From Prosopocoilus inquinatus (lineage: Eukaryota > Arthropoda > Insecta > Coleoptera > Lucanidae), in contig CM069870.1 in NCBI GenBank assembly GCA_036172665.1, positions 20,806,001 to 20,870,000 on the forward strand: a DNA stretch of 64,000 nucleotides, given 5' to 3'. Within the stretch, counting starts at the first letter, position 1. Every line of letters starts with the position of its first letter. Position numbers and translations under genes: made by a program. Below are positions 1 through 64,000 of this stretch, piece after piece. The notes under the pieces were generated by a model, which saw only the letters and a program-made list of their open reading frames with translations, ran no database searches and had not been told where the DNA came from.

Positions 1-1595
1 TAATGCAGATTTGATTTCCATAGATTGTCCTAAATCTGAGATAAGGCCTCTCTGTAAGCGATCGTCTCCGCCGCCTCATCTACATATGTTCTCGTCAGCT
101 GTGCTTTGTTTCTGAAAAGGGCTTATTACGAATGCAAAATTTCCCATTCATATTCAAAATTTTATATCCCAGTTTTACCACTAATTTATTCAGCTCTCCC
201 TGTCTGCGCTGCTGCCGCTCCTCCTCCATTCTTTCCTGGTCCTCTTCAAGGAAACGACTACTAATTCCTGTCGCGGATTTTAATAACCAAATCCAAATCA
301 AAATATAACTCGGGTTAGCTTAATATTTTAATCATGGATAGATCCCCGGCCGCTGCCGCCGCCGCGCCGCCACCGTGCGTTACGACTAATTTGTAATTTT
401 GGAAATATTTATCGTCGCGTGGTGGAGATATTTAGCTCGCCTACTTTGAATACTAATTTTAAATTAAATGCGAGTTGAAATTGCTTCTCCAAGTGCCGGT
501 AAATGTTATCTTAATCGAATTAAATAAATGTTTTAGTTACGTTTCGATTTAAATTATAACACAACCGCGAACCCGAACACAATGAAAAATACAACGTGTT
601 TGCTTTTGTATTTTAGTTACTTCCATGTCTTGTTGCAATTTGCCATCAAATATTTACACTGACAAGTTTACTGTGTATTTATTTGCAAGGTGGAACATAT
701 GAGTGTGTCAACCAACAGGTGGTCATCCGGTGGGTTTGAGAGTCATCTGATATCATCCATCATGACCTCACAGGTTTGGTGATCCGTCAGGTCTGTCAAT
801 GCAGGTTCAACAAAAATGTCCAACTTTATTTAATTATGAGGTAAGACACGTTTCGTCTTGTACTATACATAGTAATTTCCCCCGGTTAAATACTTCACAA
901 TGAATTACAAAAAAAATATTAATTAAGTATTAAAATTATGTAGCTACATATTTTGAAATGGAAAATAAATTATTGCGTAAGTGATTTCGCTGCGTCACGA
1001 AAGGTGATTTTTTTGAAAAAGCAATCGACCCGGGAGTAACATCGTTCGGGCGCAAATAAAAAAAAAATTATACTGAAACATGTCAATCAAAATAATAAAC
1101 AAGGGGTGCATATTTCAATATTTGCAGAGCGTCGTCGTACAAATCAATCTGCCCGCAAATGAAACCGGATTTTAAATGCAACCGCCGCGCCGCCGAAAAA
1201 TGAGAGAAATTCGGCGCTCCCCTCTGATTTTATAACCTATTTAAATGCACCGCCGAATGGGCACGTCTGTCATTTTAAAGATCGTCGGGAATCTCGCCCG
1301 GAAGAAAAATTGAATCCGGAGAGGAGGCGCTGTTTTTAAGACTCATTAAAATACTACAAATTGGGCTCTCGTTTTGGCGTTTCGGATTAAACGCAGAAAG
1401 AAGAAAAAAGCGAAATCATTATAAATTCTAAATAAATTTTTTACGTACGTATCTGATGATTAACGCTTAAAAACAAAAGAATTGCAACCATAAATTCGTT
1501 AACTTCATGCGTGATATACAAGGGTGATTTAGATTTAATTTTAACGAGGGCTTTCTTATCTCTTGGGCGAACTCTCTCTATGACGCTTATTATTA
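1..1595. other. No gene recognised; AT-rich with a GCC-rich run
   Basis: Short open frames here have no recognisable domain or gene-like context. The one compositional feature is a GC-rich stretch at about 345-376 made of GCC/CCG triplets in otherwise AT-rich DNA. I see no repeat shared with other parts of the window. Confidence 0.5.
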
Positions 1596-2000
1596 TATAG
1601 ATAAAATAGCGACATCTTACGATCGCTTTTTGACTTGACATTGCAGTAGGATAGACAAATTGAAGCAGGATTTGCTTCTAATAAGTCCCCCATGCAAGGC
1701 GGCCATGCTTGCTGTCAAAGCATAATGAAAGTTTTTAAAAAAAATTTGTGCAAATCGTTTTTGATTGCAGTGAAAACCTCGAGCAGCCTCTGGACAGCTG
1801 TTTCAGCCCTGCTTGGGGCTTCTTCAGCAGAGACATAGCTCGACATTCCCACTGAAAACAAAAACGACTTGTCCAATTTATTCGCAATTGCGATGTAAGA
1901 GTGATGAATAGATAAAGTAGCGATATCTTACGATCGCTTTTTGACCTGACATTGCTCGAGGTTTTCACTGCAATCAAAAACGATTTGCACAATTTTTTTT
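1596..2000 (-). repeat. Family A 312-bp hammerhead repeat, one unit plus a rearranged second start
   Basis: The left edge motif (ATAGATAAAATAGCGACATC) recurs as ATAGATAAAGTAGCGATATC at 1908, so the unit is 312 bp, the same period as in the independent locus at 17.7 kb. The second unit breaks off after about 50 bp at 1957 and joins an inverted piece (1957-1997) that ends at GATTTGCACAA followed by a T-run. The ribozyme lies at 1788-1832 on the minus strand. The repeat is treated as non-coding because different copies are open in different frames and strands. Confidence 0.8.
1788..1832 (-). ncRNA. Type I hammerhead ribozyme, family A copy 1 (all invariant residues kept)
   Basis: Read on the minus strand, 45 nt: stem I 5' CUCUG; core CUGAAGA; stem II AGCCC/GGGCU with a six-base loop; GAAA; stem III C-G plus the A15.1-U16.1 pair, closed by an AGCU tetraloop; cleavage triplet GUC; stem I 3' CAGAG, fully complementary to CUCUG. 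This matches the type I hammerhead consensus, in which position 7 is free. Very short stem III helices are known from hammerheads of Penelope-like elements and retrozymes. Self-cleavage is predicted, not shown. Confidence 0.8.
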
Positions 2001-2387
2001 TTAAAACTTATTATTACACGTATGATCAACCCCTTTCTTCACTGAGCTTGATTGCCATAGGAATAATTTCTTCGACTTTTCACCGTTGTCGACTCTTGTC
2101 AAGTTGGTTTTATTATTTATAAGAGAGGTTATACATAAGGTGACTGACCATACCTCCCGATTTTTAACAATTTGTCCCGCAAACCGCAGAGTTTTAAAAA
2201 GTCCCACGTTTCGGCTGTACATTTTGTATATTCTAGAATAGATTATAAACCAATTATTAACGAGGGATCTTTTGGGTCGACTATGAGTCCATTAAATAAG
2301 ATCTATTTCACATTATTCTTTTTTAATTTTGCCATAATACATATATTACAGCGTCATATTTGAAAACCTTTTTATTTCCGATAAAAC

Positions 2388-2705
2388 AGCGACATCCTAC
2401 GATCGCTTTTTGACCTGACCTTGCAGTAGGATAGACAAATTGAAGCGGGATTTGCTCCTAATAAGTCCCCCATGCAAGGCGGCCATGCTTGCTGTCAAAG
2501 CATAATGAAAGTTTTTAAAAAAAATTGTTGCAAATCGTTTTTGATTGCAATTGCGAATAAATTGGACAAGTTGTTTTTGGTCTGCAGTCGGAATGTCGAG
2601 CTACGTCTCTGCTGATGAAGCCCCAAACAGGGCTGAGACAGCTGTACAGAGGCTGCTCGAGGTTTTCACTACAATCAAAAACGATTTGCAACAAAATTTT
2701 TTAAA
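2388..2705 (+). repeat. Family A copy 2, head-to-head rearranged
   Basis: 2388-2547 is the minus-oriented half of the 312-bp unit. It contains the conserved GCGACATC, AAGCGGGATTTGCTCC and GGCGGCCATGCTTGC motifs. At about 2548 it switches abruptly to the plus-oriented half, which carries the ribozyme. The right end is again GATTTGCAACAAA plus a T-run, as in the copies ending near 1997, 13400 and 15213. Confidence 0.75.
2607..2651 (+). ncRNA. Hammerhead ribozyme, family A copy 2 (GAGA in place of GAAA)
   Basis: Stem I CUCUG/CAGAG is perfect and the core is the classical CUGAUGA. Stem II is AGCCC/GGGCU, stem III has the AGCU tetraloop, and the cleavage triplet is GUA. The conserved GAAA reads GAGA, which changes an invariant core adenine, so this copy is probably inactive. 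Confidence 0.7.
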
Positions 2706-2809
2706 TCTTTTTATTTGCGTTGAAAATAATTAGTTGTTAAAAAATACTCAATTTTTTTTAATAAGATAATGATAGAAGACCAAGCTGTTGATGAGTACGT
2801 AGCGATGAA

Positions 2810-3700
2810 ATATTATTCGATAAAAATTTTTCTCTGTTGGCCCCCAAGAGATGGCGTTCTGAATGGTTTATGTCTTTACTATTGCGCATTAGATTGATTC
2901 TGTTTTCAATTCGATTTAGAAGAAGAAGGTTTTATTGAGCGTATCAAGACGAAATCGCGTTTTTGAAGTTCGTTTAGGGCAAAACTTTCTCTTCAAGAAA
3001 AAAATGAAGGTGAGTGAACAAAGAGATGACGCTCTAAATAATTAAGAATGACGCGCTTACTTTTAAGTTTCAATTACCTTTAAGTACTGGAATGGCAGAA
3101 GTAGAAGTTATTACTGAGAGTATCAACGTTAACGCCATTTGAAATTACAAAAAAAATAGCTCTCATTTTTGGTTAGAGACGACGCCGACGCTCCGCATGA
3201 TCCCCCTATAACTTGATTTTGGGTTTTCAATTTAATTTTTTGAAATTAAAGTCGAAGTGCGACGTTACAAGAGTGAACATATTGCTGAGAACGTCAACGG
3301 AAAAAAGAAATCCTATAACGGGCAATTTAAATAAAGTGGTCAAAAGATGGCGGTAATTCCGATAATTCCTGTCGTGGCTTGATTTTTATTTTTGACGTTA
3401 AATTTCGAAATTTCAATAATCGCAAAGTTAGAAGGCGGGGATTTTGCGGAGAACATTGGTGTGAAGATGAAATGCACTTATTGGATATTTGCCTAAAATA
3501 ATTTTCACTTTCGGACAACAGATGGAATGACTCTAACATAATCTTACATGCATAGATTTCACATATTTTTGATGTACTAAAAAATTAATCATGAAACCTT
3601 ATTTTCGATTACATTAGTTTTCACTTTGGGATAATAAATGGCGTTTTGAACTATTCAATATGACGCGCTTCAGTATGAGAAGCCAGATAATATATTAACT
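2810..3700. repeat. Degenerate ~165-175-bp tandem array, locus 1
   Basis: A motif like AAGAGATGGCGTTCTGAATG, often followed by a TGACGCGC block, recurs at about 2846, 3024, 3182, 3346, 3522 and 3637, giving spacings near 160-178 bp except the last. The units are strongly diverged. The same family occurs at 58.9-59.7 kb. Confidence 0.5.
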
Positions 3701-4340
3701 AACCTGGACTGTACCAGTACACCTTATTTAATTAAGAAGTCCAGTAGAAGTGTGACTAATCTGAATTAGAAATCATATTGAAGTATGACTCATATGAAAA
3801 TACAAAATTAATAACATGCATCTTACGTAACGAAGAGCATTAGTCATACTAGAGTGTTATGTTAAAGCTTGTTCTTCTTTTACACTGTCTTGCAAATCGT
3901 GAATCAACGGTGACTCATTAGAAAACTCCCGATGTAAGCTAATTCTACGAATTGCAGGGTAGTTTCAGCTACCCACGTCAACCGTGGACTTCGTAATAAA
4001 TAGGATGAGATTTATTCCATTATAAAAAAAATTCCGATTTAATTGAAATAAAGTGTACCTGGGAAGCATCCACCACCAGTACGGACGAGTGTGAATAAAG
4101 AGTTATTGTTAATAAAGTTTTTTTTTTTTTTAGAAGAATACTGGTTTAGATAGATCAGCCCTTCTCTGTGTCATGGTCTGGTTTCAGTTAAAAATTCAAT
4201 TAATTTATTAATTAAACGAAATTCGCATATTCTTTGTTGATATTCTCTTTGTTATTGTAAGAAAACTTCTCTGATAGTTGAATATGTTTTATAAGTACAA
4301 AGTTTTTTTAATCTCGAACTGGACAGAAATATGAAGGGAA
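3700..4340. other. No gene recognised; possible retroelement remnant
   Basis: Several AATAAA-type signals and a T-run sit near 4100-4130 (GAATAAAGAGTTATTGTTAA). This could be the 3' part of an old LTR or retroposed sequence, but no second LTR or coding relic is visible. Confidence 0.2.
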
Positions 4341-4344
4341 CACA

Positions 4345-4382
4345 CTCAACGTTTCGCTATAGATTTATAGCTTCGTCAGGAG
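4345..4382 (-). ncRNA. Penelope-type hammerhead ribozyme motif (family C)
   Basis: Minus strand: stem I CUC/GAG (3 bp); core CUGACGA; one unpaired A; stem II GCUAUA/UAUAGC; GAAA; then CGUU directly followed by the stem I 3' strand. Stem III is therefore A-C/G-U with no loop, the arrangement described for minimal, probably dimeric hammerheads of Penelope-like elements. A 16-bp perfect inverted repeat (4362-4377 / 4382-4397) overlaps the core. Confidence 0.65.
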
Positions 4383-4397
4383 ACGAAGCTATAAATC
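4362..4397. repeat. Perfect 16-bp inverted repeat overlapping hammerhead C
   Basis: GATTTATAGCTTCGTC and its exact complement flank the four bases AGGA. On the minus strand this hairpin uses stem II and core bases of the hammerhead, so the two folds exclude each other. Confidence 0.85.
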
Positions 4398-4429
4398 ATA
4401 ACTAAGGACAAAACAAAAAGGCGTGGATC

Positions 4430-5082
4430 ATGAATTAAAAAGAGCTTCACAGTCTAAGCGACATGACCACGGTTCTCACGCAGGTAACAGAAGCTTAGAC
4501 TGTTCCATTCTTGTGACTTTTCAAGACACGCTTGAATATAAAAGTGCTGAGGTAGGTTGGTCTGTTTAATGAAGCGCTAAAAACAAAGGAAAAGAGCAAA
4601 AATGAGTTAGTTCACTTGGAATTTTTTTTTTTAAAAGGTTCGCAGTCTAAGTCACATGACCGCGGTTCTTACACAAATAACAGGGCCTTAGACTGCTCGA
4701 TTTCTGCAACTTTCCAAGGCAAGTTTTATTAAATTGAATTAAAAATGAATATAAAAATGATTGATACAGGATGAACCGTTTACTGAAGTGATAAAAACAA
4801 TGAAAAAGAAAACAATGGAAAAAAAACAAAAATAAGTGGATTTTCAATTAAAAAAAATGTTCACATTTTAAGTGAGAAGACCGCGGATCTTACGCAGGCT
4901 ACAGGCCGTTAGGCTACACTTTCGTGGCTTTTCAAGTTTTCAAGCAAGTTTTATTGAATTTGATTCAGAATGCGATGTAACTACTTACATTAAAATGAAT
5001 ATAAAAAATGAAACGCAGAACGAACTATTTAGTGGAAAGATTGAAAAAAAAACAAAAATGAGTAGATTTTCAATTTTTTAAT
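4430..5082. repeat. ~200-220-bp tandem repeat, three units
   Basis: Units begin with CAGTCTAAG-type motifs followed by CATGACC and CGCGG, at about 4441, 4638 and 4859 (spacing 197 and 221). Each contains an internal inverted pair (CAGTCTAAG / CTTAGACTG) and ends in an A-rich AACAAAAATGAG block. Open frames inside are incidental. Confidence 0.7.
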
Positions 5083-5559
5083 AAATTTATTTCGATGATC
5101 TGATTTATTATTAACACGCTGTTTCTATTTATTACTAATATTAGACGACACGTAGTCGCGTTCAAGTTGAACGATTTGTTGTTTTTGTGGCTCCGGTTAA
5201 CGTTTTGTAAAAAAATACGGGCCCCGATTTTCGGTTTTCATTTTCACTTAAATTTTTGAGTTTTGATTTTCATTTGAGTATCTAAAGTGTTTGCGTAACC
5301 TTCAAGATACTCCTGGATGTTTATCGGTTGTGTAAATAAAAATAATTGCAATAACTGGTGTTTCTTTAATAATGTTATTTGGCGCTCGCTTTGCACCAAT
5401 TCGTACCACTGGATGGCCAGCCGTGGGAGCGTAAATTAATTTCTTCTGTCATAATTTTGCAGGTTTTACAGAAAGGTAAAGGCAGCACTTGCCCGAAAAA
5501 GAACACATCTTTCGTAACTCATACAATTTATCATGAAAAATGATGTAAAATGCAAAACC

Positions 5560-5725
5560 GTTAAAAACAATGACAAAAGAACAAAAATGAGCAGATTTTC
5601 CAATTTGAAAATAAAGCTTCACAGTCTAAGCGACATGACCACTGTTCTTACAGGTAATTGGGACTTAGACTGTTCCATTTTTGCGACTTTTTAGCGCAAA
5701 TTTGATTAAGTTCGATTAGCTACAT
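5560..5725. repeat. Detached monomer of the 4.4-5.1 kb repeat
   Basis: AGCTTCACAGTCTAAGCGAC at about 5604, preceded by the same AAAAATGAGCAGATTTTC block and followed by CATGACCACTGTTCTTAC, matches the first unit of the array about 1.15 kb upstream. The DNA between (5083-5560) shows no gene or repeat I recognise. Confidence 0.65.
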
Positions 5726-6999
5726 TTTTTTGTCACTTTTAAGCTTTTATTTGAATCTGTCGTAATAAAACGTTATGTCTAAGCTAGTTTCATGCGATTT
5801 TGTAATGCCTTTGTTTTAAGGGGTTTCGTGAGTTCGGTTAAGACGTGATTTTTGAATCCTGATTTCTATGTATTTCTAAGTGGCAAACTGATTGTGCGTT
5901 AATGTGTGTGTGTTTAACATTGTGCAAATGTAAATCTCATTGTAGACAAATTAATTCCTGCATGAATTTCGATATCCACACACATGAGCACATGACGTAA
6001 CTGTTTTCATATACGACTCCGTACGCATTTATAGCCCGCCGTTAAGCTGTTTAGTAGTCGGTCGTGACAGACGCACATTAAACAAGACGCAGGTGAGAGA
6101 GGGGTTACGTCGGCGCGTAATTTACTAAATCCGAGGTGTGGAAAACTCATATTAATATGTCGTTTATATTGATTATCAATCATACCCTCTGCGGAATTAT
6201 TTATGCCGTCGATTACAATATAATGCACGAGCACAATGACGAACTAAATAAGATAACATAAGGGGCGCGCGATATGTCCTAATGACTTCGATACCACCGC
6301 CACCGCCGCCGCCGTCATGCACGTTTCGAATTATACCTACCTACCTACAACTTTATGTACATAAAAACGCTTTCACGGAAGTTCGCCGTAAAAAGAGTAG
6401 CCGATCCGCCGTTATTCCCACGTGAGTCGATCGGCAACGCATAAAAATAGTAATAGATGTGCAACCGGCTTGTAGCGGATAGAAATATGTGAAATCTGAG
6501 TGACCAAGCACACCCCTGAGTGTCTTCCATTTTCAATATAAGATGTATGGTTTCCAAATCGATTTAACTAATAAAAGCGATCAGTCTTTATAAAATATTT
6601 CAACTTCCTGACGTGAACCTTTTTTTTCTCTCAACTTCTATTTTTTTTTTGCTTCCATTTTTGATCGCGAGCCATCGCTCATGTCTATATTACACCTCAC
6701 GTCAGTTCAATATTCTAGTTTTAACTACTGTTGGTTACCGAACTTCGCCTGAAGAAGACCTTCAAATGAATCTGTCGGGTGATATTACATTCTTCAAAAA
6801 GAAAAAGAGAGAAAGGTCAAACGCTAATTGCAGACCGTATGAGCTCTCACCAAATAGAAAAAAAAAAAGCAGTGATGAACCTTTTGTTTTAAGGCGGATA
6901 TCATCGGCAGGTCTACCTCATGAGTTGTTGAGCTGCGCATGATGGCTTGGTGTTCCTTTTCTTGTCGGTTAAATCACAGGAATCATGTCACAATATCTT
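5726..6999. other. No gene recognised
   Basis: Mixed-composition DNA with a short CCG-repeat run at about 6294-6316. The open frame at 6613-6942 is low-complexity, lysine/arginine-rich and matches no family I know. Confidence 0.45.
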
Positions 7000-7710
7000 T
7001 CTCGTTCGCTACTATCTCTTGTTCACTCGGCTGCAGCTCACCACGAGGTTTACGTTACCTAGATTCACCCTTTTGTATCCCAACTCAGTGGAAAGTGATA
7101 GGGACCATTGCTAGGAACGAAATAGCCGTGACCACAGGACGTCAAAATTGATTAAGGCGCCAACAGCGAGCCCACTGCGAGGTTTACGTTCGCTACTATC
7201 TCTTGTTCACTCGGCTGCAGCTCACCACGAGATTTACGTTACCTAGATTGTCCCTTTTGTATCCTAACTCAGTGGAAAGTGATAGGGACCATTGCTAGGA
7301 ACGAAATAGCCGTGACCACAGGACGTCAAAATTGAATAAGGCGCCAACAGCGAGCCCAGTGCGAGGTTTACGTTCGCTACTATCTCTTGCTCACTCGGCT
7401 GCAGCTCACCACGAGGTTTACGTTACCTAGATTGACCCTTTTGTACCCTAACTTAGTGGAGAATGGCGGGACCATTGCTAGGAACGAAATAGCCGTGACC
7501 ACAGGACGTCAAAATTGAATAAGGCGCCAACAGCGAGCTCAGTGCGTGGTTTACGTTCGCTACTATCTCTTGTTCACTCGGCTGCAGCTCACCACGAGGT
7601 TTACGTTACCTAGATTAACCTTTTTTACCCCAATTCAGTGGAGACTGGCGAGGATTATTGCTAGAAACCAGGTAGCCGTCACCACAGGACGTCAAAATTG
7701 AATAAGACGC
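7000..7710. repeat. 184-bp tandem repeat, about four units
   Basis: CTCGGCTGCAGCTCACCACG starts at 7026, 7210, 7394 and 7577, so the period is 184, 184 and 183 bp. Units share CCATTGCTAGGAACGAAATA and CCACAGGACGTCAAAATTGA. The copies are highly similar, the last being most diverged, and are more GC-rich than the flanks, which indicates recent tandem amplification. No promoter or coding frame is conserved. Confidence 0.9.
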
Positions 7711-7829
7711 CATCAACGATTAAAAGGATAATCCAAGTTCACTCCCAGGTGGTTTGGGGTATTTTAATAGTGCCGAACTCGCGATGAAAGGGACGGTAAA
7801 AACATCGCCTCGGAGATATAAGAGCAACC

Positions 7830-8460
7830 GTGGAATCAGAGGCAAGTTTAACGTAAGTGAAACATGGAAAAGAAAGAGTCGAAGGTCGTACATTGCATAC
7901 CCTAAAATGAGACGGTTCGGCGTTAAAAAATATGCGCCGTATATTCTGGACCACGAGAAATTTCTAAAGTTTAAAACAAATCTGGCTGCAACCATAAAAA
8001 TTCTTGCTCGGAAACACTAAACGAACGTCTCCAAGTTTCAAATACTCGAAATATGGTCTTGTATTACAATTTAAAAAAAAATCCGGCTGCAACCGTAACA
8101 ATGCTTGCTTGGAAAAACTAAACGAACGTCTTCAAACTTCAAATACTCGAAAGATGATCTTGTATTACATTACACAACATTGTCTCACAGTTAGAAGCCC
8201 AACCACGGAATAAGGGGGAGGTTTGACGTAAGTGAAAAACCAAATAGAAAGAGAGCAATAAATAATTAGTTGAAGATCATCCCACACCCCAAATGAGACG
8301 GTTCCGCGTTAAAAAATATGCGGCGTAGATTCTCGATCTCGAGAAGTTCGTAAAGCTTCAAACAAATCCGGCCGCAACCGTAACAATTCTTGTTCGGAAG
8401 AACTAAACGAACGTCTCCAAGCTTCAAATCGTCGAAGGATGGTCTGGCATTAAGCAAAAT
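7830..8460. repeat. ~379-bp duplicated unit with an internal ~110-bp repeat
   Basis: GAGACGGTTCGGCGTTAAAA near 7910 and GAGACGGTTCCGCGTTAAAA near 8294 mark two diverged units about 380 bp apart. The block AACTAAACGAACGTCTCCAA occurs three times (about 8018, 8118, 8403), the middle copy being a truncated internal repeat. Confidence 0.65.
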
Positions 8461-8639
8461 TCAAAGACACAAAGTTGGCCATTGCAGGAAGATCCACGCT
8501 AAACATCAACAGCAACGCCCTTCACGTGTTTAACAACGCGAAACAAAAACAAACGCGCGATTTTTGATCGCGCATGTGCGTTTCGTCGGAAAACAGGACC
8601 ACCTCTTCACATGTAGACTGCAAAGGAAGCCTAACTAAC

Positions 8640-10410
8640 TGAATTACTTAGAGCGAAAATAAACCGTAACAACGGCGAGCATTGTCTTGTATGGTATACA
8701 CCATGGAAGCGAATTGCTCAGCCATCAACTGGTCAATCACGTGCTTCATTGTTCCGATTTGCTGAGAAAGTGACGGAATTGCGAGTTGCCCCCGCGTTAT
8801 AGACACGGTAATGACACGGTGGTCATGGCTTGCCAAGGTGAAATTGCGCTTGTCAAGTTGGTTTGCCGAGTCCACGAGATTGTCAAATTAAATGCTAAGG
8901 CAACGGAGACCAGGGCGTGCCGTATCGCACTCGTCAAGTTGTCTTGACAAGCTCTCTAAATCACACGTCGCGGAAATTCGGCACACGCCGTGGAAATGGC
9001 CATAGCTTGTCTGATCAAGTCGATCCGTTGACTCTACGAACTCGCCAATCACATGCTTTACGGTTCCAGTTTGCAGAGAAAGTGATGGAATCCGGTGCTG
9101 TGGAAACGATTATGGCTTGCCAATTGGAATTGTGCTTGTCAAGTTGAGACATCGAGTCCATGAGCTTGCCAAATTGAGTCCACGAGCTCGTTGAATCAAT
9201 TACCGTGGGTACGGCGGTCATGACGTGCCGTACCGCACTCGTCAAGTTGGCTTGACAAGCCCATGACCTCGCCAAATCGCACATCGCGGGACGGCCATAG
9301 CTTGCCGGGTCAAGTTGATCCTATGAACTCGCCAAACACGTGATTTACGGCTCCAACTTGCCGAGAAAGAGACGGAATCCCGCGCCGTGGCTTGCCTAAT
9401 TGGAATTGTGCTTGTCAAGTTGATTAATCGAATCCATGAGCTCGTCACATCGATTGCCATGCGAACACTGGCCATGGCGTGCCGTATCACACTCGTAAAT
9501 TTGACTTAATAAACCCAAGAAATCCTCAAATCACACGACGCTGGAATCTGGCACACGACATGGGAATGACGATAGCTCGCCGGTTCAAGTTGATTCGCTG
9601 AGCCTACGAACTCGCCTATGACACGTTTTACTCTTCCAGTTTGCTGACAAAGTGATGTAATCGACTTGCCCAATTGAAATTGCACTTGTCAAGTTGACAG
9701 GAATAAAGTTCATGGGAACGGCGGCATGTCGTGCCATATGGCATCCGTAAATTTGACTTGACAAGTCCATGACCCAGCGGAATCCAGCTTTAGATAGACG
9801 ACAAATAATTTCCAATGCAATTTTTCTCGATGAAACAGGAAAAATGTTCATAATTTCTTTTCATTTCTTCTGGCACTGCGTTTATTAATACGAAACGCTT
9901 GTCAAGTTGGTTTGTCGGGTCCATGTGCTAGTCAAATCATGGGGTTGACTGTCATGATGTGTCGTGTTGCACTCATCAAGTTGGTTTGACAAGCCCATGA
10001 GCTCGCCAAATCACATGTCGCGGAAATCCGGCACACGCCATGTGAACAGCCATAGTTTGCCGAGTCAAATAGACCCGCTGAGTCTCATATCAGACGCTTT
10101 ATTGTTCCAGTTCGCTGAGAGAGGGATGAAATTCCACACCGTAGAAACGATTATGGCTTACCAAATTGAAATTGTGCTTGACAAGTTAACTTCCTGAGTC
10201 CATGAGCTCGTTAAATTGATTGTTTTGGTATCAGCGGCCCTGGCGTCCCGTGTTGCATTCGCCAAGTTGGCTTGTCAAGCCCATGGACTAGCGTAAGCCA
10301 GCTTCAGATAGACGACAAATGATTTCCAATGCAATTTTTCTGGATGAAACGGGAAAAAAAGTTCATTATTCCTCTGCATTTCCCGTGGCAATTCTCTTTA
10401 TTAATACGAA
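8640..10410. repeat. ~256-bp degenerate satellite with a 512-bp higher-order period
   Basis: The block GCACTCGTCAAGTTGGCTTG and variants recurs at about 8927, 9235, 9489, 9740, 9970 and 10256. A longer shared block (AGATAGACGACAAATGATTT and the ~100 bp after it) occurs at about 9793 and 10305, that is 512 bp apart, twice the basic period. The CTTGTCAAGTTG / CTTGACAAG motif recurs throughout. Open frames on both strands are by-products. Confidence 0.75.
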
Positions 10411-12395
10411 ACGGAATATTTTCTTTTCCCCGAGTAAATTATGATAAACAGTCACACCATGAATATTCAGGAGGAGCGTATTACGTAAATTTGAAAAGCT
10501 CGGTGAAGCCCACGTCGCCGTCGGTCGGAGAAAGTATTTTGCAATTCTACTTAGTACCTTTTCGGTGTGATGGGGGGAGGCTGCAGGTGTGAGGACACAT
10601 AATCTGCGTCGTTCGGAAACCCTCCCCGCGGTGCAATGATACTTGTGTTCGCCCCGCCAGGAAGAAGAAGAAGAAGAGAGAAACCTGAGCCGCCGATGCT
10701 GATCGATTCAAAAATCCTCGACGGTAATGTGATGTGAGCTAAGACAGATGAGAGAAGGATGTCACGGACGGATCGGGCGGGCTTACGATCGTCGAGATAA
10801 AACTGCGGAAGCGCGCGACATTGAGGAATCACGCCGTGAACTCGTTTCCATTCTAAATATGTCATTTGTAATTGTTTGCTTGCGGGGAGGAATGTATTTT
10901 GTATACGTCCTGACGCCGACGCGACGTCCTCCTCGTTTCGTTTTTCGTTTTCATTAAACGCAAAAACGAAATAATTCTTTTTTGTTCAATAGGGGGTTTA
11001 CATAAAATTATTATTCACATTCGCATTCGTCTCATATATCATGTTTACGGTGAACCGCTGCTTCTGCGATGGTTAAACCTAAAGGGGGGGGGGTGTACCG
11101 TACAGCGGCAGCAGTAGCAGCAGCAGCGATGTAGTGAGGTCAGAGCAGACTCCCAGTGCTCCGTGTCCCAGGCGGGTGAGTTGTCTTCATCAGCTTGTCT
11201 GGTACATTAGCAGCCCTGAGGATTCCATGCTCGGCTCGTTGTACGGGGCAACCCCTCACACCCGCTCAATCACCATTTGCAGAGAGACATTCGCGCGGAG
11301 GGACAAATCGAACATTACGGGAACTATAGGCCGCAGACACGCAAATGTGTAGTTACAGCCCGAGACATCAGTCTACATAGGCTGTCCGCACTAATGCTCT
11401 TGTTGACACTGATACAGGTACATTGTGGCTGGAGATGAGGGTGCGATGTCGAACGTAATATGTTTGCAGGTATATCTACAATAACGTTTCCTTTTCCATA
11501 CATTTCTTATCATCGACAAGTATATATTACTTTTCTGTTTTATTTTATTCTCTCTATTTAATCACTTGATTGCAAGAAAAAATATCAATATCTTTGAATA
11601 CTGTTACCTGCAACAGTTTTCAGATTACAGTCGACGATATTATAGGCAACCATACCTACCGCCGTGGTCTAACTAATTTACTCATGTCATAATTAAAAAT
11701 TTTTGCCAGAATGATATTAAAAAAAAAAAAAAATGGCAAATGAAGTACTGAAAAACCGTCGTGACCAGCTCACATTGATTAACTAATTAATTTATTAAGA
11801 ATTCGTTCCGGAAGTGACAACGGATCAAGAATTAAGAAAACATGCCGGGGGTTGTCGTCGACAGAGTTTTACTTGAAGGGTTCGAAATGAAGGTGGCGGC
11901 GATACCAGATCTGACATTTGCAAAAACGAACTTACGTTAATTTCTCAATTATTTTGAAAATGTAAGGTGCTATCTCTCGCTCACAAAAAAATCGTGATCT
12001 AAACCTGTTTTGATTCGAAAACAGACATTCTTTTCTTTGAATCTCTCTATTTTTAAAACTTGTTTGGATTGAATTATGGTTATTTACAAAGGAACTGTCA
12101 GTCAAAAATTCAAGTCAGGTGTTTTGTTGCAACAATTACGAAATTCAGGCCCAAAACTATTCGAAACACGATTCAAACTTTTAAGCGAAAAAAGCACCTA
12201 TAAGAAGATATATTGTTCGCTTCATGTTCTTTTCGTGTGGGTTTCGTGTTCGATTTAGGTTAGTTTAAAGTTCGTTTCATTCTTCACTTTATTCTTGATT
12301 CATTTTCCATTTAATTACTCATTTTGTCATTCATTCATTTTATTATATAATTCGTTGTTTCGTTTTGAAGGGACGAGCGCTTAATTATCGCTGAA
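10411..12395. other. No gene recognised; GC-rich patch and short microsatellites
   Basis: A (GAA)n run lies at 10661-10676, a G-run near 11083-11093 and CAG-type triplets near 11105-11130. The stretch 10500-11360 is more GC-rich than its surroundings and includes an imperfect hairpin at about 11171-11274. No convincing exon, tRNA or known small RNA was recognised. Confidence 0.4.
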
Positions 12396-12860
12396 CGCAA
12401 TCGACTTTATGTTTTTACGATTCTGTTGAATTACACGTTGCGTTTTTTTCTTATTTCAAGCTCAAATGTAACGCAAACAGGAAACTACTAGAGAGAGAAA
12501 GAAAAGAAGAAAAGAAAAAATCAAAACAAAAATTCCTGCGACATTTAATGTCGACGAGGACTGCGTTCAGCTAGACATAGCCCTGACATTTTTTTCCATT
12601 CTTGCACAAGAAAGCGCTTATTTGTCGCTGAACGCAGCAAGCAGTTACGTTTTAAGATTTCATTTACCGGGTGTGTTTATTTTTTGTTTAGTTTGGCATT
12701 CAAAGTGCTGTGAATGCTCTTGTTTGTATATATATTGTAAGCCTATATTGTAAGCGGACTGCGCGATAAGTGGTATTTTTTAAATTTCGCGTCCAGAGTG
12801 CTGTGAATGTTTTTGTTTGTATACTTATATCGTAAATGAACCCGCGCGCTGGTCACAGCC
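12396..12860. repeat. Two short diverged direct-repeat pairs
   Basis: GCGCTTAATTATCGCTGAAC near 12378 and GCGCTTATTTGTCGCTGAAC near 12634 form one pair. GTGCTGTGAATGCTCTTGTT near 12709 and GTGCTGTGAATGTTTTTGTT near 12799 form the other. No coding signal. Confidence 0.5.
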
Positions 12861-13264
12861 CCCTGAACACCAGATTAAAAAGAAACGCTCCTTTTCTTGT
12901 TAAACAACTTTTAATTTGTGATTGACGTTCATTTCATGTTCAAAACATTATGATACAGTGTTCTGAACATATTGTGTTCTAAACAGTTAAAAAAAAACGA
13001 CGGAACTTTCCTTTACGTAGCCAGCTGTCAAAATAAAATTGTTGACAGACGGATTTTAAGTTGAATGCCTTAAGTAGCCGGTTTTTTCTTTTCCTTACTT
13101 TCCTTTCTTCTTCTTCTGCAATTCATTACGTTTGCTCAAAATGTTTTTTCTTTGCTGTCAAAATAAGAACGTTGAGAGGTTTGACAAGTGCATAGTCTTT
13201 TTGCTGAAAACACTTTTTGTTTAAATAATAGAACTTCTTTAAATAATTTTTTTTAACGAGCAGT

Positions 13265-13405
13265 TTAAACAGCGACATCCTACTATCGCTTCTTGACCTG
13301 ACATTACTACGCTTCAATGATGAAGCCCTAAATAGGCCTGAAACAGCTGTACAGAGGCTGCTCGAGGGATTCATTGCAACCAAAAACGATTTACAACAAA
13401 TTTTT
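13265..13405 (+). repeat. Family A copy 3 (short, head-to-head)
   Basis: About 40 bp of the minus half (AACAGCGACATCCTACTATC) is fused to the plus-oriented ribozyme half, ending at GATTTACAACAAA plus a T-run. It interrupts a monomer of the ~270-bp array. Confidence 0.65.
13312..13356 (+). ncRNA. Decayed hammerhead, family A copy 3
   Basis: GAAAC, the AGCU tetraloop, GUA and CAGAG are kept, but the core reads AUGAUGA and the 5' stem I strand no longer pairs with CAGAG. Stem II is weakened. Predicted inactive. Confidence 0.5.
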
Positions 13406-14992
13406 TACAATTTCTTTTTAATTTGTGGTCCAATTCGAAACAACTTTAAAACTAATTTCTTTTAAACAGCTAGCTGTCAAACAAGCAGATTAACTTTAAA
13501 TTTCACAATTCACGGTCTTAAATAGTCGGCCTTCTCTTTTTTCTTATTCTTTTTGTGTATTATCCATACCACTTGCTTAAAATATCTCAAAAAAATAGAA
13601 GAAGCAAGTTAAACAACTGTCAAAATAGATCTACAAATTTGACAGTTGACCGTGTGTGACAGTAAACCTTTTCAGTTGCTAATTTCTTTTTTATTTTATA
13701 GTCAAATTTGCATGTTCGCAACACTTTTTAAAATAATTTCTTCTAAAAAGCTAGCTGTCAAAGAAAATTGTTGACAGATTAACCCTAAATTTGATAGTTG
13801 AGGGTCTTTCTGTTTGTGTGTAATCCAATGCGTTTGCTCAAGATATCATTTTTATAAAAATAGTTAGAAAAACTTTCTCTTTTTAAACAACTGTCAAAGT
13901 AGAACGACAAATTCCTTCTCTTTTTTCTTCTTCTTTGTATGTGTTATCCACACCATTTGCTCAAAATATAAAAAAAAATAGAAGAACTTTCTTTTGTTAA
14001 ACAACTGTCAAAATAGACCTACAAATTTGACAGTTGACCGTGTGTGACAGTAAACCTTTTCAGTTGCTAAAGTCTTTTTTATTTTATGGTCCAATTTGCG
14101 TGTTCAAAATAATTTCTTCTAAACAGCTAGCTGTCAAATAAAATAGTTGGCACATTAACCCTAAGTTTGATAGTTGACGCTCTTTCTGTTTGTGTGTAAT
14201 CCAATGCTCAAGATATCTTTTTTATAAAAATAGTCAGAAAAACTTTCTCTTTTTAAACAACTGTCAAAGTAGACCGACAAATTTGATCGTGGGTAACATT
14301 GAACCTATTCAGTTGCTAACTTCTTTTTTAATTTGTGATCCAATTTGCATATCAAAACAATTTTTAAACTAATTTCTTTTAAAATAGCTAGTAGTCAAAC
14401 AAAATTGTTGACAGATTGACTTTAAATTTGTCTATCTTTTATTTTCCTTAGTTTTTTCGTGTGCTATCAATTCCAGTTGCTTAAAATATTCTTTTTTGAA
14501 TAATTAGGAGAACTTTCTTTAAACAACTGTCAAAGCAGACTGACAAATTTGACAGTTGACCGTCTGAAACAGTAAGCCATTTCAGTAGCTAACTTCTTTC
14601 TTGATGATTCAATTTGCATGTTCAAAACAATTTTCGAAATAATTTCTTTTAAACAGCTAGCTGTCAAACACGATTTTTGGCAGATTGACTTTAAATTTGA
14701 TAGTTCACGGTCTTAAATAATCGGTCTTTTCTTTCCTCAACTTTTTTTTTGTGTGCTATCCGTTTCGATTGCTTAAAATATTTCTTTTTATAGTTAGGAG
14801 AACATTTTTTACACAACTGTCAAAGAAGACAGACTAATTTGACAGTTGACCATCTGAAGCAGCAAACCTTTTCAGTTACTAACTCTTTTTTTTAGTTTGT
14901 GATTCAATTTGCATGTTCGAAACAACGTTCAAAATAATTTCCTTTAGCAGTCAAAAAAAATTGATTTGCAGATTAACTTTAAATTTGACGAA

Positions 14993-15215
14993 TAGATAAA
15001 ACAGCGACATCTACGATAGCTTTTTGACCTTACATTGCAGTAGGATAGACACTATTACATCGCAATTGCGAATAAATTGGGCAAGTCGTTTTTGTTTGCA
15101 GTGGGAATGTCGAGCTACGTCTCTGCTGACGAAGCCCCAAGCAGAGTTGAAACAGCTCTACAGAGGCTGCTCGAGATTTTCACTGCAATCAAAAACGATT
15201 TGCAGCAATTTTTTT
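14993..15215 (+). repeat. Family A copy 4 with possible target-site duplication
   Basis: It begins GAATAGATAAAACAGCGACA (minus half, about 65 bp) and switches to the plus ribozyme half, which ends in a long T-run. The array sequence on the left ends AATTTGAC and resumes on the right with AATTTGGC. This near-identical 8-mer could be a target-site duplication within the ~270-bp monomer. Confidence 0.65.
15121..15165 (+). ncRNA. Hammerhead, family A copy 4
   Basis: Stem I CUCUG/CAGAG is perfect, the core is CUGACGA and GAAA is intact. Stem II is weakened (AGCCC against GAGUU) and stem III has a C-C mismatch before the triplet CUA. Activity is doubtful, although the invariant core bases are present. 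Confidence 0.6.
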
Positions 15216-15400
15216 TTTTTAATTTGGCAGTTGATGGTCTTAAATAGTCAGTCTTTTGTTTTCCTCACTGCTATCCGATCTATTTGCTCAAAACATATTT
15301 TTTTAAATAGATTAAGAGAGTTTACTTTAAACATCTGTCAAAGTAGAGCGATTACTACTTTGACAGCTGCCCATCTGTAACTGTAGACATTTTCCAAATC

Positions 15401-16115
15401 CAAAAAGAAGATGTGTAATTGTGATTAATTAATAAATACCCATCGAGAAATGTAAGGTATTGCTAAAAATGGTGTGCAGTCAATTTTAAGAAAATAATTT
15501 GTTTGTGAAATTATCGATGCGTTAAAATCAATTCGCCTGCACGAGAAATTCCCTAATTATGTTGATTGAATTGCGCTATTCTCGGAAAAATTCGCTTGTT
15601 AAAAATCGCGATTAAAACGGCAGATGTGAATAGGAGGAAGGAAAACTTTTAATGGTCCTCCTCCTCGTACGTACGACGCGACGGGCACAAGAAGTAATAA
15701 TAATAATAACATCGACGACGACGACGCGACGGCTGAAAAGATAAACATTTTAACTGCCCCTTTTTTTCGTGTTAGGTATTATTTATTTTCGCGCTTAATG
15801 TTACGACAATTTACGTCCTGAAATATTAATGCCGCGGCGATGGCGACGGGCGACGACGAATCCTGAAAGTATTATTATTATTAAAAGGGCCTCCTCCTCA
15901 CAAATGTACGTAAATACGTACGTGTTGACTCTCTGAAAATAATCGAAGGCTATTAATTCAGACAGTCAATAGCTGCTGCTATCTGCTTTCAGGAATAATG
16001 AGGAAGTCGCGTGCTACAGGTGTTAGGTGTAATGACGCCATCAAGCACAGTTTTTATCGTTTTAATCGATACGTATCGTTTGTATGTACGTACACACACA
16101 TTACGGACCGTAACT
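15401..16115. other. No gene recognised; TAA and CGA triplet runs
   Basis: Short (TAA)n near 15693-15708 and CGACGACGACGACGCGACG near 15713-15731 lie in otherwise unremarkable DNA. No transposable-element end or exon was recognised. Confidence 0.4.
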
Positions 16116-16200
16116 AAACTACTACGGTCGGTAAACATGATCGTACGTGCGTATGAGTAGATATAGAAAAGGCGAAAGAATTCTTTTATAAAAAAATTAA
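16116..16200. repeat. Short dispersed repeat shared with 21419-21500
   Basis: The ~80-bp block containing CGGTAAACATGATCGTACGT and GAGTAGATATAGAAAAGGCG is about 80% identical by eye to 21419-21500, same orientation. Here it abuts the truncated 3' end of the mariner relic and supplies the spurious C-terminal tail of that reading frame. Confidence 0.6.
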
Positions 16201-16204
16201 CCAA

Positions 16205-17113
16205 AAATCGTTTACCACGCATTTTATTTTTGATATTTGGGAACAAAAAGAAATCATTAGGTAATAAATTAGGTGAATATGGACAATGAGTCATTCATTC
16301 AACATTTTTGTTGGACAAAAAATCAACTGTTTGACGAGCTGTGTGAGAGCTGGCGTTGTCTTGATAGAGACTAATTCGTCGATTTCGATTGTTTCTTCTT
16401 ATTTGATCAATGACTTCCGCCAAACAAATTATAGTATACCAATCAGCATTCACGGTTTTTCGATCCTCTAAAGCCACGGTTGCTACATGTCCAGTTAAAC
16501 CAAAGAAACAAGCATCCATTTGCATCGCAGCACTGTGTGAACGGACAACTTTTGTTAGTTTTGGTTCATTTTGAAATACCCAAACGGTAGATTGTTGTTT
16601 ACTTTCTGGCTCGTACGAATAGATCCACGTTTCGTCACCAGTAACGTTGTTATAAACTAAATTTGAACGACCTCCGTTAAATTTCTTGAGCATTTCTTCG
16701 CACCATTTGACACGACCCTGCTTTTGCGCTTCTGTTAAATTGTGTGGGATCCAACTACTGCAAAGCTTTCGTACGTTCAAATGATCTTGCGAAATCTGGC
16801 GTATTGCTTTCATGTCAATGCGTAAGGATGCTTGAATCTCACGGTATGTCACATGTCGATCTCGCTCAAGCATTTCACGCACAGCATCTACATTAGTGGC
16901 AACAACAGATGTTGATGGACGACCTTCACGAAATTCGTCACTGAGAGAGGTACGTCCACGCTGGAATTCGACAAACCAATTATAAACACTGCTCTTTGAT
17001 GGTGCTTTATCTCCAGAAGCCAAATGAAGCCGATCGAGGCATTGTTTCGGCGTTAGGCCACATTTGAAATCGTAAAAAATCATGGCACGAAAATTTTCAC
17101 GCGAGATTTTCAT
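16205..17113 (-). pseudogene. Mariner-family (DD34D) transposase, one in-frame stop and truncated C-terminus
   Basis: A 272-codon frame opens with MKISRENFRAMIFYDFK at 17113. It has the N-terminal helix-turn-helix region, then HNLTEAQKQGRVKWCEEM, the first catalytic aspartate in TGDETWIYSYEP, and the second in LYQDNASSHTA. A TGA follows at 16295-16297, and the same frame continues at once with MTHCPYSP, with the third aspartate in NDFFLFP. Exactly 34 positions (counting the stop) separate the second and third aspartates, as expected for mariner. After MRGKRF similarity is lost, so the last part of the ~345-residue transposase is missing. One stop plus truncation suggests a fairly young non-autonomous copy. 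Terminal inverted repeats were not found. Confidence 0.9.
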
Positions 17114-17685
17114 GTTTACACAAAATTACTTTTTCTCAAATGCTGCACAAACAAAACTAGTTCACTTGGATAGGAACTGTCAATAGAATTATAAGCGAAA
17201 AACGTCAAATTTTTCAAATATGACAGTTGATAAACGCTAACAATTCTAGACCTACTAGATTCCAAAAAATTTGCCAGCAGCCCACGCACAAGGATCTTTT
17301 ATAAATGACGTATAACAGACGATTGTGCAGGTTTTATATAACGATTATCGAACTAAAATGTCAAACGGAACTAATGCAGGTTTATAATTGTTGTCATAAT
17401 ACTATATTAAAAAGCAAGTTTCACAAGACATTTTATTTTAGCACGCGAGTATCAAGTGGCCTAGGTTTCCTATACTATTTTTCTGTTTTGGTTCTTCGAT
17501 GAAAAACAAGTTACTAGTTCGCGCTTGAAATAATTTCTAATGTCGATTTGGAGGTTATGTTTATAATTACATATTTTGTGAGCTCTGAGGGCGTGTTTAA
17601 TATGTTTAAAATTTACAATGACAACAAATAAAGTAATTTCAAACATGTATCAAGTACATATTACCATGGGATGATGTAAATAAAA
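17114..17685. other. Mariner 5' flank and unassigned DNA
   Basis: About 17114-17290 probably holds the mariner 5' untranslated region, but no terminal inverted repeat could be matched to the truncated other end. The rest is AT-rich with nothing recognised. Confidence 0.35.
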
Positions 17686-17742
17686 GTTTTTAGAAAAAGT
17701 TTGTGCAAATCGTTTTTGATTGCAGTGAGAACCTCGAGCAGC

Positions 17743-17787
17743 CTCTGGAGAGCTGTTTCAGCCCTGCTTGGGGCTTCTTCAGCAGAA
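17743..17787 (-). ncRNA. Hammerhead, family A copy 5
   Basis: Core CUGAAGA, stem II AGCCC/GGGCU, GAAA and AGCU tetraloop are intact. Stem I is UUCUG/CAGAG with one U-G wobble. The residue before the cleavage triplet is C (CUC), giving a C-C mismatch in stem III. Activity is uncertain. Confidence 0.7.
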
Positions 17788-18054
17788 ACGTAGCTCGACA
17801 TTCCCACTGCAGACCAAAAACGACTTGCCCAATTTATTCGCAAATGCGATGTAAGAATGGTGAACATATGAAATAGCGACATCTTACCATCGCTTTTTGA
17901 TCTAACATTGCAGTACGATAGACAAATTGAAGCGGGATTTGCTCCTAATGAGTCCCCCATGCAAGGCGGCCATGCTTGCTGACAAAGCATAATGAAAGAT
18001 TTTAGAAAAATTTTGTGCAAATCGTTTTTGATTGCAGTGAGAACCTCGAGCAGC

Positions 18055-18099
18055 CTTTGGACAGCTGTTTCAGCCCTGCTTGGGGCTTCTTCAGCAGAA
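18055..18099 (-). ncRNA. Hammerhead, family A copy 6
   Basis: Canonical core, GAAA, stem II and GUC triplet. Stem I is UUCUG/CAAAG with one C-A mismatch and one U-G wobble. It is exactly one 312-bp period from copy 5. Confidence 0.7.
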
Positions 18100-18323
18100 A
18101 CGTAGCTCGACATTCCCACTGCAGACCAAAAACGACTTGCCCAATTTATTCGCAAATGCGATGTAAGAATGGTGAACATATGAAATAGCGACATCTTACC
18201 ATCGCTTTTTGACCTAACATTGCAGTAGGATAGACAAATTGAAGCGGGATTTGCTCCTAATGAGTCCCCCATGCAAGGCGGCCATGCTTGTTTTTGGTCT
18301 GCAGTGGGAATGTCGAGCTACGT

Positions 18324-18368
18324 TTCTGCTGAAGAAGCCCCAAGCAGGGCTGAAACAGCTGTCCAGAG
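18324..18368 (+). ncRNA. Hammerhead, family A copy 7 (all invariant residues kept)
   Basis: Core CUGAAGA, AGCCC/GGGCU stem II, GAAA, C-AGCU-G stem III, GUC triplet and stem I UUCUG/CAGAG with a terminal wobble. This is the best plus-strand candidate for self-cleavage and lies in the inverted copy. Confidence 0.8.
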
Positions 18369-18745
18369 GCTGCTCGAGGTTCTCACTGCAATCAAAAACG
18401 ATTTGCACAAAATTTTTCTAAAATCTTTCATTATGCTTTGACAGCAAGCATGGCCGCCTTGCATGGGGGACTCATTAGGAGCAAATCCCGCTTCAATTTG
18501 TCTATCCTACTGCAATGTTAGGTCAAAAAGCGATGGTAAGATGTCGCTATTTCATATGTTCGTAAATAAAATTGTTTATTCAGGATTTGGAGGAGAATTT
18601 TTTGTATTGTGTTACACTGTGATAAATGCATTACATAACAGTAAGTCTTAGTAAGAGTATTAACATAATAATTTAATCTTATAAAGTTTGCAATGTATTG
18701 CATAATAAATAGCTTAAAAAACCTGTTGGTATTGCATTTTTTATA

Positions 18746-19701
18746 ACGAGTGTTCAATAAAAAAAACGGTCAAGTAGGCTGTAGCAGGCTTTTTTTGCCG
18801 GGAACGCATGTCGTGATTAACATCATTTGCATTTCAACTTTTATAAGTTGACGGTTAACCTAACCAACAAAACTCGAAAGTTGCTCCTGCAAATTTTTCT
18901 CCAATATTTATTTAATATAAATATTCGGTAAGTATTTTGTAAATTTCTGTCTAAAAATTGTTAATTGCAGAATCTGAACAAGAGGCGTTACATTTTACTT
19001 GGTGATTGGAATTGTTTTGTAAAAATGGTTTATACAAAAAACGTTTATTATCGAATCCTATTGGTAATGGAACAAAAATTGATAGAAATTGGACGTATTC
19101 TTTGAAGGTAAGTAATGAACTTGTTGAAATTGATATTTGCATTAACATTTGAGGAAGTTCACGATTATGAATTGGAACAGGGATATTTTCAGCAGGATGG
19201 AGCTACTCCTCTTTGCACACGGGAAACTTTAGCTGTGTTGGGTGAATTTTTTAAAGACATAATCATTAGTCGGAATACTGTTCTTCCTTGGCCTCCGAGG
19301 TCCTATAATTTAACTGTTTGTGATTTCTTCTTGTGGCGTTACATAAAAAACTCAGTATTGACCACTCCAGTTCATAATTTAAATGACCTGAGACAGAGGA
19401 TTACTAATAAAATTCAAGAACTCAACCAATCTCCTCATATCTTAGAGAACCTGATGAACGCAATTAAACGCAGAACCTTGAAATGTCTTCAGGAAGGAGG
19501 TGGACACTTTCAACATTTGTTATAATTTTTGTAAAAACTTTTTAAAGTTAGTAATAAACGTTTATTTTTTAAATGTCTTCTTTGAGTTAAAGTGAGGTTA
19601 GAAATGCAAGTGCCGCTTCACACTAGTCGTATACGTTATACGCTATACGTTCAGAATACATTCATAGCTATCTAGACCGTTTTTTCTAATTGAACACTCG
19701 T
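18746..19701 (+). mobile_element. Rosa-like (DD41D) Tc1/mariner-superfamily element, internally deleted, both ends present
   Basis: The terminal inverted repeat ACGAGTGTTCAATAAAA at 18746 is matched by TTCTAATTGAACACTCGT ending at 19701, with the match extending through ACGGTC. TA dinucleotides flank both ends, the target duplication expected for this superfamily. At about 956 bp it is shorter than an autonomous element, because the middle of the transposase gene is missing. A related end lies at 63744. Confidence 0.85.
19025..19525 (+). pseudogene. DD41D transposase remnant (start and C-terminal catalytic part)
   Basis: ATG at 19025 opens MVYTKN, the usual beginning of this transposase type, and the frame is soon lost. 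From about 19115 the C-terminal region is readable: FQQDGATPLCTRETL with the second catalytic aspartate, WPPRSYNLTVCDFFLWRYIK with the third, then a helical tail ending LQEGGGHFQHLL before a TAA. Exactly 41 residues lie between the two aspartates, which points to the rosa-like DD41D group. The segment with the first aspartate is deleted, so no active enzyme is encoded. Confidence 0.8.
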
Positions 19702-19703
19702 TA

Positions 19704-20284
19704 GGTTTTACCAGTACTTATAGGCTTCTACGACATCGTTTCTGTTAGCGGTTGTATTTTTACATTTACCTCTTGATCGGATGTAGCAGCCATTGTTTTA
19801 AAGCACATAAAAATTCAATTATCCATAAATTAATAAGGCAATTAAAGCAGAAATAATAGTAGTAATTTTTTAAAATACATATTTATATGCAACAAATTTG
19901 TGTGTTTTACGTGGCGTGTAAAGTTTTTTGAAGTATCGAAACAACTTTGACGATGAAGTTCTATTTGCATGAAAAACTAAGTCGTCGATGCCTCCTAACG
20001 ACATTTCAGTATTCCATGTACTGAAGAGACTAAATTTCGTTATATGCTTAAGAAGATATTTTGTTACCTTAATAAAATGAATCTCCACTGTTGGTAACTG
20101 TTATTTAGCGAAATAGTTTTTTTTTAAGAATAAGTATAAGAGAAGTCCACAGTAATTAGACAACAAAATAGTTACTGTAAACCTATTTTATAAGAGTTGT
20201 ATAAGAGTAATATTAACATGAGTGCCCATTGCTTTATATCGGATTTATTAAACAAATTTGTAATACCTCCAGAAACATTAATAT
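19704..20284. other. No gene recognised
   Basis: AT-rich DNA between the rosa-like element and the first family B foldback. The short minus-strand frame at 19870-20088 shows no known domain. Confidence 0.4.
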
Positions 20285-20885
20285 TAAAGTGTATTGGAGT
20301 AGTTTGTAGTACAAAAAATTGGATTTAACCTCCTAACCACAAAACGTTTTTTTTTTTAAACTAGATACGTCTCATTTTCAGTAGATGACTTTTTCTTGAT
20401 CACAAGAGGAGTGACTGTGTTATGCATGTCGCTACTTTATATACTAATTCGTTCCGCTCCAATGAAGCGTGCTCTCTAAAGCGAGCATCTCACCGGATTG
20501 CGTCAACCAAGTCAAGCAACACGGAACGTGCCAAAGGCTCATGATCGGTGTTCATTAAATCTCTCTTACTTTTGTATATGAAAATGGTTTCAAATTGGTC
20601 TAATTCCCTGTTGCTCTGCTGTTGCGGGTTTGAAACCATTTTCATATACAAAAATAAGAGAGATTCAATGAAAACCGATCATGGGCCTATGGCAGGTTCC
20701 GTTTTGCTTGACTTGGTTGACGCAATCCGGTGAGATGCTCCCTTTAGAGAGCACGCTTCATTGGAGCGGAAGGAATTAGTATATAAGGTAGCGACGGGCA
20801 TCTACTGAAGATGGTAGCATAGCTGCCGAAATACGGATTTAGTTCTTAAAAGAACTTTTTAGGGTTAGGAGGTTAAATCCAACCT
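20285..20885. repeat. Family B foldback, ~560-bp palindrome
   Basis: The left arm begins TTGGATTTAACCTCCTAACC (about 20320) and the right arm ends with its complement GGTTAGGAGGTTAAATCCAA near 20882. The arms match almost throughout, down to a centre near 20600-20640 (TTTGTATATGAAAATGGTTT and its complement). The left flank GTATTGGAG...GTAGTACAAAAAA is shared with the family B copies at 24537 and 56333. The right arm carries a hammerhead motif. The left arm equivalent has lost stem II. Confidence 0.85.
20802..20842 (+). ncRNA. Hammerhead motif, family B copy 1
   Basis: Stem I CUA/UAG; core CUGAAGA; one unpaired U; stem II GGUAGC/GCUGCC with one G-U; GAAA; stem III U-A plus A15.1-U16.1 closed by ACGG; cleavage triplet AUU. 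The layout is the same as family A but stem I is only 3 bp, so activity would need tertiary contacts or dimerisation. Confidence 0.6.
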
Positions 20886-22590
20886 CCAGAAACGTTTATA
20901 CAGCATAAAAAGTAGCGTTGACATTACTTTATAAGCTGCTTTTAAGACAGTTCTATATCATTACTTATTATCATTTATTACTTGTGTCCATGTTGGACAT
21001 TTAAGTGCTTTATTAACATCGAGAAAATAGATGTGTTCTTTTTACCGCAATACTCAGAGTAAATCAACGGCACTCAGTAACCTTGGAAATTTCCACGTTT
21101 TTTTTTACACGCTCGTTGGTGAGATTTTGTGAGCTTCCTCTGCATCAATCAAACAGAGATTTAGATTAGAATGCATTCGCTTGTAATGGCCGAATGTCTG
21201 TCTCGTTTGACATTTGCACGTTGATAGAAATAGAATGAAATAGATAGATTAAGAATGTTTTAACTCAGCAAATCTCACCTCACTTCTGATATTTACTGAT
21301 CTGAGTCGAAAGTAAAACGAACACACATATTATTTACAAGACCAAATAATGAAGTTTTAAATTTTAAAGACTTGCTGTAAATACATAAGTATTTAATAAA
21401 GCATTTTTGGTTACTTGGGTAAACTACTGCGGTTGGTAAACATGGTTGTATCTGCGTGTGAGTAGGTATAGAAAAGACGAGATTTTTTTTTTTTTTGGAT
21501 AAAAATTAAACCCTCCCTTGTCCGGATTCCTATTATAACGGCGAGTGAAACTTTATGGGAGTTCTCACGACCCTCCGGAGGATCCGATTTTTATATCCCG
21601 ATTTCGGGCACGTTCAGTTCATCTCGAGAACGTGACGTTCAAGTGCTTTCGAGTACTCTGGACATAAGTATAAACGATTGTATTGAGGAAGAAAGCGTCC
21701 TTTCAGCGTAAAGTTTCGCGTTTAATTCTTCGCCCCCGTCATACGTTACCTACCTTGCTCATTGCCCTCAAACTCGAGGGCCTTCCGACGGCAGTCAGAT
21801 CTGAAACGCAAAAGAAATAAACAAATTAATATTTAATTACGATGTATGTATATACGTGCGTGCGTGTGTGTGTGTGTGGAATTAAAATTATTTATTATTC
21901 GAAACTTCTGCGTCGCGTCGCATCGGATGGAAATTTATTATTTTGCCTCGTGTTTTTACAATATTTTAAGCCACATTTGGGGTCGGGATAAATTACTTGG
22001 GATAAGGATTAACCCTGCCAGAAGGTCCGGTATATCATTCCACGTTAATAAATTAGAAATTGCACACATACCCCTAATGTGTTTTTAATCAAATCTCTCA
22101 TTATGGGCGTATCTTAATTTTTAATGAACGGTCCGGCAGGGTAATCTGGCTTCAGTCCGCGCTCCCGCCGCTAATACGCGATACGTCCCGACCTTCCAGC
22201 CTTCTTTAACAAATGCATATCGCAATCCTTTCGTGAGGCAGCGCTAATTTTCTCACTAGAAAGTCATGCGCATGCAAACACACAGCGCGCGGTCGCCCAA
22301 ATAATAACTCGACCGTCTTTGTCGGGGCCTGGGTTGTCTCCGTTGCACCCGCTCCCGACTTGATCAATATCCCTTCTTGGGCCCCCTCCCCCCCAGTCTT
22401 AATTAGGAGTTGGAATCTGTGGCGGACACACATAAGGGACGCTAGACCAATATGCGCCCCAACTTGCCCGTTTCCCTCGCTCTCGCTGCGATACTTGCTC
22501 ATTTATGCGCGATTCATTTTGATTTCGCCCTCTATACATACACGCCATACAACCTATGCTGTCAATTAAAAAGCTCATTTCCTTTTTATA
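20886..22590. other. No gene recognised; shared 80-bp repeat and (TG)n
   Basis: 21419-21500 repeats the block at 16116-16200. Just upstream, AAAGCATTTTTGGTTACTTG (about 21400) resembles sequence near 28903 and 62418, a diverged dispersed repeat. A (TG)n run lies at about 21857-21878. Open frames at 21846 and 22206-22599 show no recognisable domain. Confidence 0.4.
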
Positions 22591-22810
22591 AATGCCCAAA
22601 CATCATCTAACCAGAAGAACTAACTCCCTAAACGGCGCTTTTCAAAAGACATCATCCTGCGATTTCAAACGCACTTACATGCTACGACTCAACAAGATGA
22701 AAAATAACTTTAGAAATCCTTATCAAAGCTTCAGATCAAACCACAAGGAAGACTATTCATTTTGTTAAATTACAGTTTAGTTTAAAAACAGTACTTGTTC
22801 ATAGCACAAT
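22591..22810 (+). repeat. Left copy of a ~215-bp direct repeat flanking the 279-bp array
   Basis: AAATGCCCAAACATCATCTA here matches AAATGCCTAAACATCATCTA at 23528. Similarity continues through GACATCATCCTGCGATTTCA, ATGAAAAATAACTTTAGAAA and AAACAGTACTTGTT to 23745. The two copies bracket the tandem array and could be terminal repeats or part of a larger unit. Confidence 0.75.
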
Positions 22811-22854
22811 TTTGCTCGCCTGATAGATAGGCTTTATTACTTCTTCTGGTTTCA

Positions 22855-23527
22855 AAAGGAAGAAACGGTAAGCACACCATGTTACTCGTACGATGTCTAA
22901 AGAGTTAAAGCAAATCTGCTCAATTACGCAGAATCGTTCGATGAAATAAATGTTACTTGCGTTTTTCAAGACACGCCGAGTCGATCAAATTCCAGTCAAA
23001 TTATAAAAATTGAACCTTGCATTATTTCATCGATCGATGAAATAAATTGTAGTTGTATTTTTTAGAACACGAGTTGTTCAAATTCTGGCCAAACTGGATA
23101 TGTTGAACCTTGCCTCTTCAAAATTGTGCACAAATTCAAAGGAACTGTAAAAACACAATGTTACTCGTACGATGTCTAAAGTGTTATAACATATCTGTTT
23201 AATTAAGCAGAATCGTTCGATGAAATAAATGTTAGTTGCATTTTTCAAGACACGACGGGTCGATCAAATTCCAGTCAAATTATAAAAATTGCACCTTGCT
23301 TTATTTCATCGATCGATGAAATACATTCTAGTTGTATTTTTTAGAACACGAGTTGTTCAAATTGCAGCCAAACTGGATAAATTGAACCTTGCCTCTTCAA
23401 AATTTTGAGCAAATTCAAAGGAACGGTAAAAACACAATGTTACTCGTACCATGTCTAAAGTGTTAAAACATATCTGTTTAATTAAGCAGAATCGTTCGAT
23501 GAAATAAATGCTAGTTGAATTTTAGAG
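22855..23527 (+). repeat. 279-bp tandem repeat, about 2.4 units
   Basis: GTTACTCGTACGATGTCTAA is at about 22880 and 23159, with a near-identical variant at about 23437, period 279. Each unit has ATCGTTCGATGAAATAAATG and the palindromic ATTTCATCGATCGATGAAAT. Diverged copies recur at 25.5-26.0 and 26.6 kb. Confidence 0.85.
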
Positions 23528-23745
23528 AAATGCCTAAACATCATCTAACCAGAAGAGCAAACTCCCTAAACAACGCCTTTCAATGACATCATCCTGCGAT
23601 TTCAAACGAACTTACATGCTACGATTCAACAAGATGAAAAATAACTTTAGAAATCCATATTAAAGCTTCGGATCAAACTACAAGGACGATTATTATTTTT
23701 CTCAAGTGACAGTATAGTTTAAAAACAGTACTTGTTTATAGCCCA
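23528..23745 (+). repeat. Right copy of the ~215-bp direct repeat
   Basis: Same orientation as 22591-22810, with scattered substitutions and small deletions (for example CTTTCAATGACATC against CTTTTCAAAAGACATC). Confidence 0.75.
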
Positions 23746-24230
23746 CTTTTGCCAGCCTTCCAATATTACAGAAAGTAATTACCCAAAACGAACAATAATT
23801 CAAAAGTTAATTTTTGGGTAGTTCTTGCTCGTGAGAATTGAAAAAAAAAATTATATTTGCGAAACGTCAAGTAAGTCAATAAATTACTCTTTTAGCTCGT
23901 TTTAAAAAGCTTTTTTATTTGTTTCATATTCTCAATAATTCAAAAGGTTACTAAAACGATTCAGATCAAATTCAAAATAATTTTTGGACAGAGAGGGGGA
24001 AAGAGAGAGCAGGAGAGCACACGTTGTTCTGCTAGGTACAGAAATATTAAAACAAATTGTTAGAGTTATTGCGACATAAATTAACCGTACGTTTAACTTT
24101 ATTACTTCTTCTGCTTTCAAAATTTATCTGGTGTTGTTCATCAATAGCTTTTCCATAACTAGCTCTAGTGAAGGTGGGAGCAGATTCCAATAAGATGTTA
24201 ACCAAGGGCGTCAGGGAATAACCCGACACT
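23746..24230. other. No gene recognised
   Basis: AT-rich; TTTATTACTTCTTCTGCTTT near 24096 echoes TTTATTACTTCTTCTGGTTT at 22834, so part of the flanking-repeat family probably extends here. No coding signal. Confidence 0.35.
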
Positions 24231-24395
24231 AGTGAGCGAAAGTCTCCTGGAGGTTAAAGAGTACCTTCGCGCTCTGTCGAGTCAGGACCTTTGGGAACAG
24301 TCCCGTAGAGAATGAAAGGCTCTTTGCAGGACTGTTCCTAAAGTCTCGACAAAGCGCGAAGGTATATTTTAACCCTCAGGAGATTTTCGCTCACT
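24231..24395. repeat. 165-bp foldback (MITE-like)
   Basis: The arms 24231-24303 and 24329-24395 are complementary over about 70 bp (AGTGAGCGAAAGTCTCCTGG / CTCAGGAGATTTTCGCTCAC; GGAACAGTCC / GGACTGTTCC). No protein remnant. Confidence 0.8.
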
Positions 24396-24694
24396 CCTGC
24401 GTTCAGCACAGGGATCAGACAATAACACAACGCAATTTTGGATTATGCCTAAATTCAATAAATTTTCTCACTCACTCAACAAAGCCTCAACAAAGGTCAA
24501 ACTGCATGTAACAAATATCAAAAACTATATTCGAATGTATTGGAGACCGTGGTTTGCAGTACAAAAAACAATGGATTAAATCTCATAGCCACAAGAAGTT
24601 TTTTAATATTAAATACGTATTTCGGCAGCTAACCTTCCATCTTCAATAGATGACTTCTTCTTAATCACAAGAGAAGTGATCCAGATGAAGTCAT

Positions 24695-24735
24695 CTACTG
24701 AAGATGGCAGCCTAGCTGCCGAAATACATATTTAG
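24695..24735 (+). ncRNA. Hammerhead motif, family B copy 2
   Basis: Stem I CUA/UAG, core CUGAAGA, stem II GGCAGC/GCUGCC perfect, GAAA, stem III U-ACAU-A, triplet AUU. Confidence 0.6.
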
Positions 24736-24783
24736 TATTAAAAATCTTCTTAATCACAAGAGAAGTGATTCAGAAGAATTCAT

Positions 24784-24824
24784 CTACTGAAGATGGCAGC
24801 CTAGCTGCCGAAATACGTATTCTG
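24784..24824 (+). ncRNA. Hammerhead motif, family B copy 3
   Basis: Same core and perfect stem II with ACGU tetraloop. The 3' stem I strand reads CUG instead of UAG, so stem I is broken and this copy is probably inactive. Confidence 0.5.
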
Positions 24825-25140
24825 TATTAAAAAACTTCTTGTGGTTATGAGATTTAACCCAATTTTTATTATCAAAAACTATGTTAAACAACTTTTTAAC
24901 TTGAGCACAAATCCGTTAACGTGTTTAATCAGATCTGATTGAACAAGTGGACTTTTGTCCTAAATGACGAAAGGGATTTAAAACAATGAAATTAACTACG
25001 AAAATCACGCACCGTGCAGAAATTGTTCACAAGCAAATAAATAAATAATGAAGCAAATCAAAAGTAAACTTCACGATTTAGGTTCTTGGGTCCTGCCATC
25101 TGAGGTGAAGTCTTGGCGAGCAGGCGTCGCACTGCGTCAG

Positions 25141-25360
25141 TGGGACCTAGAGACTCTTTAATCAGAGTCTAGACTATGCCGCCGTGTTATATCACAACAA
25201 TTAGGTATGATTGGGAAGGAAGAAAAGTAAGCGTTACCTTCTTGCCTGTTACATTTGACAGTTGTAATGATTAGATTTGTGATATAACTGGCGGCGCCAA
25301 TCAAAACTTAGTTATGAATTGTCCAGACTCTTTTTAAAGGGTCTCTATTGGGACCCTAGA
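25141..25360. repeat. ~220-bp imperfect foldback
   Basis: TAGAGACTCTTTAATCAGAG and GTCTAGAC on the left pair with GTCCAGACTCTTTTTAAAGG near 25321. The inner arms GCCGCCGTGTTATATCACAA and TTGTGATATAACTGGCGGCG also pair. No coding relic. Confidence 0.65.
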
Positions 25361-25489
25361 GTGACTAAGGTTGGTAAATTGATTTTGCATCGAGCTTAAA
25401 GGCCGCCTCGTTCCCATTTAAATCTATAGTTTGTATTTCCCCCTCCCTCCGGCCGTAAAAATAACGTAACTTAGGCATTTAGCACAAAT

Positions 25490-25984
25490 TTAATTCAACG
25501 GAACGGTAAATACACCATGTTACCCGTGCGATGTCTAAAGACACGACGAGTTGATCAAATTCTAGTCAAATTACAGTTTAAAGCAAAAAAAATAGACTAT
25601 TAATAGATTATTTAATTATTCTTTCTGAAAATGCCATAGATTAAAGACGAAATCAAAGTTTTAAATTTGTTAATTTTGAAAGCTTTTAAATTTTTTAATT
25701 TTATCTTGTGAAGTCATTTTTAATCATTACCATTTTCAGAAAGAATGATTACAGGAAACTGTAATATGTCTACATTTTTTGCTTCCGACAGTGAATAAGT
25801 TGAATCTTGCTCTTAAGAATTTTGCACAAATTTAAAAGAATGGTAAACACACCATGTTACTCGTACGTTGTCTAAAGTGTTAAAACATATCTGCTTAATT
25901 AAGCAAAATCGTTCGATGAAATAAATGTTAGTTGTACTTTTTAGAACACGACGAGTTGTTCAAATTCCAGTAAAACTGTATAAA
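25490..25984 (+). repeat. Diverged copies of the 279-bp repeat with a small inserted foldback
   Basis: CACCATGTTACCCGTGCGAT near 25513 and CACCATGTTACTCGTACGTT near 25850 match the unit at 22.9 kb. Between them an inverted pair (TTATTCTTTCTGAAAATG about 25617, CATTTTCAGAAAGAATGA about 25731) looks like a small MITE. Confidence 0.65.
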
Positions 25985-25985
25985 T

Positions 25986-26566
25986 TAGTGCTGGCAAAAA
26001 CAGGAAAAAATTGATCGTTTTTTTTTTTCAATCCAAATAGTGGTTAAAAACGACTGTTCGAATATCCGAAAACGACTAATCATGTATTGAGGAAAACTAA
26101 TTCATAAAAAAACAGATTCATTTGAATTGCAATCCTAAGGCCCGATTATATAATGGTCAGATATCCAGAAATTCTTGGAATATAAAATAACCAAAAACCG
26201 ATAATGATATTATTACTATTAAAAAAAATAATAATGATAATTATTATTAAAATTCGAATATCTGATTATCCAAAAAGCCAATAATATTGGAATAACCGAT
26301 TAACCAAAAACCGATAACGAAATTATTATTAAAAAAAAAAAAAAACTACTTCGAGTATCCGATTATCCATAATCCGATGATATTCGAAGATCCGATTAGC
26401 TAAAAACCGATAACATTCGAATATCCGGTTATCAAAATAATTGGATTTTCGAATAACCCCGGTTATCCAGATAACCGATTAGGATATCGATTTCGTTTAA
26501 AATCGCGCGAATAATCCAAAACCGGTTAACCGATTATCTCAAAAACCGATTTGGTTGCCAGCACTA
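25986..26566. mobile_element. hAT-like MITE inserted into a 279-bp repeat copy
   Basis: TAGTGCTGGCAA and TTGCCAGCACTA form the ends. The flanks GTATAAAT and ATACAAAT are a 6-of-8 match consistent with an aged 8-bp duplication, and the 279-bp repeat sequence resumes across the insertion (CTGTATAAATTGAAG expected). The interior is made of iterated CCGATTATCC / ATTCGAATATCC motifs and codes for nothing. Assignment to hAT rests on the TIR and duplication length. Confidence 0.7.
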
Positions 26567-26670
26567 ATACAAATTGAAGCTTGCTCTTAAGAATTTAGAA
26601 GCACAAATTCAACAGAACGGTAAACACATAATGTTACTCGTGCGATGTCTAAAGCGGCAATGAAAAGAGT
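26567..26670 (+). repeat. Continuation of the interrupted 279-bp repeat
   Basis: AATTGAAGCTTGCTCTTAAG and ATAATGTTACTCGTGCGATG match the repeat family interrupted at 25985. Confidence 0.6.
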
Positions 26671-26843
26671 ACGGCTTAGTATGCGAAAGCTTCCGGCCAC
26701 ATCTCGTTTGTTAGAGGGGGCTAAGATGGCGTGACCAATCGGAAAGTGTAATCAAAATAAAGGACGAATAAGAAGTCAGCGTTTCAAATGACGTTACATC
26801 AGGTGATCTGAGAACACCCTGACTGGACCACGAAGGTATATAC

Positions 26844-26911
26844 ACTTGCTGATGAGCGTGTTATTGCTAAGGTATGGTGGAACTCGACTTCTGGGAGTCG
26901 AAACGACAAGT
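26844..26911 (+). ncRNA. Candidate decayed hammerhead (family D)
   Basis: ACUUG precedes a canonical CUGAUGA, and CAAGU follows GAAACGA, giving a perfect 5-bp stem I. A strong hairpin (GACUUC/GGAGUC) sits just before GAAA. About 30 nt separate the core from this hairpin, and the expected U of the cleavage triplet is missing. This could be a hammerhead with an insertion in stem II and a one-base deletion, or coincidence. Confidence 0.3.
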
Positions 26912-27211
26912 ATTTATACGGTTTTGCAAATTTTTGTAATCTACTTCGCAAACATCGTGCACGGAAGGGAACTTATATACAGGGTGTCTCAATATACGCG
27001 GTGACCAGCGTTATATGGCAAACCATAATACTTACAGCTTCGGGAGAAAAAATATTATAGTGAAAGTGACCAAGAGAAATTAAAAAACGAAAATTTTTAA
27101 GTGTCTGAGTTGATCGCAAGGGGGCGCAATCAGTAGGCTCAACAATAAAAATTAATCTTACTGACAAAACTCTCAGAATAAGGTGCAGCTTAGACAGCGC
27201 CATTAGAAAGT

Positions 27212-27340
27212 TTAATTAAGGAAAGATTTTAGTTTTTGCTTAAATTTATTGGTTTGTTTAATATTCTTTATTGTATCAGGCAATCTATTAAACAATTTCA
27301 TATCAGTATACAATGGTTCCTTCTCAAGTTTTGAAGTTCT
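27212..27340 (-). pseudogene. C-terminal fragment of a non-LTR retrotransposon reverse transcriptase
   Basis: The minus-strand frame ends EPLYTDMKLFNRLPDTIKNI followed by KQTNKFKQKLKSFLN and a stop. This is the characteristic tail of Jockey/CR1-like ORF2 proteins (LYN-LP-IK pattern with a KFK-LK-L ending). Only the last ~40 residues are recognisable. Upstream the frame becomes low-complexity. Confidence 0.6.
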
Positions 27341-27539
27341 GCACAATTTTGACATTAGACTTATTAGCGTATCGCCATTAATTAGGGTGGAGAAGACAAA
27401 AAAGAAAAGAAAAAATATCATAACTTCTGTAGCCTTTATCAGAAATTAACGAATTTCGGCTCCTTTGAAAGCTGGTTTAAGCTGGTTTGAAATTTGTATT
27501 CAACGACTTCGGTTACTTTGTTATAAAGCAGTTAGAGGG

Positions 27540-29583
27540 CGTATATCTTTTACAGTGATTGTAATAAAGAGAGAAAATGGGACTAGGAAGTATGTACATT
27601 TCTTAAAGCCTTCGATACCTTCTATTTTTTTTTTAAGCTGCAATATTTTACATAATGCACCCCCGCCGGTCGTGGATATTTCTTGGTCTTGTAAAATCAA
27701 ATAAAAATAAAGGATTAAGAAAAGCGAAATCGGAAACGCTCGTCAGTTTCGCTCCTAAAATGAAATTTAATAATTAGGCTGTTAAAAATTAGATCGGGTC
27801 TTCTGTGTATCAGTCAGAGCTACAGCAAAATGTTAATTGCATAGAATTAAACGAGAACCGTTCGCCGATGGCGACGCCACCGCCGCCCGCCCACCCGCTC
27901 GCCCTCGTGACGAATGAATTATGCTTTATTTTTCTTTCTAAATTGAAGCCATTAATACGGTGGAAGTAAATTAAGAAATTTTATGGGAAGAACTATTCCC
28001 AGACGCGGGCGACTCACATTAAGGTATTCCGAGGCTGCGAATTCAGGGGGTCGTTATGTATGCACGAGTGACGGTAATCAGGGCCGGTGCAATCTGAAGC
28101 GAACAGTGGTTTATTGCTCGTTTTCGGCTCATGAATTCGCAAAAGAAAGCAGACGGCCCCGTTCGATAACGCCAAAAAATAATTAATTACCTTCGACGAC
28201 GGCGGGGCTTTTTTTTTCTTCCTTCGTGGGGGCCCTCGCCGCCCTCAATGGGGCGGGGGGCCAACGCAACGCAAGTTTTTCAGGATTCTCTTCTCACCGC
28301 CGCCCGGCCGACCGACGAAAGAAGTGAGAATATTTAAAGACAAACAATTAAATTCAGACGGTTAGCGATGAATTAATAAAGCTGTACAAACGTGCGGTAG
28401 GTATTTGAAGGCGGTCTTACCGATGTATATTTATACAGTCCTGTAAAGTTTGAATCCTGCAGTGCAAGTCCAGTTCTGCTAATTAGCTCGTTGTAGTTTC
28501 CAAACTGTTCCGGCTGCTAACTTCACAAGTGTGTGTATATAATAATTTTCATATTGATGGATGCAATATCGCTGACTAATCTTAATTGCGACTATCTTGA
28601 TAACGAGGTAAACTGCATACGCATCACATGCTGGATAAATATTGATGAGCATGTTTTCGATTAAAGCATCCCCGGGCTAAATATTTGAACGATCAGTATT
28701 CAATTGCCAACATAAGAAGGCGAGAATCACTTTCTTATTTCAGAAGAAAACAACTTACCGATTAATTCATTAATTGATTGCGATAAAGAGAGAAAAAGGG
28801 ACCAAGAAATCTGTAAATCACTTCTTAAATCGTTCCAATTTTTAAGCTGCAATAATTTAAATTATTAAGACTTGCCCTATAAACATTAATAAGAATTTAA
28901 AAAAGCATTTTTGTTCACTTGGCTTGTATTTTTGGTTATTATATTATTGTTTGTACGATTCTCCTCTCTATTACAAAAGAGAAAACGCTGTCTGTCATTC
29001 TCGTTGAAAGACAAATTACGAACAATGCCCTCCTGTCGAAGACGGCGTCCCAGAGAATGCCAACAAAATCTATCTCAATTACACAATCGTCGATGTGATC
29101 GGACTGCGGAGAGGAGAAGATGATCACGAGGAAATAAATTGATCTCGGCGACGCTCAAATCTTTACGTTCTCGACGCTTCCTGAATTTTTTAAAGTTGTG
29201 GGACGAGGAGGCCGCGCGCGGGAAGCACTTATCAAGCGCACTTAAAGTCGCTTTTATTGCCCCCCGATAGGCTGTAAAAGGGTTACGAGTGATAATTCAA
29301 GATTTCTCTACCCCTTTATGTGCGTACACAGGATACACGCTCTTCGGGATTCACCAAGGCTGCGATTTAATTTTCGCAATTACCGAACTCGTTTAGAAAA
29401 GAAGAATTTATGGAACTTATCGCCAATCAAAAATAATTAGAAATTCTTTTTAAATTTTTTGGAGGTAAAAGACAAAAGTATAAGTAGGTATGCCACATGA
29501 CCTAATTACCTACCTACTTACCTAATAGTTCATTTAAAAAGCTCTTGATTGATTGATTGCATATGTCTAGTTTACGTACATAT
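27540..29583. other. No gene recognised; dispersed repeat copies and a GC-rich patch
   Basis: 27557-27660 and 28775-28885 share GAGAGAAAATGGGACTAGGA / GAGAGAAAAAGGGACCAAGA and the downstream TTTTTAAGCTGCAATA block. A third copy is at 32192. 27865-27910 and 28195-28320 are CCG-rich. Open frames here lack known domains. Confidence 0.4.
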
Positions 29584-29869
29584 ATAGGGTGATCTACGAC
29601 ATGTGTGCCAAACGATAACCGGTGATAGGTGAGGTCATTTTAAGCAAAAAAATATATACAAATATATATCCATCTGCTTTTGTTTCCCAGTTATATTTTG
29701 TGGACGAATGAAGCAACCTTTACTAGCGATGGCATGAATAATGCCAGGAACATAAAACCCGTTTTCAAAATAGGTTCAGCGTAAATGTTTGGGAAGGTAT
29801 ATTCAATCATTGATTATTTGTTATAATAATGTATGTTCTTTTAATTTTCTACTTCTTGAGTTTCTTTAA

Positions 29870-30333
29870 GGCCCGGTTTTTCAATCTATTGATAAAGTGA
29901 CCGTTAGTTTTATCCGATTGTTAGCACAGAAAATGAGTTTATCAAAGTATTGGTAGTCTTAACAATGACATAAATTCCTTTTAACAAGGAGGTAAACTAA
30001 CAGCCAGTGAATTTGCTTGGTAGCGGTAAATATGTAAGGGGGATACATATACGTGTACAAGCAACTGTACGGCTCTACTTCTTTGGTATTTGATTTATAA
30101 TTTAAAATGGAGATTTTGTTTAACAAGCACCTTACTAAGGCCCGGTTTTTCAATCACAGGTTAACCCTAACTCTCGGTTTATATCCATGGTAGCAAGTGC
30201 GAAGACAATTGTTTCCATGGCAATAAACTGAAGGTTAAAGTTAACTTTTGACTGAAAAACCGGGCCTAAAGAGGTTAAATTTATCCCACTGGTAAGTAAT
30301 AATCACTTTATCAATCAACTGAAAAATCGGGCA
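29870..30333. mobile_element. Outer nested MITE, PIF/Harbinger-like
   Basis: Starts GGCCCGGTTTTTCAATCTAT after TAA and ends TGAAAAATCGGGCA one base before TAA. Inner arms TTGATAAAGTGACCG and TCACTTTATCAATC pair too. The termini and TAA target suggest PIF/Harbinger. It is split by the inner MITE. Confidence 0.7.
30139..30266. mobile_element. Inner nested 128-bp MITE, PIF/Harbinger-like
   Basis: Perfect 14-bp ends GGCCCGGTTTTTCA / TGAAAAACCGGGCC with direct TAA duplications at 30136-30138 and 30267-30269. Its intact ends and duplication make it the youngest of the three nested insertions. Confidence 0.85.
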
Positions 30334-30825
30334 GTAATTAATTTAACAGTACTTAATTTAAACCTTCTTGTCCTTAACACTTGCCATGTTGCATATCTTC
30401 CAATAAAATTCATAGGACAGATAGGATAGGACAGATGTTGACATGGACTTTTTTGCTCAAGGTGACCTCCCCTATGACTGGTTATCGTTTCGCACACATG
30501 TCATGTATCACCCTGTATACAAGGGAATAGATAGGAAGAGATAGACAGAAAAGATTCTGAGGAAGAACCAAGCGGCTCAGGAACAACAGATCCAAGTCAG
30601 AACAAATATTTGTTCTCAAAGAGTATCCCAAATTGAGCTACTCCCCACTCCCTTAGTAGGTTGTGATTTCAGCAGTGGTTCACATCACAACTGATGGAAC
30701 GATTTTAACAAAGAGCCTTCGCTGTTGAAGGAACGATAGATACCAATAGAAGAGAAAATTAAAACAGAAATAAATTACAATGCATCAAAAGTACATCTGA
30801 TTGGCCAACGCAGAAACAACCAGTA

Positions 30826-31180
30826 GGAGAGGATGATATGGTCCTGGTAGCCAATAGTTTCTCTTTGAGAAAATTAAGAAACTTGCCTGCTTAGGGGTAA
30901 CAATTGAGGTGAAGGGGCACGAAGGGCAGGACTTTCGAATTGGAATAGCAAAAGTAGCCTAAAAGCGATGATAAAGTCAAAATACCAACCCAACCCAAGC
31001 CAACGAGTAAGAGAGGATAATATGGTCCTGGTAGCCAATAATTTGAAAGTATCTATATTCGAGAAAATTAAGAAACTTGCCTGCTTAGGGTTAACAATTG
31101 AGGTGAAGGAGCACAAAGGGCAGGACTTTCGATTTGGAATAGTAAAAGTAATCTAAAAGCGATGATAAAGTCGAAATACG
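30826..31180 (+). pseudogene. Tandem duplicated fragment resembling a reverse-transcriptase catalytic box
   Basis: Two ~165-180-bp copies, offset 184 bp, both contain ATATGGTCCTGGTAGCCAAT and CGATGATAAAGTC. Copy 1 translates locally as DDMVLVANS, and copy 2 as EDNMVLVANNLKVSIFEKIK and LACLGLTIEVKEHKGQ. The pattern resembles the DD-x-LL-A-N strand of reverse transcriptases. The family is not certain and both copies are broken. Confidence 0.3.
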
Positions 31181-33830
31181 TCTCTTTCAGATTGCAAGGC
31201 AAAGTTGAATCGGTCGAAAGAAAAAATGTTATGAACTGCGTACGTGGGAAAGAGAACTGAGGAAAATTGGAGGAGAAGAAGAATTCATGAACTGGAAGAA
31301 TGGTACAGTTGTCACATTGTCGCAGTTTAAACGATCCCCCACTCATATTGCACAATAATTCGGTGAAAAGGGCCGTATTTAATATTAATTATTTATTAAA
31401 AATTATTAAAAAAATATCTCGTAACCTATGCACAACTTATTCTAGTAACGGCGCCAGCAGTTAGTACAAGTTAATTAAATATTCAAGAAGCAAACACAAT
31501 TTGTTAAAAAGCACTATTAAAATGATTAAAAATTTACCCCTGTCAAAAAAACATGAGAAAAGCTGGAAATTGCTTTTAACTAGTCAATAAAAACGTTGTC
31601 TTTATTACCGACAAGAGGTATAAACGCGCCGGCGTTAATATCTGAAATAACAGTGGGCGTTGATAATTTAAAAGTTGCTGCGTTTTCTGAGAAAAGTGTT
31701 TTCCGAAAAAAAATATTGATATTGGACGTAAGCAACGTATGTTGAAAAGGTGACAGGAGCAAAAGAATAAAAGGAATCTCTACTTTGGCTAACAAAAACG
31801 AAATATCCCACAATCCGAGAAAAGACTGGGTCATGGTTTCCTTATTTGCAGTCTGGGTCTTGGAATTATACTAGAAATCGTTCCATACTTTTATTCTTTG
31901 CTGATTGCAGATTTGCTCTCTCTCTCTTTCGTTCTCTCTCTCTGTCTCTCTCTTTGGTTGAACGTAATGTCTTCTTTCTTTGAAAACTAATCCTTTACTC
32001 ATTTAGTTCAAAAATTAAAAAAAATCTGAATCTTTGAGGAAATATACATGAAAAAATGACCAGAGTTTGGTACGAAACATTGACATACATATTAAATGAG
32101 TATTCAGAATTTAAACGAAAATCAGAGAAATTAAGATTGCAATCATTAAAAAAAAATTAAATTGAAATCAAATTCCAATAATAAACATACTGTATAAAGA
32201 GAGAATGGGTAGAAAAAGCTGTACACTTTTTAAAGCCTGTGTTAGTTACAAAATTTCTTTTGTAGCTCAAAACATTGGCGAATCCGTTTTCGAAATTAAA
32301 CTTTGATTTGAAAATGTTTCGGTTACGTTTAGAGTACTTTACAACTGATTTATTGGTCCACTTCTGGAAAACTTCCCCCTCCCCCCTCTCACTCTCTCTT
32401 TCACGGAAAGCAAACTAAAAAAATTGCCTGAATAAATTAAGAAAAGTTGCAAGACGAGGAACAAGAAACGTTTTTAAATTACGAAAGATTACATGAAATT
32501 CACGACGAGGAAAAAGACGTTTTCAAATTAGGAAAGATTATAAGAAATCCACGACGAGGAATAAGAAACGTTTGCAAATAGCAAAGCTCGTCAGGAACGA
32601 CCCGTTTTCGCGACAGAAATATTTGAACAAAAAAATGGAATACGCACAGACATAGAATTTCAGAAAACCCAAAGAATAAGATGAATGGGGCAAGTGGAGA
32701 GGCTACACAAAGTGTGTAGTGTTATGCAGAAAACCAATAGAAAAAAAGTGAAGCAGGTACAGGAAGATTTCATAACTATAAATGCAGAAAGAAGTCACAA
32801 CCAATGAAGGTAAGGTAAGGGAGAGTTCAGAAAGTGCCCCAACAATTCCAATAATTTATTCTAACTAAATAAACGAGAAAAATCGCCGAAGGACAAAAAA
32901 AACATTAACAACTCTAGCTCGCCCGATAAACGCCAACGCTTTTAATAAGGGGGAAGGGATGTAAGTCGCCGAAAACAAAACTTCAAAACTCTTTTGGCGA
33001 TGCAAGAAAGAATTATTTGGCTTCAGGGCAAGCAGGTCTATCGTAAATATTAATTAAATATAGCGTCTTCTATATTATATTTTTGGTTTTTTCATAAGGT
33101 AAGAATACAAATCCAGTTTTTTTTGCACATTTCAATAATTAAGATAATTATAATTTAGAAAAAAGTAGTAATATGACTGATTTGAAAACACAAAATAAAA
33201 CACGTGCAGCCAGCTTAAAAAATTATACACGCTTAGCTTAGTCAGTTTAAAATATAATAATAAGAAATTAGATCATTGAGATCATACTATCATATGAAGT
33301 TTATAATTTAACGCGCTGTAATAGAATATATTGCATTCACGAAGGAAAATATCGTTGAATTAAACACGAGTCATAGGAAAGTTTTATGTGTTTTGTTAAC
33401 ACAGCTTACCGCTCGAGCGAATTCTAAGAATTCCGGCGGGCTAGTCTAAGCCGAAACTAACCGTGTGACATAAAGCAATAGAATAAAGCTGCAAGAGAGG
33501 ATGCTCGGCGCAGATCATGCAATTCTGAATGTGACTTTGTGTTTTTTTTGATATCACGTCTTCATTTTCCTCATCCGTAATGCTGCAAATTCCTTAATTT
33601 TTCAATTTTCTAGGTTTGTTTTAATTTAAATATAAAGTATCCGTCCAGGACCGGCAAGGGCGAGTTTGAATAAAATAGAATTATTGACGCCTAAAGTTTA
33701 AAAATCTAACAAAGTCTTTCAAAAGTGTACAGAGTTTTTTGTACTTCCCTACTCTGTCTTCCCATTCTAGTTTCAATTTTATGTTAATCGTTGAATTTTA
33801 ATAATAATAATAACATTTTATTAATATTAA
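31181..33830. other. No gene recognised; TC microsatellite and short tandem repeats
   Basis: (TC)n at about 31915-31955. The third copy of the 27.5/28.8-kb repeat lies at 32192-32275. A ~50-bp repeat with CGACGAGGAA occurs three times at 32453-32585. Otherwise AT-rich. Confidence 0.45.
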
Positions 33831-35301
33831 TACAGGGTGTAACAAAAATACAGGCCGCTACTTCACGGACGTATTTACAGATCAAAAGAAAGAAAAAACT
33901 TCATATAAACATGTATATGGGGTGTTCACGGGAAGCTGTAATAACAATCAACTCTCTTATTTGAATTCTTACGAAGTAACTTATATTGGAAAAGTTTCAG
34001 GACCTGTCTTGCTCAATTTGATAGCAATATCGGAAAAACATATGACTGTCAGTTTTTTGCGATTTTCAATTATTTTTAACGTTTTTTAATAAAACATAAT
34101 GTTTTTTTATCATCGCATCGCGTTCAGAACGTCATATTAATTATGTTTTTAAAATATTTTCTTCCAAAGCCTAGTAGTTTTTTATTATTTGGTAGATAAA
34201 TTTTATAATCAAGGAAAATGCTTGCAACAGCTAACTTTTTTATTTGAAATTTTACGAGGTAACTTAAAATATGAAAGTTTTAGGGCCTTTTCCGCTAGAT
34301 TTTATGACAGTTTCGGAGAAACAAATGATTGTTTTGTTTTCGAGATTTTCAATTGTTTTTGTATTTTCTTTCGGAATATCAGCCTTTTTAACACTGCATT
34401 CCGTTCAAAATGTCTAATTAAGTTAGTATCTAGAAAAACACTTTCTAGCTATCCATACGGTTTCCCGCGAACACCCCGTATACATGTTTGAATATATTTT
34501 TTTCTGCATTTACTTTAACATTTTAATTAAAATTAAATATATAATTTTCAATTTCATAATTTGAATAATTTAACTATAGCATAAAATAGCTGATTTCTTG
34601 GATACAGGTTTGTTTGAACTTTTTCTTCATTTGGTCAGCAGAATGTCTTGGAAGTAGCAACTACTTCAATGATATATCCTACAGATTAAAGTAAAGAAAA
34701 AAGAACATGTGTACAGGGTGTTCGCGGGAAACGTATCGTAGCTAGAAAAACATTTTTTTTAGAGGCGCACTGAATTAGATATCCTGAACGTGTTGCGATG
34801 ATAAAAAACTGATTCCGTTCAAAAAAAATTAAAAGCCATTGAAAATCTCAAAAACCGAACAGTCATTTGTTTTTCTGATGCTGCCGTAAAATCTGGCGGA
34901 AAAGGTCCTTCCTGAAACTTTCCTATTTTAAGTTATCTCCTAAAATTTGAAATAAAAAATTTAGCTGTGGTAGGCATTTTCCTTGATCATCCAGATTTAT
35001 CTACCGAATAATAAAAAAATAATAGAAGAAAAGATTTTAAAGACATAATTAATATGACGTTCTGAACGAAAAAAGTTAAAAACTAAACTTTGTTTTTCCG
35101 ATATTGCTATAAAATTGGGCAGGACAGGTCCTGAAACTTGTCCAACATAAGTTACTTCGTATAAATTCAAATAAGAGAGTTAGTTGTTGTTGCAGCTTCC
35201 CGTGAAGACCCTGGATACATGTTTATATGAACTTTTTTCTTTCTTTTTATCCGTAGAAAACGTCCGTGAAATAGCGGCTTGTATTTTTGTTACACCCTGT
35301 A
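33831..35301. mobile_element. 1.47-kb palindromic foldback element
   Basis: TACAGGGTGTAACAAAAATA at the left end is the complement of the right end TATTTTTGTTACACCCTGTA, and the hexamer TATTAA directly flanks both ends. The arms (about 33831-34500 and 34710-35301) remain complementary for most of their length. A second inverted boundary (CGCGAACACCCCGTATACAT / TGTACAGGGTGTTCGCGGGA) surrounds the ~200-bp centre, so one foldback appears built on another. No protein remnant. Confidence 0.85.
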
Positions 35302-36985
35302 TATTAAGTATTTCTGTTTGTCCAAGAAAAAGAAATGTCTAATAAAATTATTGAATGATTCCAGATTCTAGTTTACAGCTGCTATATTTGTTTAAGAAAT
35401 TGATTTTAAGTCAATTTATTTGTTGAATGAAGTGATATTTGTAGTATGTGTTTAACAACTATTGGTAGTATACGTAGGTGAAAGGTTGAAGTTATTCTGT
35501 TTTCTTTTGATTTTTTTTGTGGGGGTGAGAGAAAGGGCAAACAATGAAATTTATCTTCGTGTGGTATTGTCAGTGAGAAAAGGGGTGTGAAAAGAAAGCA
35601 CACGTTTTCCACCGTACCTGTTGATTAATGATGAAACTAGATAAAGAGGCGATAAAAAGCGACTCTTTTGAAGATGCATTACGGGGCGATCCGAGCGTGC
35701 CGGGAGGCCTTTTATAAAAAGCGCCCGGAAAATCTGACGCCAAAGGGTGTCAACTACACAAACACTTGATTCACTCCAATTTTGCTGTCATTTTGTCGGC
35801 TCATCACTTAACCGAACACCGGGCGCCGCCGCGTTTTGATCTTCAACTAATTTATTTTTAGATTAAGTCAGAGGATAAAATTTCGTCGCCGGTTATTTAT
35901 TAAGGGGGAAGGGATCTCAAGACCTTTCAGAAAAATCTTACATTGCATAGTGTTTTTATTTTTTTTTAAGTTTTATACTTATAAAGAACGTTGAGTTTAT
36001 TAAAATAATTAAAATATTATTTGTAGTCATGATGCCATAATATTGTTTGTTAACAGATTTGTTCTCGTCTCATAGGAAATCAATATTTAGAGGAGAAGGC
36101 GGCTGTAATTATATTTATGAAATATTCAATTATCTAGTTATTTACTATAACTGCGGTGTGTCTGGTGCAGTCGCGGATTCCTCTATCCCATTAAACAGCT
36201 TCGTCTGGAAACAATCAGACACTGAATTGATTCGCATTGGGGGTCCATTACTCCAGTTCCACCGCCTGGGTTTACTCGCTGCAGTTCACTGCACGTAACT
36301 TGCGGTTTCTTGACAACGTTACACACCAGTTCATACCATGCGAATCAAAACTACCCAAAAACATTTTAACCATATCTCCCTTTTCACTTCGCTGCTTTCA
36401 CATTTCCTCTGTCACAAAAAAAAGAAAACAAAACAAGAAAATAAAAATCAAAAGTTAAATTATATAAAATTATTCGAATTTAACGTTCGCATTTTATCCA
36501 GCTGAAATTATTTCCAACACATCTTCCGTTCATATGGCAGGAGTCTCGAGACAGTGGCTTTTTACGGCACCTTAATTAAATCCCTTTCTGACATCTACCG
36601 CGCTGTTGTCACCGCTCCAAACGGAGAGATTTCTACGTGATGCGGTTTCCAAAGTGCAAATTGCCCTCCAGAATCCTCGTTCCATTTCAAATTATTTATT
36701 TCATTTTAACCTACTTGTCGGTAATCTCCTCCGCAATCCGTGAATTCTATCTCGCTGCCATTAAGGACGTAAATCAGGGCGGGCAAAAAGGTGCTCCCGG
36801 AAATACCCGGAACTCGTTACGTGCAAATAAAATTCTTCTTTAACAAAACAAAATTTTATGATCTATATTCTAATTAACTAAACTAGCGGGAAAAAAATTA
36901 GTAAAAACAACCATTAACTCCAAAAAAATCTAAGATTTTTAAAATTAAATTATTTAAATTAGAACAGAATGACAAGTTCCACTGG
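35302..36985. other. No gene recognised
   Basis: Mixed composition with no repeat shared elsewhere that I could see. Frames at 35406, 36047, 36237 and 36637 are short and lack known domains. Confidence 0.4.
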
Positions 36986-36995
36986 CACTCTTGTT

Positions 36996-37165
36996 AGAAA
37001 GAAATGTTTATTACAAAACTCCTATGGGGTATTTGCAAAATAAGTGCAAATTTTTAACTATGGTACGCCGACTGTTTGAACTTAGAAAGAAATGTTTATT
37101 ACAAAGCTCATATAGGATATTCCTAAAATAAGTACAATTTCTTTAATTTCAGTACGCCAACAGCA
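36996..37165 (+). repeat. 88-bp tandem duplication
   Basis: AGAAAGAAATGTTTATTACA at 36996 and 37084. The following AAATAAGTGCAAATTTTTAA / AAATAAGTACAATTTCTTTA blocks also match. Confidence 0.7.
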
Positions 37166-37698
37166 CAAACAACACGAAAGAAATACAAAAAAAACCGTGT
37201 AACAAAAAGAAAATTCCCTTATCCGTCCTTTATTCGGCGCTAATGTAATAACAAAAAAAAAAAAAAACTTGTGGAACTTGCTTCTCTGATCGTAAACAGC
37301 AAAAATCGCGAGAATGACTAATACGCAAGACACACTCACCGAATATCGTCTGTGTGGAGGATCACGTTCAAACAAACGTTCACTATGAGACTTTTAGAAA
37401 TGTTTATAACAATTGTTCGATGTGGCATCCATCATTAGCGACACACAAACGAGCTCGGCGAAAAAGTGATTCTTGTGTTCGTGTGCATGTCAGGATTAGC
37501 GCAAATACTGTCGACGGCGTTATAAATACATTCCTCTGAAATTCTGTTCTCTTGCCGTTCGTGAATTGCGGCATTTTAATAAGTAATAATACTATGCAGG
37601 TAGTAATCATATCTAGCTTTAACTCGTTCAATCACTTTTCACTAACTAAACTGTTGATCCCAAAGAATACGGAGCAATAAATTGTGTGTCATAATCAT

Positions 37699-38550
37699 CT
37701 ATAGCGCTGCGAACCGGTATATAATATTGGCTTGGCGTCACTATATGATTTACGACCCTGTTTCGCCTTTAAATGAGTTTACCTTGGGCTAAGTCTGAAC
37801 TTAAAATTCTGATTGAAATTAAAATTTCTTTAATTTTTAGTAGTTTTTTAGCTTCAATTTAGGCAGAATTTAGTTGTATTTAGTTGGGCTGTCATCCCCG
37901 TAAACTACACGAAATTATGCCCTGTCCAGAAACATCATACGAGACCAAGCCGCCTTAAAGCACCAACGTGCGTGCCCTGGACAAGAGTTGAGATAACAGT
38001 GACCTCAAAGAGCACGCTTTCAAGTTAATAAAGCGCCACCTCTCGGCTTTACCCCAAAACCAACATGAAAGTTGTTCGATCAATCAAAGCACAGGTTGAC
38101 ATCATCACAGTACCCAATCCTCGTAAAGGTCAAATGTGTGCGACTCATAAAATCAACGAACAACAACGCTTACAAAAAGTTCTATAGCGCTGCGAACCGT
38201 TATATGATTTACAACCATGTCTCTCCTTTAAATGAGTTTACCTTGGGCTAAGTCTGAACTTAATTCTGATTGAAATTAAAATTTCTTTAATTTTTAGTAG
38301 TTTTTTAGTTTAAATTTAGGCAGAATTTGGTTGTACATATTTGGGTTGTCTTCTCCGCAAACATTGCCCTGTCCAGAAACATCATACGAAGCCAAGCCCT
38401 CTTAAAGTAACAACGTGCCCTGGAGAAGTCGAGGTGACACTGGTATCAGAGAGCACGCATTCAAGTTAATAAAGCCACCACTCGGTTCATCAAAACCAAT
38501 ACGGAGGTTATTGGATCAATGAAAATACAGGTTGACATCACCAATCCTCG
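37699..38550 (+). repeat. Dispersed family E, two tandem copies (period 483)
   Basis: CTATAGCGCTGCGAACCGGT at 37699 and CTATAGCGCTGCGAACCGTT at 38182. Both continue through AATGAGTTTACCTTGGGCTA, CCCTGTCCAGAAACATCATA and AAGTTAATAAAGC. Inverted copies lie at 40.1-41.3 kb. No coding frame is shared by all copies. Confidence 0.8.
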
Positions 38551-38559
38551 TTTTTTTTT

Positions 38560-39480
38560 TAACTCCTCATTCGTCTTTATTTCAACTACTCTTCATTATA
38601 ATCAATTGATCCCACTTAATTTTGTTTAATAGATTTTATTTGTTTCGTTTTCATTTTTTAACTACCATTTACCATAACTTGTTTTATTTTATTTTATTAG
38701 ATTTTATTTTATTAGATTTTATTTTTAATTATAAATTGATTATCTTTTGTTTTTGTTTCATTTCTTTTTATTACTCGCCGTTTTGTTTCCTCTTTTATTC
38801 GATTTGATTTGATTTTGCCTTTTAATTATTAAATGATCATCCTGTTTCTTTAATATTCATAGATTATTATTTGGATCATGACAAAATATGTCAATTTTTA
38901 AATCAATTTGACTTTTGATAATATTGTTAGTTTTATATAATTATTATTTTGGTTCTAACTTTATCATCATTCTTTATTTTTTATTCCTCGTTTGATTTTA
39001 TTTTATCTTATTTATGATCAGTATGATCAGTTGATGGATCTTTGTTTTTTCTTTTAATCGATTTCATTTGTTTTGTTTTTACCTTTAAATTCTTCAGCTT
39101 GATTTTATTTGATACGATTTTTTACTTTTTATTATCTGTCGATAATCTTTTATTGTTTTTTTTATACGATTTTAGATTATTTTATTTTACATTTTAATTC
39201 CGCCGAACGATCGACCTTTTTAGCTTTGACCCAATTTTATTTCTTAATTATTAAATTAAATTAAATTTTCGGTTTTGATGAGTCAGTTTTTATATCGATT
39301 TGACTTATTGAGTTTTACAACATTTTTATTTTCGTCCTGTCTTGTTCAGCGATCATCTTTTGTTTTTGTTTTATTCGACTTGACTGTATTTTAGAACTAT
39401 TTTGATTTTGATAATCAGTTGAACGTTTTCTTTCTTATTTATTTAATATTACTTGTAAATCTTTTACAAACTACTCGGCT
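38560..39480. other. Strongly T-rich, purine-poor low-complexity block
   Basis: About 900 bp on the plus strand consist mainly of T with interspersed GATTT/TTTTATT units, while A-runs are scarce. No terminal repeat or frame is seen. It could be a decayed simple repeat or an old retroposon tail. Confidence 0.5.
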
Positions 39481-40077
39481 AGCCCTCCATTAAACAAGAC
39501 TTTACATCTCCGGCCCTCTAAAAGACGCCTGGAGCTTCAAGCCATCGACTTTCAAGGGGACGATACCAACCCCGTTGGAAACCTCTGGTATAAAATGTGA
39601 AAAGTTTTCTCAGACAAAATGTTAGGATTTAATTAAACAAAGTTTAAAAAAATAAAATTTGTTTAAAAAAGAAAGGCGATTATTATTAAGATTTCAAATA
39701 CGTATAAAAATATCAATTGTTCCATTAAAAAATATATAATTTCAGTTTATACCGGGTGTTTGTGAAATAAGTGCAGAAATTTAAACTTGTAATACATCAC
39801 CATAAATGGAAATGATTGAACTTACATGTCCTTAACAAAAGTTTTACACATTTGGAGAAAATCTAGTTGAAAATCGGGCAAGAAATAATCGTACGTCTAT
39901 GTCTTTGAGGCAAGTCAACAAAAGGAAATTTTATTGGAATAAAAAACCGAAGTGCAATTGAGCAGTGACCTTTGCCGAAGTCGAGAGGCCAATAAAAGCG
40001 TTGTTTTTAACGTCGCAATAAGTCGTATTACCGCTGAGCGAAATAATTTGCTTATTTTTAACCTTTTTTAAGCGTTA

Positions 40078-40431
40078 TTATTCGTTGGTTTTATGACGCG
40101 TACACATTTGACCTGTACGAAGATTGGGTATTGATGACGTCAAACAGTATTTTGACTGATCGAACAACTTCCGTATTGGTTTTGGGGCGAAGCCGGGTGC
40201 TGGCTTTATTAACTTGAATCCGTGCTCTTTTAGACTAGTGTCATATCGACTTCTCCAGGGCATAGGTGCTTTAAAGCGGCTTGTTCTCGTATGATGTTTC
40301 TGGACAGGGCATAATTTCGTGCTGTTCGCGGGGAACTTTTTGTATGCGTTGTAGTTCGTTGATTTTATGACTCGCACACATTTGACCTTTACGAGGATTG
40401 GGTGTTGGTGATGTCAACATGTATTTTCATT
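40078..40431 (-). repeat. Family E, inverted copy interrupted by element F
   Basis: TATGATGTTTCTGGACAGGG and GTATTGGTTTTGGGGCGAAG are the complements of family E motifs. The segment stops at GTATTTTCATT and the expected continuation ATCGAACAACTTCCGCATTG appears only at 41139. Confidence 0.75.
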
Positions 40432-41138
40432 TTGAATAATAGAAAGTCGCGGAGAAATAGTATTTCTAATCGCTAATAGCTTGCGCTAAAAGCTGGACAT
40501 CGCTTCAATCTCTTTTATATCAAACAGGTATTAACTACAGGTAGTTAAAAATGCACCTAAAACAGATTTGTTCAAAAATGCATGTAACCTTCTTTTATTC
40601 TAGACCCCTCAATGACTTTACTAACATTATTGTCCTGACTGCGTCCCTTATTTACAGTATTACGGTTCCGTTTGGGGGTATTTACGTTGTTACGGTTTCT
40701 TTTACTCTTAGATGGTCCCTTTTAGGGGTACTTACGGTGTTGCGGTTCCTTTTACTACTAAAACGATCCCTTTTAGGGATATTTACGGTGTTGCGGTTTC
40801 CTTTATCCCTAAAAGGAACTGTAACATCGGCATTACTACCTAAACGGTTCCTTTTAGGGGTATTTTTAGTGTTACGGTTCCTTTTTCATCCTAAAACTGT
40901 CCCTTTTAGGGGTATTTAGGGTGTTTTGTCGCTAAAAGGAACCGTAACATCGACGTAGTCATAACAAAAGGTATATTTTGTAACGCGTGTACTGAGCAAA
41001 ATTCAATATGTTTTTATAATAATGTGATCTATTTAGTCCTCGGTTCGAGTTTGATGAAACGGTTTGATTGGTTCATGGATCGTTTTTGCAGTTAAAGGGT
41101 TGGTTGTTAAAGAAATGTCGTGATGTCAGAAATGTATT
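40432..41138 (+). mobile_element. Element F copy 1 (~700 bp) with a 51-bp minisatellite
   Basis: Its limits follow from its insertion into family E, and it matches 47912-48588 from AAATAGTATTTCTAATCGCT to GAAATGTATT. Inside, GGTGTTGCGGTTCCTTTTAC-type 51-bp units and inverted CCCTTTTAGG/CCTAAAAGG motifs form a minisatellite. A frame starting ATGCACCTAAAACAGATTTG is shared with the other copy but is shifted in the repeats here. The element class is unknown. Confidence 0.7.
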
Positions 41139-41256
41139 AATCGAACAACTTCCGCATTGGTTTTAGGGCGAAGTCGAGTGCTGGCTTTATTAACTTGAAT
41201 GCGTGCTCTTTTATTTCAGTGTCATCTCGACTTCTCCAAGAAGAGTTTTTTTAAAG
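41139..41256 (-). repeat. Family E, continuation after element F
   Basis: ATCGAACAACTTCCGCATTG through TTTATTAACTTGAATGCGTG and CATCTCGACTTCTCCA completes the inverted E copy. Confidence 0.7.
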
Positions 41257-41454
41257 ATTCAAGATCCCATTCACGATACATAAGAGACCAATATCGTTTT
41301 AAGTACACGACTGACTTTTTTTGAAAAAATATTGAAATAAATTGCTGTTCGTTGATAGATCCTGCGGACCAAACGCAAGGGTACGGACCAAAGTTTTCTT
41401 TTTCGACAAGCAGTTCGGTTCAGTACAGAATGTCGTATTTAAGAAACTTCTGAA

Positions 41455-41700
41455 ATTTCCGGCATCCAATGTTGATTATTAATTTGCCGCATAGCAACCA
41501 GGCACACTGTGCACGTATGAAATCTCATTTCATCAGACACCATACAAAGTTGTTTCCAATCAACGTCGTCGACGTCCGCCGAGCAATATCTTATTTGCGG
41601 CCGAACTCACGTTGAAGGTATTGATGGAGTCCGGCCGCAGTGCCTCTGTGTGAAAGTCCATTGTGTTGCACTTGCATTCAGGCGGTCAAAGTTTGCAGGT
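41455..41700 (-). pseudogene. Possible Tc1/mariner-superfamily transposase fragment
   Basis: Minus strand, one frame reads DVDDVDWKQLCMVSDEMRFH and then, through TVCLVAM, RQINNQHWMPEISEVS to a stop. SDE-x-x-FH followed by a VN-QN-x-W-like stretch resembles the first catalytic block of insect transposases of the rosa-like type. Upstream the frame is broken. The similarity is weak and rests on pattern memory. Confidence 0.3.
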
Positions 41701-42835
41701 GTTACTCAATTCATATTGGAAACTAACGTCTGCAGCCGTTGCCGGTTACAAAGCGGCCACTTGTAAGCCTAGGCTGCGCCAAACCTCGCAATTGCTGGCC
41801 GGTTCAATACCGACAAATTTCTTGGTTCCATGAATTCCCCCTGCCGATCCAATGAATTGTTACGAAACGCCAGTCCGCTGCTACTATACAAGCTGCAGCA
41901 GCAGCAGCAGCAGCAACTGGAATTACATCTTTTATGTGCACGACGGAAATGTTCCGACGTAGTTTCGGGGTGTCATGCATAAAGTTGCATGCATACACGA
42001 AGGAGATACACGTCGATTTATTTCTATTAATCGTGAGTAATTATGTTTTATTGGAAGTCGTTTCCCGTGTTTAATTTAATTTTATTACAGCTACCATAAA
42101 ACTGTATAAAAGGAAAAGTCAAATACAGAAAATTCACTGGTTCAAAAGTTCAAAAGCATTACATCATTCATCGACGTTTACATCCTCCAACGGTATACAA
42201 ATTACCTTTAAAATTGTTACTCGATTTACTCTAAAATTCTTGTATTTGATTTACTTAAATAAAAAAAATTGTTGGAAATTTTACCTAAGTGTAAAATTTC
42301 GTATATACTGTAACGACCGGGGGTTATTTGTCTAATAATTTAGGGTTGGCCAGCCTAAATACTTACCTTAAATTCTTTTTGCACTGATAAACAATGGAAC
42401 CGCGCCCGTCTTACTGATAGTGATAACCCATATCTATTGGTTTTAATCAGCGGGCCACCGCTGTAAGATGATTTTCTCGTTCGGTAGCTAGTTTGAGTTT
42501 TAAAGCCGAAAATGCTCTCCCGGGGGTTTTCGCACGGAACGTCAGAGCAGGACCCTTATTTACCTGAAGGTTGTCAATGGAAAGGGTCGAATATTCAGTA
42601 CGCAGAGATCCAAAGTTTGTATAGAAAATTAAATGTTGTGATTAAATAATTTTGGAATTAGGGATAAAGAAGTCAAGGGTTTAACAACGATGGCAATTAC
42701 ATACATAATCAAAAGATGATTGAAATTTCTACCTTCGACAACAAATGACTGAAGGAACAAAAAGAAAAAAAAACACGACGTTAAAAATATTTTTCAATCG
42801 AAATTCTATGGAAGGTGTCATAAGGAGGGATCTTA
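41701..42835. other. No gene recognised; CAG run and possible LTR-like start
   Basis: A (CAG)n run at 41895-41914. A TATAAAAGG box near 42105 and TGTAACGACCGGGGGTTATT near 42309 look LTR-like, but no partner LTR is visible. Nothing coding. Confidence 0.3.
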
Positions 42836-44400
42836 AACAGGCTTGTCAACCTGGGCGATTAATTCGTCGTTTTGTGAGGTGAGTTTTGATTAAAAAACCA
42901 TAAAACTAACCTGGGCGATTATTCGTTGTTTTGTGGACGGACTTTTGATTAATAAACAAAAAACTAAGCGGCAAAAAATTCGTTTAATTTATGGACAAAT
43001 TTAATCAAAATTGTCAAAATTCCAAAAGTGAGCGGCAAAATTACAAAAACAAAAGACAATCGAGATTTTACAACAAATGATGATTAAAAAAAAAGAACAA
43101 AACGTGGTTTCAAAAACGTACTTTTCAATCAAAATTTCAAGGGAAGGCCTCACAAGGAAAAAGAAAAGGATCTCAAACAGGGTTGCCAACTTGGACAATT
43201 ATTCGTTGTTCTGGGGCGAGTTTTAATAAAAAGGAAAAAAAAACAGAGCGACACAAATTTCGTTTCATTAATTGGCAATTTAATTGAGAGATGGTCAGAA
43301 AAAGATTTTGACAAGAAGGGAAAAAGAAAAATATATAAGAAATAAGACCATGTTTCAGAGGGAGGAGGGGGGGATTTTGATTTAAAAAAGACTCGGCGAT
43401 AAAAAGAAATTTGTTTCAATCTTGGACTATTTAATCAAGGTTTTGGCAGCGATTGATGGTTAAAAAGAAAAACAAAAGACGAACGATCAAGATGTCAACG
43501 ACGAACGACAATTAGAAAAACAAAAGACAATCGAGATTTTACAAGGAATGACAATTATTAAAACAATAGACAATTTTGAAATCTACTTTTCGATCAAAAT
43601 CTCAACAGAAGAAGATTTGACAAGAAGGAAAAAAGAAAAATATATATGAAATAAGACGATGTTTCAGGGGGAGTGGGGGGGGATTTTGATTAAAAAAACT
43701 AGGCGATAAAAAGAAATTAGTTTCAATAGTGGGCTGTTTAATCAAGGTTTTGGCAGCGATTGATGGTTAAAAAGAAAACAAAAGATGAATGTTCAAGATT
43801 TCAACGACGAACGACAATTAGAAAAATAAAAGACAATCGAGATTTTACAAAGAATGACAATTGTTAGAACAAAAGACTATTTTGAAAATTACTTTTCGAT
43901 CAAAATCTCAACAGAAGAAGATTTGACAAGAAGGAAAAAGAAAAATATATATGGAATAAGACGATGTTTCGGGGGGAGAGGGGGGGATTTTGATTTAAAA
44001 AAAACTCGGCGATAAAAAGAAATTTGTTTCAATCGTGGGCTGTTTAATCAAGGTTTTGGCAGCGATCGATGGTTAAAAAGAAAAACAAAAGACGAACGAT
44101 CAAGATTTCAACGACGAACGACAATTAGAAAAACAAAAGACAATCGAGATTTTACAAAGAATGACAATTATTAGAACAAAAGACGATTTTGAAAACTACT
44201 TTTCGAATAAAATTTCAACAGAAGAAGATTTGACATAAGAAGCAAAAAGAAAAATATATAAAATAAGACGATGTTTCACGAGGGGGGGAGGGAGTTTTGA
44301 ATAAAAACAAAACTAGGCGACAAAAAAATTGGTTTCAATCGTGGGGTATTTAATCATCAATGTTTGGCAACGGTTGATGGTTAAAAAGAAAACGAAACAA
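42836..44400 (+). repeat. 306-bp tandem array, about four to five units
   Basis: TTGGCAGCGATTGATGGTTA and variants occur at about 43445, 43751, 44057 and 44365 (period 306-308). Units contain AAGACAATCGAGATTTTACA and a G-rich stretch (for example GGGAGGAGGGGGGGATTTTG). The first unit or two (42840-43200) are more diverged. Confidence 0.85.
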
Positions 44401-46315
44401 AACTTATTAAAAACGTGTTAACATTTACAGGTGCTTAAAAATTCAAGATAGATTTATATGATTGGTTGTAATCACAGTAGTAAAGCTTAGTGGCCCTTTA
44501 AATTTACACTCCTTTTAGTTTTTTTTTAATTTGCAGGAGTAATATGTAATTGTTGAATTTTCTTAAATTTATAATTTTTTTGTTTGATTGGAAGAGAGAG
44601 TTTGGGTGAGTTCAGTTGGGTCGAGTTGATATTAAAAAAGGTTGAACTTTGAATTTTATTTTTTAAAATTTCTTAGTTTTCATTTTCTACAATTTTTTTT
44701 TGGGAGTTGGGAGACAGAATTAGAGGAAGTTGACCTAATTGATTTTACTTGAAAAGCACTTAATTACAGTTGAGTATATTTTTTTAATTTTACGCACCTA
44801 CATTAAGGGAGGTTTTAGTTTAAGGGTTTTATCACTACCGACTGCCCTCTGCTATGTGTGCTTCGAGTATTTACGGACATTATGACGTGTAACTGTTTAG
44901 CGGTAGTCTAAACTTCTTGTAATTTGATTGGTACATCCAAGGTTATTTAAGCACACGTTACTGTACCTTCCGCGACCCTGGATTATGCAGGTTTCCATTT
45001 GTTCAGGGCCGTATTGCATGTTTTATTTACGTTTACTAATTCTCAGAATATAATTCCTATTTGCTACACTATTGATTCGGTTACCGACAGTAGTTTAATA
45101 TTGTTGCTCTTCTCGTATCCTATCGTCAATCGAACACAATGATAAATGTAATTAAAAAAAATAAAATATTTTTGGATCGGTTTAAATAGAAACTTCATCC
45201 CTTGAAAAGCAGTTACTGAATTTAATTAAAAGAAATTAGGTGGCGATTTCAAGAAAGAATCATCGAGAACGAGATAAGATATTTTTCTTAAGCTTTTGAA
45301 TCCACGTAAAAAAAGACTGAAGCAGCAGTTTTCAAAAGTCAGAGGTTTATATCGACTCCTCGTGAGACAATGTTTTAACACACTTTTGCTCGCTAGGTGG
45401 CTCGGCGATTCATTCTTTTGAGTTTGGCTTTACTTTCCTCTAAGGCCGATTCCCTACTAGAACTGCACTGTCAGCTTTTTATATGCGCAACAAAAATGAA
45501 TCGCGGTGGCTTGTATTTAATTCATATTACATTAATTCGCGACACTTAACAAGGACGTGTCATGTTACAATAGCGTATCGTTTATGTTTGTAGAAATATG
45601 CTGGCGACTAGATTTATGATTATATGAAACCAAATACGTTTTTTTTTTCTTTGTCATACCGATAGGTAACACGCCAATGATATTTCATGTGACTTTATTA
45701 TTTACTAGTACAAATTAATTAAATTCTTACGAAAATAGTATGATAAGACCTGCCCCCTCCCCCTCAGTCACATGAAAACATAACTAGTAATTCCCAGGCC
45801 AAGTTTTGTTTGCGTTTCATTTAAAGTTGGCTTGGCGCGAACGAGACCGCGTTATTTATTCGGTGACCGTGTTATTAACAAAACTGTCTCTCGCTTTGTC
45901 TCAAAATCGTCTGCAATTTACGCGATGTTTATTATAGCCTTCCATTGTGGGGAGTCGATTCCGCTAAATGACATTTCTTATAATAATGCCCGGGCTTATA
46001 CGGCACTTGTCAATCTCGTCTCCCGATATTAAATACGAACTAAGGAGACGACGCAAAAGAAAAGGAAAAATAGTGCCGTTTTCGGTTATGCGACGAGGCA
46101 CTTACATTATGCGTTGTCACGTTAGAATAGTTAGCATTCCGCAGCGTCGTCTTTATTTGATCAAATCAAATAGAAACAACTACAGTTTATGTCATGTCAT
46201 GTAGGGGGGTTAAGGTCATTGCGATTCTTATTGGTTTAGTTATGAATTGATTTCTTTTGGACTGTAACAAACATTCATGACATATGAAAATTCCCACATA
46301 TGATTCATTGCTAAC
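44401..46315. other. No gene recognised
   Basis: AT-rich, unremarkable. The frames at 45832 and 45968 (66 and 78 codons) contain no recognised domain. Confidence 0.4.
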
Positions 46316-46318
46316 TTA

Positions 46319-47090
46319 AGGCGGGTACAGATCAAGCGCGCCGATCCGCACCGTGCCGTGCAAAACGTTTGCGAACCTAGCAGGCGCTTCCAATTTGGAC
46401 GAATTACCGAGCACAAAGAAGTACATCAAAGAAATTTGATCATGCTCGATTTGGACCGATTTTATTTTATGCAGTTCGTTTGAATTCATCAAGAGAAGAA
46501 TTAAATTGAAATGGAAGATAATAATACTGAGTGGGATCACGAAAGGGTCTTGTATTTTATCAGTTTGTATCAACAATGTCCAGAGTTGTGGAATGTTCGT
46601 TACAAAAATCATCATGTGCAAAATAAAAAGCAAAAGGCCTGGGATGAAGATGAATTCGCTGAGCTGGAATCGTCATTTCGCCAGGAAATGGGAAAAATAA
46701 AAACAACGGGCACGGGCAACGGTTTGTATTTACTATGCAGAGTGTTCATAAAAAATCTGTACAGCGTTTGGCAAATGATAACAGTGATCAAAACAAGAAA
46801 AAAAAATCTAATAACCCATGTCCATTTCTTGATATGGGATGTATTTACTCTTCTAGAATTGTTATTTGTTCTCCTGCTTTTTCAATACTCTACTCAATAT
46901 AATAAACGCGGCAATCGCTACTTTAATTTTTTCAATATCCGCGCCATGATTGCTATTCACACGGTAAACTTGGAACCCTTTCTAACATGGCCAAACATCC
47001 GCGCAGTGATCCGAGCATTTACAAACGCAAACGTTCGCAAACATTTTGCACGGCACAGCGCGGATCGGCGAGCTTGATCTGTACCCGCCT
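46319..47090 (+). mobile_element. PIF/Harbinger-like TIR element with a MADF relic
   Basis: AGGCGGGTACAGATCAAGCG at the left end pairs with the right end over about 57 bp (to CAAAACGTTTGCGAAC / GTTCGCAAACATTTTG). TTA flanks both ends (46316-46318, 47091-47093), a 3-bp duplication typical of PIF/Harbinger, whose autonomous members encode a MADF/Myb-like companion protein. The transposase gene is absent. A second right end lies at 47629 because of tandem duplication. Confidence 0.8.
46511..46705 (+). pseudogene. MADF (Adf-1-like) DNA-binding domain fragment
   Basis: MEDNNTEWDHERVLYFISLY then QQCPELWNVRYKNHHVQNKK and QKAWDE give the first half of a MADF domain: hydrophobic helix, P-LW, Y-N, AW. 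LESSFRQEMGKIK resembles the third helix, but the residues between are missing, so the domain has an internal deletion of roughly 20 residues. The frame then runs into non-homologous sequence. In PIF/Harbinger elements such proteins help the transposase bind the element ends. Confidence 0.75.
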
Positions 47091-47771
47091 TTAGGTGATG
47101 ACACAATCGAATGCAGATGTGAACGCTGGCCGGAATATTACTCGAAAGCTTACAGTACTCCGAGGTTTAAAAATGCACACGAGGTTACCTCGCCTCCGGG
47201 AATCATTTATAACTCAACACAATCGGTTAGAGGAAAAAATAAAAACAACGGGCACGGGCAACGGTTTGTATTTACTATACAGAGTGTTCATAAAAATCTG
47301 TACAGCGTTTGGCAAGTGATAGCAGTGATCAAAACAAGAAAAAAATTCTAAAAAACCCATGTCCATTACTTGATACGGGATGTATTTACTCTTCTAGAAT
47401 TGTTATTTGTTCTTCTTCTTTTTCAATATTCTACTGAATACAATAAACGCAGCGCTCGCTACTTTAATTTTTTCATTATCCGCCATGATTGCTATTCACA
47501 CGGTAAACTTGGAACCCTTTTAAACATGGCCAAACATCTGCGCAGTGATCCGAGCATTTACAAACGCAAACGTTCGCAAACATCTTGCACGGCACAGCGC
47601 GGATCGGCGTGCTTGATCTGTACCCGCCTTTAGGTGATGACACAATCGAATGCATATGTGAACGCTGGCCGGAATATTACTCGAAAGCTTACAGTATTCC
47701 GTGGTTTAAAAATGCACACGAGGTTACCTCGCCTCCGGGAATCATTTATAACCCAACACAATCGCTTAGAG
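46693..47771 (+). repeat. ~540-bp tandem duplication covering the element's 3' half and flanking DNA
   Basis: AAAATAAAAACAACGGGCAC is at about 46694 and 47236. The copies stay alike through the right TIR and about 140 bp of flanking DNA (TGATGACACAATCGAATGCA), so the duplication happened after insertion. Small differences show it is not very recent. Confidence 0.85.
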
Positions 47772-47911
47772 TAATTAGTCGATACGATGTATTACTCATT
47801 AACAGCATTGTTAATGCTATTTGTAAGACTACATCTCTACAAAACCATGTAAGTGACAATTGAGGGGCAATTTTCCGTATATCGAGGTATTTGCTTCTGA
47901 AGTTTAGTTGC

Positions 47912-48588
47912 GAAGAAATAGTATTTCTAACCGCTAATAGTTTGCGCTAAAAACAGCTTCAATCTCTTTTATACCAAACAGGTATTAACTTCAGGTAGTC
48001 AAAAATGCACCTAAAACAGATTTTTTCAAAAAAGCACGTATACTTCTTTTATTCTATGCCCCTCAATTACTTTATTAACATTATTGTTCTGAGTACGTCT
48101 CTTATTTATGGTGTTACGGTTCCGTTTGGGGGTATTTACGGTGTTACGGTTCTTTTTATTCTTAGAACGGTCCCTTTTAGGGGTACTTACGGTGTTGCGG
48201 TTCCTTTTACTCCTAAAACGATCCCTTTTAGGGGTATTTACGGTGTTACGGTTCCTTTTACTCTTAGAACGGTCCCTTATAGGGGTACTTACGGTGTTGC
48301 GGTTCCTTCTACTCCTAAAACGATCCCTTTTAGGAGTATTTACGGTGTTACGGTTCCTTTTATCCCTAAAAGGAACCGTAATATCGACGTAGTTAAGACA
48401 AAAGGTACATACTCGTATATTTTGTAACAGGTGTATTGAGCAAAACTTACTCAGTTGTTTTTATAATAATGTGATCTATTTAGTCCTCGGTTCGAGTTTG
48501 ATAAAACGATTTGACTGGTTCATGGATCGTTTTCGCAGTTAAAGGGTTGGTTGTTAAAGAAATGTCGTCGTGTTGTCAGAAATGTATT
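47912..48588 (+). mobile_element. Element F copy 2 with an in-frame 51-bp minisatellite
   Basis: Same orientation as copy 1. The frame from ATG at 48005 runs 140 codons and contains repeated 17-residue units of the type GIYGVTVPFTPKTIPFR (YGV-V-P / P-R pattern) in the 51-bp repeat array. The copy 1 frame agrees for the first ~45 residues and then shifts. No known domain, so whether this is a protein or a by-product of a 17 x 3 bp period is open. Confidence 0.65.
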
Positions 48589-49550
48589 CTCTACGTGGCA
48601 GTTAAAAATTTTCCTTCCCCGAATAAAATTTATTTACATAAAATAGCCGCCCCCCAAGTTAAATTATGCATCTCATCAAAATAATTTCACGGTTAAATGA
48701 AGTCGTCGTTTTGGAGGCAAGTAGCGGGCCTGATAATCAGTTTACCATCACTTATCCGCATCTGCATTTCCTTCAATTTCCTGGCCACGTATCACCTTCT
48801 CACTTATCTCCGATATTTACATTCCTCCGCCGTTTTCCATTACTTATTTCAGCGCTTCCGCCAAGCTTCCTCTACGAGCGGAGGTCCTCTGCGTCGGGTC
48901 CTCAGAAGGGCGGACGCCCACGTCTCAAATCCGCGAACGACGTGAGAGTTCGAGGTTTTACCGGAAATATTCAAATGAATTTCTAATCTACTAGCATCGC
49001 TGGTTGTACGTATCCCCCCGTCTTTCTCCGACCAGAGAGAGCCCGAGTGTGTTCGTCTCTTGCTCACTCGCGCGCGCCAGGATGTGAGCTGCAACCACCC
49101 TCGACAACCCTTGCAGCAGCCGACTGCTCGTGACTGCCTTGTCAGGGCGACCAAACTTTTTGAAAAATACGCTACAGTTACCGCGCTCACTTGTGCGCTA
49201 TTTATTGCGCTCAATTATGAAAATCCTGAAAGCGTTTCAGGCTAGCAAACATAATCGCCCCTATTCTAAGCCGAACGAACGCTTTTCGAAAGCCGGCCAT
49301 CAAAAAATTACATAATTAATTACCTACCCCCCGGGCTCGAACAATTTTCAGTTTGACCCAAATAGAAAAAAAAAAGAAAAAAAATGCAAGTAAGCACTCT
49401 GTCAATATCTTTGATTATTCTACGGGAAACTTTTTAAACTTCGTTAATAACGCGGGGTAATGAAACTCGGGGGCGATTTTCTTCTTCTTCTTCTTCTTCT
49501 GCTTCTTCTCCTCTGCAAAATTTCCTCCTCTTTTTACCACCACCGCTGAA
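48589..49550. other. No gene recognised; (TTC)n run
   Basis: 48840-49310 is more GC-rich and overlaps frames on both strands without recognised domains. A (TTC)n run lies at 49480-49510. Confidence 0.35.
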
Positions 49551-49552
49551 AA

Positions 49553-50870
49553 ACCAGAATAATTATCACTGTCATTCTGAATGTGTTTCGATCTTGATAG
49601 AAAACTCCCAATCGCGTAATTAACAGCTGCAAAGAAATGTCATTACCGCGAAGCGAAAGTGTTTTAAATATCTGCACTCGATTCACTCTTATTAAAGGAT
49701 TTGTAAACTAGCGTTAAATAGAATTTAATTAAATTATTAAATTTCTCCTCTTGTTGGATTGTTTGTTAATGAACGTTCGTTATTGATCGCGTTTATGGGC
49801 TTACACTTTGGACGATCCCTGTAGAATTGCACACGAGAAAGACTGAGAAGACTGTACTCGAATTTATATCGGCACTTGTTCGACAATTTTGGATCTTGCA
49901 TAGGTTAAAAAAATAAGTAAACATGCTGTGTTATTCGAGTTGGTCGGGCACTATTTGTAAGTTGATCGGCATTATTCGCCAAATGTAGTCCTTGCGAGGG
50001 TTAAAAAAAAAATTAAAAAAAATATTGCTGTCTAATTCAAATGTATATAAAGAAACCTATTGCTGTGTTATTGGAGTAAACGCTGTAAGTTGGTCGACAT
50101 TAATTAATTAAATAAAGAAACACTGTTACAATCGTTTTCCGCTGTTGTCGTTGCGGTCGAGTAGGCTTCCCTCTGTGCACGCATGTTAGGAGTGTGGACG
50201 TTCAGCTTCTCGTTCGGAACGCATGTTCCCCTCTCTCACCACAGCTCTAAACCAGAATAATTATCACTGTCATTCAGAATGTGTTTCGATCTTGTTGGAA
50301 AACTCGCGTAATTAAAAGCTGTAAAGAAATGTAATTACGCGAAACGAAAGTGTTAAATATCTGCACTTGATTCACTCTTAAAGGATTTATAAACCAGCAT
50401 TAAATAGAATTTAATTAAATTATTAAATTCTCTTTTTGTTGGATCATAGAATCTGTTTGTTAACGAACGTTCGTTATTGTTCAACAATTATGGGCCTTGC
50501 GTACGTTAGAAAAATAAATGAATAAAAATTGCTGTGTTATTCGAGTAAATCGGGCGCCATTTGTAAGTTTGATCGACATTATTCGACGATTTTGGGCTTT
50601 GCGTAGGTTAAAAAATAAGTAAATAAAAAAAATATTGTTGTGTTATTCCAATAGAGAAATAAAGAAACGTATTGCTGTGCTATTGGAGTAAGTCGGGCGC
50701 CGTTTGTAAGTTGGTCGACGTTAATTAATTAAATAAAGAAATACTGTTACACACAAGTTTTCGCTGTTGTCGTTGCGGCCGGGCAGGCTTCCCTTTGTGC
50801 ACGCGTGTTAGGGGTGTGGATGTTCGTTTTAGGACAATCTTTCCGTTCATTCCTCTATCTTATCTGCCAG
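49553..50870 (+). repeat. ~0.65-0.7-kb tandem duplication with internal sub-repeats
   Basis: CCAGAATAATTATCACTGTC occurs at about 49553 and 50252, and GCTGTTGTCGTTGCGG at about 50140 and 50764. Sub-repeats with GCTGTGTTATTCGAGT and TTTGTAAGTTGATCG occur four times. On the minus strand TGGCGCCCGA (about 50545-50555) equals the start of a common tRNA-Lys primer-binding site, so an LTR-retroelement origin is possible but no LTR pair was found. Confidence 0.65.
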
Positions 50871-51348
50871 CAACGAGACGGTGCAGTTGGTGCAGTTATT
50901 GTTCATATCTGTAATACGTAGTGAGTTTGGGGGTGTTTTGGAAACGAAGTCATCGTTGGAATCTGTGACCCTACCGTCTTGTACGGATGTACTCACCCCG
51001 TCAGTTGTTCCCCCCGACGGTTTGTGGCACCGTTTTATACGGGCGGCTGACGTGAAAAGCCCTTTTCGGGCTTGCCCTCCCCGAGCAAATTAAGCGTCAT
51101 ATTGTTACCTACTAGTTTCCACGTGTGTTTATTGCTTGCGTTCGTTAATACCTCGCTTACTTCGGCCATTTTGTTTTTCCAATTTGTTACCTGCTAGTGT
51201 TCCACGTGCGTTCTTTGTTCGCGTTCGTTAATTTTTCGTTCATCCCTTTATAGCAAGTAGTCTGGGGCAGATTTTCACAGGAATGCAGCAGTTCGACGCT
51301 ATGTGTTGGCCGTCCGACCTCGTGAGCGACGACGGCTGAGCTCAGGGC
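50871..51348. other. No gene recognised; short direct repeat
   Basis: GTTACCTACTAGTTTCCACG (about 51105) and GTTACCTGCTAGTGTTCCAC (about 51187) form an ~80-bp direct repeat. The 70-codon frame at 50881 shows no known domain. Confidence 0.4.
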
Positions 51349-52242
51349 CAGGGTTGCCAGATGAAATTTTGCAAATTCCCTAGATGTACGTTCCGAAATT
51401 TCCTAGATTTCTCTGGCCTTAAGCTGAATTTCTTGCTTTGGAGAATTGGATATTTGGGGACTGCTGTGATTAGCTTTCGTCGCTCACTTGACGAAAGTGA
51501 TTGGTTATCGTTGAAAACGTGATCAATGAAAACCAATAGCGGTAATCCCCAAATACCCAATCTTCCGAGCAGGAAAAGCTGGTTTAAGGTAGACAACTTA
51601 TAAATCACCAAACCGCGGAGAGTATAAGAAACACATGTCCTTAAGTTTTTATTGTACGAGTATTTAACAAAAAAATATGATTATGAAAATATAAGATATT
51701 AAAACCAACGAAATTAAAAAAAAATAAAACTTGTAAATAATAAATGTAAATACATACTCACAGTACAAAAATAAAACAAAATGTAACTTCTATCTTTCTA
51801 TTAATTAGCTACCCTACTTACTTTGTGGTCTAAATTTTATTACGTTCTTATTTTGGTTTTATGTTAATTAAAAAAAAAAAAATCAGTTTCGCGTTTGTAA
51901 TATCTACAATTTGTAACACATGGTGGTTTTCTGGGCTCAAACAAAGGGTAATAAATAAGCTATGAGCTAATAGGAGCAGCATCAAAACTTTTACATTTTT
52001 TATCTTGTGTCTTTTATTTAAATAAGACAAAAAATATAAAATTTCCAAAATCTAGAGAAGTTTGAACAAAATTCTTCAAACGATAAAATATTATTTCTCT
52101 TATTTAAACAATATTTTCTCTTGTGGAGAGTTTTGTTTAAATATCCCCAGATTTTGGCTAAAAACATAAAAATTCCCTTTTTCCCTTAAATACCTCTGAA
52201 TTCCCTAGATCTAGGGAAAATTCCCTAGACGTGGCAACCCTG
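51349..52242. mobile_element. hAT-like TIR element, ~890 bp, non-autonomous
   Basis: CAGGGTTGCCA at the left and TGGCAACCCTG at the right are exact inverted ends, with repeated TTCCCTAGA motifs just inside both. This end type is common in insect hAT elements. The flanking octamers do not match convincingly. An inner foldback (GATATTTGGGGA / TCCCCAAATACC, about 51449-51560) sits inside. No transposase. Confidence 0.65.
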
Positions 52243-52644
52243 GCTAAGAGAGCCGTCACTTCCTCGACGTGACATCACTGAAAGGAAAAAAGGTATTGCC
52301 GCCTCCGTTTTCGGACTCTCGCAGAAACCATGACATGACACCTCCTTACAAAGGAAATATCGAGTAAGAATATTCCAATTTTTCTTTTCTTTTCTTTTTC
52401 GCCTGTGGAATTATACGCTTGACGTCATCCCCCGAGCGTGCGTATTGCCAGTGGCGCAGATTGAGCTGAGCTGCGGGAGTTTCGGCAACGAATTCAATGG
52501 GGAGGGCACGCTGTTCCTTGAGCAATGAAGACAGGGAGTTTTACCGCGTTCGTCATATTTATTAGAGTCATACTTACACTGTTTTGTTCTATTTTTTATA
52601 TTTTGTATTTTATCTTACATTGTTTACGTTAATTGTCTTGATAG

Positions 52645-53104
52645 TTGGCTCCTTCACAGCGCAAAAAAATACGTACGTTTGGAGAGTGTCTCCGTTTTGC
52701 CTCTGATAGTTCGCTGAATTATTTTGATGCTTGTTATTGTAAGCACAGACGAGAGTATTCACATCGATGCGCCTTCTCGGCCTTTGCGCTTACCGCTTTA
52801 ACGTTGTTGTTACATTATTTTGAAGCTTGTGATTGTAAGCAAACACGAGAGTACTCACGTCGATGCGCCTTCTCGGCCCGTGCGTTTACCGCTTTAATAT
52901 TTTTGTTACGCTATTTTGATGCTTCTGACTGTAAGCAAACACGAGAGTGCTCACGTCGATGCGCCTTCTCGGTCTGTGCGTTTACCACTTTAATATTTTT
53001 GTTACATTATTCCGATGTCTGTGACTGTAAGCAAAGACGAGAGTACTCACGTCGAAGCGCTTATACCCTTCGGTTTGGACCGTGTAAACTTGAATAATGG
53101 TTTA
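52645..53104 (+). repeat. 96-bp minisatellite with an open 32-residue repeat frame
   Basis: ATTTTGATGCTTGTTATTGT-type units begin at 52721, 52817, 52913 and 53009, exactly 96 bp apart. The frame from 52645 to 53097 is open across all four and encodes a repeat of the type YFDACDCKQTREYSRRCAFS followed by a hydrophobic stretch (ALIFLL). It starts right after an in-frame TAG and the first codon is TTG, so there is no ATG. It is either part of an exon or an open frame kept open by the 3n period. Confidence 0.7.
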
Positions 53105-54650
53105 CGATCGGTCACGTACAAAAATTACTGAATATTCAGTTGTGTGTAACAAGAAATGATTTGATTTTGAGGCCGAACTAGAGTTGATTTGCTTAGTGAT
53201 TACTTAGAATGTGTGTGAAAAGCTAGAAGTGCCAAATTGAGTAATTCATTAACGAACGCGTTCTCACAAAACACTCATAGCTTGAATGTCCATAAAATAC
53301 AACAGCAATATGTACGTTTTTTTTTTAATAGCGTTGGATCTGAATTAAAAACAAAATCAACAATTGGTGAATAATTGAAGAAAATCTCAATTGCCAATTC
53401 ACTCTTTCTGCTTGGACAAACAGAATGGAAACAAAGCACGTGTGAACGTATCGTGCCAGAAAGAATTAAAAGGTCGGTTGATTTCGTTACTTGGAGCTTT
53501 GCAAAAGGGGGGAAGGAAATAAAAGGGAACAAGAACGAGCGCATGTGGCATCCGGCGAAGGTCTTCTTCCTTCCTGGGAAATCTTCAACGAGCAACAACG
53601 TGATTGCAGCAGCTCGGCGGCGGCGGTCGCCTCAATTTATTCGAATATTTGCAGACGGAGGAGTGTTTGCGTACCTATCGAAAGTTCATTAGTATTTTGA
53701 GGTAAAGAAAATGGCAGAACGGCGGCGGTGGCGGCGGCTGCGGCAGCTTGGTCTCGTCTGAGACCCCGTAAGAGCATTAAAAGGACGCTGCCGCCCCGCG
53801 CTTTCCTTTTCCTCCTACTTTACCGATTCAGCCCTTAAAAGCACACGCTTACTGAACGTACTTGATAATTTATAGTAATTTAACAATGCACGAGCTATGT
53901 AGAGATAGAAAGACGGGGCGCAGCCGCCCGGTGATTTTATTTTTTTATTTTTTCGAATCCAAAGGGTTCTTCGTGTAGAATAATTTTTAAAACTGGATTT
54001 GCATGATTAAGTGACTTGTTTATTTATTTTTTTAAGTTGCTTAAAGCTAGGGTGGATTATGTTGGGAGCGCAGCACCGTTCGCTTAATTTTTTATTTTTA
54101 ATGTGGCCTAGGTGGTTCTGAGCTTTATTAAATTGCTTTTTCACACTCGGTATTAAATAAAGCGTAAAAGTTGTTGGTTGAAACCGATTCGAAAGTTAAA
54201 AGGCGGCGACCTCAGCGAGAGAGAGAGAGAGAGAGAGACGGTGATGGGGGGCGGGGGAGGTCGCATAACGGCAGTTAAAGAATGACATTGTGGAGTGGGT
54301 GGTGTGGTATGCAGATGAACAGATGAGCGTGTAGTTGGGGAGCAGGCGGTAAATGGCAGCGGATGATTGATCGGCGGGCTAATTGGATGATCGATGGGTT
54401 TAGTTCATCAAGCGCTCTCTCGGCCACCCCGCACTCGACGAGCCTGAAATTAGGGCGAAAAGCGTCATCTCTCAAAAACTATACGTATAAGATCTATCGA
54501 TTTTCAGACTGCACGGCTAAAATAACAATTTACAACCAGTCATCAACGTATTAACATCATTAAATGAATTCAGTTACTAAACTACTACACGATTTTCTTT
54601 AAAAAAAAAAATTGTCAATTGTAGGGTTGTCCGGAAGTGCCCCCAAAGCA
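53105..54650. other. No gene recognised; CGG-rich and GA-rich runs
   Basis: CGG-rich triplets at about 53613-53628 and 53721-53748, and (GA)n at 54217-54238. The frame around 53708 (ATGGCAGAACGGCGGCGG) closes after about 20 codons. Nothing else recognised. Confidence 0.4.
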
Positions 54651-54654
54651 ATTT

Positions 54655-54985
54655 ACAGTTTTTTCATTAATTGTTGCCTATATTACAATCGCCAGTCATA
54701 AATACCTGATTCACTGAATTTGTGAAGTTGTCAGGCTTTGAAAAGCATATATGAGTAGTCGACGAAAAGTCAGTGATACAGAAAATAATTTATCAGAAAT
54801 CTGTAAGTTGATTTGGGCGTAGGTCCGCATAACCCTGCCCGGCAAGTTCGACTATTTCTAAAAAGAAAACCGTAAAAAGTCTAGAATAGTCCCCGACTAC
54901 ATAGAAATGTGTGTAACTTCAAACATTTGCCCAAAATTATCTCTAGAAGGACGTCTTCAAGCTTATAAATGAACGCAAACTGTAA
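54655..54985 (+). repeat. Diverged direct repeat, copy 1 (with 57745-58025)
   Basis: TCAGGCTTTGAAAAGCA, AAAATAATTT and TTTCTAAAAAGAAAACCGTA recur in the same order at 57.8 kb. Similarity is partial with indels. Confidence 0.6.
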
Positions 54986-55377
54986 TAAGTAAGTCTCGTT
55001 TGCTGCACTAATTTGCACTCGAAGTATTTTCATCTCGTATTAATGTATGAAGTTAGAATAAGACATAAATAGTCCGAGTGTACACTCGTGCAGCAAACTT
55101 GTAACAAACAAACAGAGCTATTGATAAAAATATAAACGTGTGCTTTCTCACGCAGCTACTGCGTTAATCAATTATATGTGACACAATCTGTATTAATCAA
55201 CATTATTTGCACTGTTGCTCTATTCTAATTTTTTATTGTCCGCTTCTTCATCTTCATTTTCTTACTGAACGGAATTAATTTAAAAGAAAGCGGGAACTGT
55301 CATAAATATTTGATTGTTAAGCTTGTTGTAACAAGCATAACAATTGATTTTCTAAAAATTGTATTCTTTTCAATTGA

Positions 55378-55600
55378 TTGTTACGACATATTGACGTCCC
55401 ACTGTCCAAAGAAAGGTACAACAAAGAACTTAAATTTATTAAAGATGTAGCAATTCACAATGGTTACTCAGTAGATATAGTAGAAAATATGTTAAGGAGA
55501 ATTGTAAATAAGGCCAATATCAAAAAATTTACCACTTTGTTACCAGCTAAATATATTAAAATTCCGTTTGACAAAAGCTGCTCTAAAGGTTTAAATATAG
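55378..55600 (+). pseudogene. Penelope-like element coding fragment (RT to GIY-YIG linker)
   Basis: The frame reads HIDVPLSKERYNKELKFIKD, then VAIHNGYSVDIVENMLRRI and about 30 further residues to PFDKSCSKGLN. The pattern of a final RT-thumb histidine, P-L-S, an EL-x-x-IK helix, an A-x-x-NGY turn and a following I/V helix is typical of the segment after the reverse transcriptase in Penelope-like proteins. Neither the RT palm upstream nor the GIY-YIG domain downstream is recognisable, and the later frame is low-complexity. The fragment shows a PLE once existed at this locus, relevant to the hammerhead families. Confidence 0.6.
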
Positions 55601-56332
55601 ACAAAAGAGGTAAGAAAACCAAACAAACTAAAGAACACCAATCATTGACTATCATCGTTTCTTTTTGTCTTTTCTTCCGTTTAACGTTTATTTTATTTTG
55701 TGTGAAATTTAAGAAAAATTGTCTTTTTTTTGGTTTCTTGCTGTTGATTCGAGCATGAGTAAAAATCGAAATGTATAGAACTGTTTTTTTTTTCTTCCGA
55801 AAATCAAAACAAAATCAGTAGACAAAAAACAAAACATCGGAAAGAAAAAAAACAAGCTTTAGTTTTTTTTCTGTCCGTAGTTTTGTGAGAACAATAATCG
55901 GTTTTTATGTTTCACAAAGTTCGAAAAAGCTAACAATTTATGCATAAAAGTTGAAATTTTCTTAGGATAAATATTTTTAGAGGTTAGTTGCGGGTTTTGT
56001 TTGCAACTGTTTCACAAATTTTCCCTTTTATAACCGAGCTGCGGTTTCGGCTTTCAACTTCCAATCAAACTGACCTGTTCGACATCGAGTGTACATTTCT
56101 CTTTTACTTTTAAAAAGTATTAAAATTCTTTTAGTTTTCTGACCATTATTATAGTTTACTTTTAAACTAAGAGGAGTGACAGTTGACGCCCTACTGTAAA
56201 TAGAATGACACTGTAAAACTAAATCAGAAATTAATTAGGCTTGCTTAGAAAGTTTACAAATTCTTAAAGCAACCAGTTTTAGCAACAAATTTGCTTACTG
56301 GCTTAGAACTTAACTGAAATTATTAAAAAGTA
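55601..56332. other. No gene recognised
   Basis: AT-rich with long T- and A-runs. No shared repeat seen. Confidence 0.4.
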
Positions 56333-56556
56333 TTGGAGACTGTGCTTTGTAGTACAAAAAAATTGGATTTAACCTCCTAACCACAGAAAGTTTGTTAAAA
56401 AAAAACTAAATACGTATTTCTTCTTCTTGATTACAAGAGAAGACTTCTCTTGTGATCACGAAGAAGGCATCTACTGAAGATGGCAGCATAGCTGCCGAAA
56501 TACGTATTTAGTTTTTAAACAAACTTTTTGTGGTTAGGAGGTTAAATCCAATATTT
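56333..56556. repeat. Family B foldback, short copy with one hammerhead
   Basis: Left flank GTATTGGAGACTGTGCTTTG. Arms ATTTAACCTCCTAACCACAG and TGTGGTTAGGAGGTTAAATC. A central inverted pair is AAGAGAAG-ACTTCTCTTGTGATC. The left-arm ribozyme module is deleted, while the right-arm module is intact. Confidence 0.8.
56471..56511 (+). ncRNA. Hammerhead motif, family B copy 4
   Basis: Stem I CUA/UAG, core CUGAAGA, stem II GGCAGC/GCUGCC perfect, GAAA, stem III U-ACGU-A, triplet AUU. It is the best-preserved family B copy. Confidence 0.65.
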
Positions 56557-57740
56557 CTTTTTTTTTTAACTAAAATTGTCACATAAATTATGAAAAACGT
56601 TAATTCTTGAATTTAAATAGAAGGATGGAATGTGAAAATGGATGTTAAACGGCCAAAATACCGGGTGATCCACGGAATTCATAATTAGAGGAGGCTGTGA
56701 TTGGTTCTATTTTATGCTGTGTGGTTGGATAAACTGAGAAATAAATAATAAATTGACAGTTGTCATATTTGAGGTTATGCTCGTGCTTTATACAACCTTT
56801 ATTTTGTTATTTTATTTTGTATGAACGCTGGTTTAAATCATTCTTAAAAATTAAAAATAAATAAATGTCACAATTCTGACATTTCAAATTGTTAATTTCA
56901 AACTGCGAGTCCAGTTGAATTTTTTTCTGTGTTTCTCTAAGTATTAAATTATTAAGTATTATTTTTTTTGCTTATCCCACAATCTAGCATAAAAGCTTTA
57001 AGAGGTGATGCTGTATGATTCAACAAGTCAAGTTGTCTTTTTCCTTTTTATTAAAACTTTTTTCTTCGCACTTAAGAAAGTGTTTTTTGTGTTTGTGTGT
57101 AAATAGGAGTTGCGCGATTTCTACGGGCGGAGGTTCCAGTAAAAACGCCAGCAGTTCCGCGTCGTCTCAGCGATTAGAAGAAGAAGAAAAAAAACCTAAC
57201 AACAAATTTATTTATTCTTCTGTCACTGTTTACCATTACGATTGTTTATTGCATTGGCGTCGCACGTACGCAATATTGAGTTCTCACAGACAGACGTGTT
57301 CCCCAGACACAGAGAGTTTCACACTGAAACGCAGGCGGAATGAACGCGCGGAGTCGGGAGGAGATCAGGGCTGCCATTCATCTAACAGAAAGATTTACTA
57401 CAAATACAAGCGACTTCGACCGTAACAGAGTTAAACATTGGCGGTAACACTGAAGAAGGAACATGACCACGCGTTTGACAAAAAAAAATTCAAAGACGTT
57501 TTGGTCGAAAACTCGATGACGCGGGTAAAAAGAGAGCGTAACTCGCTCAATGTAAGCAGTAAATCAGTTAGAAGCCAACCTAAGAAGTAAACACGGGGCG
57601 AAAGGTTTAAAAAAAGTTAGAATAATGGTCGACTACGTTAGTAGTAGAAAAAAACCCAAGAGAGAAATGGACGGGTTTAGGTGACCAAGCACGATCAGTG
57701 TCAAGCAGCTGAGACAAACTGGGGATAATAATACACACAT
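56557..57740. other. No gene confirmed; one weak exon-like stretch
   Basis: From a possible acceptor (TTGTGTGTAAATAG, ending about 57109) the frame reads SCAISTGGGSSKNASSSASS and then an acidic/basic stretch, ending at 57425. The low-complexity serine/glycine composition is seen in insect regulatory proteins but matches no family and no donor site is evident. Confidence 0.2.
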
Positions 57741-57744
57741 ACAT

Positions 57745-58025
57745 AATACATAATAAACACCTGATTAACTGAAATTGTGAAGTCAGGCTTTGAAAAGCAC
57801 AATTGATTGGTGATGCTGAAAATAATTTTCAGAAGTCTCATTGCCCTGCACGGCAAATTCGAAAATTTCTAAAAAGTAAAAAGAAAACCGTAAAGATCTG
57901 AAATAGACCATGACTAAACACCAATATGTATAATTTCATGTAAAGTACACAGATGTGGGCGTTCAATTGTTCTAAATTATGTGTAGAAGAAGCTTATAAA
58001 CGAATGTAAACTGTAAAATGGGTGA
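57745..58025 (+). repeat. Diverged direct repeat, copy 2
   Basis: Matches 54655-54985 in the blocks GTCAGGCTTTGAAAAGCA, TTGCCCTGCACGGCAAATTC and TTTCTAAAAAGTAAAAAGAA. Confidence 0.6.
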
Positions 58026-58880
58026 AATGAAAGAGGACAACAACAGATGAAGCAATTTTGAGTTTGACCGGCTAATGAAATCGTCCAGAAGTTTGCTGCG
58101 TACACAAAATGTAATCTGAAAAAATGAAGCAGCTCCGATAAAAGAGAGCGGCCCCCTTAATAAGGATAAAAATTACTCTCCTCAAGACATGCTGATTAAA
58201 CAGCAATCAGCCAGCCAAACACTTGCTGCTCACTTGAGAGCGGTCGCCCTCGTCCGCGCCAATGGATGGCTCATATCTCGGGGGCTCGCTTTAAAAAACG
58301 CGAAAGAAAACATCGCGAACCTTTTAAACAACCCCCGTAATGCGTATAGGCTCTGCTTAAGAGGATCGCCGGATGTCTCGATTCCCTCTTAAAAAAGGGG
58401 AGATTGTTATCACGTCTTCTAATTTACTTATTCTCTCCTTAAGATCTATTTACAACAATGGGATTGCCTGGCAATAATAAGAAAAATACTACCGGATATA
58501 GCGTTTTTATTCGCGCGGGGTTCAGCGTTCAGGGTCGGCAGTCATATTTAGGTGTGCGAGATTATAATTAGAATTTCCTGCAGCACTTCTTCTTTTTACC
58601 CCTATTCCGACTTTATTACTTCTTTTATATTTCATGCTAATTTATGAACTTTGTCGGATGCGTTTCTCTGAATAATTATGTCCTGTATCTACGTAAGACT
58701 AAATCTGAAAAAGAATCTTATTTAAACATGAAATTACATAAGTAATTTCTTGTTGAAAATTAATTAAAAAAATACTAAAAGGTACCTTATACATTATCCT
58801 AAAATTTTCCTTATAATAATTTCCTTGCTTGTACGTTGTATGTTTTCTTCTTCTTTTTATTAAAAATCTAGGAATGAAAC
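58026..58880. other. No gene recognised
   Basis: The 67-codon frame at 58189-58392 is somewhat GC-richer than its flanks but has no known domain and no splice context that I could support. Confidence 0.35.
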
Positions 58881-59720
58881 CTAAAACCTGTTTTCAAAAT
58901 TGAAAATAAATAGAAATTAAAATTAAAAAATGAAACGAAAGTCAGTGATAAGATTTGTTTTAAAATTCGTTCGTTTTCTCTTTTGGTCAAGAGATGGCGC
59001 TCTAAATGGTTATAATGATGATGATGATGATGATGATGCCTCCTTTAAATCTCCTCTTGTTTTCCTTGAAAATAATTTTTAGAAAAAACTAAGATAAAGT
59101 TGGAAGATGAGATGAGAACGTCGCGTCGGCTAGGCTATGTTTTAAAAATATTAAAAATATTTTTCCCCTTTGGCCAAGAGATGGCGCTCTAAATGATTCC
59201 CGACGCGCCTTGATCCTATAATATTGATATAGCTTTCGAAAAAAAATGCTTTCGCTCAGAATACGAAAAGGCAAAATTGAGTTCTTAAGACCGATTATAG
59301 TTTACTTTAATTTTGGAACAAACGAAGATAAATGAGAGAAGAATAATTCGTAAACTCCGTCTTTTCCTTAATAATAAACAGCACAATTATAAATTAAATA
59401 AAAATAAATTCCAGCGAGAAGACGAAGTAATTGTTTAAAAAGTCAACGCGAATATGCTACCTCGTTGTTTGAAGTTAAAATGAAATAGGTTTCGTTTCGA
59501 ATTAAGAGATCGCGCACCGAAAAATCTTCAGAATTACAATTTAGTTTTGAAATTACAATCGTTGCTAAGTTGGGAAGTAAGGTTTCCCCTGAAATGTCAG
59601 CGTAAAGATTAAATGTTGTTGAAAGGAAAAAATATGTTCAGAATATTTTTCTTTGAACGAACAGGTGGCGCTTTGAATGTGGAAGGATAATTAAAAGAAA
59701 AAATTCTTCAATTCAAATTT
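58881..59720. repeat. Degenerate ~165-185-bp tandem array, locus 2, with (ATG)n
   Basis: GGTCAAGAGATGGCGCTCTA (58986), GGCCAAGAGATGGCGCTCTA (59173) and ACAGGTGGCGCTTTGAATG (59662) belong to the same family as 2.8-3.7 kb. An (ATG)n microsatellite at about 59014-59038 follows the first motif. Confidence 0.55.
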
Positions 59721-60122
59721 CGCGCCGACAAATCGTAGTTCGATAAAATATACATAGATGGCGTTGGCGTAATACAACGTCAGATCGTTCAGGGTTCCAG
59801 GTTGGGGAAAATTTCGCCATCTGGGCCTCATTTAAGATATTTGGTGTTGAAAGATACAAAACATAACAACACTCAACAAAATTCTAACATTTTTATATAA
59901 TCCATGGAACAAAAGCATCGAGCAAAAATTTGAAAACCGGTGATGCAAAGAAAAAATATACAAGGTGATCAATAATGAATGTCCATCTCGCTACTTCAAA
60001 TTATAGATAATTATATGACAAAGATACTTTGAGTATTGTTTCCTCTTGATTCTTGTTCATTTCAATCTCAATCTCAATCTTTTATTTTCATACGTGGCCA
60101 TTACAGAAAATGGATGTACATG

Positions 60123-60505
60123 TCAAAAGAGAAAATGACTAATATCAACTAATTCTAATACATAGAGTTGTGGAGAAAAAAAAGAAACATTCATAAAAAG
60201 ACAAAATTTCCCCTTACACTGTCTTCCAAAAATTCTTTTCATATTTTGCGGTTCTATGATCATGTACCAAAAGGGCATTTTTTTTGCGAGTATCATATTC
60301 GTGAAAATGTAAATTTTTGCGAAATTTACCCTCATTTTTTTGACATACATCAAGCAACTATACATATAGATAGCTGGAAAGGTCAAAATTTTGTGTTCCT
60401 TGAAAGTATTCTTGCAAGATTCGCATGACTGCAGATTAAAAATTAATCGAATAATCCTCTTTTGAGCAACAAATATTCTCTGCTTATCCCGACCATCACC
60501 CCATA
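60123..60505 (-). pseudogene. Post-RT C-terminal region of the non-LTR element
   Basis: One frame reads ITLWGDGRDKQRIFVAQKRI, then IRLIFNLQSCESCKNTFKEH and KILTFPAIYMYSCLMYVKK. This is the W-G / QKR-IR / SC-F-H-IL-P-Y pattern that follows the RT in Jockey/CR1-like ORF2. A frameshift follows (HEYDTRKKNALF in another frame) and stops multiply. It is joined directly to the RT frame at about 60507, so the FADD motif and thumb are deleted. Confidence 0.75.
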
Positions 60506-60511
60506 GTGTTA

Positions 60512-61270
60512 TGTTAATCTTTCAGATTTAACATATTTTATAATGTCATTAACATATAGAAGGAAAATTAATGGTCCCAGCACCGATCCCTGCGGAACTC
60601 CAAACTTTGTTTCGTCCTGGGAAGAATAAGTATTACCTACTTTTACATATAATTTACGGGCAGTTAGATATGACCGTATCCAATTTAGTATCACACCCCT
60701 TATTCCCATAGCATTCAACTTGGTGCAAGCAAACTCAACGTCCAGACAGTCAAATGCTCGAGATAGGTCAAAAAAGAGCCCAGCGGCATGATGCCCATCG
60801 TCAATGCAATTGTAGGTACATTGAACGAGGTTGACAGCAGCGTCCTCTGTCGATTTGCCTTCGCGAAATCCAAATTGACAATCAGATAATATATTACAAA
60901 CATCAAGAAATTTTTTTAGTCAACCACAGATCACTCGTTCGAAAACTTTGGATAAAGTATTTAAGATTGAAACAGGTCGATAGTTGTTAATATCCAAACT
61001 GTCGTTTTTCTTATAGATAGGTATAATAACTGCAATTTTCAGTAGCGATGGGAATATACCCACTTCGAAAGAGTGATTAACTATTTGACTAAGAGGTTCA
61101 GGTATAATATCTTTGGTTGCTTTTAAGATTTTTGTCGATATATTATCGATACCCACACTATTAGTGTTTTTAAGTTCTTCCTTAATTTTCATAATTTCTT
61201 TACCATCCCTAGGTATAAAAGCAAAAGACTTAGGATTAACACTGTCCACTGTACATTCCAATGAGTACAT
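60512..61270 (-). pseudogene. Reverse transcriptase domain, one in-frame TGA, catalytic FADD block deleted
   Basis: The frame has SVGIDNISTKILKATKDIIP, KIAVIIPIYKKNDSLDINNY, RPVSILNTLSKVFERVI, then an in-frame TGA at about 60920-60922. It continues QFGFREGKSTEDAAVNLVQC, GLFFDLSRAFDCLDVEFA (motif A aspartate present), RKLYVKVGNTYSSQDE and VPQGSVLGPLIFLLYVNDI (motif B). It stops a few residues before the expected FADD motif because of a deletion. Confidence 0.85.
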
Positions 61271-61498
61271 GTTACTATAGACAGCATTTAGTTATTTTCA
61301 GCTATGCCAGAAAATGTTCAGCAAAAGCTTCAGATATTTCAAAACGACAATTTAAAGATTTTTCATCAATTAGGAGTCGCATATCAATCGTTTTAGTGTT
61401 GCGTCCTAGATGATCATTAATGAGATTCCATATAGTTTTTTGCTTGTTCAGTGAACTTTCTATTTTTTGGGCAAAATACATTTTTTTTGTTTTATTAA

Positions 61499-61935
61499 TT
61501 AGCTTATTATGAATTTTTTTTGAGATCTATAGTGTTCTATACTATCACTATCTTTTGTATGACACATAATCCAATAAAGTTCTTTTAATTTTATGCTCGA
61601 TGACCTTATGTGTTCATTAATCCAACCTAAGCTGTCGTTAGTTGTATGAGTGTTAAACCTCATCAGGGGGCGGTTCAAGTCAATGCACCATAGCAGCATT
61701 TTTGAGAATTTTGAAAAAGGTAACTCTGAATTATCGGATTCATCAAAGATATTTAATTGATCGAGATTAAATTGTAAACTTTCCCTTAACTTGGAAATGG
61801 ATGAATTTCTTATCCTTCTCCGCAGCTGGTCCATTAACATCGCTAAGTGTAGTAGCTAGTAAGTATATTACAAAATAATTGTTTCCCCAGTGTTAAACCT
61901 AAATAATTTATATTGTAATCTCCACATAGGATGAG
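61499..61935 (-). pseudogene. Endonuclease end and endonuclease-RT linker of the non-LTR element
   Basis: LILCGDYNINYL near 61930 resembles the GDFN motif of apurinic-type endonucleases. The frame 61499-61840 (SISKLRESLQFNLDQLNIFD to HYRSQKKFI) and the following KMYFAQKIESSLNKQKTIWN match the linker before the RT. Most of the endonuclease is missing. Confidence 0.6.
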
Positions 61936-62730
61936 AAAAAGGATTACATGAATGTATACATGTAAAATTGACAACATAGAGCAAGTTCTATTTCTCAAGG
62001 TTTTTGACGTGAAATTTTAGTAAATTCTAGTGACTTTGATTGTTGCTGTTGGCTGTTGGCTCAGATGAATGAAGAACGACTTCAGCTAGTTCATGTGGGT
62101 ATATGTTTATAAATAATTTTAGCTTCAAGATAGTTTAATCATTGATAACCAAGTGCTCTCTGTTTGGATGATACCCTTGATAACATAATTCAACATTCCC
62201 AGATATTCAAAGAAAATAACTTGAAGTTAGAAGCATTAATGAGTTACCATTTTCACCAACATTAACATTCTAAATTACTATTTAGCGGAACATCTTTTTA
62301 TTAATATAATTGAAACGTGTATTGCGAATTACAATTCATGAATTTATACACACATCTTTACATGAATTTTTACATGAAATTATTGGAACATGTATTGCCG
62401 GCTTAAGATTTTAAAGCATAAAGCATTTATGGTTACTTGGGATGCAGCACCTTACATTATGGGATTATGGATTCAAATTAATCCTTACGTCTTTTACAAT
62501 TCTAGGTGCAATAAAATAAAACAATCCGGACCTCTTGGTTTTTGGTTTGGCTAAACAGAACCTGCGTCTTCTTTTTGTTTGTTTTTTTTTTTACAAAAAT
62601 ATAAAATACTGGTACTTATTACATGTAAGAAAATGTAAACTACCTTTTCAGAATAATAAACCAATAAATAAGGGCCCACGTAACAAATGACTATAAATCT
62701 GACATTTCATGCCCACCTGTACATAAATAC
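61936..62730. other. No gene recognised
   Basis: AT-rich; AAAGCATTTATGGTTACTTG near 62423 resembles sequence at about 21400, a diverged dispersed repeat. Confidence 0.35.
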
Positions 62731-62905
62731 CAGTGTTGGACAGGAATTGAGTATAAAATGTAAGTGATTACAAAAGTTCTCAAAAATTTTGAGTAAAATG
62801 TACTCGATTACAAATTTACTCACAGTGGTTGAGTACCAAAGTAATTGAATACACAGTACTTGAGTACAGCAAAGTAATTGACTATTTTTGTAATCTTAAA
62901 TTATG
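62731..62905 (+). mobile_element. hAT-like element end fragment
   Basis: CAGTGTTGGACAGGAATTGA followed by many GAGTA / TACTCGATTAC motifs is the usual structure of a hAT subterminal region. No opposite end was found. Confidence 0.5.
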
Positions 62906-63054
62906 AGTACAAAAATAACGGAGAACCAGCAGAAATCCGTTATACACGTCTAATAATATTCAGGCTTTTCCAAATGGTGTTAACTGTACGCTTACAACGT
63001 CGTTTAAGCTTTAAAGTGAACGGACATAAATTTACTGTCGAAATTTTTATTTCA

Positions 63055-63095
63055 AAAATTTTTGTTGTAAATCGTTTTTGATTGCGGTGAATCCC
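63055..63095 (-). repeat. Family A fragment (terminal ~35 bp)
   Basis: TTGTTGTAAATCGTTTTTGA then TTGCGGTGAATCCCTGGAGC matches the end of family A next to the ribozyme. It begins at the same T-run boundary seen in the other copies. Confidence 0.6.
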
Positions 63096-63743
63096 TGGAG
63101 CATCCTTAAGCTTTTGATTTTGATTTTATTTGTTTTGCCTAAGATGTGTGTATAGGTGTCCCATTTTCGATGGTATTGTACAGGTTTCTTCATGAGTAAT
63201 GGAAACAGAACAGAATCCAGAACTTAATATTGAGTTTTAACTTTTAATGCTAATTTAAATGGTTTAATCAAAAATTCTCTGTTTCCTCTTGTTTTGTGGT
63301 ACGATTGAAAAATGTAAAATTTACCAATATTTTAAATGCAAATAACTTTTTTATTTTTAAAGATACGAAAAAATGATAGCTCTTTCGTTTGATTTTTAAC
63401 ATAGATTATGGTTCCTTAATTAACAATTAAATCACATGAAGACTTCATAATAGCCAAACTACGAACTCAATTTTTTTATATAACGAGTGTCTCAAAAACC
63501 TTAATAATCTGGACGCTCATGAGATCATAAGAGATAATTCGAATTGTAATATTTGACTATTTGAAAACTGAATGTCTGATATACAAATTATGCAAAAAAT
63601 TAAAAATCTTGGGCTTTATTTGATCCACCATATCAATTATTGGTTAATATTCAACTTATTTTTTACTGGTCAGAGGCGTCTGGATTATAAGACTTGCGAC
63701 ACATGTTAGTTTATATTGTTTGAAATTGTTTATGTAATTTATA

Positions 63744-64000
63744 ACGAGTGTTCGATTGAAAAGTTCGATTTTTGATGAAAAAAAGTCGGGAAAATAAGCA
63801 ACAGGCTCGCCTAAATCAAACATAAAAATACGGTTTTTAAATAAGATTACAATTTCCGAAATCTTTCTTTATTTAAAGAATTGTGTAAATCTTCATAATT
63901 TTAAACATTAGCATTAACATGTGGACGTTCATTTGAGAACTACCGGATCCAGCGTAAATTTTTATCGTATTTTGCCTTGGGGGACATAAAATTCAATAAT
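63744..64000. mobile_element. Rosa-like element end, runs off the window
   Basis: ACGAGTGTTCGATTGAAAAG after TATA matches the terminal repeat of the element at 18746, and the following AACAGGCTCGCC resembles its subterminal AGCAGGCT...GCC. The opposite end lies outside the window. A weaker match (AACGAGTGTCTC) is at about 63482. Confidence 0.55.

Follow-up and report, generated by a model that had tools for sequence, protein, structure and literature searches.

Animal non-LTR retrozymes are small tandem repeats that carry type I hammerhead ribozymes and are expressed as RNA circles, and analogous repeats are described in insects among others (Cervera and de la Pena 2020, PMC7229834). Penelope-like elements (PLEs) are put forward there as a strong candidate for their helper; both the helper enzyme and the circular template have so far rested on shared traits and co-occurrence (PMC7229834, PMC7761336). 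In Adineta, PLEs are described with head-to-head pLTRs and a tail on one inverted end, target-site duplications (TSDs) of 8, 9 and 10 bp are named for Penelope copies, and self-priming was proposed because of palindromes at the inverted junction (PMC3846280). The protein PAc of the Anolis Poseidon PLE is reported to cut and extend both strands, to start at two adjacent internal RNA sites and to insert in vitro with its hammerhead dispensable (PMC11167929).

Here we analyse a 64,000-nt stretch of the Prosopocoilus inquinatus genome (hereafter the window), in which an earlier note had pointed to a 312-bp tandem unit with a hammerhead motif, together with the genome itself (650 Mb, 173 contigs), which holds relatives of this unit. 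We call the repeat family A. From the anatomy of its insertions, family A is probably an animal non-LTR retrozyme whose circle was copied from two fixed start sites by Penelope-type machinery.

Results and Discussion

Insertions and hammerhead motifs in the window

Mapping onto the 312-nt unit, in which position 1 is the base directly after the cleavage site, resolves the window into five family A insertions (A to E) and one old fragment, the latter left out of the insertion-locus counts (Table 1). Every insertion consists of two arms, the left on the minus and the right on the plus strand, joined 5′-to-5′. The two outer 3′ ends of each of the five align to different parts of the unit, the first to 54-78 (site 1) and the second to 189-198 (site 2). 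The left arm of insertion E has its inner 5′ end at unit 82 and its outer 3′ end at site 1, where it aligns to unit 69 because the match runs into the TSD. No TSD was found for insertion C, its longest exact flank match being 7 bp, and the longest exact flank repeat of insertion D is 6 bp; neither is above chance.

This inverted head-to-head architecture is absent from the earlier note's description, which had taken tandem units for the main form; in the loci seen here head-to-head twin arms are the rule. The interval it had marked, 17686-18562, corresponds to one full insertion to within one base, lying between two 10-bp target duplications. Units 312 bp apart had been claimed at two loci: the tandem at 17679-18290 is real, and the supposed second one is a mere 44-nt overlap in a 356-nt arm (1601-1955) with a 1-base gap.

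Table 1. Family A features in the window; unit positions refer to the 312-nt unit
Feature	Position	Strand	Description
Insertion A	1596..2006		Two arms; unit mapping, flank repeats
Left arm of A	1596-1955	-	Unit ~192-197 to 149; ~1.14 units
Right arm of A	1953-2006	+	Unit 8 to site 1
TSD of A	1586-1595 and 2007-2016		CTTATTATTA; exact 10-bp repeat
Hammerhead motif, A	1788..1832	-	Intact; Rfam Hammerhead_1 and descriptor
Insertion B	2378..2706		Two arms; unit mapping, flank repeats
Left arm of B	2378-2549	-	Unit ~192 to 24
Right arm of B	2544-2706	+	Unit 210 to site 1
TSD of B	2368-2377 and 2707-2716		CTTTTTATTT; exact 10-bp repeat
Hammerhead motif, B	2607..2651	+	GAGA in core for GAAA; motif inspection, Rfam Hammerhead_1
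Insertion C	~13267..13426		Old; 79-85% identity to unit
Left arm of C		-	Unit 189 to 151
Right arm of C		+	Unit ~267-279 to 78
Hammerhead motif, C	13312	+	Damaged; C3 and stem I lost
Insertion D	~14990..15214
Left arm of D		-	Unit 198 to 136
Right arm of D		+	Unit 206 to 54
Hammerhead motif, D	15121	+	Mismatches in stems II and III
Insertion E	17686..18561		Two inverted arms joined 5′-to-5′
Left TSD of E	17676..17685		GTAAATAAAA; exact 10-bp direct repeat abutting element
Right TSD of E	18562..18571		Exact 10-bp direct repeat
Left arm of E	17686..18290	-	~1.94 copies of 312-nt unit; hammerhead strand minus
Right arm of E, inverted	18290..18561	+	Unit 239 to 198; outer 3′ end at site 2
Hammerhead motif, E	17743..17787	-	Stem III mismatch
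Hammerhead motif, E	18055..18099	-	Stem I mismatch (CAAAG)
Hammerhead motif, E	18324..18368	+	Intact type I (CUGAAGA, GAAA, GUC); Rfam Hammerhead_1, descriptor
Old fragment, single	63049..63107	-	Unit 61 to 3; 83% in BLAST match

A type I hammerhead layout was found at all seven places for which one had been claimed. The order is stem I, CUGANGA, stem II, GAAA, stem III, UH and stem I, with stem II formed by AGCCC/GGGCU around a six-base loop and with a very short stem III closed by a palindromic AGCU loop. The copies at 1788 (-) and 18324 (+), to which every invariant residue had been ascribed, do keep CUGANGA, GAAA and UH together with stems I and II and the short stem III; the other five are damaged. 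A strict type I descriptor, written after the motif was seen and run on both strands, matched these two copies in the window and none in 300 dinucleotide shuffles of the 64 kb. Moreover, the proposed check against the Rfam type I model returned Hammerhead_1 (RF00163) alignments spanning model positions 1-45 of 45 at 1787-1833 (-; 25.8 bits, E 8.9e-5), 18323-18369 (+; 23.8 bits, E 4e-4) and 2606-2652 (+; 18.6 bits, E 0.022), the E-values being per 101 bases and all three scores lying below the gathering score of 34. A 1300-base Rfam scan gave Hammerhead_HH9 (E 3.6) as its sole hammerhead family. Exact hammerhead patterns had no match in virus and prokaryote contig collections, a search with strict patterns that is uninformative on animals. 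Among the window copies the variable columns include N7 (A4, T2, C1) and H17 (C4, A3), both positions at which the hammerhead ribozyme tolerates change.

The two-site rule in loci sampled from the genome

A 591-bp query, which favours long copies, gave 101 matches at 38 places besides those of the window (best 40 of 1577 candidates). Relatives of the tandem unit, for which the earlier note had suggested a search of the genome, occur at at least 38 places outside the window, with head-to-head arms that are often multi-unit. These 38 places are spread on ten contigs and most have TSDs, unlike a satellite. Together with the five window insertions and one locus (L048) from the GIY-YIG search described below they make a set of 44 loci, of which 41 were scored; a segmental copy of L024 (L027) and two loci cut at retrieval (L032 and L043) were left out. 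Within L034 a second copy, and within L024 a third segment, were likewise disregarded. Five loci with extra inner segments (L021, L026, L037, L040 and L042) were typed by their outermost ends.

In 35/41 scored loci one outer 3′ end lies at site 1 (median unit 61) and the other at site 2 (median unit 198), with site limits (49-90 and 185-212) that were fixed after the ends were seen. Where two arms were present and both ends could be typed, one end per site was found in 35/37 loci (p 1e-8 against 0.5). The exceptions are L009, with site 1 twice, and the nested L017, with site 2 twice. One end stayed untyped in each of L033 and L038, and L015 and L044 have a single arm. Exact target repeats of at least 10 bp flank 25/35 loci, compared with 12/1190 swapped flank pairs (the test leaves out L027, L043, L032, L017, L042, L033, L038 and L015). 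In the 25 loci these repeats span 10-14 bp, which may take in up to 8 bases of the element edge, and their A+T content is 85% versus 64% for the window.

The ribozyme core, the circular fold and tests for coding

The hammerhead likeness could in principle be a decayed or chance fold in an element that is really a SINE-like or fold-back repeat. The sub-gathering Rfam scores would suit this, as would the ribozyme stems, which are no more conserved than the rest of the unit (16/904 versus 139/9245 changes). The 11 core positions behave differently, with 0/384 changes in locus consensuses versus the same 139/9245 outside the ribozyme (p 0.007), and the core is kept in 34/34 fully covered locus consensuses and 129/137 single copies. 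Window insertions A to D, each with fewer than two full ribozyme copies and B, C and D being damaged, carry no weight in this count. The contrast after insertion is weak (6/1510 versus 293/36824, p 0.098), and within the window copies by themselves deviations are slightly more frequent in the ribozyme than elsewhere in the unit (26/368 versus 89/1711). The empty shuffles also argue against a chance fold. As regards a SINE, the window held 0 tRNA (ARAGORN, bacterial code) and 0 Rfam families at gathering score; as regards a fold-back repeat, the two outer ends come from two different sites of the unit and are therefore not terminal inverted repeats. An LTR layout is absent from the segmented loci. 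We consider a decayed or chance fold very improbable, and a retrozyme-like element with a type I hammerhead appears to be the best fit to the 312-nt unit.

Tandem units close on themselves at 312 nt, without a coding part. The unit has a G+C content of 43.6% and as a circle is highly self-paired (circular MFE -104.0, z = -5.4 from 100 shuffles). Both start sites are unpaired in the circular fold of the family consensus; when a single unit is folded, site 2 becomes partly paired.

One stop-free frame runs through the unit (window 17661-18317, minus strand, unit frame 0). An endless ORF of 104 codons round the circle was considered and rejected, the frame not being kept in other copies: elsewhere it holds 3 stops versus 4.3 expected by neutral change, with gaps in 6/8 pieces. 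No protein relative of the frame was found among 3956 candidates and the ORF across the unit had no Pfam match; its second codon positions vary less across the window copies than the other two (23 versus 45 and 47). The family A unit is non-coding and lacks the RT and GIY-YIG of an autonomous PLE.

Arm 5′ ends and the template

Arm ends and lengths were counted in 29 simple loci; the one-arm loci L015 and L044, the locus L048 and 12 others were left out. Round the circle, the 5′ ends of these 58 arms show no departure from a uniform distribution (KS p 0.11), and 5/58 fall within 10 nt of the cleavage site, compared with 3.7 expected. A linear monomer cut at the hammerhead was therefore rejected as the main template, the arm ends having no pile-up at the cleavage site. 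More than one unit is present in 40/58 arms, the longest in a simple locus being 1780 nt (5.7 units); the exceptional locus L009 reaches 7.5. The junctions overlap by 1-6 nt in 21/29 loci, a frequency taken without a chance control.

A second possible template is an uncleaved linear multimeric transcript in place of a circle, with two-ended PLE-type priming retained. Eleven diagnostic sites, picked because they differ between loci, are discordant in 40% of comparisons between locus consensuses, in 6.9% within an arm and in 9.2% between the arms of a locus; at 289 near-constant sites the figures are 0.6%, 1.25% and 1.44%. These figures exclude L027, L043, L032 and L033 and treat segments as arms, so that some of the discordance comes from nested loci (L017, L026 and L042) and from an adjacent fragment within L024. 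No diagnostic site differs within arms in 19/35 loci (some discordance in 16/35), nor between segments in 17/32 (some in 15/32), and in L039 five full units of one arm share one identical haplotype. Such uniform units within arms are what repeated copying of one circle predicts. Clearly mixed unit types occur in L025, L028 and L041 and in the last two full units of L009, as a linear multimer would allow, and such discordant loci imply that template jumps, linear multimers or later events occur too. PAc hammerhead mutants, moreover, are reported to leave insertion in vitro unaffected (PMC11167929). Besides the uniform arms, the unchanged ribozyme core of the locus consensuses speaks against a linear multimer, and so do the arm 5′ ends, which rarely coincide within one locus, in contrast to the PLE described below. 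On balance we regard a linear multimer as an unlikely template and favour the circle.

Co-resident Penelope-like elements

A search of the same genome for GIY-YIG returned many matches (best 150 of 2232 candidates), from which 26 loci (L047-L072) were retrieved. A PLE that we call PLE1 carries RVT_1 and GIY-YIG in a single frame (L054). It appears as a young family (L047, L050, L053-L070 and L072) whose matches to L054 are mostly 97-99.7% identical, and bears a minimal kind of hammerhead-like motif, named by eye. Three further loci (L049, L051 and L052) form a second element family, 92-95% alike in their longest matches; L051 has GIY-YIG and a weak RVT_1 match, and another hammerhead-like motif occurs in this family.

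Seventeen PLE1 loci were segmented, and in 16/16 two-arm insertions (without L071, in which one arm matched) one 3′ end is long (2044-2047) and the other short (2004-2011). The second full arm was unseen in L047, L050 and L053-L055, which were not counted; L047 shows 2045/2017. The head-to-head form was selected for, because loci were chosen as close GIY-YIG pairs, minus then plus (L056 came with the search and not as a pair); the long/short rule was not. PLE1 flank repeats measure 11-17 bp, without a chance control. The two start sites of PLE1 lie ~39 nt apart, versus ~137 nt in the retrozyme.

The inner ends of the arms bear on a third explanation, in which the head-to-head form arises when one cDNA primes its own copying (self-priming or copy-back), a route that has been proposed for PLEs with an antisense template. 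In Adineta the proposal was prompted by palindromes found where the inverted copies meet (PMC3846280), and PLE1 arms often end near the same point, several loci doing so near reference 1344. On the element, the inner end points of a locus's two arms differ by at most 20 nt in 11/16 PLE1 loci versus 2/29 retrozyme loci (p 2.5e-5; 3.8 expected by chance in the retrozyme), with PLE1 arm differences typed by hand, a value of 0 taken for L056, whose left arm has an inner deletion, and for L065, which has 43-bp junction repeats, and a short distance between the chosen GIY-YIG pairs that may favour equal arms. Self-priming would also explain the PLE1 junctions. For the retrozyme it was rejected, a rejection that does not extend to PLE1: arm 5′ ends of one locus lie within 10 nt of each other in 2/29 loci versus 1.95 by chance, and each outer end lies at its own RNA site, adjoining a target repeat. 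Self-priming thus receives hardly any credence from us as the origin of the family A arms. Under two-ended priming the contrast in arm ends is expected if only the RNA of the PLE, and not that of the retrozyme, possesses a 5′ end: a circle would leave arm ends scattered, and a linear PLE RNA arm ends that often coincide.

Alternatively, family A could represent no more than the pseudo-LTR of some autonomous PLE, the present copies lacking its coding part. PLEs do share the hammerhead, the TSD and the head-to-head form, and in L048 a GIY-YIG fragment is found close to an insertion of family A. Of the 26 GIY-YIG loci, however, L048 alone has family A sequence; the insertion there is an ordinary one whose ends map to 195 and 57, and the tandem units, as noted above, close on themselves with no coding part between them. 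A pseudo-LTR origin is in our estimation quite improbable. The PLE1 3′ region and the retrozyme start sites have no sequence likeness (P 0.72 and 0.79 against shuffles), and the data therefore support a class of helper for the retrozyme and not a helper family.

Other repeats in the window

A second family with minimal hammerhead-like motifs (CTGAAGATGGCAGC..GCTGCCGAAATACGTATT) is found at 20293-20880, 24540-24862 and 56333-56560. It is also head-to-head, its left arms carrying an extra ~33-bp tail (3/3, by eye) and its right arms none, and it looks like PLE pseudo-LTRs; the stretch 24640-24860 had no Rfam hammerhead match at E up to 1. A relic of a Penelope-like protein at 55384-55596 (+) has 38% identity over 79 columns to the PLE1 frame and no Pfam match, and the ORF at 55378 of the window had no match in phages by tblastn. 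A further CTGACGA..GAAACG motif lies at ~4320-4400 (-) beside a long near-perfect hairpin, again with no Rfam hammerhead match at E up to 1.

Insertion E is flanked by Mariner-type transposase fragments at 16295-17125 (-), with a Mos1 HTH domain, and at 19112-19525 (+), which was named by eye only and has no Pfam match. A reverse transcriptase fragment (RVT_1) at 60509-60919 (-) probably belongs to a non-LTR element, as judged by eye. Diverged repeats of a few hundred bases (AAACAACTGTCAAA..ACAGTTGACCGT), likewise recognised by eye, occur at 13400-15400 near insertions C and D.

Comparison with known systems

Family A resembles the animal retrozymes described in PMC7229834, which are tandem-capable repeats of 150-450 bp with a type I hammerhead, a G+C content below 50%, a self-paired circle, TSDs longer than 4 bp and co-resident PLEs. 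The retrozyme-like reading of the earlier note is supported on these points, the 312-nt unit being non-coding, and its helix III, with few base pairs and a palindromic loop, is reminiscent of amphibian retrozymes in the same paper. Family A departs from the retrozymes described there in that, as a rule, the loci seen have head-to-head twin arms with two fixed start sites; the main text of PMC7229834 uses none of the words 'inverted', 'head-to-head' and 'opposite'. Among the titles and abstract openings searched, a scope with few subscription papers, none was found on two-ended insertion of retrozymes. The mobilising machinery, proposed in PMC7229834 from shared traits and co-occurrence, is here supported by insertion anatomy, and the general remark in the earlier note on PLE help gains the same support from the element's own genome.

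Head-to-head inverted copies and TSDs are shared with the endonuclease-containing PLEs described from Adineta and Anolis (Poseidon). The PLE insertion trait of one longer ('tail') and one shorter 3′ end is found in family A as well, in the 35/37 typed two-arm loci, with a gap of ~137 nt compared with a 31-bp tail in Adineta (PMC3846280) and ~39 nt in PLE1. Unlike in PLEs, an ORF is missing from family A, the stems of its hammerhead are full, and its arms have unmatched 5′ ends and run several times round the unit. Judged from its sequence, it appears to insert like a PLE and yet is not classed as one.

LINE-1 twin priming is similar in that a single RNA is primed from both ends of the target and the resulting cDNAs are joined head-to-head. 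Inversion occurs only now and then in LINE-1, and the place of the second priming is variable. Family A differs in that both start points are fixed and the head-to-head form is the rule.

Proposed mechanism and conclusions

We propose that a multimeric transcript would be cut by its type I hammerheads and a monomer closed into a circle. A Penelope-type RT/GIY-YIG endonuclease would make a staggered double-strand cut in an AT-rich target, the two breaks lying perhaps ~10-13 bp apart, and both DNA 3′ ends would then serve as primers for copying the RNA circle, from site 1 (unit ~61) at one of them and from site 2 (unit ~198) at the other. Either enzyme may go round the circle several times, and the two cDNAs would be joined 5′-to-5′ between two copies of the target site. 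The cleavage, the circles, the stagger and the choice of any one PLE as helper are inferred. The parts of this scheme that the sequence data show are the insertion anatomy, the start sites, the target repeats, the unchanged core in multi-copy loci and a PLE with the same rule.

Taken together, these data point to a real retrozyme-like family with many similar copies and a Penelope-type two-ended insertion signature. We lean, with some reserve, towards the wider view that retrozyme circles are integrated through near-obligatory two-ended target priming by a Penelope-type RT/endonuclease, the cDNAs meeting head-to-head. As to the origin of the inverted copies, two-ended priming fits the retrozyme and self-priming does not. 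The insertion anatomy links retrozymes with integration of the PLE type and provides a signature from which a circular template can be read, and the two-site rule can be tested in any assembled genome with retrozymes. If the view is correct, genome anatomy alone would reveal which retroelements were copied from circles, and also which kind of enzyme mobilised them.
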